Source: Leisingera daeponensis DSM 23529 (GTDB taxonomy: Bacteria > Pseudomonadota > Alphaproteobacteria > Rhodobacterales > Rhodobacteraceae). From it: a stretch of DNA of 64,000 nucleotides. The stretch spans positions 2,443,725 to 2,507,724 of the forward strand of contig NZ_KI421500.1 of assembly GCF_000473145.1 (NCBI RefSeq). The letters run 5' to 3'. This document shows positions 1 to 64,000 of this stretch, in pieces. The notes under the pieces are model-generated. The model saw only the letters and a program-made list of their open reading frames with translations, was not told the origin of the DNA and made no database searches. Numbering within the stretch: the first letter of the stretch is position 1; each line of letters opens with the position of its first letter. The position numbers and the translations under genes are program-made.

Positions 1-2
1 TC

Positions 3-350
3 CCCTCGATCACGCTGTGCAACCGGGCCTCCCACCGCGCGGTGGAACAGGCCATCGGCCACCCGCTGTCGCCGCTGCGCTGGCGCGGCAACATCTGGTT
101 CGACCTGGATGACCCTTGGGCCGAAAACGATTGGCTGGGCCGCGAGGTGCAGATCGGCGGCGCAGTCCTTGCCGTCCGCGAGCGCGTTGTGCGCTGCCTG
201 GCGACCACCGCCAACCCCGAAACCGGCGAACGCGACGCCGACACGCTGAAAACCCTGAAAGACAATTGGGGCCACCAGGATTTCTCGGTCTATGCCGAGG
301 TGATCCGCGGCGGCCCTGTCCGCATCGGCGATGCGGTGAAGGTACTGTGA
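3..350 (+). CDS. MOSC domain-containing protein, C-terminal part (5' truncated by window edge)
   Basis: The reading frame is open from the first bases of the window, so the N-terminus lies outside. The remaining 115 or so residues resemble the end of a MOSC (molybdenum cofactor sulfurase C-terminal) domain protein: a conserved stretch on cofactor-type acidic and glycine residues, the motif VRCLATTANPETGERD and a short C-terminal beta-barrel end (RIGDAVKVL). MOSC proteins are thought to bind sulfur or molybdenum cofactor intermediates; the exact substrate here cannot be told. The stop codon overlaps the engB start (TGATG), so the two are probably translated as one operon. Confidence 0.75.
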   Translation, partial: PSITLCNRASHRAVEQAIGHPLSPLRWRGNIWFDLDDPWAENDWLGREVQIGGAVLAVRERVVRCLATTANPETGERDADTLKTLKDNWGHQDFSVYAEVIRGGPVRIGDAVKVL

Positions 351-997
351 TGCAGATGCAATTTTCCCTGGCCGAAGCGCCGGACGAGATTTCCCTGGAA
401 AAAGGCCGCAAGCTGTTTGCGGGTGAAACCGAATTCCTGAAGGGCGTGGTCGCGATGAACGGCCTGCCGGACGCCGACCGGGTGGAGGTCTGCTTTGCCG
501 GCCGCTCCAATGTCGGCAAGTCGAGCCTGATCAACGCGCTGACCGGCACCAAGGGCATCGCGCGCGCCTCCAACACGCCGGGCCGCACGCAGGAGATCAA
601 CTTCTTCACCCAAGGCCCCGACCTCTATCTGGTCGACCTGCCCGGCTACGGTTATGCCAACGCGCCGCTGGCGGTGGTGGAGAAATGGCAGAAGCTGCTG
701 AAGCAGTACCTGTCCGGCCGCCAGAACCTGCGCCGCGCCTTTGTGCTGATCGACAGCCGCCATGGCGTCAAGAAGGTGGACGAGGACATCATGAAGCTGC
801 TGGACAGCGCCGCCGTCACCTTCCAGTGCGTCATGACCAAGGCCGATAAGGTCAAGGAAAAGGACCGCGCCAAGGTGCTGGAGCAGGTGCGCGGCGCGCT
901 GGCCAGACACCCGGCGGCCTATCCGGAAATCGTGCTGACCTCGTCCGAGAAGGGCGACGGCATCCCGACCCTCAGGTCGATCATCGCCGGCCTCTGA
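350..997 (+). CDS. engB: Ribosome biogenesis GTP-binding protein EngB (YihA/YsxC)
   Basis: A 215-residue TRAFAC-class GTPase. All five G motifs are visible: GRSNVGKSS (about 51-59), TPGRTQ (about 74-79), DLPGYG (about 94-99), TKADK and SSEKGDG near the end. The family acts in the cytoplasm on late assembly of the large ribosomal subunit. The start at 350 overlaps the stop of the MOSC gene by one base, which favours it over upstream in-frame codons inside that gene. The next gene begins three bases after the stop, giving a compact MOSC-engB-DUF2946-like group. Confidence 0.95.
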   Translation: MQMQFSLAEAPDEISLEKGRKLFAGETEFLKGVVAMNGLPDADRVEVCFAGRSNVGKSSLINALTGTKGIARASNTPGRTQEINFFTQGPDLYLVDLPGYGYANAPLAVVEKWQKLLKQYLSGRQNLRRAFVLIDSRHGVKKVDEDIMKLLDSAAVTFQCVMTKADKVKEKDRAKVLEQVRGALARHPAAYPEIVLTSSEKGDGIPTLRSIIAGL

Positions 998-1000
998 TCC

Positions 1001-1366
1001 GTGATTGCCCGCCTCGCCTCCTATCTGGTTGTGATCGCCCTGGCCGCTGCCGGGCTGATCCCCTCCGGATGGATGCCGGCCACCGGGCAGGACGGCAAGG
1101 TGCTTCTGGTGATCTGCACCGGCAGCGGCACGGTGGAGACCTGGGTCGATCTGGAGGGCGAAGGCGGTCACGCCCCCACCGAGCAGATGGAGGACCGCAG
1201 CTGCCCCTTTGCCGCCCTTGGCGCGGTGGCGCTGCTGCCGGACAGCCTGATTGATCTGAACCTTGAGGCCCCGCTGACAGACCGCTGGTCGCGCGAGGCG
1301 TTCACCCATCATACCGCCGGCTTCCACTGGCGCTATGATGCCCGCGGCCCGCCCGCGCTCTCCTGA
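1001..1366 (+). CDS. DUF2946-like small secreted/membrane-anchored protein
   Basis: A 121-residue protein with a GTG start three bases after engB. It has an N-terminal hydrophobic segment (residues about 5-22), then a short extracytoplasmic domain containing ICTG, a CPFAALG motif and a C-terminal ARGPP signature, a pattern typical of DUF2946 proteins. That family is often found next to metal uptake or TonB/PepSY genes and has been linked by context to copper or iron handling. Here the next gene is a PepSY-TM protein, which supports the same theme. The biochemical function is unknown. Confidence 0.65.
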   Translation: MIARLASYLVVIALAAAGLIPSGWMPATGQDGKVLLVICTGSGTVETWVDLEGEGGHAPTEQMEDRSCPFAALGAVALLPDSLIDLNLEAPLTDRWSREAFTHHTAGFHWRYDARGPPALS

Positions 1367-1437
1367 CTTTCTGAACAATTCTGACATTTCCGCCGGCGCC
1401 CCGCGCGTCCGGCCCTGTTCCGGTATGGAGAGACCCA

Positions 1438-2835
1438 ATGGCAACCAGCCAACCGCATTCCGCGGGCCAATCGCGCCCGCTTACCGAAAAATTCTACTTC
1501 GCCGTCTGGCGCTGGCACTTCTACGCCGGCCTGTTCGTGATCCCCTTCCTGATCATGCTGGCAGTGACCGGCCTGATGATGATGTTCATTACCCAGTTCG
1601 ATGGCCGCGACGGCGAGAAGATCCCCGTCACCCCAAGCCCCGCCGAGCTGAGCATCCCTGAGCAGGAGGCCGCCGTCCTTGCCGCCCAGCCCGGCACCAT
1701 CGCCGAATGGATCGGCCCCAAGGCGCCGGACCTGGCCGCCGTGTTCCGGGTGAAAACCGAAGCGGGTCAGCGCCTGGTCGCCCTGAACCAGTACTCGGGC
1801 GAGGTGATCGAGGTCTGGGACCGCCGCGCAGGCTGGTATGACCTGGCCGACAACATCCACTCCACCCTGCTGATCGGCGACACCGGCGACCGGCTGATCG
1901 AGATCGCCGCAGGCCTCGGCATCGTGCTGGTGCTGACCGGGCTTTACCTGTGGTGGCCCCGCGGCAACGCCGCCAGCGCATTCATCCCCAACTTCCGCGC
2001 CAAGGGCCGGGCGCTGTGGAAGAACCTGCACGCGGTGACCGGTTTCTGGATGTCGGCGCTCTTGGTCATCTTCCTGATCTCGGGCCTGTCCTGGACCGGC
2101 ATCTGGGGCGGCCAGATGATGCAGGCCTGGAGCACTTTCCCGGCGGCGAAATGGGACAACGTGCCCCTGTCTGACGATATCCACGCCACCATGAACCACG
2201 GGCACACCAATGACGTGCCCTGGGCGCTGGAACAGACCCCGATGCCCGCCTCCGGCTCTGACGCCGGGATCACTGGCGTTGCCGAAGGCGCGCCCGTGGA
2301 TGCCGCCAGCCTGATTGCCCTGGGCCGCTCCCTGGGGCTGGAGGGCCGCTTCCGTCTCGCCTACCCCGGCGGCGGAACCGGTGTCTGGACCCTCAACCGC
2401 GACAGCATGAGCGGCGACGGCGACAGCCCCTTCATCGACCGCACCGTGCATGTGGACCAGTACAGCGGCAGGATCCTGGCGGATGTGAAATACGAAGACT
2501 ACTCCTGGGCCGGTAAGGCGATGGCGGTCAGCGTGCCCTTCCACATGGGCCTGATGGGCAGCTGGAGCTTCGTGCTGAACGTGGTGTTCTGCCTCGCGGT
2601 GATCTTTGTCTGCCTCTCCGGCCTGGTGATGTGGGTCAAGCGCCGCCCAGCCGGTGCCGCCCGCCTCGCCGCGCCGCCGGAACCGGCAGAGATGCCGTTC
2701 TGGAAGGGGGCCGCGCTGATTGCCGTTCTGGTCTCGCTGGCCTTCCCGCTGACCGGCCTGGCGCTGCTGGCGGTGCTGGCGTTCGACGTGCTGCTGCTCG
2801 GCAACCTGCCGCTGCTGAAACGCGCGGTGAGCTGA
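1438..2835 (+). CDS. PepSY-associated TM domain protein
   Basis: A 465-residue inner-membrane protein. An N-terminal helix with the family motif HFYAGLFVIPFL (about 22-45), a second membrane segment followed by LYLWWPR (about 160), a third around 200-220, and C-terminal helices (about 365-395 and 425-455) frame periplasmic PepSY-like segments. These proteins (PiuB-like) commonly accompany iron or copper uptake genes and are proposed to be membrane reductases or uptake accessories. It lies 71 bases after the DUF2946-like gene. It ends against the convergent SDR gene, with a 10-bp stem hairpin between them. Confidence 0.85.
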   Translation: MATSQPHSAGQSRPLTEKFYFAVWRWHFYAGLFVIPFLIMLAVTGLMMMFITQFDGRDGEKIPVTPSPAELSIPEQEAAVLAAQPGTIAEWIGPKAPDLAAVFRVKTEAGQRLVALNQYSGEVIEVWDRRAGWYDLADNIHSTLLIGDTGDRLIEIAAGLGIVLVLTGLYLWWPRGNAASAFIPNFRAKGRALWKNLHAVTGFWMSALLVIFLISGLSWTGIWGGQMMQAWSTFPAAKWDNVPLSDDIHATMNHGHTNDVPWALEQTPMPASGSDAGITGVAEGAPVDAASLIALGRSLGLEGRFRLAYPGGGTGVWTLNRDSMSGDGDSPFIDRTVHVDQYSGRILADVKYEDYSWAGKAMAVSVPFHMGLMGSWSFVLNVVFCLAVIFVCLSGLVMWVKRRPAGAARLAAPPEPAEMPFWKGAALIAVLVSLAFPLTGLALLAVLAFDVLLLGNLPLLKRAVS

Positions 2836-2841
2836 CAGAGC

Positions 2842-2867
2842 GCCGCCCGGCCTTCCAGCCGGGCGGC
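2842..2867. terminator. Hairpin between convergent PepSY-TM and SDR genes
   Basis: A perfect 10-bp inverted repeat (GCCGCCCGGC, 6-base loop, then its complement) sits in the 42-base gap between two converging genes. There is no clear T-run on either side, so it would be a weak or factor-assisted terminator serving both strands. Confidence 0.4.
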
Positions 2868-2877
2868 ATGCCCGTCA

Positions 2878-3606
2878 TCAGACGTGCTGCGCGCCGTTCA
2901 CCTCGATCTCGGTGCCGGAGATATAGGAGCTCTCCTGCGAGCACAGGAAGTAGATCGCCGCCGCCACCTCCTCCGGCTGGCCCAGCCGCTGCATCGGCAG
3001 CTTGGCGACGATCTTCTCGGTGCCGGGCGACAGAATCGAGGTCTCGACCTCCCCCGGCGCAATGGCGTTCACGCGCACCCCCATCGGCCCGAAGTCATGC
3101 GCCATCTCCCGCGTCAGCGCCGCCAGCGCCGCCTTCGACGTGGCATAGGCGGCACCGGCAAAGGGATGCACCCGGCTGCCCGCGATCGAGGTCACATTGA
3201 CGACGGAGCCCTGCGCCGCCGCCAGCTCTTCCTTCAGGCCGCGGGCCAGCACCACCGAGGCAAAGAAGTTCACGTGAAACACCTTGCCCCAGTCCATCAG
3301 GTCGGTGTTGAGCGTATTGAGCCGCTCACCCTCCGGCCCCTTGGGCGAGATGCCCGCATTGTTGACCAGCGCGTCCAGCCGCCCGTCCAGCAGCTCCTGG
3401 ATCTGGCCCACCGCGTTGATCGTGTCCGACGGGTCCGACAGGTCAAGCTGCACATGATTCTCCTGGCCGCCGCCCCAGGGGCATTCCTGCGGGAACGGCT
3501 GGCGCGAGCAGGTGATCACCCGCCAGCCCTCGGCGTTGAAGCGGCGCACGGTTGCGTGGCCGATGCCGCGGCTGGCGCCGGTCAGCAGCAAAGTCTTCTG
3601 GCGCAT
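2878..3606 (-). CDS. SDR family NAD(P)-dependent oxidoreductase
   Basis: A 242-residue classical short-chain dehydrogenase/reductase. It shows the Rossmann nucleotide-binding motif TGASRGIG (9-16), NNAG (82-85), catalytic Ser140, Tyr154 and Lys158 (YATSK), and a C-terminal [11 protein letters not shown] segment. The substrate cannot be predicted; the family oxidises or reduces alcohols, sugars or acyl carriers. It is transcribed alone, convergent with the PepSY gene and divergent from argB, with about 134 bases between its start and the argB start. Confidence 0.88.
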
Positions 3607-3740
3607 GGCGCACTCCTTGTGTGAGAATCTGGCGTGAGCCTAGCACCCGCGCCGCGATCCGCAATGGGGTGCGCCAAACGCGACCCTTGGCAGCGGCGCC
3701 GGAACGCCGTAACACATCGGGGCTAAGGGATGATGCAGCA

Positions 3741-4601
3741 ATGAAGAAACAAGATATGAACCGCGATTGGATTGCCACCGCCGAAACACTCTCCAGCGCG
3801 CTGCCCTATTTCCAGCGCTTTGCCGGGGCCATTGTGGTCATCAAGCTGGGCGGCCACGCCATGGGCAGCGATGAGGCGATGGACACCTTCGCCCGCGACA
3901 TCGTGCTGATGCGCCAGGTGGGCGTCAATCCGGTGATCGTGCATGGCGGCGGGCCGATGATCAACGCGATGCTGGAAAAGCTGCAGATCAAGTCGGAGTT
4001 CGTGAACGGCAAGCGGGTCACCGACGCCGCCACCATGGAAGTGGTGGAGATGGTGCTGTCCGGTGTCGTCAACAAGCGCATCGTGCAGGCGATCAACCGC
4101 CAGGGCGGCCGCGCGGTGGGGCTGTCGGGCAAGGATGCGAACCTCATCATCTGCGATCAGGCCGATCCGGACCTGGGCTTTGTCGGCGCGCCCGCCGAGA
4201 TGGATCCCAAGGTGCTGTACGGCCTGTTTGAAAAGAACCTGATCCCGGTTATCGCCCCGATCGGCGGCGGCCGCGACGGCGAGACCTACAACATCAACGG
4301 CGACACCGCCGCCGGCGCCATCGCCAAGGCGCTGACCGCCGACCGGCTGCTGCTGCTGACCGATGTGGCGGGCGTCAAGAATGCCGAGGGCGACGTGGTG
4401 ACCGAGCTGAAGGCGGCGGATGTCGAGGAGATGACCGCCAGCGGCGTGATCGCGGGCGGCATGATCCCCAAGACCGAGACCGCGCTGGACGCGGTGCGGA
4501 ACGGCGTGCGCGCCTGCACCATCGTCGACGGGCGGGTGCAGAACGCGGTGCTGCTGGAGCTTTACACCGACCACGGCGCGGGCTCGATGATCCGCGCCTG
4601 A
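3741..4601 (+). CDS. argB: Acetylglutamate kinase
   Basis: A 286-residue amino-acid kinase that phosphorylates N-acetyl-L-glutamate with ATP, the second step of the acetylated arginine pathway in the cytoplasm. It shows [10 protein letters not shown] (phosphate-binding lysine and glycines), VIVHGGGP, the [15 protein letters not shown] segment and LLTDVAGV. I chose ATG 3741 because it gives the usual family length and begins just upstream of the conserved helix; codons further upstream overlap the divergent SDR promoter region. No other arginine gene is adjacent. Confidence 0.95.
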
Positions 4602-4618
4602 GGCGTCTGCAGAAAGGG

Positions 4619-4690
4619 GACTTGGGGGGCGCTGCCCCTCTTGGCCCCTTGGGCCAATTCACCCCGGGATATTTTCTGCCAGATGAACAA
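4619..4690. repeat. Roseobacter-type interspersed intergenic repeat, copy 1
   Basis: The segment contains GGGGGCGCTGCCCCTCTTGG followed by a CCAATTCACCCCGGGATATT block. Nearly the same pair of blocks recurs at 18022-18075, also between genes, and a related block in reverse orientation recurs at 15132-15170 and 18111-18150. The first block can form a short hairpin (GGGGC...GCCCC). Copies lie directly after stop codons, suggesting a transcript-end or REP-like element rather than a coding remnant. Confidence 0.6.
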
Positions 4691-4764
4691 GGGATCCGTG
4701 CTGCACGGCGTCCGATCTGTGCAACACAGTTGATTTTTGCTGCTGCATACGCATCGCTGAATGC

Positions 4765-5559
4765 ATGGAGCATGAAACCCTGATCCGCCTTGCGGCCTTC
4801 CTGGGCCTGTTTGCGCTGTTTGCGGCGGCAGAGGCCTGGGCGCCGCGGCGCGCCCGCAGCCTGCCGCGGCGGCGGCGCTGGCCCGCCAACCTGTCGATCT
4901 CTGTGCTGAACACGCTGACCCTGCGGGCGCTGGCGGTGGGGCTGCCCTTGCTCGCCATCGGCGCGGCGATGGATGCGGCAGAACATGGCTGGGGGCTGCT
5001 GAATGCGGTGCGCTGGCCCGGCTGGGTGGAGGGGCTGCTGGCAGTGCTGGTGCTGGATTTTGCGATCTGGCTGCAGCATCTGATCACCCATAAGGTGCCG
5101 CTGCTGTGGCGGCTGCACCGGGTGCATCATGCCGACCGCGACATGGATGTGACCACCGCGGTCCGCTTTCACCCGGTCGAGATCGCGCTGTCGATGCTGC
5201 TGAAGATCGGGCTGGTCTATGTGCTCGGCCCCTCGGCCCTGGCGGTGGTGCTGTTCGAGATCCTGCTGAACGGCACCGCGCTGTTCAACCATGCCAACCT
5301 GGCGCTGCCCCGCAGGGCGGACGCGCTGCTGCGGCTGCTGCTGGTGACGCCGGACATGCACCGGGTGCATCATTCCACCCGCCGCAGCGAGCATGACAGC
5401 AACTACGGCTTTGCCCTGTCGGTCTGGGACCGGATCTTTGGCACCTACACCGCGCAGCCCGGCCAGGGGCACGACGGCATGACCGTGGGGCTGCAGTGGC
5501 AGGACGGGCGCCCGGCCCGGCTGGGCTGGAGCCTGTTGCTGCCGTTCCGCCGCCGCTGA
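4765..5559 (+). CDS. Sterol desaturase / fatty acid hydroxylase superfamily protein
   Basis: A 264-residue membrane protein of the di-iron fatty acid hydroxylase superfamily. The histidine clusters expected to bind two irons are visible: HLITH (about 94-98), LHRVHHAD (about 107-114) and HRVHHSTRRSEHD (about 197-209). Hydrophobic segments at about 8-22, 42-68, 85-100 and 145-165 fit the usual membrane topology. Such enzymes hydroxylate or desaturate lipids, but the substrate is not deducible here. It is a single gene between argB (163 bases upstream) and the ferredoxin-like gene. Confidence 0.85.
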   Translation: MEHETLIRLAAFLGLFALFAAAEAWAPRRARSLPRRRRWPANLSISVLNTLTLRALAVGLPLLAIGAAMDAAEHGWGLLNAVRWPGWVEGLLAVLVLDFAIWLQHLITHKVPLLWRLHRVHHADRDMDVTTAVRFHPVEIALSMLLKIGLVYVLGPSALAVVLFEILLNGTALFNHANLALPRRADALLRLLLVTPDMHRVHHSTRRSEHDSNYGFALSVWDRIFGTYTAQPGQGHDGMTVGLQWQDGRPARLGWSLLLPFRRR

Positions 5560-5643
5560 GCCGGGCGGCAGGAAGACGCCGGCGGGCGGCTGCGCGGCGT
5601 TTTTGCACTCTGGACGGGACGCCCGCACTGCTAGGCTCGCCCC

Positions 5644-6369
5644 ATGCCACCGGACCGGATGCCGCTCATGACCCCGACTGACCTGCCGGATGCCCCGGAC
5701 CGGGACACTCCTTTTTATGCGCAGATCGCGGCCGCTGCCGCCCAGGCCGGGCTTGCGGTTTACGGCGCGCTGCATCCGCGCCGCCAGCCGGTCAAGGCGA
5801 TCACCGGCGGCACCCTGGTGCTGCTCGGCACGGACCAGGCGTTCTGGCCGCGCTTCACCGCCAGCCCGGAATACAGCGACGGCAGGCCGGACCCGGTGGA
5901 CCGCTGGTCGCAGCGGGTGGTCGGATCTCTGGCAGAGACCCTGGGCGGCTGCGCCCATTACCCCTTTGGCGGGCCGCCCTATACGCCCTTCATCAACTGG
6001 GCACTGGCCACGGGGCGGTTTTTCACATCACCGTCACAGATGATGGTGCATGATCAGGCCGGACTGATGATTTCCTTGCGGGGGGCCATTCAATTCGAAC
6101 AGGAATTTGACATCCCCCCTCCGCTTTTGGCAGAGTCGCCCTGCCACAGCTGCCGCTCCCGTCCCTGCCTGACCGCCTGCCCGGCGGCTGCGCTGGCGGA
6201 CGGGGGACCTTACGATCTGGCGGCCTGCCACGGCTATCTTGATACCAGCGCAGGCGCCGGCTGCATGACCGGCGGCTGTCTGGCCCGCCGCGCCTGCCCG
6301 CTGAGCCGCACCGCCGGCCGGGCGGCTGACCAAACCGCACATCACATGAGGCATTTTCACCCGCAATGA
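5644..6369 (+). CDS. Ferredoxin-like [4Fe-4S] protein
   Basis: A 241-residue protein whose C-terminal third is cysteine rich: C167, C170, C175 and C179 (CHSCRSRPCLTACP), then C195, C207, C212 and C218. The arrangement resembles the iron-sulfur half of epoxyqueuosine reductase-like proteins and the 'ferredoxin' entries common in roseobacters. The N-terminal 150 residues hold a conserved GGTLVLLG and a CAHYPFGGPPYTP segment of unknown role. Several start codons are possible (5644, 5659, 5668). The stop overlaps the next start by four bases (ATGA), so the phosphatase gene is translationally coupled. Confidence 0.75.
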   Translation: MPPDRMPLMTPTDLPDAPDRDTPFYAQIAAAAAQAGLAVYGALHPRRQPVKAITGGTLVLLGTDQAFWPRFTASPEYSDGRPDPVDRWSQRVVGSLAETLGGCAHYPFGGPPYTPFINWALATGRFFTSPSQMMVHDQAGLMISLRGAIQFEQEFDIPPPLLAESPCHSCRSRPCLTACPAAALADGGPYDLAACHGYLDTSAGAGCMTGGCLARRACPLSRTAGRAADQTAHHMRHFHPQ

Positions 6370-6863
6370 CCTGCACCCTTATTCTGACCCGCCACGCCAA
6401 ATCCGCCTGGGACACCAGTGTGCCCAGCGATCACGCCCGCCCGCTGAACAAGCGGGGCCGCCGCTCCGCCCCGGCCATTGCCGACTGGCTGCGCGGCAAC
6501 GGCTACGTGCCGGATCAGGTCATCTCCTCCTCATCCAGGCGCACCCGCGAAACCTTTGAGCTGATGGAGCTGGGTGTGCCCGCGGCCTTTACCGAGCGGC
6601 TGTACCACGCCAATTCGGACATCCTGTTCCAGGTGCTGAGCCAGGCCGAGCATCCCCGCGTGATGCTGATCGCCCATAATCCCGGCATTGCCGCCTTTGC
6701 CCATTCCATTGTGGACAACCCGCCGGACCATGCCCGCTTTGACGACTATCCGACCGGCGCAACCCTGGTGGCGGAATTCGATATCGGCACCTGGAAGGAT
6801 CTGAGCTGGAGCAGCGGCAAGGCCATTGATTTCGCCGTCCCGCGGGAACTGCTGGGCGAGTAG
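6366..6863 (+). CDS. Histidine phosphatase family protein (SixA-like)
   Basis: A 165-residue protein beginning with the phosphoglycerate-mutase-type signature LTRHAKSAWD, where the RH pair supplies the catalytic phospho-histidine. A second conserved pattern (SSSRRTRET near 55-64) and LIAHNPG (about 101-107, second catalytic histidine) complete the active site. The small size and RHAKSxW motif fit SixA-like phosphohistidine phosphatases, but the target is unknown. It overlaps the ferredoxin-like gene by four bases. Confidence 0.88.
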   Translation: MTCTLILTRHAKSAWDTSVPSDHARPLNKRGRRSAPAIADWLRGNGYVPDQVISSSSRRTRETFELMELGVPAAFTERLYHANSDILFQVLSQAEHPRVMLIAHNPGIAAFAHSIVDNPPDHARFDDYPTGATLVAEFDIGTWKDLSWSSGKAIDFAVPRELLGE

Positions 6864-6991
6864 CCCGCCTCCCAGCCCCCGGCGCCTGCGTCATTCCGGC
6901 GCATCCCGCGCCGGAGGCCTCTGGCACGGCGGCGCGGGCAGTTTTATAATTCCGGCCGGAAGCACGCCCCCGCGAGGATTGGAGAAGACCC

Positions 6992-7447
6992 ATGCACCGC
7001 CGTACCCTGCTGCTGGCCGCAGCCGCCCTGCCCTTCGCCGCCCTGCCGGGCTTTGCCGCGGAAGCTGAGACCACCATCCGCATCATGAAGTCGCCCACCT
7101 GCGGCTGCTGCACCGCCTGGGCCGACCGCCTGGCCGCCGCCGGTTTCACCACCGAGGTGCGCAACGTGGACGACGAGGAGCTGTGGGCCATGAAGGCGCG
7201 GCTGGGCGTCGGCGGCGATCTGGCGTCCTGCCACACTGCGATGGCCGGGTCTTACGTGATCGAGGGCCATGTGCCCGTTCCGGACATCCAGCGGCTGCTG
7301 GCGGAACAGCCCGCGGCGCTGGGGCTGACCGTGCCGGGAATGCCGATCGGCTCGCCGGGCATGGAGATGGGGGACGAGCGCGAGGCGTTCGATACCCTGC
7401 TGGTCCTCGCCGATGGCACCACCGAGGTCTTCGCAAGCCATTCCTGA
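6992..7447 (+). CDS. DUF411 domain-containing exported protein
   Basis: A 151-residue protein with a twin-arginine-like N-terminus (MHRRTLLLAAAA) and a likely cleavage site near FAAEA (about 21-24). The mature part has the family's cysteine motif C37-x-C39-C40 (SPTCGCCTAW), the CHTAMAGSYVIEGHVP block and MPIGSPGMEMG. DUF411 proteins are periplasmic and usually associated with copper or other metal resistance; the cysteines and the methionine-rich segment suggest metal binding. The phosphatase gene ends 128 bases upstream. A bidirectional terminator follows directly. Confidence 0.85.
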   Translation: MHRRTLLLAAAALPFAALPGFAAEAETTIRIMKSPTCGCCTAWADRLAAAGFTTEVRNVDDEELWAMKARLGVGGDLASCHTAMAGSYVIEGHVPVPDIQRLLAEQPAALGLTVPGMPIGSPGMEMGDEREAFDTLLVLADGTTEVFASHS

Positions 7448-7464
7448 TCCGGACAGCCGGAACG

Positions 7465-7497
7465 AAAAAAGGCCGGGCGCATTGCCCGGCCTTTCTG
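7465..7497. terminator. Bidirectional intrinsic terminator between DUF411 gene and bztD
   Basis: GGCCGGGC and GCCCGGCC form an 8-bp stem with a 5-base loop (7471-7491), extended by an A-run on the left and TTT on the right. It is placed to end the DUF411 transcript on the + strand and the bzt transcript on the - strand. Confidence 0.85.
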
Positions 7498-7538
7498 TAT
7501 TGCAGAGCGGGCGGTTCCGCCCGCCGCCGCTGCGGCCC

Positions 7539-8330
7539 TCAGTGGCCCAGGATCTGGCTGAGGAACAGCTTGGTGCGGTCGCTCTTCGGGTTGTTGAAGA
7601 ACTCTTCCGGCTCGTTCTGTTCGACGATCTGGCCTGCGTCCATGAAGATCACCCGGTTCGCCACCTGACGGGCAAAGCCCATCTCGTGGGTCACGCAGAG
7701 CATGGTCATGCCTTCCTCCGCCAGTTCGATCATGGTGTCCAGCACCTCCTTGATCATCTCCGGGTCGAGCGCCGAGGTCGGTTCATCGAACAGCATGATG
7801 CGCGGCATCATGCAGAGCGAACGCGCAATCGCCACGCGCTGCTGCTGGCCGCCCGACAGCTGGCCGGGGTACTTGTCGGCCTGCTCAGGGATCTTGACCT
7901 TCTCCAGGAAGTGCATCGCCCGCGCCTCGGCCTCTTTCTTGGGCGTCTTGCGGACCCAGATCGGCGCCAGGGTGCAGTTCTCCAGGATCGTCAGATGCGG
8001 GAACAGGTTGAAGTGCTGGAACACCATCCCGACCTCGGACCGGATCTTGTCGATGTTCTTGAGGTCGTTGGACAGCTCGGTGCCATCCACCACGATCCTG
8101 CCCTGCTGGTGTTCTTCCAGCGCGTTCAGGCAGCGGATCAAGGTAGACTTGCCGGAACCCGACGGGCCCGCGATGACGATCCGTTCGCCCTGGTTGACGG
8201 TCAGGTTGATGTCGCGCAGCACGTGGAAGGACCCGTACCACTTGTTCATGTTGGTGATTTCGATGGCGACCTCGTCGCTCACCTGCATCTTGGAGCGGTC
8301 GATTTCGCGGTCGGACATAAGTTCAGACAT
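7539..8330 (-). CDS. bztD: Amino acid ABC transporter ATP-binding protein (BztD/AapP type)
   Basis: A 263-residue ABC ATPase of the polar amino acid uptake class. The Walker A motif GPSGSGKST, the signature [15 protein letters not shown], Walker [13 protein letters not shown] and the H-loop THEMGF are all present. It powers the Bzt/Aap transporter for glutamate, glutamine, aspartate and related amino acids. It starts 12 bases after bztC and is the last gene of bztABCD, followed by a bidirectional terminator. A longer N-terminus (about 20 residues before the ATPase fold) is usual for this subgroup. Confidence 0.93.
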
Positions 8331-8342
8331 GTGTTGAACTCC

Positions 8343-9641
8343 TTAACGGTGGTCGGTGGCGAGACGGCGCTCAAGCCACTGTGAGTATTGAGAAATGCCG
8401 TAGCAGACGACGAAGAACAGAAGCGCAGCAAAGCCCAGAAGCTCCCAGTACACCCCGTTCCACTCGGTGGAGGCGAGGATCGGGCCGCGGATCATGCCCA
8501 CCAGGTCGAACATCGAGATGACCGAGACCAGGGTGGTGTCCTTGAACAGGCCGACGGCCACGTTCACGATGCCCGGGATGGAGATCTTCAGCGCCTGCGG
8601 CAGGATGATCAGCCGCATTGCCTGCGCATAATCCAGGCCCAGGCTGTCGGCCGCTTCATACTGCCCCTTCGGAAGCGCGGCGAGGCCGCCGCGGATCACC
8701 TCGGCGATATAGGCCGCCGAGAACATGGTGATCATGATCACCACGCGCAGGAACAGGTCCACCGTGCTTTCCGGCGGGAAGAAGTAGGCCAGCATCACCG
8801 ATGCCACGAACAGCAGGGTGATCAGCGGCACGCCGCGCACGAACTCGATGAAGATGACGCACATCCACTTGATCAGCGGCATGTCCGACTGGCGGCCCAG
8901 CGCCAGCGCGATGCCCAGGGGCAGCGACAGCGACACGCAGGTCACGCCCAGCATCAGGTTCAGCATGAAGCCGCCCAGATCGCGCGAGGGCACCGGGCTC
9001 AGCCAGGCGTTTTCCGACGCGCCTTCGGGGATCAGCATGCCGCCGGCGATCCAGACCGCAAACGCCGCAGCAATTGCGCCGAAGAAGGCGATCGCAAAGC
9101 TGCTCTTGCCGAAGGTCTGGAACACGGCCGCACCCGCCGCAAAGCCCAGCAGCGCCACCACCGGCACCATCAGCGTGCCGCCCCAGATCAGCCAGAAGGC
9201 CAGGAACGGGTAGATGGCAGTGAAGATCAGCAGCTTGCGCGGCAGGTCAAAGAACAGCACCGGAGCGGCCGCAAACAGCAGCAGAACCAGGGCGAGGTTC
9301 GGACGCCAATAGGCATCAGAGGGATATTTGAAGCCGTAAAGCAGCTGGTTCCAGCGTTCGGTCAGCACCGAGAAACAGGCCCCGGTCTTACCCTGCAGAA
9401 TTTCGCGGCATTCTGCCAGCGAGCTGGTGGTCCAGACCCCGTTCAGAATCCACGGCAGGGTGTTTTGCAGCACCATGTAGATCACCGCCAGCGCCGCGAT
9501 GGTCAGGGCGGAGTTGGCGGCGTTGGAGAACAGGTTCTCGCGCAGCCATTTCACCACACCGGTTTCCGACGCCGGCGGCGGGGCCGGCGGGATCTGGGTT
9601 TCGCGGACAAAGGCGACGGTTTGTGCGTGTGTATCGCTCAT
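8343..9641 (-). CDS. bztC: Amino acid ABC transporter permease (BztC/AapM type)
   Basis: A 432-residue inner-membrane permease. A long N-terminal membrane region (helices about 45-60, 120-180 and 190-215) precedes the conserved binding-protein-dependent permease domain (about 235-425), which carries the EAA-type loop EAADSLGLDYAQAMRLIILPQAL that contacts the ATPase. The extended N-terminus is characteristic of BztC/AapM. It pairs with BztB, whose stop is only three bases upstream of this start. Confidence 0.92.
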   Translation of the reverse strand: MSDTHAQTVAFVRETQIPPAPPPASETGVVKWLRENLFSNAANSALTIAALAVIYMVLQNTLPWILNGVWTTSSLAECREILQGKTGACFSVLTERWNQLLYGFKYPSDAYWRPNLALVLLLFAAAPVLFFDLPRKLLIFTAIYPFLAFWLIWGGTLMVPVVALLGFAAGAAVFQTFGKSSFAIAFFGAIAAAFAVWIAGGMLIPEGASENAWLSPVPSRDLGGFMLNLMLGVTCVSLSLPLGIALALGRQSDMPLIKWMCVIFIEFVRGVPLITLLFVASVMLAYFFPPESTVDLFLRVVIMITMFSAAYIAEVIRGGLAALPKGQYEAADSLGLDYAQAMRLIILPQALKISIPGIVNVAVGLFKDTTLVSVISMFDLVGMIRGPILASTEWNGVYWELLGFAALLFFVVCYGISQYSQWLERRLATDHR

Positions 9642-9644
9642 GTC

Positions 9645-10877
9645 TCAGCGCTCCTTCAGCTTCACAGATGCGTTGTAGACGTTCATCACCATCGAGATCA
9701 CCAGCGAGGCGGTCAGGTAGAACAGCATCAGGAGCAGCACGCACTCGATGGCGCGGCCGGTCTGGTTCAGGGTGATGCCGCCAAGGGTTGCGGTGATATC
9801 CGCATAGCCCACGGCGATGGCGAGCGAGGAGTTCTTGGTGATGTTGAGGAACTGCGAGATCAGCGGCGGGATGATCACCCGCATCGCCTGCGGCAGAACC
9901 ACCAGGTTCATCACCCGGCGCGGGCGCAGGCCCAGCGCGGCCGCGGCTTCGGTCTGGCCCTTGGACACCGCCTGGATGCCGGCCCGGACGTTTTCCGCGA
10001 TGAAGGCGCCGGTGTAGATCGACAGCGCGAACCACAGCGCGATCAGCGGGCCGCCGACCTTGATGCCGCCGGTGAAGTTGAAGCCCTTCAGCTCAGGATA
10101 TTCCCAGGTCAGCCCCATGATCATGGTCAGCGCCAGGAACGGCACCAGCCAGGCTGCGAGGACCGGCAGCAGAGTCTTGGGGCGGACGCCGGTGGCTTCC
10201 TGCTTGTTGTTGGCCCAGGCGTTGATCTGATGGGCTGCAACCCAGGACAGGCCGAGCCCGGCCAGGACCAGCAGCCAGTTCATCGAAGCGCTTTCAAAGA
10301 TCCCGTTCTGGAACCAGGGCAGCGGCGTGTAGATCCCGCGGTTGGTGAAGGCGAAGGCGTCGAACAGCATGCTGGAGGTGGCATCGTCGCCGCGGAACTC
10401 CCGCGGCCCCGGCAGCACCGCCGTCATGATGGTGAAGATGATGATGATCCAGATCAGCACCGGAATGTTGCGGAAGATCTCCACGTAGACCGCCATCAGC
10501 TTGGAGACGAGCCAGTTGTTGGAGAGCCTCAGCACCCCCGCGATCACCCCGAAGATGGTGGCGGTGATACAGGCCAGGAAGGCCACCAGCAGGGTGTTCA
10601 GAACACCGACCAGCGCCGCGCGGGCGTGGCTGGACTGGCTGTCGTATTCAACCAGGCGCTGGTTGATGTCGTACCCGGCCGAGTCGCCAAGGAAAGCGTA
10701 GGAAATATTGAGCCCCGCAGCCCGCAGGTTCTGGATAAGGTTGTTGCCCAGATACCAGATACACAGGGCCAGAACGATCGCCGCAATCACCTGAAACGTC
10801 AGGGAACGATAGCGGGTATCGTTAATGAGCATAGACAGCCGAAAACTTTCGTTCGGCGGGTCAGTAAGCGTTGACAT
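9645..10877 (-). CDS. bztB: Amino acid ABC transporter permease (BztB/AapQ type)
   Basis: A 410-residue inner-membrane permease forming the channel with BztC. Hydrophobic segments at about 28-46, 93-120, 140-165, 215-240 and through the C-terminal domain surround the EAA loop TEAAAALGLRPRRVMNLVVLPQAM. Length and split-domain architecture match the HisM-like permeases of the Aap/Bzt family. It begins 126 bases after bztA, across a hairpin that could reduce readthrough from the binding-protein gene. Confidence 0.92.
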   Translation of the reverse strand: MSTLTDPPNESFRLSMLINDTRYRSLTFQVIAAIVLALCIWYLGNNLIQNLRAAGLNISYAFLGDSAGYDINQRLVEYDSQSSHARAALVGVLNTLLVAFLACITATIFGVIAGVLRLSNNWLVSKLMAVYVEIFRNIPVLIWIIIIFTIMTAVLPGPREFRGDDATSSMLFDAFAFTNRGIYTPLPWFQNGIFESASMNWLLVLAGLGLSWVAAHQINAWANNKQEATGVRPKTLLPVLAAWLVPFLALTMIMGLTWEYPELKGFNFTGGIKVGGPLIALWFALSIYTGAFIAENVRAGIQAVSKGQTEAAAALGLRPRRVMNLVVLPQAMRVIIPPLISQFLNITKNSSLAIAVGYADITATLGGITLNQTGRAIECVLLLMLFYLTASLVISMVMNVYNASVKLKER

Positions 10878-10960
10878 GTATTGTGATCCCCTGGCTCCGG
10901 TTCTTTGTCCTGGCGGCGTTTGTCGCCGCTCCGCAGCGGACCGGAGCTTTTTTCTGATAG

Positions 10961-10988
10961 GAAAAGGGCGCAGGAATGTCCTGCGCCC
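10961..10988 (-). terminator. Intrinsic hairpin after bztA (partial terminator)
   Basis: GGGCGCAGGA and TCCTGCGCCC pair over 10 bp with a 3-base loop (10966-10988), and on the - strand the stem is followed by TTTTC. It lies between bztA and bztB in the same orientation, so it probably acts as a leaky terminator or RNA stabiliser that keeps the binding protein more abundant than the permeases. Confidence 0.7.
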
Positions 10989-11003
10989 CTCCCGGTGGTA
11001 TGT

Positions 11004-12020
11004 TTAGCGGAACGGCGGAGCGTACAGCAGGCCGCCTTCGGTCCACTGTGCGTTCAGGCCGCGGGCCAGGCCGACCGGGGTGTCTTCGCCGATGTTCTTG
11101 GCAAAGATCTCACCGTAGTTGCCGCCGGCGGCGACAGCCTTCATCGCCCAGTCAGCATTCAGGCCCAGCATCTCGCCCAGGTTGCCTTCGCTGCCCAGCA
11201 GACGGTTGATTTCCGGGTTTTCGGTGCCGGCTGCCATTTCGTTGATGTTGGCCGAGGTGATGCCCAGCTCTTCAGCTGCGATCAGCGCCATCAGGGACCA
11301 GCGGACAACGTCGCCCCATTCGTGGTCGCCATGGCGGACCAGCGGGCCCAGCGGCTCCTTGGAGATGATTTCCGGCAGGATCACGTGGCCCGACGGATCG
11401 TCGAAGGTCGCGCGGGTCGCGGCCAGGCCGGAAGCGTCGGTGGTGTAGACGTCGCAGGAACCCGCCAGGTACTGCTGCTGCGCTTCGGCGTTGGTTTCGA
11501 TCGGAACCGGCTCATAGCTGATGTTGTTGGAGCGGAAGAAGTCCGCCAGGTTCAGCTCTGTGGTGGTGCCGGTCTGAATGCAAACGGTGGCGCCGTCCAG
11601 TTCCTTGGCGGAAGACACGCCCAGCTCTTTCGGGACCATGAAGCCCTGGCCGTCGTAGTAGTTCACACCCACGAATTCGAACTTCAGGTCGACATCGCGC
11701 GAGAAGGTCCAGGTGGTGTTGCGCGCCAGCATGTCGATCTCGCCGGAAGCCAGCGCGGTGAAACGGGTCTTGCCGGTGGTCGGCACGAATTCAACAGCGG
11801 TCGAGTCGCCCAGAACGGCTGCAGCCACAGCCCGGCACACGGCAACGTCAAAACCTTCCCATTCGCCATTCGCATTCGGGGCCGCAAATCCGACCAGGCC
11901 GGTGGTGACGCCGCAGTTCAGCTTGCCGCGGGCTTTCACGTCATCCAGCGTGCCGGCAGCAGCTGCGCCAGCCGCCAGACCGGCAACGGTCAGAGCGCCC
12001 AAAAATACGGTTTTTTTCAT
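11004..12020 (-). CDS. bztA: Periplasmic amino acid-binding protein (BztA/AapJ type)
   Basis: A 338-residue solute-binding protein for the Bzt/Aap transporter. It begins with a Sec signal peptide (MKKTVFLGALTVAGLAAGAAAA), then the SBP_bac_3 fold with LNCGVTTGLVGFAAPN, WEGFDVAVCRAVAAAVLGD and TWTFSRDVDL. I chose the ATG at 12020 because an AGGAAGAGG ribosome-binding site precedes it and a signal peptide follows; the frame stays open 42 codons further upstream but that stretch is not conserved-looking. Role: captures glutamate, glutamine, aspartate or asparagine in the periplasm. Confidence 0.93.
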   Translation of the reverse strand: MKKTVFLGALTVAGLAAGAAAAGTLDDVKARGKLNCGVTTGLVGFAAPNANGEWEGFDVAVCRAVAAAVLGDSTAVEFVPTTGKTRFTALASGEIDMLARNTTWTFSRDVDLKFEFVGVNYYDGQGFMVPKELGVSSAKELDGATVCIQTGTTTELNLADFFRSNNISYEPVPIETNAEAQQQYLAGSCDVYTTDASGLAATRATFDDPSGHVILPEIISKEPLGPLVRHGDHEWGDVVRWSLMALIAAEELGITSANINEMAAGTENPEINRLLGSEGNLGEMLGLNADWAMKAVAAGGNYGEIFAKNIGEDTPVGLARGLNAQWTEGGLLYAPPFR

Positions 12021-12249
12021 TTTTACCTCTTCCTGATAGTCCGCCTGTGCGGCGGTTCTTATTACCCGGCGATCCCCCGCCGGAAATGAGACCGAAGAAG
12101 GGTTTACCCCTTTTTCGCGCCCGAGTGTGGGCGCATTCATCAACAAACGTCAAGGCCGCTATCAGGAAATTCGATGGGCGCGATGCGCACAAATGCACCG
12201 GGAGTAAACATTTTTACTCCACGCGGCCCGAATTGGTAATTTTCTGTTC

Positions 12250-12954
12250 TCAGGAAAAATCGAAGAACCGTTTGGCGTGCAGGAATTCCTGCCGTTTGAC
12301 CTCGGCAGCCGCCGCGGCCTCCTCGTCGACGCCCCACTGCTCTTCCTGCCAGCGCTCGTCCAGCCGCGACAGAAGCCAGATGTCCTCGGCGCTGCGCCAG
12401 CCATGGGCGGCGGCAAAGCCCAGGATCAAAGAGCCGGAAATCCCTACCAAATCGTGGAACGCCGCCAACTGGAACGGGTTCATCTCCCGGACATTTTCCG
12501 CCAGCACCGCCAGCGCCGCGGCGTCCTGCGGCTGGTGCAGCACGCCGGTGCGGGGCTGCAGCCGCACGCCCAGCGTCTCTGCCGCCCAGTCCAGCGCCGG
12601 ATCCCATTCCTGCGCCTGACGCGACGTCAGCTCAACCGGCGCATCAGCGCGGTAGCACAGCAGATCGCTGTCGCCGTATTCGGCCAGCATGGCGGCCACT
12701 TCTCTGTGCTGATGTGTCACCTTGTCAATCGCGGCGTTGGCGGACCGGGTGCAGGGCATCGCAGACGGGTCGACTGATTCGGCCTGCGCGTCCCACTCTG
12801 CGGCAATCGCCTCGGCCATCTCCCGCGTCGGCACCGCCAGCAGCGCCTTGGCCGGCGTCTTGACCCGGCGGCCGTCCAGTTCCACCGCAAACCCGTCACC
12901 GGTCTGCGCAACCGAGACCGCTTTCCAGAACCGTTTCTGCGCCCAGCCGCTCAT
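12250..12954 (-). CDS. ATP12 family chaperone for F1-ATPase assembly
   Basis: A 234-residue protein of the ATP12 family, the alphaproteobacterial counterpart of the mitochondrial chaperone that helps assemble the F1 alpha subunit. It shows the N-terminal KRFWK block, the LDGRRVKTPAK segment, AIAAEWDAQ, and the C-terminal WDPALDWAAETLG and LSRLDERWQEEQWG blocks. It starts three bases after the HAD gene stop, in one - strand operon with HAD, rluC and crcB. A small hairpin (12201-12220) lies downstream. Confidence 0.88.
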   Translation of the reverse strand: MSGWAQKRFWKAVSVAQTGDGFAVELDGRRVKTPAKALLAVPTREMAEAIAAEWDAQAESVDPSAMPCTRSANAAIDKVTHQHREVAAMLAEYGDSDLLCYRADAPVELTSRQAQEWDPALDWAAETLGVRLQPRTGVLHQPQDAAALAVLAENVREMNPFQLAAFHDLVGISGSLILGFAAAHGWRSAEDIWLLSRLDERWQEEQWGVDEEAAAAAEVKRQEFLHAKRFFDFS

Positions 12955-12957
12955 CTC

Positions 12958-13626
12958 TTAGCCTTTCCAGATCTCTGCCAGCAGCGGGCGCAGCTCCGCG
13001 AAATCGCGGATCAGGTAATCGGCGCCCAATGTCTCTGCCTTGTGATAACCCCAGGGCACGGCGATGGTGGTGACCCCCGCTGCGCGCCCCATTTCAATGT
13101 CAAACCGCGTGTCGCCGATCATCACGGTGCTGCCGCGCTCCACCCCGGTCTCCGCCATCGCCGTCAGGATCATCGAGGGATGCGGTTTCGACGGATGGTG
13201 ATCGGCCACCTGCCGGGTGACGAAACAGTTCAGCCCATGCGCAGCGATCAGCGCATCAACGCCGCGCTGGGATTTGCCGGTGGCGACCCCCAGCAGGTAT
13301 TCCGGCACCTCGTTCAGCTCCGCCAGCATCTCCAGCGTGCCGGGATAGAGCGGCGAATGCGCGGCCCCCGCCGCCTCGCGCGCCAGCATGTAGGACGACT
13401 TGTAGCCCTCCACCAGCGCCTCGACGGTGGCGGCGTCCTGATCCGGTGCCAGCTCCGCCATCGCCAGCGGCAGCGACAGGCCGACAATCGACAGGATCTC
13501 CGCGCGCGGCGGCACCGCCAGGCCGACGCCCTCAAACGCCTCCGCCATGGCGCCGGTGATCGCGCCCTGGCTGTCCGCCAGGGTGCCATCGACATCAAAC
13601 AGGATCAGCCGCAGCGGTGCGCTCAC
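12958..13626 (-). CDS. HAD-IA family hydrolase (phosphoglycolate phosphatase-like)
   Basis: A 222-residue haloacid dehalogenase-type phosphatase. Motif I is FDVDGT with nucleophile Asp11 and Asp13; a cap domain follows, then VATGKSQRG (motif II), a lysine in SKPHPSMI (motif III) and GDTRFDIEMGRAAG (motif IV). The start is GTG at 13626, overlapping the rluC stop by four bases (GTGA), a sign of translational coupling. The substrate is not predictable from sequence. Confidence 0.88.
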   Translation of the reverse strand: MSAPLRLILFDVDGTLADSQGAITGAMAEAFEGVGLAVPPRAEILSIVGLSLPLAMAELAPDQDAATVEALVEGYKSSYMLAREAAGAAHSPLYPGTLEMLAELNEVPEYLLGVATGKSQRGVDALIAAHGLNCFVTRQVADHHPSKPHPSMILTAMAETGVERGSTVMIGDTRFDIEMGRAAGVTTIAVPWGYHKAETLGADYLIRDFAELRPLLAEIWKG

Positions 13627-14669
13627 TTCAGGTCCTCAAACGGATCGTCGGCCGCCAGGTCCTCGCTCCAGCCGAAGGTCTCCCAGCTTTCCTTCATATG
13701 CTCCGGCAGCGGTGCCACCACCGAAACCGGCTTGCGCGTCACCGGGTGCTCAAACACCATCCGGCGCGCGTGCAGGTGCAGCTTCTTGGAGATCACCCCG
13801 CCGATCTGCGCGCCCCAGCCGTCGCCCATGTTTTCCTGGCCCGAGCCGCCGTATTTGCCGTCGCCGGCAATCGGATGGCCCATGCCCGACATATGCGCCC
13901 GCAGCTGGTGGGTGCGCCCGGTAATGGGCTCCATCGCCACCCAGGCGGCGCGGCTGGCGACGCGGTAGAGCGTGGCATACAGCGTATGCGCGCGCTTGGC
14001 ACCGGGCGTGTCGTCGATGTCGCGCGGATGCACGTTGATCATCTTCTCGCCCTCGCCGGACTTGCCGTGGCCCGGCGCCTTCACCAGCCCGTTCTTGATC
14101 TCGCCCAGATAGGGCGTCGGCACGCCGGCCACCAGGGCCCAGTAAATCTTGCGGGTGTTCTTGTGGCGGAAGGCGGCAGTCAGCCCCTGCGCCGCCTTGC
14201 GGTTCCGCGCCAGCACCAGCACGCCCGAGGTGTCCTTGTCGATCCGGTGCACCAGCTTGGGCTTTTCCTCCAGCCCGAACTTCAGCGCCTCGGCCAAACC
14301 GTCCACATGCTTGGTGGTGCCGGAGCCGCCCTGCACCGCCAGCCCGGCGGGCTTGTTCAGCACGATCACGTCATCGTCGCGGTAGATGACGCAGGACTGG
14401 ATCATTTTGGCATCCGCATCCGAGATTTTCATCGCGCGCGGCTCGGCCGGTTTCAGGTCGCTGTCCGCCAGCGGCGGCACCCGCACCACCTGCCCCGCCT
14501 CGACGCGGCTGCTGGCCTTCACCCGGGCGCCATCCAGCCGCAGCTCGCCCTTGCGGCACATCTTCTCGATGCGGCCCTGGTTCACATGCGGAAACAGCCG
14601 CCGCAGCCAGCGGTCGATGCGCTGGCCGCCATCGTCTTCGCTGACGGTAATCATCTGAACGCCGCTCAT
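13623..14669 (-). CDS. rluC: 23S rRNA pseudouridine synthase, RluC family
   Basis: A 348-residue RluA/RluC-type pseudouridine synthase. An N-terminal S4 RNA-binding domain (about 14-75, with GGQRIDRWLRRLFP) precedes the catalytic domain carrying HRIDKDTSGVLVLARN, whose aspartate attacks the uridine, and GRTHQLRAHM. The family isomerises uridines of 23S rRNA in the cytoplasm. I chose ATG 14669 because it overlaps the crcB stop by four bases and gives a complete S4 domain. RluC is favoured over RluA or RluD by the S4 domain and overall length, but the exact target is not certain. Confidence 0.85.
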   Translation of the reverse strand: MSGVQMITVSEDDGGQRIDRWLRRLFPHVNQGRIEKMCRKGELRLDGARVKASSRVEAGQVVRVPPLADSDLKPAEPRAMKISDADAKMIQSCVIYRDDDVIVLNKPAGLAVQGGSGTTKHVDGLAEALKFGLEEKPKLVHRIDKDTSGVLVLARNRKAAQGLTAAFRHKNTRKIYWALVAGVPTPYLGEIKNGLVKAPGHGKSGEGEKMINVHPRDIDDTPGAKRAHTLYATLYRVASRAAWVAMEPITGRTHQLRAHMSGMGHPIAGDGKYGGSGQENMGDGWGAQIGGVISKKLHLHARRMVFEHPVTRKPVSVVAPLPEHMKESWETFGWSEDLAADDPFEDLK

Positions 14670-15046
14670 GCGAACACTCCTCTTGCGGCCATCAGGCCGA
14701 GAAACAAACCGCCGACCGACAGGCCCACGGACAAAACTACGTACAGCGCCGCCTGCCCGAAGGCGCCGCGCTCGATCAGGTTGGCGGTCTCCAGCGAGAA
14801 CGCCGAAAAGGTGGTGAACCCGCCCAACAGCCCGGTCATCACCAAGGGGCTGAGGTGGGTCAGCCCGCGCATCGCGGCGGCGACCACAAACACCCCCATC
14901 AGGAAGGAGCCGATCACATTCACGGTGATCACCGCCACCGGGAAATCGTGATGCCCCAGCAGGCGGATCATCCCCAGCCCGGCCAGATAGCGGCACACCG
15001 CCCCGATTGCGCCGCCGACCGCGACCATGGAAACCGAAAAAATCAT
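14666..15046 (-). CDS. crcB: Fluoride efflux channel CrcB/Fluc
   Basis: A 126-residue four-helix membrane protein. It carries GGAIGAVCRYLAG near the N-terminus, VNVIGSFLMGVF in helix 2 and GLLGGFTTFSAFSLE in helix 3, the signature of dual-topology Fluc fluoride channels; the phenylalanines of TTFSAF line the pore. It is the first gene of the crcB-rluC-HAD-ATP12 operon. A TTGACA-like -35 lies at 15076-15081, but the -10 is poor; I see no fluoride riboswitch in the upstream sequence. Confidence 0.93.
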   Translation of the reverse strand: MIFSVSMVAVGGAIGAVCRYLAGLGMIRLLGHHDFPVAVITVNVIGSFLMGVFVVAAAMRGLTHLSPLVMTGLLGGFTTFSAFSLETANLIERGAFGQAALYVVLSVGLSVGGLFLGLMAARGVFA

Positions 15047-15121
15047 CCCCGTCCTGTCGCCGGCGCAGGCAGGGATGTCAAGTTTTGCCCGCGTTGCAAG
15101 GGCTGCAGAGCTGCCACGGCA

Positions 15122-15178
15122 CCGCCCGCCCCTTCATCTTTCCCGAAATACTCCCGCCGGAGGCAGCGGATTTCCCGC
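15122..15178. repeat. Roseobacter-type interspersed intergenic repeat, copy 2
   Basis: The intergenic sequence between crcB and rarA contains CTTTCCCGAAATACTCCCGC followed by CGGAGGCA. The same block recurs at 18115-18145, and its reverse complement resembles the CCCCGGGATATTT block at 4660 and 18058. It lies just downstream of rarA on the - strand, again immediately past a stop codon. Confidence 0.55.
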
Positions 15179-15190
15179 AGGAAAGCCGCC

Positions 15191-16513
15191 CTATTTGTTC
15201 CGCTTCAGCCGGAGATTCGCGAAATAGTCATTCCGCCGTTTCAGCTCACGCTCAAACCCCCGCTCCACCGGCTGATACAGCACCGGGCGCTTCACCCCGT
15301 CGGGGAAGTAATTCTGGCCGGAGAACCCGTCCTCCGCATCGTGGTCATAGGCATAGCCCTCGCCGTAGCCCTGCTCCGCCATCAGCTTGGTCGGCGCGTT
15401 CAGGATATGCTTGGGCGGCGGCGCGCTGCCGGTCTGCTTGGCCAGCCGCCGGGCCGCCTTGATGCCGACGTAAACCGCGTTGGATTTCGGCGCCAGCGCC
15501 AGGTAGACCGCAGCATTGGCAAGCGCCAGCTCACCCTCCGGGCTGCCAAGCCGCTCATAGGTCTGCCAGGCATTGAGGCAGACGGTATTGGCCTGCGGGT
15601 CGGCCATGCCGATGTCCTCGGTCGACATCATCGTCAGCCGCCGGGCCAGAAAACGGGGATCCTCACCGCCCTCCAGCATCCGCGCCAGCCAGTAGAGCGC
15701 CGCATCCGGATCGGAGCCGCGGATGGACTTATGCAAGGCGGAGATCAGGTTGTAATGCTCGTCGCCGGACTTGTCGAACTTGGCCGCCCGGCGCATCAGC
15801 CGGTTTGACAGCGCCTCGCGCCCAAGCGGTGCCTCCACCTTCCACGCAGCGACCTGCTCGATGAGGTTCAGCAGCGCCCGGCCGTCGCCGTCCGCCATCT
15901 CATGCAGCGCATCGCGGGCATCCCCCGACAGCGGCAGCGCGCGGCCCAGCTCCTTCTCGGCACGCTGGGTCAGGCGTTCGAGATCCGCGAGCGACAGCCG
16001 CTCCAGCACCAGCACCTGGCTGCGGCTCAGCACAGCGGCATTCAGCTCGAACGAGGGGTTTTCCGTCGTCGCCCCCACCAGCAGGATGGTGCCATCCTCC
16101 ATATGCGGAAGGAAGCCGTCCTGCTGGGCCTTGTTGAAACGGTGGATCTCATCCACGAACAGCAGCGTCCCCTGCCCGTTCTGGCGGCGGATCTTGGCGG
16201 CCTCGAACACCTTGCGCAGATCCGGCACCCCGGTGAAGATTGCCGAGATCTGCACGAAATGCAGGTCGGTCTCCTTGGCCAGCAGCCGCGCGATCGTGGT
16301 CTTGCCCACCCCCGGCGGCCCCCAGAAGATCAGCGACGACAGCGAGCCGGACGCCAGCATCACCCCCAAGGGCGCCTCCGGTCCCAGCACCTGGGCCTGG
16401 CCGATCACCTCGCCCAGGGACTGCGGCCGCAGCCGGTCGGCCAGCGGCCGGTTCGGCGCGGGCTGCTGCGCAGCGGCGTCCGCAGACGCGGGGCTGCCGA
16501 ACAGATCCGCCAT
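15191..16513 (-). CDS. rarA: Replication-associated recombination protein A (RarA/MgsA)
   Basis: A 440-residue AAA+ ATPase of the RarA/MgsA/WRNIP1 family that acts at stalled replication forks. It shows Walker A GPPGVGKTTIARLLA (about 65-79), Walker B LLFVDEIHRFNKAQQD, sensor GATTENPSFE, and the C-terminal DPDAALYWLARMLEGGEDP and EDIGMADPQ motifs that distinguish RarA from RuvB and clamp loaders. The start overlaps the stop of the upstream protease gene by one base, so both are probably on one transcript. Confidence 0.95.
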   Translation of the reverse strand: MADLFGSPASADAAAQQPAPNRPLADRLRPQSLGEVIGQAQVLGPEAPLGVMLASGSLSSLIFWGPPGVGKTTIARLLAKETDLHFVQISAIFTGVPDLRKVFEAAKIRRQNGQGTLLFVDEIHRFNKAQQDGFLPHMEDGTILLVGATTENPSFELNAAVLSRSQVLVLERLSLADLERLTQRAEKELGRALPLSGDARDALHEMADGDGRALLNLIEQVAAWKVEAPLGREALSNRLMRRAAKFDKSGDEHYNLISALHKSIRGSDPDAALYWLARMLEGGEDPRFLARRLTMMSTEDIGMADPQANTVCLNAWQTYERLGSPEGELALANAAVYLALAPKSNAVYVGIKAARRLAKQTGSAPPPKHILNAPTKLMAEQGYGEGYAYDHDAEDGFSGQNYFPDGVKRPVLYQPVERGFERELKRRNDYFANLRLKRNK

Positions 16514-17904
16514 CAGAGCCGGAACCTCAGCGCCATGCGGCGGCCGTGCCGGTTCAGGTCCAGCTGGATCCAGCGGCCGCTGCCTGCAAGAATTGCATAA
16601 ACGTCATCGGTGCTGGCCACTGCCTGGCCATTCACTGCCAGCAGCTGGTCGCCCGCCTGCACCCCGCCGCGCCCGGCATAGGGGCCGGGGTCGGTGACCA
16701 CCACGCCCTCCGCCGACAGGGGCAGGCCGAGGCGGGCAATCACCTGCGGATTGATCCGCGCCACGGTCAGCCCGGGCAGCGCGGTCTTGTCATCCAGCTG
16801 CACCGGGTTGGCGGGCGGCTGGTCGGGCGCCACGATCATCGGCACCTCGATCTCCTCCCGTTCGCCGCCGCGCAGGCGGGTGATGACCGACATATCGCCA
16901 AGCCCTGCCACCGACATGCGGAACACCATTTCCGAGGGCGAATTCACCACCTCGCCGTCCACATGGGTGATCACGTCGCCCGGCCTGAACCCTGCCTTTG
17001 CAAATGGACTCTCGGCGTGCAGATCCGAGACCACCATGCCCTCCGGCAGGTCCATCCCGAGAGAGGCCGCCAGATCCGCGTCCACCGGCTGGCCCGCCAT
17101 GCCCGCCCAGGGTCGCTGGAACTCTTCCGCGCCGCTGCGGGCCTGGGCGACGAATTCCTTCACCAGGTTGGCGGGAATCGCAAAGCCGATGCCGTTGGAG
17201 CCGCCGGAGCGCGACAGGATGCGGGTATTGATGCCAATGAGGTCGCCATTGACGTCGATCAGCGCGCCGCCGGAGTTGCCTGGGTTGATCGGCGCGTCGG
17301 TCTGGATGTAGTAGCCAAAACCGTCGCCCGCCCCCATGCCGGTGCGCGCCAGCCCCGAGATGATGCCGCTGCTGACGGTCTGGCCGACCCCGAACGGGTT
17401 GCCGATCGCCAGCGCCAGCTCACCCACCTGCACCTCGTCGCTGTTGCGCAGGTCCAGATGCGGCAAGCCTTCGGCCTCTTCCAGCTGCAGGATTGCCAGG
17501 TCGCTGGCCTTGTCGCCCAGGATCACCCGCGCATTGTATTCGCGCCGGTCCGCCGTCACCACGCGGATTTCCGTGGCGCTGCCGACGACGTGGTAGTTGG
17601 AGACCACGATGCCGTCCGCCGACAGGATCACGCCTGAGCCGAGCGAATTTTCCACCCGCGGCTGCGGCTCGGCAAAGCCGCGGAAGAAGTCATCGAAGAA
17701 CGGATCGTTCATGAACGGCGAGCGGCGGCGCTGCTGCACCTGGCGCACCACCTTGGCGTAGATATTCACCACCGCCGGCGCCGCCTCCTTGACCAGCGGC
17801 GCAAACCCCAGCGCGATCTCCGCCTGGCTTTGCGGCACCCGGGTTTCAGCGGCGGCAGGCAGGGCAAGAATGATGGCAAGGGCAGTAAGCGCGGGACGGA
17901 TCAT
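16513..17904 (-). CDS. Do family periplasmic serine endoprotease (DegP/DegQ-like)
   Basis: A 463-residue HtrA-type protease. A signal peptide (about 1-19, ending AAAE) is followed by a trypsin-like domain with His105 (SNYHVVG), Asp135 (SDLAILQ) and Ser211 (NPGNSGGAL), then two PDZ domains (about 260-345 and 370-455). It degrades or refolds damaged envelope proteins. ATG 17904 is chosen because the signal peptide begins there; the frame extends far upstream but has a repeat-like intergenic composition. It overlaps rarA by one base. Confidence 0.93.
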   Translation of the reverse strand: MIRPALTALAIILALPAAAETRVPQSQAEIALGFAPLVKEAAPAVVNIYAKVVRQVQQRRRSPFMNDPFFDDFFRGFAEPQPRVENSLGSGVILSADGIVVSNYHVVGSATEIRVVTADRREYNARVILGDKASDLAILQLEEAEGLPHLDLRNSDEVQVGELALAIGNPFGVGQTVSSGIISGLARTGMGAGDGFGYYIQTDAPINPGNSGGALIDVNGDLIGINTRILSRSGGSNGIGFAIPANLVKEFVAQARSGAEEFQRPWAGMAGQPVDADLAASLGMDLPEGMVVSDLHAESPFAKAGFRPGDVITHVDGEVVNSPSEMVFRMSVAGLGDMSVITRLRGGEREEIEVPMIVAPDQPPANPVQLDDKTALPGLTVARINPQVIARLGLPLSAEGVVVTDPGPYAGRGGVQAGDQLLAVNGQAVASTDDVYAILAGSGRWIQLDLNRHGRRMALRFRL

Positions 17905-18021
17905 GTGGACTCCAGCAGATGTTGCCCGAAGGATATGCGGAGTGCGCGCGCGGATTGCAAGGCGGGAGGCGGACCGGGCCGCAGCGGAGCGCGGGCGCGC
18001 TGCCCCGCAGGCCAGGGGAAG

Positions 18022-18150
18022 CAGGGGCGCTGCCCCTCTTGGCCGGACGGCCAATTCACCCCGGGATATTTCCGGCCAGGAGAAGCGGGCGGCCGCACAA
18101 GGCGCCGGCCCTTCCTCTTTCCCGAAATACTCCCCGCCGGAGGCACGCGC
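18022..18150. repeat. Interspersed intergenic repeat, copies 3a and 3b in inverted orientation
   Basis: The first half (18022-18075) repeats the GGGGCGCTGCCCCTCTTGG and CCAATTCACCCCGGGATATT blocks seen at 4625-4670. The second half (18111-18145) holds CCTCTTTCCCGAAATACTCC, the block seen at 15132-15170. Read on the - strand the second half resembles the first half's GGGATATTT core, so the two form an imperfect inverted pair that could fold into a long hairpin. It occupies most of the 274-base gap between aroG and the Do protease gene. Confidence 0.55.
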
Positions 18151-18178
18151 CGCACGGCGCGTTCTCTTGCGGCGGGCC

Positions 18179-19258
18179 TCAGGCTTCGGCCAGCTCCCGC
18201 TGCGCGGCCACCGCGCGGCGCTTGGCAACCGCTGCGGCCAGATGCTCCAGCTCCGCCACGGTGTCCTCCCAGCCCAGGCAGCCGTCGGTGATGGACTGGC
18301 CGTAGGTCAGCTCCCCCGTGCCCAGGTCCTGACGGCCCGCCACCAGGTGGCTTTCGACCATCACGCCGGTGATGCGGCTGTCGCCCGCGGCGATCTGGCC
18401 CGCCACATCGCGCAGCACGGCGGGCTGGCGCATCGGGTCCTTGCCGCTGTTGGCGTGGCTGGCGTCGATCATCACATGGCCGCGGATGCCGTCCTTTTCC
18501 GCCAGCTTGCAGGCCGCATCGACCGAAGCCGCGTCATAATTGGTGCCGCCGCCGCCGCGCAGGATCAAGTGGCCGTCGGGGTTGCCGCTGGTGGCCGCAA
18601 TCGCCGCGCGGCCCGATTTCGCCAGCGCCATGAAATGATGCGGATGGGCGGCCGAGCGCACCGCGTCCACCGCGATCTGCACATTGCCGCGGGTGCCGTT
18701 CTTGAAGCCCACCGGGCAACTGAGGCCGGAGGCCATCTCGCGGTGGATCTGGCTTTCGGTGGTGCGGGCCCCGATGGCGGCCCAGGCGACCAGGTCGGAG
18801 ATGTACTGCGGCACCGCAGTGTCCAGGAACTCGGTGCCGACCGGCAGCCCCAGGGCGTTGATGTCCAGGCACAGGCGGCGCGCCAGCCCCAGCCCCTCGT
18901 TGATGCGGAAGGAGCCGTCGAGGCCGGGATCGTTGATCAGCCCTTTCCAGCCGCTGATGGTGCGGGGTTTCTCGAAGTAGACCCGCATCACGATCTCCAG
19001 CTCGCCGGCGAGCCGGCCGCGCAGCGGCGCCAGGCGGCGGGCATAGTCCATCGCCGCCTTGGGATCATGCACCGAGCAGGGGCCGACGATGGCGATCACC
19101 CGGTCGCTGCGGCCGTGCAGCACATCCTGAATGGCGGTGCGGCTGGCCAGAACGGTGTCTGTTACCGCTGCCGCCGAGGGCAGCTGTGCTGCAAGATCCT
19201 CGGGCGAGATCAGTTCCTGCATACCGGTGATGCGGAGGTTTTCGGTTTGGGGCGTCAT
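18179..19258 (-). CDS. aroG: 3-deoxy-7-phosphoheptulonate synthase (DAHP synthase, class I)
   Basis: A 359-residue class I (AroFGH-type) DAHP synthase. It condenses phosphoenolpyruvate with erythrose-4-phosphate, the first committed step of the shikimate pathway. Visible blocks are IAIVGPCSVHDPKAAMDYA, MRVYFEKPRT, GWKGLINDP, the RTTESQIHREMASGLS region and MIDASHANSGKDP, which together supply PEP and metal ligands. It starts about 110 bases after a 25-codon aromatic-rich leader peptide and an intrinsic terminator, so expression is probably attenuated by phenylalanine/tyrosine/tryptophan supply. The isozyme letter is uncertain. Confidence 0.9.
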   Translation of the reverse strand: MTPQTENLRITGMQELISPEDLAAQLPSAAAVTDTVLASRTAIQDVLHGRSDRVIAIVGPCSVHDPKAAMDYARRLAPLRGRLAGELEIVMRVYFEKPRTISGWKGLINDPGLDGSFRINEGLGLARRLCLDINALGLPVGTEFLDTAVPQYISDLVAWAAIGARTTESQIHREMASGLSCPVGFKNGTRGNVQIAVDAVRSAAHPHHFMALAKSGRAAIAATSGNPDGHLILRGGGGTNYDAASVDAACKLAEKDGIRGHVMIDASHANSGKDPMRQPAVLRDVAGQIAAGDSRITGVMVESHLVAGRQDLGTGELTYGQSITDGCLGWEDTVAELEHLAAAVAKRRAVAAQRELAEA

Positions 19259-19301
19259 GGGTCTGCTTCCTTGGCGGGGGCCCTGGGCGCTGCGGCGGAT
19301 A

Positions 19302-19332
19302 CAAAAAAACCGCCTGCGGGCTGCGGGCGGTT
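19302..19332 (-). terminator. Attenuator terminator in the aroG leader
   Basis: AACCGCCTGC (19308-19317) pairs with GCGGGCGGTT (19323-19332) around a 5-base loop, and on the - strand the stem is followed by seven T residues. It lies between the leader peptide stop (19365) and aroG (19258). A GGCGG stretch inside the leader frame (complement of 19388-19392) can pair with the CCGCC of the terminator's first arm on the RNA, offering an antiterminator alternative. Confidence 0.85.
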
Positions 19333-19364
19333 GGTGGTATCCTGGTGCGTTCCGATCCTGGTGT

Positions 19365-19442
19365 TCAGAATGCGCTGACCCCTCCGTCCGCCATGTGGCG
19401 CGGATAAAAGAAATACCAGAATGCGGCGTAGGTGCGGGTCAT
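19365..19442 (-). CDS. Aromatic-rich leader peptide of aroG (attenuation)
   Basis: A 25-codon frame on the - strand contains the run FWYFFY at residues 8-13 plus Tyr5 and Phe25, giving eight aromatic residues in 25. It is followed by an intrinsic terminator and then the DAHP synthase gene. This is the layout of an amino-acid attenuator: a ribosome stalled at the aromatic codons would expose an antiterminator. The ATG sits seven bases after a promoter-like -10, so the leader may be translated from a leaderless or nearly leaderless mRNA. It is too short for ordinary gene finders. Confidence 0.8.
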   Translation of the reverse strand: MTRTYAAFWYFFYPRHMADGGVSAF

Positions 19443-19449
19443 GGGCCGG

Positions 19450-19478
19450 ACGCTAGCGGAGATTCGCCCCCCTGTCAC
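19450..19478 (-). promoter_or_regulatory. Promoter of the aroG leader
   Basis: On the - strand GTGACA (19473-19478) and TAGCGT (19450-19455) are separated by exactly 17 bases, and the leader ATG follows seven bases later. The -35 matches the TTGACA consensus at five positions; the -10 is weaker. It is placed between the chemoreceptor terminator and the leader peptide. Confidence 0.5.
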
Positions 19479-19491
19479 CCCGGAAAATGGC

Positions 19492-19520
19492 AGCAGGCCC
19501 TCCGCGCGGGAGGGCCTGCT
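19492..19520 (-). terminator. Intrinsic hairpin after chemoreceptor gene
   Basis: AGCAGGCCCTCC and GGAGGGCCTGCT form a 12-bp stem (19492-19520). On the - strand it is followed by GCCATTTT. It lies 17 bases past the chemoreceptor stop, and just upstream of the aroG leader promoter. Confidence 0.75.
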
Positions 19521-19537
19521 TTACGGGCTGGGGCGGG

Positions 19538-21943
19538 TCAGAAATCCTGCCACAGATCGCGGGCGGCATTGCCCTCTGCCGCAGGCATCGCTGCGGCGGG
19601 CAGCGGGCTGGCCTCGATCTCCCAGTCATCGCCGCCGTGGGCAGAGGGCGCGGGCGCCGCCGGGGCGGCAGGCGCGGCGGCGCTGCCGTCGACCTGGAAG
19701 CGCGCCACCAGCTCGGCCAGCTTGATCGCATCGGTGTTCAGCATGTGGCCCGCGGCGGTGGCCTGTTCCACCATCGCCGCGTTCTGCTGGGTCACCTGGT
19801 CCAGCTGGGTGACGCCGGTGTTGATCTCAAGCAGGCCGGTGGATTGCTCCGCCGCGCCTTCGGCGATCTCCGACACCAGCTGCGAGATATGGCTGACCCG
19901 GCCGGCGATGGAGCGCAGCGCCTGGCCGGCGCGGCCGACCAGATCCACGCCCTCCGCCACCTGGCGCGAGCTGTCGCCGATCAGCGTCTTGATCTCCATC
20001 GCGGCATCCGAGGAGCGCTGCGCCAGGGCGCGCACTTCCGAGGCAACCACCGCAAAGCCGCGGCCCGCCTCGCCCGCGCGGGCGGCCTCCACGCCGGCGT
20101 TCAGCGCCAGCAGGTTGGTCTGGAAGGCGATGTCGTCGATCACCGAGATGATCTGCGAGATCTTGTTGGAGCTGTCCTCGATGCCGCTCATCGCGGTCAC
20201 CGCATCCTGCACCACCTCGCCGCTGCTTTCGGCCTCCTGTCGGGCCTCCCGCACCGTGGTCTCGACGTTGCGCGCGCCTTCCGCGGCCGAGCGCACGCTG
20301 GCGGTCAGCTCGTCGATGGCGGCGGCAGTCTCCTCCAGCGTCGCGGCCTGGCTTTCGGTGCGGTGCGACAGGTCGTCGGAGGCCTGGCTGATCTCGGCGG
20401 CACCATTGCGGATGCTGGCCGAGGCGCCGATCACCTCCTGCACGGTGGCGGTGAGGTTGTCGATGGAACCGTTGAAGTCTGCCCGCAGCTGCTCGTATTC
20501 CTCCGGGAAGGGCTCTTCGATGCGGATGGTCAGGTCGCCGTGCGACAGCCGCGACAGGCGCTCGCTCAGCTCCTGCACCACGCCGGCCAGCTCCGCGTCC
20601 TTGCTTTGCGCCTTCTGCTGTTCGGCTTCCTGCATCCGCACCAGCTCGTCGCGGAACTTCTCCAGCGCGCGGGCCATGTCGCCGATTTCGTCGCCCCGGT
20701 GCTGGCCGTGGATCTCGACGGCGTTGTCGCCCTCTGCCAGACCGCGCATCGACACCACGATGCGGCGGATGCCGGAGGCGATGCCGGAGCTGGTGACCAG
20801 CGCCATCACCGCGCCGATCAAGATCGCCGCGCCGATTGCGGCGGGGATCAAGATCCGGGTGTGCTCCGCGATGCGGTCGCTGGCGGCGCGGCGGGCGGCC
20901 ATGGTTTCGGTGCCGCGGGCCTGCAGCGAAGCCAGGGTTTCGCGGAATCGGTCGAAATACGCCTTGCCCTGCCCCTCGGCCACCCGGTCGGCCATGTCAT
21001 CCATGGTGGCGGCGCTGCCGATCAACCGGCGCAGCTGCAGCATCGGCACCACCACGTCATTGCGCCAGTTGCCGATGATCTCGGCCACCGTGTTCAGGCG
21101 GTTGGTCTGCATCAGCTTGTCGCTGAAAGCCAAACGCAAGTCCGCCAGGATCTCGTTAAAGCGCTCGTTGCCCTCCATGTAGGGGTCCAGAAACGCCCGG
21201 TCGCCCGCCAGCAGGAAGCCGCGCACGCCGGTTTCCATGTCGACGGCGGCGGCCAGCAGGTCCTTGGCGGTGCTGATCACCTCATGGGCCTTCTCCACTT
21301 CCTCCAGCGAGGCGCCCAGATAATCCGGATCGGCAATCCCGGCATTGACCAGCGAGGAGAAGATGTTGCGGCGGTTGGCAAGCTCCACCTCCTCGTCCTC
21401 GATGATCTTGCCGACCTCGGCGCGGAACTCGTCAAACAGGATCCGGCCCTTGGACTTCTTCACCGCATCGGCCATGTCGTTCATGCTCATGGCGTCGCCG
21501 ATTTCGCGGCGCAGCTCGATGGCGCCGGCGGCCACATTCTCCTGCCAGCCGGTCAGGATCTCCTCTGCCTCCTGCAAATCCGCCAGCATTTCGGGATCAT
21601 CCGACGCCAAACCCTTCAGCGCCGTCAGCGCCTCTGCCAGGTCGGCCTGGCCTGCCTCATAGGGCGCCAGAAACTCTTCCCGCCCCGCCAGCAGGTAGCC
21701 GCGCAGCCCGGACTCCATGTCCAGCGCAGCCACCGCCAGCGATTGCGACTCGCTCAGGATCCGGCCGGTGTGATCGACTGCCTTGGAGGTCTTCTCCATG
21801 CGGCCCAGGTCCAGAACAGCCATCACACCGACGCCAAGCACCAGCAGCAGCGGAAACAGGGCCACCGAAACGATTTTCGTCTTCGTACTGAGGTTTGCCA
21901 GGGAAAACCGCCTGGCTGCGGGAGGGTTCTTCTTTTTCATCAC
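19538..21943 (-). CDS. Methyl-accepting chemotaxis protein with duplicated CHASE3-like sensor
   Basis: An 801-residue chemoreceptor. Membrane segment about 24-46, a periplasmic region of two similar halves ([13 protein letters not shown] at 75-87 and [13 protein letters not shown] at 235-247, offset 160; later IELRREIG and LQLRRLIG also match), a second membrane segment about 364-386, HAMP (about 387-440), then the signalling hairpin with [20 protein letters not shown]. The halves look like tandem CHASE3-type sensor modules. The C-terminus ends DLWQDF, a WxxF tail resembling the CheR/CheB-docking pentapeptide. No che genes are adjacent. Confidence 0.9.
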
Positions 21944-22051
21944 GACCGATCCGGAACTAAAGGGATACGGCAGTGAAATCAGAATAAAATTACGATTCTC
22001 TTTCGCACAAAAAATGAATCCAAAACATCCGCAGATTGTCGTCGCGTCACG

Positions 22052-22079
22052 AAAAACCCCCGCTCCGGGGGAGCGGGGG
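22052..22079 (-). terminator. Intrinsic terminator at end of the alpha operon (after rplQ)
   Basis: CCCCCGCTCC and GGAGCGGGGG pair over 10 bp with a 3-base loop (22057-22079), followed on the - strand by five T residues. It lies 34 bases after the rplQ stop and closes the whole ribosomal supercluster. Confidence 0.9.
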
Positions 22080-22112
22080 CCAGACAGTCAAACCCGAAAG
22101 GGTCAGCGCGTC

Positions 22113-22541
22113 TTATTCGTCAGCGTCGGCGGCCGCTTCTTCTGCTGCCAGGCGGGCCTTGTCGGCGGCGCCTTTGGCGGAAACGTCGCGGTCGACGAAC
22201 TCGATGATCGCCATCGGAGCCATGTCGCCATAGCGGAAGCCGGCCTTCAGGACACGGACATAGCCGCCCTGACGGTCCTTGTAGCGCGGGCCCAGAACCT
22301 CGAACAGTTTCGCGACGTCCTTGTCCTCTTTCAGCTTGGAAGCTGCCTGACGGCGGGCGTGCAGATCGCCGCGCTTCGCCAGAGTGATCAGTTTTTCAAC
22401 GATCGGGCGCAGTTCTTTTGCTTTGGGCAGGGTGGTCTTGATCTGCTCGTGCTCGATCAGCGAGCCGGCCATGTTGGAGAACAGGGCCTTGCGGTGCTCA
22501 TGAGTACGGTTCAGGCGGCGGTAACCACGTGCGTGACGCAT
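22113..22541 (-). CDS. rplQ: 50S ribosomal protein L17
   Basis: 142 residues; the N-terminus [20 protein letters not shown] and the motif [15 protein letters not shown] identify L17. The C-terminus has an alanine/glutamate-rich tail of about 20 residues ([11 protein letters not shown]), common in Rhodobacteraceae. L17 sits near the exit tunnel of the large subunit. Last gene of the rpsM-rpsK-rpoA-rplQ group, 143 bases after rpoA, followed by a strong terminator. Confidence 0.97.
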
Positions 22542-22684
22542 TTTTCAGTTCCTTATCTTGCGTTTTACTTTGTCAGGCGGCTGATGCGTGTCAGCTGCTC
22601 TCCTTGGGGCAGGTGCCCGATTGTCCCCGGCCAAACCCGGGAATGTATCGGGGAGGACCTTGGCCCTCCCCTCAAAGACATGCC

Positions 22685-23701
22685 TTAGAAGCTGTCTTCG
22701 AATTTTTTCGCCAGATCTTCGATGTTGTCCGGCGGCCAGTCCTCGACGTCCATGCCAAGGTGCAGGCCCATGCCCGACAGCACTTCCTTGATCTCGTTCA
22801 GCGACTTGCGGCCGAAGTTCGGGGTGCGCAGCATCTCCGCTTCGGTCTTCTGGATCAGGTCGCCGATATAGACGATGTTGTCGTTCTTCAGGCAGTTTGC
22901 CGAACGCACCGACAGTTCCAGCTCGTCCACTTTCTTCAGCAGAAGCGGGTTGAACTCCAGACCATCGTCCTCGTCCTGGCGGCCGGCCGATTCCGGCTCG
23001 TCGAAGTTGACGAAGATGCCCAGCTGGTCCTGCAGGATGCGGGCGGCAAAGGCCACGGCGTCATCGGGGGTGATGGAGCCGTCGGTTTCCACCTTCATGG
23101 TCAGCTTGTCATAGTCCAGCACCTGGCCCTCACGGGTCGGCTGAACGTCATAGGAGACCTTCTTGACCGGCGAGTAGATCGCGTCGATCGGGATCAGGCC
23201 GATCGGTGCGTCTTCCGGCTTGTTCTTGTCTGCCGAGACATAGCCCTTGCCGGTGTTCACGGTCAGTTCCATGAACAGGTCGGCGCCGTCGTCCAGGTGG
23301 CAGATCACGTGATCGCGGTTCAGAACCTCGATGCCGGCGGTCTCGGCAATGTCGCCTGCGGTGACGACGGCCGGGCCCTTGGCATTGATCGACAGGCGCT
23401 TGGGGCCTTCGACTTCCATGCGCAGGGAGACCTGCTTGAGGTTAAGGATGATATCGGTGACGTCTTCACGCACACCTGCGACGCTGGAAAACTCGTGCAG
23501 CACGTTGTCGATCTGCACGCTGGTGATGGCGGCGCCTTGCAGCGAGCTCATCAGCACGCGGCGCAGCGCGTTGCCCAGGGTCAGGCCGAAACCGCGTTCC
23601 AGCGGCTCTGCGACAACGGTTGCCTGGCGTGCAGGATCGTTGCCCGGCTTCACTTCCAGCTGTGCCGGCTTGATCAGCTCTGCCCAGTTCTTGTGGATCA
23701 T
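22685..23701 (-). CDS. rpoA: DNA-directed RNA polymerase subunit alpha
   Basis: 338 residues, the usual alphaproteobacterial length. The N-terminal assembly domain carries [20 protein letters not shown]; the C-terminal domain has [21 protein letters not shown] and the helix-hairpin-helix [12 protein letters not shown] that contacts UP elements and activators. ATG 23701 (MIHKNWAEL) is chosen because it is the conserved family start; an extension of ten codons upstream is not conserved. A long intergenic hairpin (23771-23801) separates it from rpsK. Confidence 0.97.
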
Positions 23702-23814
23702 GCGTTCCCTCCATTCCTGTCCTTGCCCCATGTCCGGAAGGCCAAGGACGCCCGAGGTTTAAATGACGCACTGGGGCCCTGCGAATCAAGCGGGGCCCCA
23801 GCAAAAAATGCGGA

Positions 23815-24204
23815 TTAGACGCGGCGGCGCTTCGGCGGGCGGCAGCCGTTGTGCGCGATCGGGGTCACATCACGGATCGAGGTGATGTTGAAGCCGACAG
23901 CGGCCAGTGCGCGCAGCGCAGATTCACGGCCCGAACCGGGGCCCTGAACTTCGACTTCCAGAGTCTTCACACCGTGTTCCTGTGCCTTCTTGCCTGCATC
24001 TTCTGCAGCCATCTGAGCGGCATAGGGGGTCGATTTCCGCGAGCCTTTGAAGCCCATGGTGCCGGCCGACGACCAGGAGATCGCGTTGCCCTGCACGTCG
24101 GAGATCAGGATTTTGGTGTTGTTGAACGAAGAGTTCACGTGAGCAACGCCGGTGGCGATGTTCTTGCGCTCTTTACGCTTAATGCGGGATTTATCGCGTG
24201 CCAT
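23815..24204 (-). CDS. rpsK: 30S ribosomal protein S11
   Basis: 129 residues with [24 protein letters not shown] at the C-terminus in pieces (RDVTPIPHNGC-type block) and [17 protein letters not shown], diagnostic of S11. S11 lies on the platform of the 30S subunit and contacts the mRNA exit region. It starts 14 bases after rpsM. Confidence 0.97.
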
Positions 24205-24218
24205 TGATCAAGCCTCCC

Positions 24219-24587
24219 TTACTTCTTCTTGCCGGCGATCGGCTTCGCCGGGCCCTTGCGGGTGCGGGCGTTGGTATGGGTACGCTGACCGCGGACCGGC
24301 AGGTTGCGGCGGTGGCGCAGGCCACGGTAGCAGCCGAGGTCCATCAGGCGCTTGATGTTCATCTGCACTTCACGGCGCAGGTCGCCTTCGACGGTGTAGT
24401 TGGCGTCGATGTGCTCGCGCACGGCCAGAACTTCAGCGTCGGACAGTTCGTTCACCCGGCGGGTCGGGTCGATGCCAACGGCGTCGCAGATTGCTTTCGC
24501 CGAGGTGTTGCCGATACCGGTGATATAGGTGAGGGCGATGGGAACCCGCTTTGCAGTCGGGATGTTAACGCCGGCAATACGTGCCAC
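24219..24587 (-). CDS. rpsM: 30S ribosomal protein S13
   Basis: 122 residues beginning [20 protein letters not shown], with [15 protein letters not shown] and the basic tail [23 protein letters not shown] that reaches toward P-site tRNA. First gene of the rpsM-rpsK-rpoA-rplQ group; separated from adk by a non-ribosomal gene and 227 bases of intergenic sequence, so it may have its own promoter. Confidence 0.97.
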
Positions 24588-24609
24588 GTGTCACTTTCCT
24601 TTTCGTTGC

Positions 24610-24635
24610 GGTTCCGTAACGCCGGAACCTTTTTT
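24610..24635 (+). terminator. Hairpin plus T-run upstream of rpsM, oriented antisense
   Basis: GGTTCCG (24610-24616) and CGGAACC (24623-24629) form a 7-bp stem followed on the + strand by a run of T residues. It points against rpsM, so as a terminator it would stop antisense transcription leaving the alpha operon; in the sense direction it is just a 5'-UTR hairpin. Confidence 0.4.
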
Positions 24636-24814
24636 CACAACACTTGACCGTGGCAGTGTGGCCAGAGGGTCCAGCATTTCGAGGTGATATAGCAGACAGA
24701 CGAATCCATCCGCCGGGAATCATTCCCAGAAGGGATGGGCTTGCCTATGTGGAATTGCTGCGGGGGTCAACCCGTGATCTGCGAAAACCCCGGGGCACGC
24801 CGGCCCCTGCCCCG

Positions 24815-25207
24815 TCAGCTGCTGCAAGCGAAGAACCGAAGCGGCTCCGGCTCGCCCATCCAGATGGATACCGTGCCGGGTTCCTCCGGGTCCATGACAA
24901 TCGTGAACAGCTGCGGAAAATACTGCGGGCCGGGCAGTTCGCACCGGCCCGCGTGGTCGGTTGCGCTGTAGGCGCGCTGACCGAACCGGATGGGCGGCTG
25001 GAAGCTGCAGAAGTATTCCATCGAGTTAAAGCCGTTGCTGTCCAGGATCAATCCGCCCTCTGCGGCGTAATCCAGCATCCCGTCTTCGCTCATCAGCACC
25101 CGGTCGCAGGCAGCGGCGTCATCAAGATAAAGCTGCTGAGCGGACAGCGGACCGGCCGGGGCAGCAGCTGCCAGCACGGCCAGAACTTTTGGGAATTGAG
25201 CGGTCAT
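24815..25207 (-). CDS. Hypothetical small secreted protein between adk and rpsM
   Basis: About 130 residues, not recognised. From ATG 25207 there is a clear Sec signal peptide (MTAQFPKVLAVLAAAAPAGP, cleavage near LSAQQ), then a cysteine-containing domain with DDAAACDRVLMSEDGMLDY, MEYFCSFQPP, GRCELPGPQYFP and SIWMGEPEPLRFFAC. The four cysteines could make two disulfides in the periplasm. A start 18 codons upstream would add a non-signal-like stretch overlapping the adk terminator. It is one of several unrelated genes inserted in the ribosomal supercluster. Confidence 0.75.
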   Translation of the reverse strand: MTAQFPKVLAVLAAAAPAGPLSAQQLYLDDAAACDRVLMSEDGMLDYAAEGGLILDSNGFNSMEYFCSFQPPIRFGQRAYSATDHAGRCELPGPQYFPQLFTIVMDPEEPGTVSIWMGEPEPLRFFACSS

Positions 25208-25225
25208 GGGAGCCCCTGGAAATGA

Positions 25226-25258
25226 AAGTGCCCCGCGCTTATGCAGCACGGGGCACTT
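25226..25258 (-). terminator. Hairpin after adk
   Basis: AAGTGCCCCG (25226-25235) pairs with CGGGGCACTT (25249-25258), with a small inner stem in the loop. On the - strand it lies 22 bases past the adk stop and is followed by TCATTT, a weak U-tract. It probably ends the rplO-secY-adk transcript. Confidence 0.6.
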
Positions 25259-25279
25259 CAATCCGGTAAACGGGGGAGC

Positions 25280-25923
25280 TTACTCACCCATGATCCAGGC
25301 CATGTTCTTGCGCACCTCCTCGATCGAGGCGAGGCCGTCGATGCGCTGCAGATTGCCCTTGGCGTAGTAGTAGCCGATCAGCGGCGAGGTTTTCTTGTAG
25401 TATTCCATCAGGCGGGTCTTGAGGCTGTCCTCATTGTCGTCCGCCCGGCGCTTGACCTCGGTGGAGCCGCAGTTGGCGCATTTGCCGTCCGCGGGCCAGG
25501 GTTTGGTCTGGTCGTGGTAGACCTCGCCGCAGCCGCCGCAGGTGGAGCGGCCGGTGATGCGGGCGACCAGCGCCTCGTCATCCACCTGCATCTCGATCAC
25601 CGCGTCAAGCTTCAGGTCCATCTCATCGAGCAGCTTGGCCAGTGCGTCGGCCTGGGCCAGGGTGCGCGGGAAGCCGTCGAAGATAAAGCCGCCCTCGGCG
25701 CCGCCCTGCAGCTTCTCGCGGATCAGGCCGATCACGATCTGGTCGGTGACCAGCTTGCCCTCGGCCATGATGGCGGCAACCTTCTTGCCCATCTCGGTGC
25801 CCGAGGTCTGGGCCTCCCGCAGCATGTCACCGGTGCTGAGCTGCACCATGCCGCGGCTTTCCACAAGGTAGCGCGCCTGCGTACCTTTGCCCGCCCCAGG
25901 CGGGCCAAGGAGTATAATGTTCG

Positions 25924-25927
<4 letters not shown>
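25280..25927 (-). CDS. adk: Adenylate kinase
   Basis: A 215-residue long-form adenylate kinase interconverting ATP + AMP and 2 ADP in the cytoplasm. It has the P-loop [11 protein letters not shown], the [12 protein letters not shown] block, and a lid with four cysteines (CGGC...CANC) that fits the zinc-binding type of lid. It overlaps secY by four bases, the conserved secY-adk arrangement. Confidence 0.97.
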
Positions 25928-27288
<1,361 letters not shown>

Positions 27289-27398
27289 GAAAAGGTCTCT
27301 TCTTTAGCGAAACGCCGCCCGGAACCGTTTTCCGGCTCGGGCGGCGTTCTAGGAAAACTTAGGCCTATGTATGCGGCATTGGCGCCGCTCACAAGCCG

Positions 27399-27869
27399 TT
27401 ACTCTGCGGCGGCTGCAGTTGCCACAGTCAGAGCGCCGCCAGCTTTTTCAACGGCCTCAACAGCGGCTTTCGACGCGCCGGTGACCGCGATGGTGGCTTT
27501 GGCGGTCAGTTCGCCTTTGGCCAGAACGCGGATGCCGTCCAGTTTGCGGCGCACCAGGCCGGATGCGACCAGCGAATCCTCGGTGATTTCGGCTGCGTCC
27601 AGCTTGCCTGCGTCGATGAACTTCTGGATCAAGCCCAGGTTCACAACGGCGTATGCCTTGCGGTTCGGCTTGTTGAAGCCGCGCTTGGGCAGACGCTGGT
27701 ACAGCGGCATCTGGCCGCCTTCGTAGCCATTGATCGAGACGCCCGAACGGGATTTCTGACCCTTGATACCACGGCCGCCCATTTTGCCTTTGCCGGAACC
27801 CGGGCCACGGGCCACACGGGTGCGTTTCTTGGCAGCGCCGGGATTGTCGCGCAGTTCGTGAAGTTTCAT
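27399..27869 (-). CDS. rplO: 50S ribosomal protein L15
   Basis: 156 residues starting [20 protein letters not shown], with the glycine-rich [20 protein letters not shown] stretch that threads into 23S rRNA. ATG 27869 has AAGGAG 10 bases upstream and matches the family start; a longer frame upstream is intergenic. Here rplO does not follow rpmD directly: 2.6 kb of other genes intervene and rplO has its own promoter. Confidence 0.97.
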
Positions 27870-27965
27870 GTCGCTTCTCCTTGCCGGATGCGGGCCCCGA
27901 AGCGTGATGGCCCGACCGCGGCTTTTCTTGATTGGTGATTCCGTGGCGCAGAACGCCACCGGGTG

Positions 27966-27994
27966 CCTATAGACGGGATGGGGGATGGGATCAA
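27966..27994 (-). promoter_or_regulatory. Promoter of the rplO-secY-adk unit
   Basis: On the - strand TTGATC (27989-27994) and TATAGG (27966-27971) are separated by 17 bases, about 97 bases before rplO. The same -10 (TATAGG) and spacing occur at the rpsJ and rpmC restart points. A 6-bp hairpin (27943-27959) lies in the leader. Confidence 0.6.
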
Positions 27995-28363
27995 GCCCCG
28001 CGGGCCAGGCCATGTTCAACAGAACACGGGGACGCCCGCCAAGGCCCCTGCCCTGCCGGTTGCTCACTGTTCCGTCTGTCTCTCTGTGTCCGTTCCGCTG
28101 CTGGCCGTCCGTTAAAGGGTGGCGGCGCCGCCGGGGTGGAGATGGGATGGGGTTGCCCCCATGCGAAAACGCGTCTGCGCGCTCCGGGTGCCAGACCGGA
28201 GCCCTGTTCCAAGGTGCCGGGGGTGTCAGGCCCGGCGGGTGATCATGACCGGGGATGATACTGCCACAGACGGGTTAAAGCGCCGTAGGCGGTGCGTGCG
28301 GCGGTTGCGCAACGGCGGCTTCAGGGACTGAAGCCGCGAAGGGCCGCGGCCTTCTCTGTGCAG
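27995..28363. other. Non-coding stretch between rplO promoter and first DUF1127 gene
   Basis: No convincing gene in this 370-base stretch: open frames on both strands are short and proline/arginine-rich. It holds one perfect 10-bp hairpin (GCGGCTTCAG, GGA loop, complement; 28315-28337) and a small palindrome GGTTGCGCAAC. Confidence 0.5.
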
Positions 28364-28398
28364 AAAACAAAAACGCCCCCGCCGGTATGGCAGGGGCG
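28364..28398 (-). terminator. Intrinsic terminator after first DUF1127 gene
   Basis: CGCCCC (28374-28379) pairs with GGGGCG (28393-28398), with an inner GCC/GGC stem across one mismatch, followed on the - strand by TTTTTGTTTT. In rhodobacters, such DUF1127 3' regions can yield small RNAs. Confidence 0.75.
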
Positions 28399-28450
28399 CT
28401 TTTGGGCCAGGCGGTGGAGAGGGAGGAGGATCCGCCGCCGGCCGTGGAGA

Positions 28451-28666
28451 TCACTTGCCGTAGACGTGCTCGCGGGCGGCGCCGGGGATGGCGCAGCGGC
28501 TCAGGCCGATGTCGGCCAGGTCGCGGGCGGACAGAGCGCGCAGGGCGTGGACGGTCTGCCGGTATTCGCGGCGCAGCTTCCAGTTCTGCAGCAGGCCGGT
28601 TGCGATGCCGCGCAGGCGGGTGGAGAGGCCGGCGGAGGCAGGGGCGGAGAGTGTCGAATAAGCCAT
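28451..28666 (-). CDS. DUF1127 domain-containing small protein, paralog 1
   Basis: 71 residues. The arginine-rich C-terminal half carries the DUF1127 signature WKLRREYRQTVHALRALSARDLADIGLSR and ends EHVYGK, as does paralog 2. DUF1127 proteins are small basic proteins; the Rhodobacter sphaeroides member CcaF1 has been described as an RNA-binding protein encoded with stress-related small RNAs. The gene has its own promoter with a LysR-type box and its own terminator. Together with paralog 2 and a membrane protein gene it interrupts the spc operon between rpmD and rplO. Confidence 0.88.
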   Translation of the reverse strand: MAYSTLSAPASAGLSTRLRGIATGLLQNWKLRREYRQTVHALRALSARDLADIGLSRCAIPGAAREHVYGK

Positions 28667-28741
28667 TATTCTTGTTCCTTCACATCGGTGCCGGGACGGG
28701 CTCCCGGTGCGGTGCTTGATCTGTTCGTTTGAAGTGAACGG

Positions 28742-28770
28742 GACATAAGGACGCATCCGCGCGGGCACAA
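28742..28770 (-). promoter_or_regulatory. Promoter of DUF1127 paralog 1
   Basis: On the - strand TTGTGC (28765-28770), a 17-base spacer and TATGTC (28742-28747), about 76 bases before the ATG. Layout and spacing match the promoter of paralog 2 exactly. Confidence 0.55.
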
Positions 28771-28783
28771 CGGCTGCTTTGGT

Positions 28784-28798
28784 CTGGCGGATATGCAG
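28784..28798 (-). promoter_or_regulatory. LysR-type box upstream of DUF1127 paralog 1
   Basis: CTGCATATCCGCCAG on the - strand, 13 bases upstream of the -35. It has the T-N11-A form and CTG/CAG dyad ends of LysR-family sites, and matches the box of paralog 2 at 12 of 15 positions at the same distance. Confidence 0.5.
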
Positions 28799-28844
28799 CC
28801 GCCGCATAGCAGGCCCGAAAAAGCGGTCCTGCCCGCTTGGCAAA

Positions 28845-28880
28845 AGAAAACGCCCCCGCCCCGGACGGGGCAGAGGCGCT
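28845..28880 (-). terminator. Terminator-like hairpin after second DUF1127 gene
   Basis: CGCC/GGCG outer and GCCC/GGGC inner stems (28852-28878) separated by a small internal loop, followed on the - strand by TTTTCTTTTG. It lies about 50 bases past the stop of paralog 2. Confidence 0.6.
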
Positions 28881-28926
28881 TTGGCCCGGGCTAAAAGAGG
28901 AGGAGAAGAGCGCCCGGGCGGGAGAA

Positions 28927-29139
28927 TTATTTGCCGTAAACGTGCTGCTGCGCGATGTCAGCGATATCGCTGCGGCGCACGCCGATGTCGGCCAGCTCGT
29001 GATCGGTCAGCGAGTCCAGTTCATTATAGGTGCGCTGGTATTCGCGGTGCAGCGCCCAGGCTTCCAGCACGCCCTCGACGGTGCGGCGGATGCGGGCGGT
29101 CAGGCTGAGCGGCGCGGCGGCAGAAATAACATGTGCCAT
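28927..29139 (-). CDS. DUF1127 domain-containing small protein, paralog 2
   Basis: 70 residues, starting MAHVISAAAPLSLTARIRR. The DUF1127 core WALHREYQRTYNELDSLTDHELADIGVRRSD and end QQHVYGK align with paralog 1, so the two arose by duplication, but identity is low enough that the duplication is old. It has its own promoter and LysR-type box at the same spacing as paralog 1. Confidence 0.9.
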   Translation of the reverse strand: MAHVISAAAPLSLTARIRRTVEGVLEAWALHREYQRTYNELDSLTDHELADIGVRRSDIADIAQQHVYGK

Positions 29140-29212
29140 CTTGGTGTTCCTTGTCTCTTGGGCCGGGCCTATTCCCGGCGGTCCGTTGTCTGGTCTTTTC
29201 TGTGACAGCCCA

Positions 29213-29241
29213 GAGATAGGAAGCGCCGTTGGCGATAACAA
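29213..29241 (-). promoter_or_regulatory. Promoter of DUF1127 paralog 2
   Basis: On the - strand TTGTTA (29236-29241), 17 bases, then TATCTC (29213-29218), about 74 bases before the ATG. The predicted transcript would carry a 5' leader of roughly 65-70 bases, like that of paralog 1. Confidence 0.55.
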
Positions 29242-29254
29242 TTGCCAGATGGGA

Positions 29255-29269
29255 CTGCCCGCTATGCAG
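29255..29269 (-). promoter_or_regulatory. LysR-type box upstream of DUF1127 paralog 2
   Basis: CTGCATAGCGGGCAG on the - strand, exactly 13 bases upstream of the -35. It includes TGC-N7-GCA dyad symmetry, typical of LysR-type regulator sites, and is shared with paralog 1. Confidence 0.55.
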
Positions 29270-29403
29270 GCATTGCAAGGGGGCCTTGGGCGCGGATTAC
29301 CGCCCTGCCCCGGCCAATCCATTGCAGACGCAGGGGGCGTCCGGACCGCGGGCCGGTCCGCCAAGAAGGCTAGGCGCCTCTTACGTCAGGGGCGCTGAGG
29401 GGG

Positions 29404-30330
29404 TCACCCGTCCCCCGAAGGGCGCAAGACGGTCCTGAGCAGCGACAAGGCGCCCCACAGCAGGAAAACCGGCAACACAAGCATCCGGAGCGTGAAGATG
29501 CCGATGATGGTCAAGGAGGAGCGCAGGATCGTGTCGGCTTCCTCCACAAAGACCTGCGCGGCGTCGAGATACCGGCCGCTCTGCTCAAAAACACCGCTCA
29601 CGCTGTCGCCGGCCTCGCTGATCCGGCTGCTCAGCCACCCCAATACCCCTGCATCGCCCTCCACTGCCGGCGACACGGCCTCCGCCTCATCCGCCTCAGC
29701 GCCGATCAGGAAATTCGCCTCCTGCGCGACGGCATCAAGCTCAGCCATGGCAGCGGTCATCTGCGCTGCGGTGGCCTGCTCCCCGACCCACACAGCCAGC
29801 ACGAACACAGAGGGGATGGCAAAGCCGACCGCAATGCCCAGGGCGATCCCCTTATCGCAGAGCGGTTTCATTGTCCTGGAAAGAACGGGACTGCGGCCGA
29901 GGGAGACCCGGCCCAGCAGCGCGGCGCCGAGCACAACGAGGCCAACCGACACCACCGGCGCGAGACCCACGGCGGCCAGCGCGGCACCAGCCGCGACGAG
30001 GAACACGGCATCGGCCACGCGTTCCACCGTGTCATCAACGGGCTCCAGCACCTTCAGCGGCTGCAGACTCGCCTGCCCGACAACCGACGCGCCCACCTCG
30101 ATCTCCTGCGCCGTGGACAGCGCGGCGTTGATTGCCCGCAACGACACATAGACCGTCACCGCTGACGCCGCGATGGTCTCCGCCGTCTGCTCCGGGACGG
30201 TGGCAAGCGGGTTCCAATCGCTGCGCCCGGACAGGCCAAGAGCGCCGGTCAGCAGAAACAGCAGGCCCGCCACCACCCCAATGGCGGTGCGGGCGGGTGT
30301 CATCGGGGCATCGCGGGAGGGGTCGGTCAT
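29404..30330 (-). CDS. Hypothetical multi-pass membrane protein
   Basis: 308 residues, not recognised. Hydrophobic segments lie near the N-terminus (about 10-33), at about 105-145 (AGAALAAVGLAPVVSVGLVVLGAALLG), about 165-185 and at the C-terminus (IGIFTLRMLVLPVFLLWGAL). The loop between the third and last segments is acidic (GAEADEAEAVSPAVEGDAG) and contains an amphipathic stretch. ATG 30330 (MTDPSRDAPM) is preferred; the frame continues 31 codons upstream without a membrane signal. It sits between the rpmD terminator and the DUF1127 genes, inside the spc operon. Confidence 0.75.
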   Translation of the reverse strand: MTDPSRDAPMTPARTAIGVVAGLLFLLTGALGLSGRSDWNPLATVPEQTAETIAASAVTVYVSLRAINAALSTAQEIEVGASVVGQASLQPLKVLEPVDDTVERVADAVFLVAAGAALAAVGLAPVVSVGLVVLGAALLGRVSLGRSPVLSRTMKPLCDKGIALGIAVGFAIPSVFVLAVWVGEQATAAQMTAAMAELDAVAQEANFLIGAEADEAEAVSPAVEGDAGVLGWLSSRISEAGDSVSGVFEQSGRYLDAAQVFVEEADTILRSSLTIIGIFTLRMLVLPVFLLWGALSLLRTVLRPSGDG

Positions 30331-30452
30331 TGCTGGTTCGTTGCCTTTGCCAGATCGCATCCGCAAACGCATACCATGCAAAGGCCGCGGCACAACACGC
30401 CCGCGTTGCCTCGGACCGGACAAACCCGGCCTGCCGCGGCACCCTGAAAACG

Positions 30453-30483
30453 AAAAACGCCCCCGGCGAACCGGAGGCGTTTT
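30453..30483 (-). terminator. Intrinsic terminator after rpmD
   Basis: A stem of nine pairs with one mismatch (30458-30479) capped by a CGAA tetraloop, extended by A/T pairs and followed on the - strand by TTTTTCG. It lies 24 bases past the rpmD stop and cuts the spc operon before rplO. Confidence 0.85.
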
Positions 30484-30507
30484 CCAAAGTCTGATACCGA
30501 AAAGGGC

Positions 30508-30696
30508 TTAGCCGCGCTCTTCGATGATCTGAACCAGGTGCGGGATCGATTCGACCATGCCGCGGACCGAAGGAGTGTCCTCCAGCTCACGGGTCTTGTG
30601 CATCTTGTTCAGGCCCAGGCCAACCAGGGTTGCGCGCTGTTTGGCGGGGCGGCGGATCGGCGAGCCGATCTGCTTGACGACGATGGTTTTTGCCAT
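30508..30696 (-). CDS. rpmD: 50S ribosomal protein L30
   Basis: 62 residues: [20 protein letters not shown] and [22 protein letters not shown] are diagnostic of L30. It starts 13 bases after rpsE and ends the rpmC-to-rpmD transcription unit at a strong terminator, rather than leading into rplO as in most bacteria. Confidence 0.97.
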
Positions 30697-30709
30697 GTCT
30701 CTCTACTCC

Positions 30710-31279
30710 TTACGCTTCAGCTTCGGCGGCTGCCGGTGCATCTTCCCGCTTGGACAGGATGTCAGCAACTTTTTTGCCGCGGCGCTGAGCCACCGCACGC
30801 GGGCTCTGCTCTTTCTGCAGGCCGTTCAGGGTGGCGCGGATCATGTTGTAGGGGTTCTGCGAACCGATCGACTTGGAAACCACGTCCTTGATGCCCAGCA
30901 TCTCGAACACGGCACGCATCGGACCACCTGCGATGATACCGGTACCTTCCGGCGCGGTGCGCATCACAACTTTGCCTGCGCCGTGACGGCCAGCCATGTC
31001 GTGGTGCAGGGTACGGCCCTCTTTCAGCGGCACGCGGATCATCTGGCGCTTCGCCTGCTCGGTCGCCTTGCGGATCGCCTCGGGCACTTCTTTCGCCTTG
31101 CCCTTGCCAAAGCCGACGCGGCCTTTCTGGTCGCCAACGACAACCAGGGCTGCAAAGCCAAAGCGCTTACCGCCCTTGACGGTTTTCGACACGCGGTTGA
31201 TCGCGACCAGGCGATCTGCGAATTCCGGTGTCTCTTCACGCTCGCGGCGCGGGCCGCGGCGGTTTTCACGTTCTGCCAT
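30710..31279 (-). CDS. rpsE: 30S ribosomal protein S5
   Basis: 189 residues with the N-terminal domain [18 protein letters not shown] and the [19 protein letters not shown] block of the C-terminal domain. S5 affects decoding fidelity and translocation. A 118-base gap to rplR contains two hairpins (about 31319-31378) without T-runs. Confidence 0.97.
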
Positions 31280-31397
31280 CAGGCATTCCTTTCAGTGCGG
31301 CGCTAGGCGCCGGTTTATCCGATCCTTGGTGAGATCCGGCCCAAGGGCCGGTCTCCCGGATCATCGGGGCGGCCCCAAGAGGCCGCCCGCATGGGAT

Positions 31398-31757
31398 TTA
31401 GATCTTCAGGCCGCCTTCACGCGCAGCGTCGGCCAGAGCCTTCACCTTGCCGTGGAACAGGAAGCCGCCGCGGTCGAAGTAGGCTTCGCTCACGCCAGCC
31501 GCTTTTGCGCGCTCGGCGATTGCTGCGCCAACTTTGGCCGCTGCTTCGACGTTGTTCTTGCCGACAACGCCCAGATCTTTTTCCAGGGTCGACGCGGCTG
31601 CCAGAGTCACGCCGCGCAGGTCGTCGATCAGCTGAACAGAGATGTTCTTGTTCGAACGGTGCACGGACAGACGCGGACGGCCTGCGTTCACTTTGCGAAG
31701 CTTGTTCCGGACGCGCAGCCGGCGCTTCAGAAACAGGGTACGTTTGCTGTTTGCCAT
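31398..31757 (-). CDS. rplR: 50S ribosomal protein L18
   Basis: 119 residues starting [20 protein letters not shown], with [20 protein letters not shown] and the terminal [21 protein letters not shown]18 binds 5S rRNA. ATG 31757 is the family start; the next gene upstream, rplF, ends 11 bases away. Confidence 0.97.
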
Positions 31758-31768
31758 TTTGCTGGTCC

Positions 31769-32302
31769 TTACTTCTTCTTGCCTTCCTTGCGGAAGATGA
31801 ACTCGCCCTTGTAGCGGATGCCCTTGCCTTTGTACGGCTCGGGACGGCGCCAGTCGCGGATTTTCGCCGCCACTTCGCCCACCTGCTGCTGGTCGATACC
31901 TTCCACAACGATTTCGGTCTGCTTCGGCGCGGTGATGGTGACACCTTCCGGAGCAACGAAGTCGACGTCGTGGCTGTAGCCCAGGTTCAGCTTCAGGGTG
32001 TTGCCCTGCATCTGAGCCCGGTAACCCACACCCTGGATCTCCAGTTCTTTCTTGAAGCCCTGGGTCACGCCGGTCACGAGGTTTGCCACCTGAGTGCGGG
32101 ACATGCCCCACTGCTGACGGGCACGCTTGGACTTGCCGCGCGGCTCGATGGTGACAACGTTGTCGTTCACGGACAGGGTGACGTCGTCGGTTGCGGTGAA
32201 GGTCCGGGCGCCTTTCGGGCCTTTCACTTCGATGGTCTGGCCGGACACAGAGGCGGTGACGCCGCTGGGCAGTTCGACCGGTTTCTTACCAATACGGGAC
32301 AT
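31769..32302 (-). CDS. rplF: 50S ribosomal protein L6
   Basis: 177 residues starting [15 protein letters not shown], with two repeated alpha/beta domains and the C-terminal signature [21 protein letters not shown]6 lies near the factor-binding site of the 50S subunit. It starts 12 bases after rpsH. Confidence 0.97.
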
Positions 32303-32314
32303 TGCGAGGCCTCC

Positions 32315-32707
32315 TTAGAAGACGGTGCAAAGCACTTCGCCGCCAACGTTGGCTGCGCGTGCGTTTGCGTCCGACATCACACCCTTGGGGGTGGAGACAA
32401 TCGACACGCCCAGGCCCTGGCGGACCGACGGGATGTCATTGACGCCCATGTAAACGCGGCGGCCGGGCTTGGAGACCCGCTTGAGCTCGCGAATGACAGG
32501 TTCGCCGTCGAAGTACTTCAGGCTGATTTCGATGGCCGGGTGGCCATTTTCACCAGTGGTTTTCTCATAACCGCGGATGTAGCCCTCGTCCGCCAGCACA
32601 TCCAGCACCCATGCCCGCAGCTTGGACGCCGGGGTCATGACGGTGGATTTGCCGCGCATCTGAGAGTTACGGATACGGGTGAGCATATCGCCGATAGGAT
32701 CGTTCAT
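32315..32707 (-). CDS. rpsH: 30S ribosomal protein S8
   Basis: 130 residues starting [18 protein letters not shown], with the C-terminal block [20 protein letters not shown] that binds helix 21 of 16S rRNA. In enterobacteria S8 represses the spc operon; no obvious S8-site mimic was recognised here. Confidence 0.97.
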
Positions 32708-32720
32708 ATCACTCTCTCCC

Positions 32721-33026
32721 TTACCAGCTCGATTTCACCAGACCGGGGATCTGGCCGTTGGAGCCCAGTTCCCGCAGCATGATACGGCTTACCTTCAGCT
32801 TACGGTAGTAAGCGTGGGGACGGCCGGTCAGCTGGCAACGGTTGTGCAAACGGGTCGGAGCCGAGTTGCGCGGCAGTTTCGCCAGTTTCAGACGCGCCTT
32901 GAAGCGCTCTTCCATCGGGCGGGATTCGTCGTTTGCGATTTCTTTCAGCTCGGCACGCTTTGCGGCGTATTGTGCCACCAGGCGCTCGCGCTTCTTTTCG
33001 CGTTCGATCATGCTTTTCTTAGCCAT
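32721..33026 (-). CDS. rpsN: 30S ribosomal protein S14 (zinc-independent long form)
   Basis: 101 residues starting [20 protein letters not shown], with the C-terminal [20 protein letters not shown] block. The length and absence of the CxxC pairs show the zinc-independent C- form. It lies 19 bases after rplE. Confidence 0.97.
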
Positions 33027-33045
33027 GGTCTCTTCCTTCCCGCGC

Positions 33046-33609
33046 TTAGCTGTTGAAGGGCATGTTGAAAGCTTTCAACAGCGCCTTTGCTTCCGCGTCG
33101 GTTTTCGCGGTGGTGGCGATCACGATGTCCATGCCCCAGGCTTCGTCGATCTTGTCGAAGTCGATCTCCGGGAACACGATGTGCTCTTTCAGGCCCATGG
33201 CATAGTTGCCGCGGCCGTCAAACGAGGTGCCCGAAACGCCGCGGAAGTCGCGGATACGAGGCATCGCAATGGTGATCAGACGATCCAGGAATTCGTACAT
33301 CCGGTCGCCGCGCAGGGTCACCTTGGCGCCCATCGGCATGCCTTCGCGAACGCGGAAGCCGGCGATGGAGTTCTTGGCCACGGTGGTGACAGCCTTCTGG
33401 CCCGCGATTGCGGTCAGGTCGGCCTGAGCGGATTTGGCTTTCTTGCTGTCTTTGACAGCAGCGCGGCCGCAGCCGATGTTCAGAACGATTTTCTCCAGCT
33501 TGGGGAGCATCATGTCGTTCTTGTAGCCGAATTCCTCTTTCAGAGCGCCACGGATGGTCTCTTTGTAGAGGGCTTTCAGACGCGGGGTGTAGGTTGCAGC
33601 GTCAAGCAT
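33046..33609 (-). CDS. rplE: 50S ribosomal protein L5
   Basis: 187 residues with [27 protein letters not shown] and the [15 protein letters not shown] block. L5 binds 5S rRNA and helps form the central protuberance. It overlaps rplX by one base. Confidence 0.97.
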
Positions 33610-33914
33610 CAGACAGTCTCCCCGGTGGTCTTGGCGAAGCGCACCTTCTTGCCGTCTTCCTCGCGGAAGCCGACGCGGGTTGCTTTGCCGTTGCTGTCCA
33701 GCAGTGCCAGGTTCGACAGGTCGATCGGCAGTGCCTTGGACAGGCGGCCGCCCTGGCTGTTCTGGGTCTGGCGGGTGTGGCGGATCGCCATGTTCACGCC
33801 TTCGACGATGGCTTTGCCTGCTTTCGGGTCAACGGAGGCAATGGTGCCTTCCTTGCCCTTGTCGCGGCCTGCCAGCACGACGACCTTGTCGCCTTTACGG
33901 AGTTTCGCAGCCAT
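33609..33914 (-). CDS. rplX: 50S ribosomal protein L24
   Basis: 101 residues with the KOW motif [20 protein letters not shown] at the N-terminus and [21 protein letters not shown]24 is an assembly initiator of the 50S subunit. Its start is two bases after the rplN stop. Confidence 0.97.
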
Positions 33915-33916
33915 GA

Positions 33917-34285
33917 TTACAGCACCTCCGGAGCCAGCGAGATGATCTTCATGAAGTTCTTCGCGCGCAGTTCACGAACAACCGGGCCAAAGATACGGGT
34001 ACCGACCGGCTCGTTGTTGTTGTTCAGGATAACGGCTGCGTTCCGGTCAAAACGGATCGCGGTGCCGTCTTCGCGGCGGACTTCTTTGGCGGTGCGCACG
34101 ACAACGGCCTTACGGACGTCGCCTTTTTTCACGCGGCCGCGCGGGATGGCTTCCTTGACCGAGACGACGATAATGTCGCCAACGGATGCGTATTTACGCT
34201 TGGAGCCACCCAGAACCTTGATGCACTGAACTCGGCGTGCGCCTGAGTTGTCAGCTACATCCAGATTTGTTTGCATCTGGATCAT
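33917..34285 (-). CDS. rplN: 50S ribosomal protein L14
   Basis: 122 residues starting [20 protein letters not shown], with the C-terminal [20 protein letters not shown] block. It lies at the subunit interface. A 100-base gap separates it from rpsQ. Confidence 0.97.
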
Positions 34286-34385
34286 GTGGTTTCTCCCGAC
34301 CTTTGGGGCAGCGATGCGTGCTGTGATCCCCCAGGGTTTCGACTTTGCTGTTCAGCCCAGTCGCCAGGAGTCTCGGATGAGACTC

Positions 34386-34616
34386 TTAGGCTTCCAGAAC
34401 TTCCCAGCGTTTCGTTTTCGATTTCGGCGCGCATTCGATGATGCGGACAGTATCGCCGACCTTGAAAGCGTTCTTTTCATCGTGAGCCCGGTATTTCTTG
34501 GACTTACGGATGGTTTTCTTCAGAACCGGGTGCGTGAAGCGGCGTTCAACCGAGACGGTGACGGTCTGGGCGTTTGCGTCGCTGGTCACAACGCCTTGCA
34601 GGATACGTTTGGGCAT
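34386..34616 (-). CDS. rpsQ: 30S ribosomal protein S17
   Basis: 76 residues starting [20 protein letters not shown], an OB-fold protein with [19 protein letters not shown]. It binds 16S rRNA early in assembly. It starts 11 bases after rpmC. Confidence 0.97.
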
Positions 34617-34627
34617 TGTGTCGCTCC

Positions 34628-34828
34628 TTATTCGGCTGCTGCTGCAGCTTTTTCGTTCAGGATGGTCTTCACTTTGGCAGCATTGCGGCGGGCCGCTTTG
34701 ATGCCGGCAGTGTTTTCCAGCTGACCGGCTGCCTGCTGAAAGCGCAGGTTGAAGCTCTCTTTTTTCAGGGATGCGAGCATATCGCGGAGTTCATCCACGG
34801 TCTTCTCGCGCAGATCATTGGCGTTCAT
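34628..34828 (-). CDS. rpmC: 50S ribosomal protein L29
   Basis: 66 residues starting [20 protein letters not shown], with [21 protein letters not shown]29 lies at the tunnel exit and helps dock SRP and trigger factor. It opens a new transcription unit, separated from rplP by 5.2 kb of non-ribosomal genes and preceded by its own promoter. Confidence 0.97.
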
Positions 34829-34972
34829 CGCCTTTGTTCCTTGTCCAAAGCACCAGAAGGCCCCGATGGGTCACCTTTAAACCTGGTGGGTTATGTCAAA
34901 CCGCGCAGGAAGGCGCGGAAAAAAGAATCACCCGACCCGGATCCGAAGCGGATTGGGGACAGGCGATGGGTC

Positions 34973-35001
34973 CCTATAATGGAGACGGGCTGCGGGGGCA
35001 A
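34973..35001 (-). promoter_or_regulatory. Promoter of the rpmC-rpmD (spc) unit
   Basis: On the - strand TTGCCC (34996-35001), a 17-base spacer and TATAGG (34973-34978), about 145 bases before rpmC. An additional TTGACA (34894-34899) lies nearer the gene but without a matching -10. Confidence 0.55.
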
Positions 35002-35075
35002 GGGAAAGATTGGCCGCCGTGCCGGGCGCGGGCCGCGGGCAGGCTGCCCCTTCTGGCGGCTGCGGCCCTGGCTGG

Positions 35076-35900
35076 TCAGCCTGCCTTCACCGGGCTGTCG
35101 TCCGGCACGAACCAGTCGTCATAGCCGGACGCCCCGGCGGCCACGTTCCTGTAGCCGTTCTGCTCCAGCAGCGCCCGGATCGCTGCCCTCTGCTCGGTGT
35201 AATTATGCTCCACCGTGATGGCGTTGAACCGGTGCTTGCTGAAATCGAATGCCTGCAGAATGTCCAGCTCGCTGCCCTCGGTATCGACCGACAGGAAATC
35301 AATCTCCCGCGGGGCGCCGTGCCGGGCGAGCATGTCCAGCAGCGAAACGGTCTTGACGGTATAGCTTACCGCCTTGCGCCGGCTTCTGGAGTGCAGGTCG
35401 GCTTCGCTGAAGTCCGAGATCGTCGACAGCTCGGCCGCGCCAGTCTCCTTGAACTCCAGCTCGGCCCCGGTTTCCTTCCAGACGCAATCGTACTCCACCT
35501 CGCAGGACCGGTTCCGGCGCAGATCCTCGTGCCAGCACTTCGCGGGCTCAGCCACGATGCCGGTCCAGCCGAACTCCTTTTCCAGCACATAGGTGTTGCT
35601 GATGGATTTGCCGTTGGTGGCCCCGAACTCGACGAAATACCCGCCCCGCTTAAAGCCATTGGCGACCAGGGCAAAAACATCCTGGCTGGCCTGGGACTGC
35701 CAGCCGCCGCTGGTGCCGTTGAGATTGGCCAGCAGGAAATCCCGGAACGCTTCGCCCTCAGCGGCCTTGCGGCGGCATTCCTCCAGCTCATTCTGCTGGG
35801 CCTTGTACTTGGACGCACTGCTCACGTGGAGGCCGATGGCATGAAGCGCGCTTCGGATCTTGGGGTGCATTTCGGGTTCCAGTCGGTTTGGGTCAGACAA
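35076..35900 (-). CDS. FkbM family methyltransferase
   Basis: A 274-residue SAM-dependent methyltransferase of the FkbM class. It has GGYFVEFGATNGKSISNTYVL in pieces (glycine-rich SAM site after SQASQDVF), a later IVAEPAKCW, the IDFLSVDTEGSELDILQAFD block and FNAITVEHNY. FkbM-type enzymes O-methylate sugars or polyketides; the acceptor here is unknown. A start at residue 11 (MHPKIR) is also possible. It lies 82 bases after the TIGR02466 gene and may share its transcript. Confidence 0.85.
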   Translation of the reverse strand: MSDPNRLEPEMHPKIRSALHAIGLHVSSASKYKAQQNELEECRRKAAEGEAFRDFLLANLNGTSGGWQSQASQDVFALVANGFKRGGYFVEFGATNGKSISNTYVLEKEFGWTGIVAEPAKCWHEDLRRNRSCEVEYDCVWKETGAELEFKETGAAELSTISDFSEADLHSRSRRKAVSYTVKTVSLLDMLARHGAPREIDFLSVDTEGSELDILQAFDFSKHRFNAITVEHNYTEQRAAIRALLEQNGYRNVAAGASGYDDWFVPDDSPVKAG

Positions 35901-35982
35901 GCGCCCTTGGCGGGCACGGCGCGTTCAGGTCAGGCGGCCTGTGCCGCGCCGGCGCCCCAGCGCAGCGGAGCGGTCCGCGGGC

Positions 35983-36603
35983 TCACTCCCACTTGTAATT
36001 GAAGCTCACAGAAATCCGCTCTTCCTCTGCCATGTTCAAAGGCACCTCGTGGCGGATGAAGCTTTCCCAAAGCAGCACGTCGCCAACGGCGGGGGCCTGA
36101 TAGACAAAGGTCTTCAGCTCCTGGCGGCAATCCTTCAGGCGCGGCGGGTGCGCCATCATCATCGCGTGGCGCGGATCCTCCAGCTTCAGCGCGCTGGCGC
36201 CGTCCGGCATCGACACATAGGTGGTTCCGGAAATCACCGAATGCGGATGAATGTGGCTGGCATGGGTGCCGCCTTCCGGCAGGATGTTGATCCACAGATC
36301 CTCCAGCACCAGCGCACGCCCGTCCAGGTCCAGCTCCAGATCCTCGGCAAAGGCCGCGACGTGCTGGTCCAGCGACTTCACCAGATCGGCGAAGATCGGG
36401 AACCGCCAGGGCAGATCCGTCAGCGAGGCATAGGAGGTATAGCCGGGATAGCCGTTCTCCTCGCACCAGTCCTGCCCGGCATCATCATCGCCGGCGATGA
36501 CAAGGCAGGAGTTTTCCAGTTCCTGCGCGTCAACCGATGGTCCGAATTCGGACAGCTGCGCGCGGTAAAGGCGGGTCACAAAGAGCGATTCAATCTGGGC
36601 CAT
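35983..36603 (-). CDS. TIGR02466 family protein (putative 2OG-Fe(II) oxygenase)
   Basis: A 206-residue protein matching the TIGR02466 pattern: SLFVTRLYRAQL at the start, WINILPEGGTHASHIHPHSV with the putative iron-binding histidines, SGTTYVSMP, and GDVLLWESFIRHEVPLN followed by RISVSFNY, which would supply the distal histidine and the 2-oxoglutarate-binding arginine. Substrate unknown. It is next to an FkbM methyltransferase, suggesting a small-molecule or glycan tailoring pair. Confidence 0.8.
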   Translation of the reverse strand: MAQIESLFVTRLYRAQLSEFGPSVDAQELENSCLVIAGDDDAGQDWCEENGYPGYTSYASLTDLPWRFPIFADLVKSLDQHVAAFAEDLELDLDGRALVLEDLWINILPEGGTHASHIHPHSVISGTTYVSMPDGASALKLEDPRHAMMMAHPPRLKDCRQELKTFVYQAPAVGDVLLWESFIRHEVPLNMAEEERISVSFNYKWE

Positions 36604-36804
36604 GGCTGCGTCTTACCGCAACCCGCAGCCAAGCGCGAGAGCCTGGCGCGCGGCAGCCGCCGGTTTTAACCCGGCCCGCAAACCCGCCAGCATGTTGAAA
36701 TAGTGAAAGTTACCCTGCGGAAGCTCACGCTGATTTAACGAATGAAGTCCATTTTGGACCAAAAACGCCTCTGCAAGAGGTCTCAGTGAAATGGTCCAGG
36801 TCCT

Positions 36805-38973
36805 ATGAAATCAAAACTTACCGTCAGCACGGCCATCCTCTCCATCATCGTTCTCGCAGGCGGCCTGATGGCCGCACTGGTCAGCCTGCTGCTCTATTCG
36901 CATTCCGTGCGCGATGACATGCAGCGGCGCGTTGCCGGGATTGAGGAGATCTATCTGAACCTCGACAAGATCGAGCTTGAGTTCCTGAAGGCCCGGCGCG
37001 CCGAAAAGGATTTCCTGCTGCGCCGGGATGAAAAATACCTGTCCCGCCACGCCTCAACGATGACCCGGATTAAGGAGACTTACGGCTCTCTTGGCCGTCA
37101 GATGCCGGCGGTGGCCGAATTGTCCGGCGCCGCCCTGCAGCTCAAGGACATCGGCGCCGCGATTGACGCCTATGAGGCCAGCTTTATCGCGCTGGCCGGC
37201 AGCAACAGGCGGCTGGGGCTGGACGAGAACAGCGGCCTGGAGGGAGAGCTGCGCACGTCGGTCAAGAATGCCGAGGCCACTCTGGAAGCGCTGGATCAGC
37301 CGGTCATGCAGGTGAAAATGCTGATGATGCGGCGGCACGAGAAGGACTTCATCATGCGCCAGGCGCCGAAATACCTGGACCGGCTGAACGCCCGCGTGGA
37401 AGAGTTCCGCGCCTTCCCGGCGAGCTATTACACCAGCGCCGCCCAGCAGAAGGAAATCCTGGGCCTGATCGGCGCCTACCAGGCGTCCTTTGCCGCCTAT
37501 GCCGGGGAATCGCTGAACGAACAGCAGCTGCGCAAGCAGGTGTCGGGCCATTATGCGGATGCCGAACCGCTGCTGGCCGCCATCCACGAGGAGGTGCGCG
37601 CCCTGCGGGATGAGGCGTGGGCCAGCGGCGAAACGGTCAGCGCCGAGGCGCAGACCAACGCGCTGCGGGCGGGCATCGGCGGTTCGCTCCTGTTTGTCGC
37701 GGTGGCCCTGCTCCTGGCCCGCAGCATCGCCCGGCCGCTTAAGCAGACCGATACCGTGCTCAAGAAGATGATGCAGAACGACTTCACCCCGGAGATCCCG
37801 AAATCCGGCATCCGCGAGATTGCCGCGATTGCCCAGGCCGCCGGCGCCTTCCGCAAGGCAGAGGCCGCCAAGCAGCAGCTCACCCGGGAGATAACGGAAG
37901 TGATCGCCGCCTGCGGCGAGGGCGATTTCTCGCGCCGGATCGCTGACACCGGCGACGGCGGCCAGGACGGCAGCCTGGGCCGCGGCGTGAACGCCATCGG
38001 GGAAGTGGCCGGCAAGGGCCTGGGCGATGTTCTCAAGGTGCTGGACGCGCTTGCCGAGGGCGACCTGACCCGGCGGATGCCGGCAGGCCAGAAGGGCGTG
38101 TTCAAGAATATCGCCGGGGCCATCGACAACCTGGCGTGCAGCCTTGAGGATGTGGTCGGGCAGCTGGCCGGCAGCGGCAGGATGCTGAACGAGACCTCGC
38201 AGGAGATCGCTGCGGCGGTCGCCGATGCCTCGCACCGCGGCGAATCCTCTGCCGCCGCGCTGGAACAAACCGCGGCGGCGCTGCAAACGGTCCGCGACAC
38301 GGTCCACGATACCGCCGCCAGCGCCCAGGACGCCCGCCAGTTCGTCAACGACGCCCAGACCAAGGCGGAAGCCACCCGGGAGGTCGCGGACAAGACGGTC
38401 GCCGCCATGCAGCGCATCAAGGAATCCTCGGACGCGATTTCCAAGATCACCGGCCTGATCGACGATGTGGCCTTCCAGACCAACCTGCTGGCGCTGAACG
38501 CCGGGGTGGAGGCCGCGCGCGCGGGCGAAGCCGGGCGCGGCTTTGCGGTCGTCGCCTCGGAAGTGCGGGCGCTGGCGCAGCGGTCTTCAAGCGCGGCGCA
38601 GGAAATCAGCGCATTGATCAGCAGCAGTCAAAGCGAGGTGACCGGCGGCGTCGAACTGGTGGATGAGGCAGGCAAAGCGCTGGCCGCGATCCTGGAGACC
38701 GTGACCCGGGCCGCCGAAAAGGTGAACGAGATCGCCGAGAACACCACCGAGCAGGCCAACGGCATTTCCGAAGTCAGCGCGGCGATCGAGGCGCTGGACA
38801 AGGATTCCCAGCGCAGCGCCGCCATGCTGGAGGAAACCGCAGCGGCCGGCCAGATGCTGCGCGACGAGGCGGGCAACCTGGCGCGGGCGATTTCCGGCTT
38901 CCGGCTGGAGCCAGCGGCCCCTGCCGGTGCGGACAGGGCACCGGAACGCGCACCCGCTGCACAGGCCGCATAG
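36805..38973 (+). CDS. Methyl-accepting chemotaxis protein with HBM sensor domain
   Basis: A 722-residue chemoreceptor, the only + strand gene inside the ribosomal supercluster apart from the rhamnosyltransferase-like gene. First membrane segment about 10-32; periplasmic helical bimodular (HBM) domain about 40-285 with the twin motifs [16 protein letters not shown] (64-79) and [16 protein letters not shown] (176-191); second membrane segment about 288-306; HAMP; then the signalling hairpin with [20 protein letters not shown]. It lacks a WxxF tail and ends in an alanine/proline-rich stretch. HBM receptors often sense organic acids. Confidence 0.9.
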
Positions 38974-39003
38974 AACGCCCGCGCAAGGGGGTGGCTGGAC
39001 AGG

Positions 39004-39822
39004 TCACCCCTCCACTGGCGGCACGGCCCGGCGGTAGAGATGCCATGTGGTATGGCCAAGGATGGGCAGGGTGAAGATCAGCCCCAGAAACGCCGGAACC
39101 AGCGACACCAGCATGGCGGCTGAAATGATCGCCGCCCAGCCTAGCATGACCAACGGGTTTTCCGTGACCACGCGAATGGAGGTGATCATCGCAGACACGA
39201 AATTGGTCTCCCGGTCCAGCAGCATCGGCATGGCGACAACGGTCACCGAGAACAGGACTGCCGACAGGAAGGCGCCCACGCAGGTGCCGACCGCAAGAAA
39301 GGCCCAGCCCTGCGGCGTGAAGAAAACGGTGTTCATGAACCCGTCGAAATCCGAGAAGGACGCATCCTTGAGGAGGATCGCCAGCCACAGCCGGACCTGG
39401 TAAATCCACACCCAGAAAATGAACAGGGTGACAAAGGCCATCCAGCCCAGCTCGCGGTTGCGCTGATCGGCCGCCACGGTGAGGATACCGGACCAGCTGA
39501 AGCTTTCTCCCCTCTGCCGCCGGCGCGACATTTCATAAAGCCCGGCGGCGGCGAAGGGCGCGACCAGCGGAAAGCCCACCGCGGCGGGAATGATCATCCA
39601 GATCGCGCCGAGCCAGACCAGGCACCAGACAAACAGGATTCCGAAAACCGCATAGAACAGGCCGAAGAAGCCGCTCATGAAGGGGTGCGCGCGGAAATCG
39701 GAAACCCCGGCCTTCAGCGCCGCGGCGATATCGCCCGCAGTCACCTTGTTGACCTTTGGCACGAATTGCGGCGGCGGCTGCAGCTTGTCCGGCGGCGGGG
39801 GCGCTGCGGTCTTGGATGTCAT
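39004..39822 (-). CDS. DUF2189 domain-containing membrane protein
   Basis: 272 residues with a proline-rich N-terminal tail (PPPPDKLQPPPQ) and about six hydrophobic segments. The block AGDIAAALKAGVSDFRAHP followed by a long hydrophobic stretch, and GFPLVAPFAAAGLYEMSRRR, are typical of DUF2189. Function unknown. ATG 39822 is chosen for its strong ribosome-binding site (GGGAGGAG); the frame continues upstream without conservation. It converges with the chemoreceptor, leaving 30 bases between stops. Confidence 0.85.
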   Translation of the reverse strand: MTSKTAAPPPPDKLQPPPQFVPKVNKVTAGDIAAALKAGVSDFRAHPFMSGFFGLFYAVFGILFVWCLVWLGAIWMIIPAAVGFPLVAPFAAAGLYEMSRRRQRGESFSWSGILTVAADQRNRELGWMAFVTLFIFWVWIYQVRLWLAILLKDASFSDFDGFMNTVFFTPQGWAFLAVGTCVGAFLSAVLFSVTVVAMPMLLDRETNFVSAMITSIRVVTENPLVMLGWAAIISAAMLVSLVPAFLGLIFTLPILGHTTWHLYRRAVPPVEG

Positions 39823-40016
39823 GACACACTCCTCCCAAAGCATGGCACCGCGCCGGCCCGCTTGCCCGGAAACCCGGCGCTGGACCCGGCGGTGAAACAG
39901 GCATCCCTCCTCCGCGTGCAAGTGTGCATCAGGCAAGGCTTTGCGGCAAGGGGCCGCAAGGCAGCCAAACCCGCGCGGCAAACCCGGCCCCCTGCCCCGA
40001 CACAGCCCCCCGCAAC

Positions 40017-40047
40017 GAAAAAACCCCCGCCGGTCTCCCGGCGGGGG
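40017..40047 (-). terminator. Intrinsic terminator after rplP
   Basis: CCCCCGCCGG and CCGGCGGGGG form a 10-bp stem with a TCTC loop (40024-40047), followed on the - strand by a T-run from GAAAAAA (40017-40023). It ends the rplB-to-rplP unit. Confidence 0.9.
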
Positions 40048-40073
40048 CTTTCATTTCTTGGCAGTCGCCAGAC

Positions 40074-40487
40074 TTACCAGTCTTCGCGGACCACGACGCG
40101 GGTCTTGACCGGCAGCTTCATCGCCGCCAGGCGCAGGGCCTCGCGGGCGACTTCGTCGCTGACGCCGTCGATCTCGAACATCACGCGGCCAGGCTTAACC
40201 TTGGCTGCCCAGTAGTCCACGGAGCCTTTACCTTTACCCATACGGACTTCGGTCGGCTTCGAGGTCACCGGAGTGTCCGGGAAGATACGGATCCAAACAC
40301 GGCCCTGACGTTTCATATGGCGGGTCATGGCGCGGCGGGCAGCCTCGATCTGGCGTGCAGTCACACGCTCAGGCTGGGTTGCCTTCAGGCCATAGGTGCC
40401 GAAGTTCAGGTCGGAACCGCCTTTTGCCAGACCGTGAATCCGGCCCTTATGCATCTTGCGGAATTTAGTGCGCTTTGGCTGAAGCAT
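40074..40487 (-). CDS. rplP: 50S ribosomal protein L16
   Basis: 137 residues starting [20 protein letters not shown], with [20 protein letters not shown] and [20 protein letters not shown]16 lies near the A-site tRNA elbow. Last gene of the rplB-rplP unit; the canonical next gene rpmC is 5.2 kb away. Confidence 0.97.
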
Positions 40488-40499
40488 CTCAAATCCTCC

Positions 40500-41210
40500 T
40501 TAGCGACGGCCGCCACCGGCACCACGGGGTGCAGGGCCGTCCTGGATTTCTTGTGCTTTACGGTCACGCGCCGAAGGATCGTGCTCCATGATCTCGCCTT
40601 TGAAGATCCAGACCTTGATCCCGATGATCCCGTAGGGGGTCATCGCTTCGGAGTGTGCGTAATCGATGTCGGCACGCAGGGTGTGCAGCGGCACGCGGCC
40701 CTCACGGTACCATTCGGTACGCGCGATTTCCGCTCCGCCCAGACGGCCTGCGACGTTCACCCGGATACCCAGGGCGCCCATGCGCATGGCGTTCTGAACC
40801 GCACGCTTCATGGCGCGGCGGAAGGACACACGGCGCTCCAGCTGCTGGGCGATGGACTCGCCGACCAGCTGGGCGTCCAGTTCCGGCTTGCGCACTTCAA
40901 CGATGTTGAGGTGCAGCTCGGAGTCGGTCATCTTGGCCAGCTTCTTGCGCAGGACTTCGATGTCCGCGCCTTTCTTGCCGATGATGACGCCCGGACGGGC
41001 GGTGTGGATGGTGACGCGGCATTTCTTGTGCGGGCGCTCGATGATCACGCGCGCAATGCCTGCCTGCTTGCACTCTTCCTTGATGAACTCGCGGATTTTG
41101 ATGTCCTCGAGCAGCAGATCACCGTAGTCTTTGGTGTCGGCGTACCAGCGGCTGTCCCAGGTGCGGTTCACCTGAAGGCGCATGCCGATCGGATTGACTT
41201 TCTGACCCAT
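40500..41210 (-). CDS. rpsC: 30S ribosomal protein S3
   Basis: 236 residues starting [20 protein letters not shown], with a KH domain containing [18 protein letters not shown] and the C-terminal [20 protein letters not shown] block; the tail [10 protein letters not shown] is glycine-rich. S3 lines the mRNA entry tunnel. It overlaps rplV by one base. Confidence 0.97.
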
Positions 41211-41590
41211 TAGGCTTGCTCCTCAACTTGACGCACCTTGATGGTGATCTCCGCGAACGGCTTCAGGATTTTGCCGAACCGGCCACGGGCACGCGGACGG
41301 CCGCGCTTCATGGTCAGGTTCTTGCCAACCCATGCCTCGGCGACGATCAGTTCATCGACGTCCAGGTTGTGGTTGTTCTCAGCGTTCGCAATGGCGGACT
41401 GAAGGCATTTCTTCACGTCCTGCGCAATCCGCTTGTTGGAGAAGGTCAGGTCGGTCAGCGCCTTTTCGACTTTCTTGCCGCGGATCATCTGCGCCACCAG
41501 GTTCAGTTTCTGCGGCGAGGTACGGAGCATGCGCAGTTTTGCCATTGCTTCGTTGTCTGCCACGCGGCGGGGGTTCTTTTCCTTGCCCAT
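41210..41590 (-). CDS. rplV: 50S ribosomal protein L22
   Basis: 126 residues; [20 protein letters not shown] and the beta-hairpin [20 protein letters not shown] that protrudes into the exit tunnel are clear. An N-terminal extension [15 protein letters not shown] before the core is usual in alphaproteobacteria. It starts three bases after rpsS. Confidence 0.97.
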
Positions 41591-41593
41591 GAC

Positions 41594-41872
41594 TTACTTC
41601 CGCTTCGCTTTTTTGTCTGCGGCGTGGCCATAATAGGTGCGGGTCGGCGAGTATTCACCGAACTTCTGACCGATCATGTCTTCCGAGACGTTGACGGGGA
41701 TATGCTTCTGGCCGTTGTACACACCAAAGGTCAGGCCGACGAACTGCGGCAGGATGGTGGAACGGCGCGACCAGATCTTGATCACTTCATTGCGGCCCGA
41801 TTCACGCGCTGCTTCGGCCTTTTTCAGGACGTAAGCATCAACGAAGGGGCCCTTCCATACGGAACGTGCCAT
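41594..41872 (-). CDS. rpsS: 30S ribosomal protein S19
   Basis: 92 residues starting [20 protein letters not shown], with [20 protein letters not shown] and [21 protein letters not shown]19 lies in the head of the 30S subunit. It starts three bases after rplB. Confidence 0.97.
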
Positions 41873-41875
41873 GGA

Positions 41876-42718
41876 TTAGCGGCCTTTCTTCTTGGCGTGG
41901 CGCGAGCGGACGATAAGCTTCTGCGACGCCTTGTTTTTGTTGCGGGTCCGTTTGCCCTTGGTCGGTTTGCCCCAGGGGGTCACCGGGTGGCGCCCGCCGG
42001 AGGTCCGGCCTTCACCACCGCCGTGGGGGTGGTCGATCGGGTTCATCACGACACCACGCACGGAAGGACGCTTGCCCTTGTGGCGCATACGGCCGGCTTT
42101 ACCGAAGTTCTGGTTCGAGTTGTCCGGGTTCGACACTGCACCGACGGTGGCCATGCATTCCTGACGCACCAGGCGCAGTTCGCCCGAGGACAGGCGGATC
42201 TGGGCGTAACCACCGTCACGGCCAACGAACTGAGCGTAAGTACCGGCTGCACGGGCGATCTGGCCGCCTTTGCCGGGCTTCATTTCGATGTTGTGAACGA
42301 TGGTACCGATCGGCATGCCCGAGAACGGCATTGCGTTGCCCGGCTTGATGTCTGCCTTTGCGGAGGCGATGACCTTGTCGCCGACAGCCAGACGCTGCGG
42401 GGCCAGGATGTAGGCCAGCTCGCCGTCGTCATACTTCACCAGGGCGATGAAGGCCGTCCGGTTGGGGTCATATTCGATGCGCTCGACGGTTGCGGCGACA
42501 TCAAACTTGTTCCGTTTGAAGTCCACGATCCGGTACAGGCGCTTTGCACCGCCACCCATGCGGCGCATTGTGATACGTCCGGTGTTGTTCCGGCCGCCCG
42601 TTTTGGTCAGGCCCTCAGTGAGGGATTTGACCGGACGCCCTTTCCAAAGCTCCGAACGGTCGATCAGAACCAGCCCACGCTGGCCCGGCGTCGTCGGTTT
42701 ATACGACTTGAGTGCCAT
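41876..42718 (-). CDS. rplB: 50S ribosomal protein L2
   Basis: 280 residues starting [20 protein letters not shown], with the conserved [20 protein letters not shown] block whose histidine is important for peptidyl transfer. Unusually it does not follow rplW directly: a terminator and an AT-rich orphan gene intervene, so it opens a new transcription unit. A TATAAC sequence at 42802-42807 could be its -10, but no good -35 is visible. Confidence 0.97.
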
Positions 42719-42851
42719 GCTTTCTGTCTTCCGTTTAGCGTGCAGGCCCTTAGGTTCTTGTCTTTGGACCCGCTATGTTTAAGGCCCCCGGAGGTGCCTG
42801 AGTTATAGGGCCCCGAAGGTCCCCAGGTTCGAACATCCTGACAAACGTAAC

Positions 42852-42874
42852 GACCCCGGAACGAATCCGGGGTC
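42852..42874 (-). terminator. Hairpin between AT-rich orphan gene and rplB
   Basis: GACCCCGGA and TCCGGGGTC pair over 9 bp around a 5-base loop. On the - strand the following sequence (GTTACGTTTG) is only weakly T-rich. It may end the orphan transcript before rplB. Confidence 0.5.
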
Positions 42875-43013
42875 TGCAGGATTGGTGCGACTTAGCAGAG
42901 GTGTTTGGGGGAGTCTAGCTGCTTTTCTGTCATCATTGCAGCGAGCGATTAGCTTAAGACCCTACAAGTTATGGGTACTGCCATTCGACAGAGTTGTAGT
43001 TCATCGCTGCGCC

Positions 43014-43733
43014 TTACTCTACTGCATAGAGATAATCACGCCAGCGGGGCTTCTTCATGCCTCTTCGCGTATCTTCGTCGTCATACTTCCTTATGTCTGC
43101 CTCCAAACGCCCAACAGCTTCCCTTTCTTGCTGATAGCGTTCCAGAGCAGCCTGATAACTTACACGAACAGCTTGCAATTCTCGACTGATTTCAAAGTAC
43201 CCCCCGTAACGTGGCACTTCTTCGTCGGTGCAGCCTACAAACTGCAAAGCTAAATACGTACAGACGAGCTCACCTTCGGTGTAAGCGCCCTCAATGTTTT
43301 CATCCATAAAGTATGGCCCGATTGTAACAAACGTTTTGCGAGGGAAATATCCGATGCACGCATTGTTAATCAGACCTTGCAAAATCATATCCGGATGAAG
43401 GCAAAGGACCTCCGACATCGACAGCAAGTCAAAATTCCGGTCATACAATCCAGATAGGCCATGTCGCCAATCGACATCAGCGTTACACTGCGTGAAGCCA
43501 TTAAGAAACCGGTACATTTCTTCAAAATCAACGCCCAACTCGTGTGAAACTAGCCCCGCTAGCTTTCGATCGATAGCAGGCAGATTCAAAGCCAACATGT
43601 CATCAGGCCGCTCATCCAACGATCTCCACTCAACCGTGATCCCTAATTCGCCACCCAATTTTGGCACATAACTTTTTTTCATATCCAGGTTCCAAAACTC
43701 TTCAGAAACAATTCTCCAACTACTTATGAACAT
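43014..43733 (-). CDS. Hypothetical orphan protein in AT-rich insert between rplW and rplB
   Basis: About 239 residues, not recognised. The central part is cysteine- and aromatic-containing (TQCNADVDWRHGLSGLYD, EVLCLHPDMILQGLINNACIGYFP), and the C-terminal 60 residues look like a coiled coil (SYQAALERYQQEREAVGRLEAD in pieces) ending KKPRWRDYLYAVE. No signal peptide or membrane segment is evident. Codon use and base composition are clearly more AT-rich than in all neighbours. Start uncertain: ATG 43733 has no good ribosome-binding site, and an internal ATG at about 43682 (MKKSYVPKL) is an alternative. Likely horizontally acquired. Confidence 0.7.
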   Translation of the reverse strand: MFISSWRIVSEEFWNLDMKKSYVPKLGGELGITVEWRSLDERPDDMLALNLPAIDRKLAGLVSHELGVDFEEMYRFLNGFTQCNADVDWRHGLSGLYDRNFDLLSMSEVLCLHPDMILQGLINNACIGYFPRKTFVTIGPYFMDENIEGAYTEGELVCTYLALQFVGCTDEEVPRYGGYFEISRELQAVRVSYQAALERYQQEREAVGRLEADIRKYDDEDTRRGMKKPRWRDYLYAVE

Positions 43734-44170
43734 GGTCAAAATTATGTTCTGGCTTAAGAACTTCCGCGTTTCCCCGACAGAACAAGGTTGCGCCTGTTCA
43801 CGTCGTCCTGTTTTCAAGAGGCGCGCCAGCGCTGTCTCGAGGGGTGGCGCTCTCACCATGGCGTTTGTCAGTTTATCCCGGCCAAATCCGTAGAAGCTCA
43901 CCGACAGGCACACCACCCGCCAAGTAGCGCCGCCCCATGGGGGCGGGTCATGCCGGAGGCATGCTTTCAGCATGACGCTGGCGCGGCGGCCTGCGGCCTT
44001 GATCCCGCGCCTGGGAGCGAGATCGCAGCTCAGTGCTTTGATGGCCGTTGCGCACCCACCGCACGCAGGGCTTCGCGGATCTTAACCGGCAGCGGCTATA
44101 ACCTTGAGGCCGAGCTGTTCCAAAGGACCCCGCCATGCCCCACAAGCCCCACAAGCCCCCTGTCCCAACG
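43734..44170. other. Non-coding stretch between rplW terminator and the orphan gene
   Basis: No convincing gene. The half next to the orphan is AT-rich, then composition switches to GC-rich around 43800. It contains short palindromes such as CATGCC-GGA-GGCATG (43949-43963) and CCGCCCC...GGGGCGG-like repeats, resembling GC-rich palindromic sequence near 47090-47200. It presumably holds the orphan gene's promoter, which I could not identify. Confidence 0.4.
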
Positions 44171-44198
44171 AAAAAGGCCCCCGCTTGCGCGAGGGCCT
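44171..44198 (-). terminator. Intrinsic terminator after rplW
   Basis: A nine-pair stem with one mismatch (44175-44198) and a TTGC loop, followed on the - strand by five T residues. It ends the rpsJ-rplC-rplD-rplW unit, upstream of rplB. Confidence 0.88.
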
Positions 44199-44223
44199 CT
44201 CAATCTTGTCAAAAAGGCAAATC

Positions 44224-44520
44224 TCAGAGTCCGGTGGACACGTCGATGGTGTTGCCTTCTTCCAGGGTCACATAGGCTTTTTTCACGTCCTTGCGGCGGC
44301 CGATCTGGCCGCGGAAACGCTTGACCTTACCCTTGGTGACGGTGGTGTTGACCGCTTTCACCTTGACGCCAAAGAGAGCTTCGACAGCTTCCTTGATCAT
44401 CGGCTTGTTGGAGTCGATTGCCACTTCGAACACCACTGCGCCGTTTTCGGACGCCATGGTGGATTTCTCGGTGATGATCGGCTTGCGGATCACGTCGTAG
44501 TGTTCTGCCTTCACGCTCAT
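44224..44520 (-). CDS. rplW: 50S ribosomal protein L23
   Basis: 98 residues starting [20 protein letters not shown], with [21 protein letters not shown]23 is the docking site for trigger factor and SRP at the tunnel exit. It overlaps rplD by four bases and is the last gene before a terminator. Confidence 0.97.
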
Positions 44521-45134
44521 TTCAGACGAGCCTCCAGTGCTTCGACACCTGCCTTGGTGATCACCAGGGTGTCACGCTTCAGGATGTCATAGACGTTGGC
44601 ACCGATGGTCGGCAGGATGTCCAGACCTTCGATGTTGCGCGACGCTTGCAGGAAGCCTTCGTTGACCGATGCGCCGTCGATGATCAGCGCGCGCTTCCAG
44701 CCCAGGTTTTTCACCTGCTTGGCCAGAGCTGCGGTCTTGCCTTCGGCAGCCGCGTCCTCGATGATGACCAGCTCGCCCGCTTTGGCTTTGGCGGACAGCG
44801 CGTGGCGCAGGCCCAGCTTGCGGAACTTCTTGGTCAGCTCGTGGCCGTGCGACCGGACAACGGGGCCCTTGTAGATACCGCCCTTGCGGAAGATCGGCGC
44901 GTTGCGGTCACCGTGGCGTGCGCCGCCGGTGCCCTTCTGGCGGTAGATCTTCTTGGTCGAGTAGGAGGTCTCCGAGCGGGTCTTCACCTTGTGGGTGCCC
45001 TGCTGCGCGTTGTTGCGCTGCCAGCGGACCACGCGGTGCAGGATGTCCGCACGCGGCTCCAGGCCGAACAGGTCTTCGGACAGCTCGATGTCGCCAGCCT
45101 TGCCGCCGTCGAGTTTGATCACGTCAAGTTTCAT
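44517..45134 (-). CDS. rplD: 50S ribosomal protein L4
   Basis: 205 residues with the [20 protein letters not shown] block and the extended loop that reaches the exit tunnel. In gammaproteobacteria L4 represses the S10 operon via the leader; whether that applies here is unknown, but the rpsJ leader contains hairpins. It overlaps rplC and rplW by four bases each. Confidence 0.97.
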
Positions 45135-45835
45135 GCTTCACCACCTTCCGCGGAAGCTTCCGCAGTTTTCAGAGCGGCCGGGAAAGGCAGACCCTCGGGG
45201 GCTTTCTTCTTCACGGCATCCTTGACGGTAACCCAGCCGGATTTCGGGCCCGGAACGGCGCCCTTGATGAATACCAGGCCGCGCTCGGCGTCGGTTTTCA
45301 CCACTTCCAGGTTCTGGGTGGTCACGCGGGCTGCGCCCATGTGGCCGGCCATTTTCTTGCCTTTGAAGACCTTGCCCGGGTCCTGACACTGACCGGTCGA
45401 ACCGTGCGAACGGTGCGAGATCGACACACCGTGCGAGGCGCGCAGGCCGCCGAAGTTGTGCCGCTTCATGGCACCGGCGAAACCTTTACCGATCGAGGTG
45501 CCGGTCACGTCCACTTTCTGGCCAGCCAGGAAGTGTTCGGCCGAGATTTCGGCACCGACTTCGATCAGCGCGTCAGCGGGGACGCGGAATTCAACCAGCT
45601 TGCGCTTGGGCTCAACCTTGGCTGCTGCGAAATGGCCGCGCATGGCTTGCGAGGTGCGCTTTGCCTTGGCGGTGCCTGCACCCAGCTGAACGGCGGTGTA
45701 GCCGTCTTTGTCTTCGGTGCGCTGCGCAACAACCTGCAGGCCGTCCAGGTGGAGAACGGTCACCGGGATCTGCTTGCCGTCTTCCATGAACAGCCGGGTC
45801 ATGCCGACTTTCTTTGCGATAATACCGGAACGCAT
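45131..45835 (-). CDS. rplC: 50S ribosomal protein L3
   Basis: 234 residues starting [20 protein letters not shown], with [20 protein letters not shown] and [20 protein letters not shown]. An acidic/alanine C-terminal tail ([10 protein letters not shown]) extends the usual length. L3 nucleates 50S assembly near the peptidyl transferase centre. Confidence 0.97.
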
Positions 45836-45853
45836 AATCTATACCCTCCGATC

Positions 45854-46168
45854 TTACGACTGCAGCTTGATTTCGACGTCAACGCCGGCGGCCAGGTCGA
45901 GCTTCATCAGCGCGTCCACGGTCTGCGGGGTCGGGTCGACAATATCGAGAAGGCGCTTGTGGGTGCGGATCTCGAACTGGTCGCGGGATTTCTTGTCAAC
46001 GTGGGGGCCACGCAGAACAGTGAATTTCTCGATCTTGTTCGGCAGCGGGATCGGGCCGCGCACTTGGGCGCCGGTCCGCTTGGCAGTGTTGACGATTTCC
46101 TGGGTGCTGGCATCCAGCACGCGGTAGTCAAATGCCTTCAGCCGGATACGGATGTTTTGGCTTTGCAT
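45854..46168 (-). CDS. rpsJ: 30S ribosomal protein S10
   Basis: 104 residues starting [20 protein letters not shown], with [21 protein letters not shown]10 is in the 30S head and also binds NusB in antitermination. First gene of the S10 operon; its leader carries a promoter and two TGAT-loop hairpins. Confidence 0.97.
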
Positions 46169-46240
46169 CGTATAGCCTTATTCTAGGCGTTGGGGTTGAG
46201 AGGAGGGCCCGCGCTCACCGCAATCCCTCTTCGAACCCAA

Positions 46241-46278
46241 AAGGCGGGAATCATCCCGCCCCTATTCGCATCAGCGAA
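46241..46278 (-). promoter_or_regulatory. S10 leader: tandem TGAT-loop hairpins, second one terminator-like
   Basis: On the - strand, just after the predicted start site, TTCGC-TGAT-GCGAA (46265-46278) is followed by GGCGGGA-TGAT-TCCCGCC (46243-46260) and then TTTT. The second hairpin is either the terminator of the upstream DUF6680-like gene or, if the promoter at 46286-46314 is real, an attenuator in the S10 leader about 75-100 bases before rpsJ. Confidence 0.6.
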
Positions 46279-46285
46279 CTTGCGC

Positions 46286-46314
46286 CCTATACGCCCTGCG
46301 GGCCCTAGTGGCAA
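46286..46314 (-). promoter_or_regulatory. Promoter of the S10 operon (rpsJ)
   Basis: On the - strand TTGCCA (46309-46314), a 17-base spacer and TATAGG (46286-46291). The same -10 and spacing occur before rpmC and rplO. The predicted start is about 110 bases upstream of rpsJ. Confidence 0.6.
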
Positions 46315-46477
46315 GGGGTTTCGCCACGAAACGGTTGCGTTCAGGGCGTACGGCGGGTTTGGGGGTTGTTAGGGGAGGTTAAGGGTACCTTACGGCGGGT
46401 AGATTGCCTGCCCGACACTTGCTAGGGAATGTCGGGGAGCAAGGAACAGAATTTCGATAGCATCTGGGAACAAGAAG

Positions 46478-46933
46478 TTAATTGTTCTTTCCCGCTTCGG
46501 CGCTCGCTGCCGCAATAATCCTTTGAGTATTTGCATTCGCCTCTTCTAGTGATCGCGCGATACGCGGCCACGACGCGAAAGCCTCATGCAGCAACTCCTC
46601 CCGCCGGACAAATGCCTTCGTCAGGTACGCGGCCTGCAAGAGTTGTTTGTCATCCATCTTGATGCCTGATGCTTCGCCCATAGCCGCAAGCAACTCTGCC
46701 TGCTTTTCTCTCGCCGCATGGGCGAAAATGCGGCTGTTTTGTCGCTCCGCAGCTTCATTACTTACATGTGCGATCAGAGAATCCCGCTTCCTCAAGACAT
46801 TCGGGCTGTCAGAGAAAACTACCTCTATGGAGGAGACAGCCGCTTGGTACTCAGGGTTAGCTGGAGTTAACCAACTATTCAGCATCCTGAGAAGCAACTG
46901 TTCTTTAGCCTCTTTTGTTTGCAGGCACCGCAA
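46478..46933 (-). CDS. Hypothetical protein, DUF6680-like, apparently frameshifted near its N-terminus
   Basis: The main frame encodes about 150 residues from a TTG codon, resembling DUF6680 proteins: KEAKEQLLLRMLNSWLTPAN, VSSIEVVFSDSP and RKRDSLIAHVSNE, then a charged helical tail. Family members usually begin with a membrane helix; that helix is encoded just upstream in another frame (46905-46991). The two frames overlap around an AAAA run (46913-46916), consistent with one extra base. So the gene may be a frameshift pseudogene, a sequencing error, or use programmed frameshifting. Family assignment is tentative. Confidence 0.55.
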   Translation of the reverse strand: MRCLQTKEAKEQLLLRMLNSWLTPANPEYQAAVSSIEVVFSDSPNVLRKRDSLIAHVSNEAAERQNSRIFAHAAREKQAELLAAMGEASGIKMDDKQLLQAAYLTKAFVRREELLHEAFASWPRIARSLEEANANTQRIIAAASAEAGKNN

Positions 46934-46991
46934 CGATGGCTGTAACGGTCGAAACGACTAGGCTGAGAAGGCCTACTGTAATTTCATTCAT
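46905..46991 (-). pseudogene. N-terminal membrane-helix fragment of the DUF6680-like gene, in another frame
   Basis: ATG 46991 opens a 28-codon frame whose residues 5-23 form a single hydrophobic helix (VGLLSLVVSTVTAIVAVP), then stops at TAA 46905. Its length modulo 3 relative to the downstream stop shows that removal of one base would fuse it to the 46478-46933 frame. Confidence 0.5.
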
Positions 46992-47316
46992 CCGATTTCC
47001 CCGGCTAGGTTGACCGGTGAAACGTCATGGGATTCACCGCAACTATTCAAGCCAAAACTGGATAAGACCGCCCGGACGCCGCGCGTTCGGGCCGCGCCCG
47101 GCCAGCCCGGAGGGCGGGCGCGATTAGCATCGCACCCGGAGCTGGCGCTCCCTGCGGCCTCAAAAGCTCCACTGGAGCTTTTGCAAGACGGCCTCCGGCC
47201 CCTGGCCGGTCCCTGCCCTGTTCTGAGGTTACGGGAAGAGGCAAGGTGGTGGGCGTGTCCAGTGTTCCAAAAGGGTGGGCAGATTGCCCCCCTACAGGAG
47301 CCGTGCGCCACACAGA
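46992..47316. other. Non-coding stretch upstream of DUF6680-like gene
   Basis: No credible gene on either strand; open frames here are proline/alanine/arginine-rich by-products of GC bias. It contains a perfect 10-bp hairpin with 3-base loop (CAAAAGCTCC...GGAGCTTTTG, 47161-47183), a 7-bp inverted repeat CGGTGAA/TTCACCG (near 47010-47035) and GC-rich palindromic sequence. Confidence 0.45.
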
Positions 47317-47346
47317 AAAAGGGCCGCTCAATCGAGCGGCCCTTTC
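47317..47346. terminator. Strong bidirectional terminator downstream of tuf region
   Basis: GGGCCGCTC and GAGCGGCCC pair over 9 bp (47321-47342), extended by A/T pairs on both sides, with an AATC loop. T-rich tails exist on both strands. Confidence 0.88.
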
Positions 47347-47480
47347 TGTAATCAGAACCGTGTGGGCTCTCAGCGGTTTCCTAGCGAAAACCGCCTGCCG
47401 CCCACCGTTTCAAAATCATTATTCAATGATTTTGGAAACAGTCTTAGTGCGCGCGTCTCGGGATCATCGCGTTCAAACAA
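47317..47480 (-). ncRNA. Candidate small RNA between tuf and its downstream terminators
   Basis: Between the tuf terminator (47481-47505) and a second strong terminator (47317-47346) lies a 130-base stretch with unusual dyad content on the - strand: a CAAAATCATT-4-base-loop-AATGATTTTG hairpin (47411-47434), then GTGGGC (47362-47367) pairing with GCCCAC (47400-47405) around an inner GCGGTTT/AAACCGC stem (47373-47394), then the terminator. No protein frame fits. It could be an independent small RNA or a tuf 3'-UTR-derived RNA; a decayed mobile-element end is the alternative. Confidence 0.4.
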
Positions 47481-47505
47481 AAAGGGCGCCGCAAGGGCGC
47501 CCTTT
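47481..47505 (-). terminator. Intrinsic terminator after tuf
   Basis: AAAGGGCGCC and a matching GGCGCCCTTT-type arm form a 10-bp stem with a GCAAG loop (47481-47505), followed by TTTGTTT on the - strand. It ends the str operon. Confidence 0.88.
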
Positions 47506-47530
47506 CCGTTCGAACATTCGCTGACGCGAA

Positions 47531-48706
47531 TTACTCGATGATCTTCGACACGACGCCGGCGCCGACGGTGCGGCCGCCTTCGCGGATGGCGAAGCGCAGG
47601 CCGTCTTCCATCGCGATCGGCGCGATCAGCTCAACGCCGAACTTCAGGTTGTCGCCCGGCATCACCATCTCGGTGCCTTCCGGCAGGGTCACGGTGCCGG
47701 TCACGTCGGTGGTGCGGAAGTAGAACTGCGGACGGTAGTTCGCGAAGAACGGGGTGTGGCGGCCGCCTTCTTCCTTGGTCAGGATATAGGCTTCGGCTTC
47801 GAACTTGGTGTGCGGCTTCACCGATTTCGGCGCGCACAGAACCTGGCCGCGCTCAACGCCTTCACGGTCGATGCCGCGCAGCAGCGCGCCGATGTTGTCG
47901 CCCGCTTCACCGCGGTCCAGCAGCTTGCGGAACATTTCCACACCGGTGCAGGTGGTGGTCTGGGTGTCGCGGATGCCGACGATCTCGATCGAGTCGCCCA
48001 CGTTGATCACGCCACGCTCCACACGGCCGGTCACAACGGTGCCGCGGCCGGAGATCGAGAACACGTCTTCGATCGGCATCAGGAACGGCTGGTCAACCGC
48101 ACGTGCCGGGGTGTCGATGTACTCGTCGACAGCCGCCATCAGCGCCTTGATCTTCTCTTCGCCGATTTCCGGATCACGGCCTTCCATCGCCGCCAGCGCG
48201 GAGCCCGCGATGATCGGGATATCGTCGCCCGGGTAGTCGTAGGACGACAGCAGCTCGCGGATTTCCATTTCGACGAGCTCCAGCAGCTCTTCGTCGTCGA
48301 CCTGGTCAACCTTGTTCATGAACACGACCATCTTCGGGATGCCAACCTGGCGGCCCAGCAGGATGTGCTCGCGGGTCTGCGGCATCGGGCCGTCAGCGGC
48401 GTTCACAACCAGGATCGCGCCGTCCATCTGGGCAGCACCGGTGATCATGTTCTTCACGTAGTCGGCGTGGCCGGGGCAGTCGACGTGCGCATAGTGGCGC
48501 GCTTCGGTCTCATATTCCACGTGCGCGGTGGAGATGGTGATGCCGCGCGCTTTTTCTTCCGGTGCGCCGTCGATCTGGTCGTAGGCTTTGAAGTCACCGA
48601 AGTATTTGGTGATCGCTGCGGTCAGCGTGGTCTTGCCGTGGTCAACGTGGCCGATGGTGCCGATGTTGACGTGCGGTTTATTACGTTCAAACTTTTCCTT
48701 AGCCAT
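47531..48706 (-). CDS. tuf: Elongation factor Tu
   Basis: 391 residues, with GHVDHGKTT (P-loop), the [12 protein letters not shown] switch II region, [16 protein letters not shown] (guanine specificity) and [11 protein letters not shown]-Tu delivers aminoacyl-tRNA to the ribosomal A site. Last gene of rpsL-rpsG-fusA-tuf. Only one tuf copy lies in the window; many roseobacters carry a second elsewhere. Confidence 0.98.
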
Positions 48707-48769
48707 GATGGCCTCCTTTTGCTTGGAGGGAGGCCCGCACCACCTGCGAGCCCCCTTATTTTCTGACGC

Positions 48770-50887
48770 TTACGCGTATTTCGCCTGGATCTCTTCCGAG
48801 ATGTTCTGCGGCACCGGATCGTAGTGATCGAACTGCATGGTGAACTGGGCGCGGCCCGAGCTCATCGAGCGCAGAGTGTTGATGTAGCCGAACATGTTGG
48901 CCAGCGGCACGAAGGCGTCGATGGCGATGGCGTTGCCGCGGTTCTCCTGGCCGGACACCTGGCCGCGGCGGGAGGTCAGGTCGCCGATGATGCCGCCGGT
49001 GTATTCTTCCGGGGTGATCACCTCAACCTTCATCACCGGCTCGAGCAGTTTCGCGCCAGCTTTGCGCATGCCTTCGCGCATACCCATGCGGGCGGCGATT
49101 TCGAAGGCCAGAACGCTGGAGTCCACGTCGTGGAACTTACCGTCGACCAGGGCAACCTTGAAGTCGATCACCGGGAAGCCTGCCAGCGGACCGGAGTCCA
49201 TGACCGACTTGATGCCTTTTTCGACACCCGGGATGTATTCCTTCGGCACCGCACCGCCGACGATACGGGATTCGAAGGAGTAGCCTTCGCCCGGCTCGGT
49301 CGGAGAGATGATCAGTTTCACCTCGGCGAACTGGCCCGAACCACCCGACTGTTTCTTGTGGGTGTAGGAATGCTCGACCTCTTTGGAGATGGTCTCGCGG
49401 TAGGCCACCTGCGGCGCACCGATGTTCGCCTCGACCTTGAACTCGCGCTTGAGGCGGTCCACCAGGATGTCCAGGTGAAGTTCGCCCATGCCCTTCATGA
49501 TGGTCTGACCGGACTCGATGTCGGTTTCGACGCGGAAGGACGGGTCTTCGGCGGCCAGACGGGCCAGACCCTGGGACATCTTCTCCTGGTCGGCCTTGGT
49601 TTTCGGCTCAACCGCGATCTCGATCACCGGATCCGGGAAGGTCATGGTTTCCAGAACGACCGGGTCGTTGACGGCGCAGAGGGTGTCACCGGTGGTGGTG
49701 TCCTTCAGGCCTGCCAGCGCGATGATGTCGCCTGCGAACGCTTCCGTGATTTCCTCACGGTTGTTCGAGTGCATCATCATCATCCGGCCAACGCGCTCTT
49801 TCTTGCCCTTGGTCGAGTTCAGCAGGGTGTCGCCCTTGTTCATCACGCCGGAGTAGATCCGGGTGAAGGTCAGGGAGCCGACGAACGGGTCGTTCATGAT
49901 TTTGAACGCCAGGCCCGCGAAGGGCATGTTGTCGTCCGCGCGGCGGGCGATGTTACGCTCTTCGTTTTCGTCGCCCGGCTTGAAGCCCATGTAGTCGACA
50001 ACGTCCAGCGGGCTGGGCAGGTAGTCGATCACGGCGTTCAGCAGCGGCTGCACACCTTTGTTCTTGAACGCGGAACCGCCCAGGACCGGAACGAAGTGCA
50101 GCGCCAGGGTGCCCTTGCGCAGCAGTTTGCGCAGGGTCGGCACGTCGGGCTCTTCGCCTTCCAGATAGGCTTCCATGGCGTCGTCGTCTTCTTCGACGGC
50201 CGCTTCGATCATCTTGCCGCGCCATTCGTCAGCCAGGTCTTTCAGGCTGTCGCGGATTTCGACCTGCTCCCAGGAGGCGCCAAGGTCTTCACCCTTCCAC
50301 AGCCACTCTTTCATGGTGACCAGGTCGATCAGGCCTTCCAGCTCGTTCTCTGCGCCGATCGGAATACCGACGGGAACGGCGCGGGCGCCGGTGCGGTCTT
50401 CGATCATGCGAACGCAGTTGAAGAAGTCGGCGCCGATCTTGTCCATCTTGTTGACGAACACCATGCGCGGAACCTTGTAGCGGTCAGCCTGACGCCACAC
50501 GGTTTCGGTCTGGGGCTCAACACCGGCGTTTGCGTCGAGAACGCAGACGGCACCGTCGAGAACCGCCAGCGAACGCTCGACTTCGATGGTGAAGTCAACG
50601 TGGCCGGGGGTGTCGATGATGTTCAGGCGGTGCTTCGGGGTGTCGGCGTTCTGACCGTCCTCGGTGCGTTCCCAGAAGGTGGTGGTCGCAGCCGAAGTGA
50701 TGGTGATGCCGCGTTCCTGCTCCTGCTCCATCCAGTCCATGGTGGCTGCACCGTCGTGCACCTCACCGATGTTGTGGGATTTGCCGGTGTAATACAGGAT
50801 GCGCTCGGAGCAGGTGGTTTTACCTGCGTCGATGTGCGCCATGATACCGAAGTTACGGTACAGTTCGAGGGGATATTCGCGTGCCAT
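48770..50887 (-). CDS. fusA: Elongation factor G
   Basis: 705 residues, with [25 protein letters not shown] and [10 protein letters not shown] in the GTPase domain, and the domain IV segment [17 protein letters not shown] catalyses translocation and, with RRF, ribosome recycling. It is preceded by rpsG and followed by tuf. Confidence 0.98.
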
Positions 50888-50905
50888 AGGTCTAGGTCCT
50901 CTAGC

Positions 50906-51391
<486 letters not shown>

Positions 51392-51763
51392 TTACTTAGG
51401 ACGCTTCGCGCCGTACTTCGAGCGGCGCTGCTTACGGTCTTTGACGCCCTGGGTATCCAGAACACCGCGCAGGATGTGGTAACGGACACCCGGAAGGTCT
51501 TTTACCCGGCCGCCGCGGATCAGAACCACAGAGTGTTCCTGAAGGTTGTGGCTTTCACCGGGGATGTAGGAGATCACTTCGAAACCGTTGGTCAGGCGGA
51601 CCTTCGCAACTTTCCGCATAGCGGAGTTCGGCTTCTTCGGAGTGGTGGTGTACACGCGGGTGCAGACGCCGCGCTTCTGCGGGCACTGCTCGAGGTGCTG
51701 GGACTTCGAAACTTTGCGTTTCGGCTGACGCGGCTTGCGGATCAGCTGCTGGATCGTTGGCAT
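51392..51763 (-). CDS. rpsL: 30S ribosomal protein S12
   Basis: 123 residues starting [20 protein letters not shown]. The decoding loops [20 protein letters not shown] (with Lys43-region) and [19 protein letters not shown] (with the Lys88 region) are intact, with no streptomycin-resistance substitution obvious. First gene of the str operon. Confidence 0.98.
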
Positions 51764-51987
51764 TCAGGTATTCCCCGTTTAGCAACTTGTCATGCACGCC
51801 GGCGCGTGCGGGTGATTTCGCTGCACTTATGCGTCCACAAGCGCAAAAACCGCAATCGCTCCCGTACCGAGGTGAGACGACGCGGTGAGTTTACAGAGGG
51901 CCAGGGTGATAAAAGTGCCCAGGCCTTGAGCCACTGCAATTTTGAATTCGGCTTGTGGAGACATGCTCCGGGTGCCGGATAGCCGGG

Positions 51988-52016
51988 CATATATGGGGAG
52001 TCGCGCAGGTTGTCAA
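51988..52016 (-). promoter_or_regulatory. Promoter of the str operon (rpsL)
   Basis: On the - strand a perfect TTGACA (52011-52016), a 17-base spacer and TATATG (51988-51993). This is the best sigma-70-type promoter seen in the window. The predicted start leaves about 220 bases of leader before rpsL, filling most of the 390-base gap to the divergent rhamnosyltransferase-like gene. Confidence 0.75.
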
Positions 52017-52154
52017 CAGCAGCCGGGCGGAAGGCCCCTGCCCCGGCCTGTCCCGGCCTGCCCGCAGCGGGGCGGCTGCCGCGCGGGCGCTTGCCAGGGT
52101 ACCGCGCGCCCGCCATAGTTGCCGCCAGCGCCATTGTCACGAACGGATTTCAGA

Positions 52155-52967
52155 ATGCAGGTCATCGGGCTGTGCCGGTTCTCTTACCCGGCGATCGGCG
52201 GGTTTCAGGTGGAACATGAAACAATCGAACAGCGCATCGCCTATCTGTATGACGCCGAGCGGATGGAGGAGCGTTTCCGGCTGCTGGAAACCATCGCCCT
52301 GCCCTGCCTGCGGGAGCAGACCGACCAGGATTTCACGCTGATCGTGGTCACCGGCGACAGCCTGCCGCGCATCCATCGGGACCGGCTGCACGACCTGACC
52401 GCGGACATGCCGCAGGTCCAGATCCGCGCGGAGCCGCCGCGCCGCCACCGCGAGGTGATGAAAGAGATCCTCAACAGCGCCCGCCGCGATCCGGACCAGC
52501 CTTGCCTGCAGTTCCGCCATGATGACGACGATGCCGTTTCGGTGGATTTCACCGAACGGCTGCGTGCGGCAGCCGGGGATTGCCAGGGACTGCTGCGGAA
52601 GAACCGCAGCGTGGCGTTCGACTTCAACCGCGGCTATCTGGCGGAGGCCGGGCCGCAGGGGATCCGCGCGGCGGAGGACGTTTTTCCCTATGTGGTGGCC
52701 GCCCTGGGCATGTATGTGCGCGGCGGCTGCCCGCTGACGGTCATGAATTTCGCCCACCACAAGATCAACCGCTTCATGCCGACCGTCACGGTGACCGACG
52801 CGCCGATGTTCGTGCGCACCCGCAACCGGTTCAACGACTCGCGCGATATGGCAGGCGGCCCGGCGCTGGAGCCGCTGACGCCGGAGCTGGCGGGGGCCTT
52901 CGAAGCGCGCTTTGCGGTCCGGGAGGCCCGGGTCAGGGACGTCTTTGGCAAAGACCGGGCCGCCTAG
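52155..52967 (+). CDS. Putative rhamnosyltransferase family protein
   Basis: 270 residues from ATG 52155. The N-terminus MQVIGLCRFSYPAIGGFQVE and the block CLREQTDQDFTLIVVTGDSLP, followed by RHDDDDAVSVDFTERLR (a DxD-type metal site), fit the putative rhamnosyl transferase family of cytoplasmic glycosyltransferases that modify surface glycans. It is divergent from the str operon and overlaps the convergent EamA gene by four bases. Confidence 0.75.
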   Translation: MQVIGLCRFSYPAIGGFQVEHETIEQRIAYLYDAERMEERFRLLETIALPCLREQTDQDFTLIVVTGDSLPRIHRDRLHDLTADMPQVQIRAEPPRRHREVMKEILNSARRDPDQPCLQFRHDDDDAVSVDFTERLRAAAGDCQGLLRKNRSVAFDFNRGYLAEAGPQGIRAAEDVFPYVVAALGMYVRGGCPLTVMNFAHHKINRFMPTVTVTDAPMFVRTRNRFNDSRDMAGGPALEPLTPELAGAFEARFAVREARVRDVFGKDRAA

Positions 52968-53839
52968 CCGCGCAGCCGGCGGGCCTGCCGGCGTTCCCGG
53001 TAGAGCGTGAAGATGCCGGCCGCGGCCACGATGGCGGCGCCGGCGGTTGTCAGCAGATCCGGCCATTCGCCGAACACCAGCCAGCCCAGGATCAGCGCCC
53101 AGAGAAGCCCGCTGTAGCGGAACGGCGCGATTGCCGCGATCTCGCCCACCCGCATGGTCATCACCGAGCACAGGTAACCGGCAAAGATGAACAGCGCCGC
53201 GCCCAGCAGGGCCAGCCATTCACGGCTGCCCATCGGCTGCCAGTCCACCGCGGCGGAGGACGCCAGCCCGAAGGCCAGCACCGACAGCGAAGCGGAGAGG
53301 GTTACCGTCATCGACGGCACCTCGGGCGGCATCCGGCGGGTGACGAGGTCGCGGGCGGTGATGCAGGCGACCGACGCCAGCGCATAAAGGCTGCCCTCGC
53401 TGAACCCGTCCGGGCCCGGGCGCACGATCAGCAGCATCCCCGCAAAGCCGGCGGCAATCGCCGCCAGCCGGCGCCAGCCCACCGGCTCCGCCAGGACCAG
53501 CGCGGCGCCCAGGGTCACGGTCAGCGGCAGCACCTGCAGAACCGCCGTGACATTGGCAATCGGCATCACCATCAGCGCGGTCAGGAACAGATAGGTGGCC
53601 GCCACCTCGGAGGCGCAGCGGAGTGCGATCATGCCCCAGGCCCGGCCCGGCAGCCGCAGGCGCAGACCGCCCAGCCGCAGGGCCAGGAGACAGATCAGGA
53701 TACTGGCGGCGATGCCGCGGATGGTCAGGATCTGCGGCAGCGGCAGCGCCCCGCCGATCAGCTTTATCAGCGCATCGTTGAAGGTATAGGCCGCCATCGC
53801 CGCGGTCATCAGCAGCGCCCCGGTCTGATTGGGGGTCAT
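52964..53839 (-). CDS. EamA family (DMT superfamily) transporter
   Basis: 291 residues with about ten hydrophobic segments in two EamA halves. PFRYSGLLWALILGWLVFGE (second half) and ALRCASEVAATYLFLTALMV (first half) show the typical repeat. Such proteins export amino acids, nucleobases or other metabolites; the substrate is unknown. It lies between rpoC and the str operon, interrupting the usual rif-str continuity. Confidence 0.88.
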   Translation of the reverse strand: MTPNQTGALLMTAAMAAYTFNDALIKLIGGALPLPQILTIRGIAASILICLLALRLGGLRLRLPGRAWGMIALRCASEVAATYLFLTALMVMPIANVTAVLQVLPLTVTLGAALVLAEPVGWRRLAAIAAGFAGMLLIVRPGPDGFSEGSLYALASVACITARDLVTRRMPPEVPSMTVTLSASLSVLAFGLASSAAVDWQPMGSREWLALLGAALFIFAGYLCSVMTMRVGEIAAIAPFRYSGLLWALILGWLVFGEWPDLLTTAGAAIVAAAGIFTLYRERRQARRLRG

Positions 53840-53926
53840 CGCCGCGCCTTAAACGTTGCCTGCCGCGTGCTGTCCATTTCTGCGCCCTCCCTGCCCCGGC
53901 AACAGATACCCCCGGACGCGGACAGG

Positions 53927-53960
53927 AAAAAGCCCCCGCATCGGGGATGCGGGGGCTTTT
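53927..53960 (-). terminator. Intrinsic terminator after rpoC
   Basis: AGCCCCCGCATC and GATGCGGGGGCT form a 12-bp stem with a GGG loop (53931-53957), flanked by AAAA and TTTT, so it works in both directions. It closes the rplJ-rplL-rpoB-rpoC operon. Confidence 0.92.
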
Positions 53961-53981
53961 CAGTCTGTCTTATGACGCGGC

Positions 53982-58226
<4,245 letters not shown>

Positions 58227-58279
58227 TTTGATACCTCAAATCTTGCGGAAGGGGGGAGCGGGAGAAGGGCGCGAAGCCC

Positions 58280-62416
<4,137 letters not shown>

Positions 62417-62556
62417 GTCAGATGTCACCTTTCCGAGTTCTCACCGGTCAAGGTTGCCGCCGGGCCCCGGCACCTTGCCCATACGAGACAGCGCGTTCGG
62501 ATCAATTCATGGCCACCGTCCCGAAGGCAGCCTCCCGATCCCTTGAACCTCGCCTG

Positions 62557-62627
62557 AAAAAACGCCCCGGAATTAGGGCCCTTTCTAAGACAGGTTCGGC
62601 TGGGCCCGGAAAACTCCGGACCCAGCC
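62557..62627 (-). promoter_or_regulatory. rplL-rpoB intergenic attenuator-like structure
   Basis: On the - strand a 12-bp stem with one G-T pair (62598-62627, GGCTGGG/CCCAGCC outer part) is followed 17 bases later by a weak GCCC/GGGC hairpin and a run of six T residues (complement of 62557-62562). In E. coli the rplL-rpoB gap holds an RNase III site and a partial terminator; this arrangement looks analogous. Confidence 0.55.
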
Positions 62628-62665
62628 AAATTTCCGATGCATCAGGAATGCACCAGAGGCAGGTC

Positions 62666-63040
62666 TTAGGCCAGCTCGACTTCGGCGCCAGCTGCTTCCA
62701 GCTTGCCTTTGATGTCTTCTGCTTCGTCCTTGGACACGCCTTCTTTGATTTTGCCGCCGGCTTCAACCAGTTCCTTGGCTTCTTTCAGGCCCAGGCCGGT
62801 GATGCCGCGGACTTCCTTGATCACGTTGATCTTGGAAGCGCCGGCGTTCTTCAGAACGACGTCAAACTCGGTCTTTTCTTCTTCAGCTGCGCCGCCGGCG
62901 TCGCCAGCTGCAGCCATGACAACGGCGCCGCCTGCTGCGGGCTCGATGCCGTATTCGTCTTTCAGGATGGTTTTCAGTTCTTGTGCTTCCAGCAGGGTCA
63001 GACCCACGATGCTTTCTGCGAGTGCTTTCAGATCAGCCAT
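62666..63040 (-). CDS. rplL: 50S ribosomal protein L7/L12
   Basis: 124 residues. An N-terminal dimerisation helix ([20 protein letters not shown]), an alanine/glycine hinge and the C-terminal domain [20 protein letters not shown] with [16 protein letters not shown]. It forms the stalk that recruits translation factors. It starts 81 bases after rplJ. Confidence 0.98.
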
Positions 63041-63121
63041 TGTATCAGCTCTTTCCGTTTACAGTATGTGTGTTCCAACGTGCGGGCTTGTGCCCCACGC
63101 CAGCCATTCAGTGCCAACCGC

Positions 63122-63640
63122 TTACGCAGCTTCCGCCTTCTCTTCGATGGTCGAAAGGATGCTTGCGATGTTGCTTGCAGGTGCGCCAATCGCGCCGGCG
63201 ATGTTGGAAGCAGGTGCGCCAATGCAGCTTGCGATCTGAGCGATGAGCTCGTCGCGGGACGGCATTTTCGACACGGCTTCGACACCGGCACGGTCCAGAG
63301 CGTTCTCACCCATTGCACCGCCGAGGATCTCAAACTTTTTGTTATCCTTGGCGAAATCCTCGGCCACCTTGGCGGCGGACACGGGATCTTCGGAGTAGGT
63401 CAGAACGGTCATCCCTGTCAGCAGGCCGGCCATGTTTTCACACGGCTTACCCTCGAGGGCGATTTTGGCGAGCCTGTTCTTGGCAACACGCACGGAACTG
63501 TTCGCGTCACGGGCACGTGCGCGCAGATCCTGCATCTCAGCAACTGTCAGACCGGCGTAGTGAGCTACCACCACGACGCCAGAGCTTTCGAAGATCTGGC
63601 CGAGTTCCTCGACCACTTTCTCTTTCTGGGCTCTATCCAC
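63122..63640 (-). CDS. rplJ: 50S ribosomal protein L10
   Basis: 172 residues from a GTG at 63640 (protein start [20 protein letters not shown]); GGAGAG lies just upstream. A TTG four codons earlier would also be in frame but is less family-like. The C-terminal half contains [20 protein letters not shown], a short direct duplication in the L12-binding region. L10 anchors the L7/L12 dimers. Confidence 0.96.
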
Positions 63641-63956
63641 AGTTCTCTCCAAGTTAGGGATGCTTGCGCATCCCGGCTCATATTTGCCGGCCCAGATGAA
63701 CCGGCGTTCAGGTCCGTTTTACGGGATGAGCCAAATCCGCCCGAGGGATTGAAAACCCCCGATCTTCTTGGTCTGTACCCGTCTCAGGAGGGAAATTAAG
63801 GCCCGATCGGAGGCCACCCACCATCTTGGACGAAATGAAATAAAGCGCACGACGAATCGCACGCTTTATCTCAAGGCCGTAGTTAGACCCATTGGCGGGG
63901 ATTTCCAAGAGCGAAATTGGAAAATGCGCCAGCGCGCAGAGGTCCGCCGGAAAAGG
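63641..63956. other. L10 operon leader region
   Basis: About 316 bases without a gene before rplJ. It holds an 8-bp inverted repeat (ATAAAGCG...CGCTTTAT, about 63839-63871), small hairpins near the rplJ start (GATGCTTGCGCATC, 63660-63673), and a weak promoter candidate on the - strand (TTGGAA, 17 bases, TAACTA). The region may carry an autoregulatory L10 binding site, but no known consensus was identified. Confidence 0.45.
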
Positions 63957-63983
63957 AAAAGGGCGACCCTTGCGGGGCCGCCC
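63957..63983 (-). terminator. Terminator upstream of the L10 operon
   Basis: GGGCG-A-CCC pairs with GGG-C-CGCCC over eight pairs with one mismatch (63961-63983) and a TTGCG loop, followed on the - strand by TTTTCCTTTT. It probably ends the preceding rplK-rplA transcript, whose genes lie beyond the window. Confidence 0.75.
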
Positions 63984-64000
63984 TCCTGACTTCAACTGTG

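Follow-up and report, generated by a model that had tools for sequence, protein, structure and literature searches.

A putative aromatic amino acid attenuator with a probably leaderless leader peptide preceding type I aroG in Leisingera daeponensis and other Proteobacteria

The region upstream of aroG in Leisingera daeponensis DSM 23529 very probably acts as a ribosome-mediated transcription attenuator with a probably leaderless leader peptide, through which the combined availability of charged tRNA-Phe, tRNA-Tyr and tRNA-Trp would govern aroG expression. Here we give its description in the window, a stretch of 64,000 nucleotides of contig NZ_KI421500.1, and across relatives of the gene. Ribosome-mediated attenuation is a classical form of control, exemplified by trp and pheA. 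The reaction of DAHP synthase commits carbon to phenylalanine, tyrosine and tryptophan alike, and the isozymes of Escherichia coli are repressed via TyrR and TrpR. A preliminary description of this DNA, made from the letters alone, had read the region before aroG as an aromatic attenuator, and this reading is supported by sequence comparison and folding models. One putative attenuator with codons for all three products accompanies a patchily distributed type I aroG in Alphaproteobacteria, Xanthomonadales and other lineages. The leader is a compact candidate RNA family without an Rfam match, a system for studying leaderless initiation and its coupling to transcription, and a likely control point relevant to engineering such bacteria for aromatic products.

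The presumed controlled gene, aroG (18179-19258, minus strand), encodes a type I 3-deoxy-7-phosphoheptulonate (DAHP) synthase of 359 amino acids (TIGR00034, NF009395). Its product scores 496.6 bits against TIGR00034, for which the cut-off is 173.2 bits, and a Shine-Dalgarno sequence, AAGGAAG, lies 7 nt 5' of the aroG ATG. Upstream, on the same strand, is the leader peptide frame MTRTYAAFWYFFYPRHMADGGVSAF (19442-19365), with its ATG at 19442-19440, 25 codons and a TGA stop codon at 19367-19365. Eight of the 25 codons are aromatic (Y5, F8, W9, Y10, F11, F12, Y13 and F25), in agreement with the earlier account of a 25-codon frame carrying FWYFFY and two more aromatic residues. The putative regulatory codons, F W Y F F Y (codons 8-13), occupy 19421-19404. 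A -10-like element, TAGCGT (19455-19450), ends seven bases before the leader ATG, as had been noted before; relatives have elements of the CTAGCG, CTATAT or TTATCAAT types. It is preceded at a spacing of 17 nt by a -35-like element, GTGACA (19478-19473), of a TGACA type found at a similar distance from the ATG in most alphaproteobacterial representatives.

Four strands were delimited in the leader RNA by folding and pairing counts. Strand 1, UCCGCGCC (19404-19397), is the predicted 5' arm of a 1:2 hairpin, and strand 2, GGCGGACGGAGGG (19392-19380), is the predicted partner of either strand 1 or strand 3. Strand 3, AACCGCC (19332-19326), serves both as the 5' arm of the terminator and as the 3' arm of the antiterminator, and strand 4, GGCGG with the U tract (19314-19303), is the 3' arm of the intrinsic terminator. 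The terminator (19332-19303) reads AACCGCC-C-GC-agccc-GC-A-GGCGGTT and includes seven T residues at 19309-19303, the first two of which are paired in the stem; a terminator with seven T followed by a DAHP synthase gene is thus present as first described. The antiterminator pairing then proposed, of GGCGG (19392-19388) with CCGCC (19330-19326), is likewise possible in the window. A simple consensus scan of the window for promoters and terminators reported neither the leader promoter nor the terminator, because the -10 element is weak and the terminator hairpin is interrupted by an inner mismatch. Folded in full, the 143-nt leader shows no unusual stability (z -0.70). The single sequence is therefore insufficient, and comparative evidence carries the case.

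Upstream of the leader and on the same strand lies a chemotaxis-receptor gene (21943-19538; CHASE3-HAMP-MCPsignal). Directly after its stop codon there is a strong hairpin, AGCAGGCCCTCC/GGAGGGCCTGCT (19520-19492), with only four T some nucleotides later, which is probably the receptor gene's own terminator.

Relatives were collected with the aroG protein as the query, and the best 80 of at least 587 relatives were fetched as loci, together with loci from further genomes; since the best 80 were taken, close relatives are over-represented. The 113 loci were reduced to 112 by setting aside one type II enzyme (L092). A leader of the same architecture precedes type I aroG at 101 of the 112, with ten loci lacking it and one not judgeable (L028, the sequence of which begins 47 nt before aroG). 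Of these best 80 loci, 69 have a leader, ten lack it and one lies on a contig cut too near to judge. Leaders occur in relatives of Roseobacter, in Caulobacteraceae, Bradyrhizobium and Devosia, and in Xanthomonadales. The ten loci at which the script found no aromatic leader (L051, L053, L061, L066, L068, L069, L070, L071, L073 and L081) belong to Methylococcaceae, Methylobacillus, Thiomargarita, Betaproteobacteria MAGs, an Anaeromyxobacter MAG and an unclassified proteobacterial MAG. Leaders at L052, L059, L063 and L077 were placed manually, and for L013, L018 and L085 the leader start was shifted to the earliest ATG in frame. The 101 loci include genomes reached twice, by different routes; the comparisons below use 51 representatives less than 85% alike.

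The gene itself is present in all 21 searched genomes of the window's genus and in only 11 of 198 genomes of the family, the latter by a word-based first look that may miss diverged copies. In an aroG tree of 74 of 75 proteins (L193 missing) the ten loci without a leader do not form a single clade (3 changes), which fits an old element that was lost, or lost and regained, in places. Two loci carry titles at odds with their alphaproteobacterial-type aroG and leader, L006 (titled Nocardioides marinus) and L029 (Mycobacterium sp. KBS0706); these are likely mislabelled or contaminated assemblies.

The leaders of the 51 representatives are 23-32 codons long and contain 6.5 aromatic residues on average. 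Whether relatives keep the aromatic codons had been set in the preliminary description as a point on which the proposal should stand or fall, and they do: the leader recurs at the 101 of 112 loci given above, and F, W and Y occur together in 49 of the 51 representatives. The peptide of L052 has only three aromatic codons, and L052 and L112 are without Trp. Among 5000 dinucleotide shuffles of the upstream region in the window, none contained an ATG frame of 10-45 codons with at least six aromatics in seven residues; over all representatives the same criterion selected 0 of 5100 shuffles vs 22 of 51 real sequences, and a run of at least five aromatics in seven residues appeared in 5 of 5100 shuffles vs 45 of 51 real sequences.

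These counts bear on the reading that the frame is a chance one beside a terminator of the upstream receptor gene and that aroG is not regulated, to which the position of that gene, upstream on the same strand, lends some colour. The aromatic run is absent from shuffles, the receptor gene has its own hairpin at 19520-19492, and the leader stays with aroG at the five loci checked while the genes upstream of it differ (MatE, aminotransferase, YitT, SUKH and MCP, three of them in the opposite direction), which places the terminator with aroG. The reading was rejected on these grounds and has a next to negligible probability.

At six core codons, pairwise comparison of 18 representatives from the window's family gave 178 aromatic-to-aromatic differences, 102 synonymous ones and 147 others. 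Because F, Y and W exchange at these codons, the pattern fits a reader of general aromatic supply and not of one exact peptide. Counting substitutions by codon position in the 49 representatives that have a TGG codon gave no information, because the interchange of F, Y and W proceeds via second-position changes. An arrest peptide, in which the nascent chain would sense a free aromatic amino acid and stall the ribosome, rather than slow decoding doing so, would find some support in the core order F-W-Y-F and the position of the Trp codon, both well conserved over the 51 representatives. The same six core codons nevertheless swap F, W and Y in the numbers just given, aromatic runs of another order are found in other families, and what stays constant is the presence of aromatic codons at a set distance from strand 2; we consider an arrest peptide very unlikely, and slow decoding of aromatic codons remains the preferred reading.

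The position of the promoter points to a leader transcript that begins at or next to the leader start codon. In 47 of the 51 representatives (41 of 44 alphaproteobacterial and 6 of 7 xanthomonad ones) the best or joint-best sigma-70-type site between -115 and +60 around the leader start leaves 6-10 nt to the start codon, most commonly 7 nt. The promoter score averaged over loci is 5.1 standard deviations above the mean at -8; the next peak, of 3.7 standard deviations, is at +29, inside the T-rich aromatic codons. Shine-Dalgarno runs of at least four occur at 7 of 51 leaders vs about 8 of 51 in shuffles, that is, without enrichment, and at 43 of 51 aroG starts when the best in-frame candidate start is chosen. 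The suggestion of a leaderless frame in the preliminary description is probably correct, and leaderless initiation of the leader peptide is judged probable because of the promoter position in 47 of 51 representatives together with the lack of Shine-Dalgarno enrichment. At 14 further loci, from genomes found by the class and phylum model searches described below, the leader-proximal promoter was uniquely the best at seven, tied at three and not the best at four; leaderlessness is therefore less certain there.

The same attenuator could also have a normal 5' untranslated region, with a start site tens of nucleotides upstream, in which case leaderlessness would be only apparent. TAGCGT is a weak -10 element, the simple scan reports no promoter, and the four further loci with the best promoter elsewhere include L184 and L187, at -23 and -38, all of which favour a normal 5' region; against it stand the gap of 6-10 nt between promoter and ATG in 47 of 51 representatives and the unenriched Shine-Dalgarno sequences of the leaders. 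On balance we hold a normal 5' region to be rather unlikely and retain the leaderless reading.

The strands were assessed in each representative by folding models. When folding ran from strand 2 through strand 3, strands 2 and 3 paired in 51 of 51. Masking the stop codon, as if a ribosome sat there, let 1:2 form in 47 of the 51 representatives and 3:4 in 50. In ribosome-free folds ending at strand 3, 2:3 was present in 48 representatives and 1:2 in only five; once strand 4 was included, the terminator won at equilibrium in 42 of 51. Since ribosome-free folds give 2:3 before strand 4 and 3:4 once strand 4 is present, the modelled switch must be kinetic, with timing and not equilibrium deciding. 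In these models the antiterminator is exclusive with the terminator, and by the spacing it opens just after the regulatory codons. The energy of the antiterminator (the 2:3 stretch) has a mean z of -3.14 and is negative, i.e. more stable than shuffles, in 51 of 51, and shuffles also pair 2:3 in 485 of 2040 cases. A terminator hairpin was present in every distinct locus scored except L059, in which the stretch was shortened by a misplaced anchor.

Pairing between strands was also counted across the alignment. For 2:3, 85.9% of cells are paired vs 81.7% in shuffles, none of 500 of which reached the observed value, and 15.5-57.0% after sliding; for 3:4 the values are 93.0% vs 85.2% (again none of 500) and 21.0-59.9%. 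The covarying stems looked for after the preliminary description are accordingly found in part: the pairing of 2:3 and 3:4 is conserved, and covariation proper is weak. By the two measures least misled by relatedness, both-side changes and pair types, 2:3 has three both-side changes, reached in 50 of 500 shuffles, and further pair types reached in 157 of 500, and for 3:4 the observed numbers were reached in 280 and 325 of 500 shuffles, respectively. Weak strict covariation is to be expected of a GGCGG/CCGCC core that is nearly invariant. An RNAalifold consensus of the 51-row alignment recovers the terminator only (7 pairs, one with changes on both sides), and 1:2 and 2:3 were therefore tested sequence by sequence.

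The spacing of the elements is narrow. The last aromatic codon lies 13-15 nt 5' of strand 2 in 42 of 51 representatives, and the stop codon follows the start of strand 2 by 25 nt in 40 of 51. Given the size of a ribosome footprint, such distances are what one would predict for a ribosome that, when stalled, hides strand 1 but not strand 2. The RNA lying between strands 2 and 3 is somewhat more stable than its shuffles (mean z -1.59; p < 0.05 in 16 of 51; median p 0.085, with the L112 boundary off), which is suggestive of a hairpin around the leader stop codon. In L074 and L090, which have diverged aroG genes, strand 2 (CAGCGG) and strand 3 (CCGCTG) are perfectly complementary, and the terminator has a G-U pair there; because of this difference, the balance in these two loci may lean towards antitermination.

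A structured 5' region with a terminator before a biosynthetic gene would also suit a ligand-binding riboswitch or a T-box, the frame then being incidental. The Rfam 15 families, Phe_leader and Trp_leader included, gave no match at E up to 1 in window positions 17000-21500. A scan of the aroG leaders of 11 relatives gave nothing above threshold and neither Phe_leader nor Trp_leader; the sole match over such a leader was RNAI on the terminator of L183, with 28.8 bits vs a gathering threshold of 47 and E 0.16. The conserved parts are confined to the coding frame and the four strands, and the 45 nt before the ATG share a promoter-like pattern only. A riboswitch or T-box was rejected for these reasons and is extremely unlikely, leaving ribosome-mediated attenuation as the preferred reading.

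A covariance model was built from the 51 leaders and used to search further genomes. In 385 genomes of the class it matched with E < 1e-10 in 14, and the same 14 are those in which TIGR00034 scores above its cut-off; leader and gene are adjacent in 13 of the 14 and lie on two contig ends in the other (G403). At least two of the 14 genomes (G000 and G245) supplied rows to the model. Matches at E <= 0.01 were obtained in at least 134 of the 385 genomes, those outside the 14 having E values of 1.6e-6 or more; the weaker matches listed are mostly partial, at the terminator end, and none of the three that were read (L200, L201 and L202) stands before aroG. TIGR00034 is below its cut-off in 24 further genomes of the class. 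In 299 genomes of the phylum the model matched in 34 at E <= 1e-6, and the 15 of these that were read comprise 13 before type I aroG, one before a pheA-like gene and one chance-looking match. Type I aroG was judged in the 13 from the downstream frame, and in L197 by identity of its leader with that of L039. New leaders from this search include MTAKFYFYFFWHLTPLADREGRL and MQSRNFFAFYFWFSVPGGREARL. The weak match before the pheA-like gene (L194, genome G827) is itself a Phe_leader (RF01859) with the peptide MKLFPFFFAFFFTFP. The window's genome has a second, type II DAHP synthase outside the window (G000:C2:972981-974291, the locus L092 set aside above), and the 500 nt preceding it showed no frame with an aromatic run.

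The mechanism we propose builds on the frame, the promoter position, the mutually exclusive strands, their spacing and the linkage to type I aroG. Transcription would start at, or a few nucleotides from, the leader AUG, and a ribosome would load on the leaderless 5' end. When aromatic tRNAs are scarce, the ribosome would stall on the F/W/Y run with its front covering strand 1; strands 2 and 3 could then form the long antiterminator hairpin, which holds the leader stop codon, and polymerase would enter aroG. With ample supply the ribosome would reach the stop codon and open the antiterminator, so that 1:2 could form behind it and 3:4 would terminate transcription. By geometry, Phe and Tyr (codons 10-13) would be expected to weigh more than the Trp codon, which is about 26 nt from strand 2, and a stall at the earliest aromatic codons may leave the ribosome short of strand 1. 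It is possible, though we put it forward as tentative, that the leaderless start is itself functional. A ribosome loading as the 5' end emerges would couple translation to the polymerase, free of a Shine-Dalgarno sequence, over the approximately 50 nt to strand 2, and the distance between promoter and AUG would therefore be held from roseobacters to xanthomonads; there would be one leaderless three-amino-acid sensor at the entry to the shikimate pathway, and the terminated RNA of about 140 nt could act in trans like rnTrpL/peTrpL of Sinorhizobium.

The preliminary description did not recall an aromatic leader on DAHP synthase in this lineage as described. For the lineage this agrees with open-licence PMC, where the matches listed included no account of aroG attenuation in Alphaproteobacteria or Xanthomonadales and the phrase 'aroG leader' was not found. 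It does not hold for DAHP synthases at large, for which attenuators have been published in Corynebacterium glutamicum and a candidate in Acholeplasma. In the available text of one proteobacterial survey, only trpEDCBA and pheA are named as attenuated (PMC5343134).

The closest published likeness is the aroR leader of the aroF (DAHP synthase) operon of C. glutamicum, a leader peptide with aromatic codons before a DAHP synthase gene, as here, with transcription rising in Phe limitation (PMC11802643, PMC4046766). Compared by description only, it differs in being actinobacterial and in its Phe-Tyr-Phe run, with no Trp mentioned in the passages available. According to the accessible part of its source, uORFC-13-1 upstream of aroF in Acholeplasma is a candidate frame with at least one Phe codon and a terminator before a DAHP synthase gene, known from 24 representatives; it has a ribosome-binding site and belongs to another phylum (PMC8632094). 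For the leaderless start the nearest case is trpL/rnTrpL of Sinorhizobium meliloti, an alphaproteobacterial, ribosome-dependent attenuator of trpE(G) whose RNA begins with the leader AUG (PMC7298713, PMC10117765). As far as the excerpts of these sources go, that leader differs in its consecutive Trp codons, its 14-amino-acid peptide and its target gene, and its RNA and peptide also act in trans. The ilvBNC attenuator of C. glutamicum, as described in the portion available, is transcribed from a site one nucleotide away from the first codon of the leader, has regulatory codons for more than one end product (Ile, Leu and Val) and includes a terminator, antiterminator and anti-antiterminator (PMC11857589); it serves the branched-chain pathway, and this comparison too is by description only. 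Phe_leader (RF01859, pheA) and the trp attenuators of Gammaproteobacteria are of the same mechanism class; they differ in the gene controlled, and Rfam gave no match to them at the aroG leaders scanned. As published attenuators of the same kind exist, and as the aroG leaders have neither an Rfam match nor a proteobacterial account within the scope given, these leaders are best viewed as a new and widespread family of a known type of control, carrying codons for all three aromatic amino acids and, probably, a leaderless start that has been conserved.
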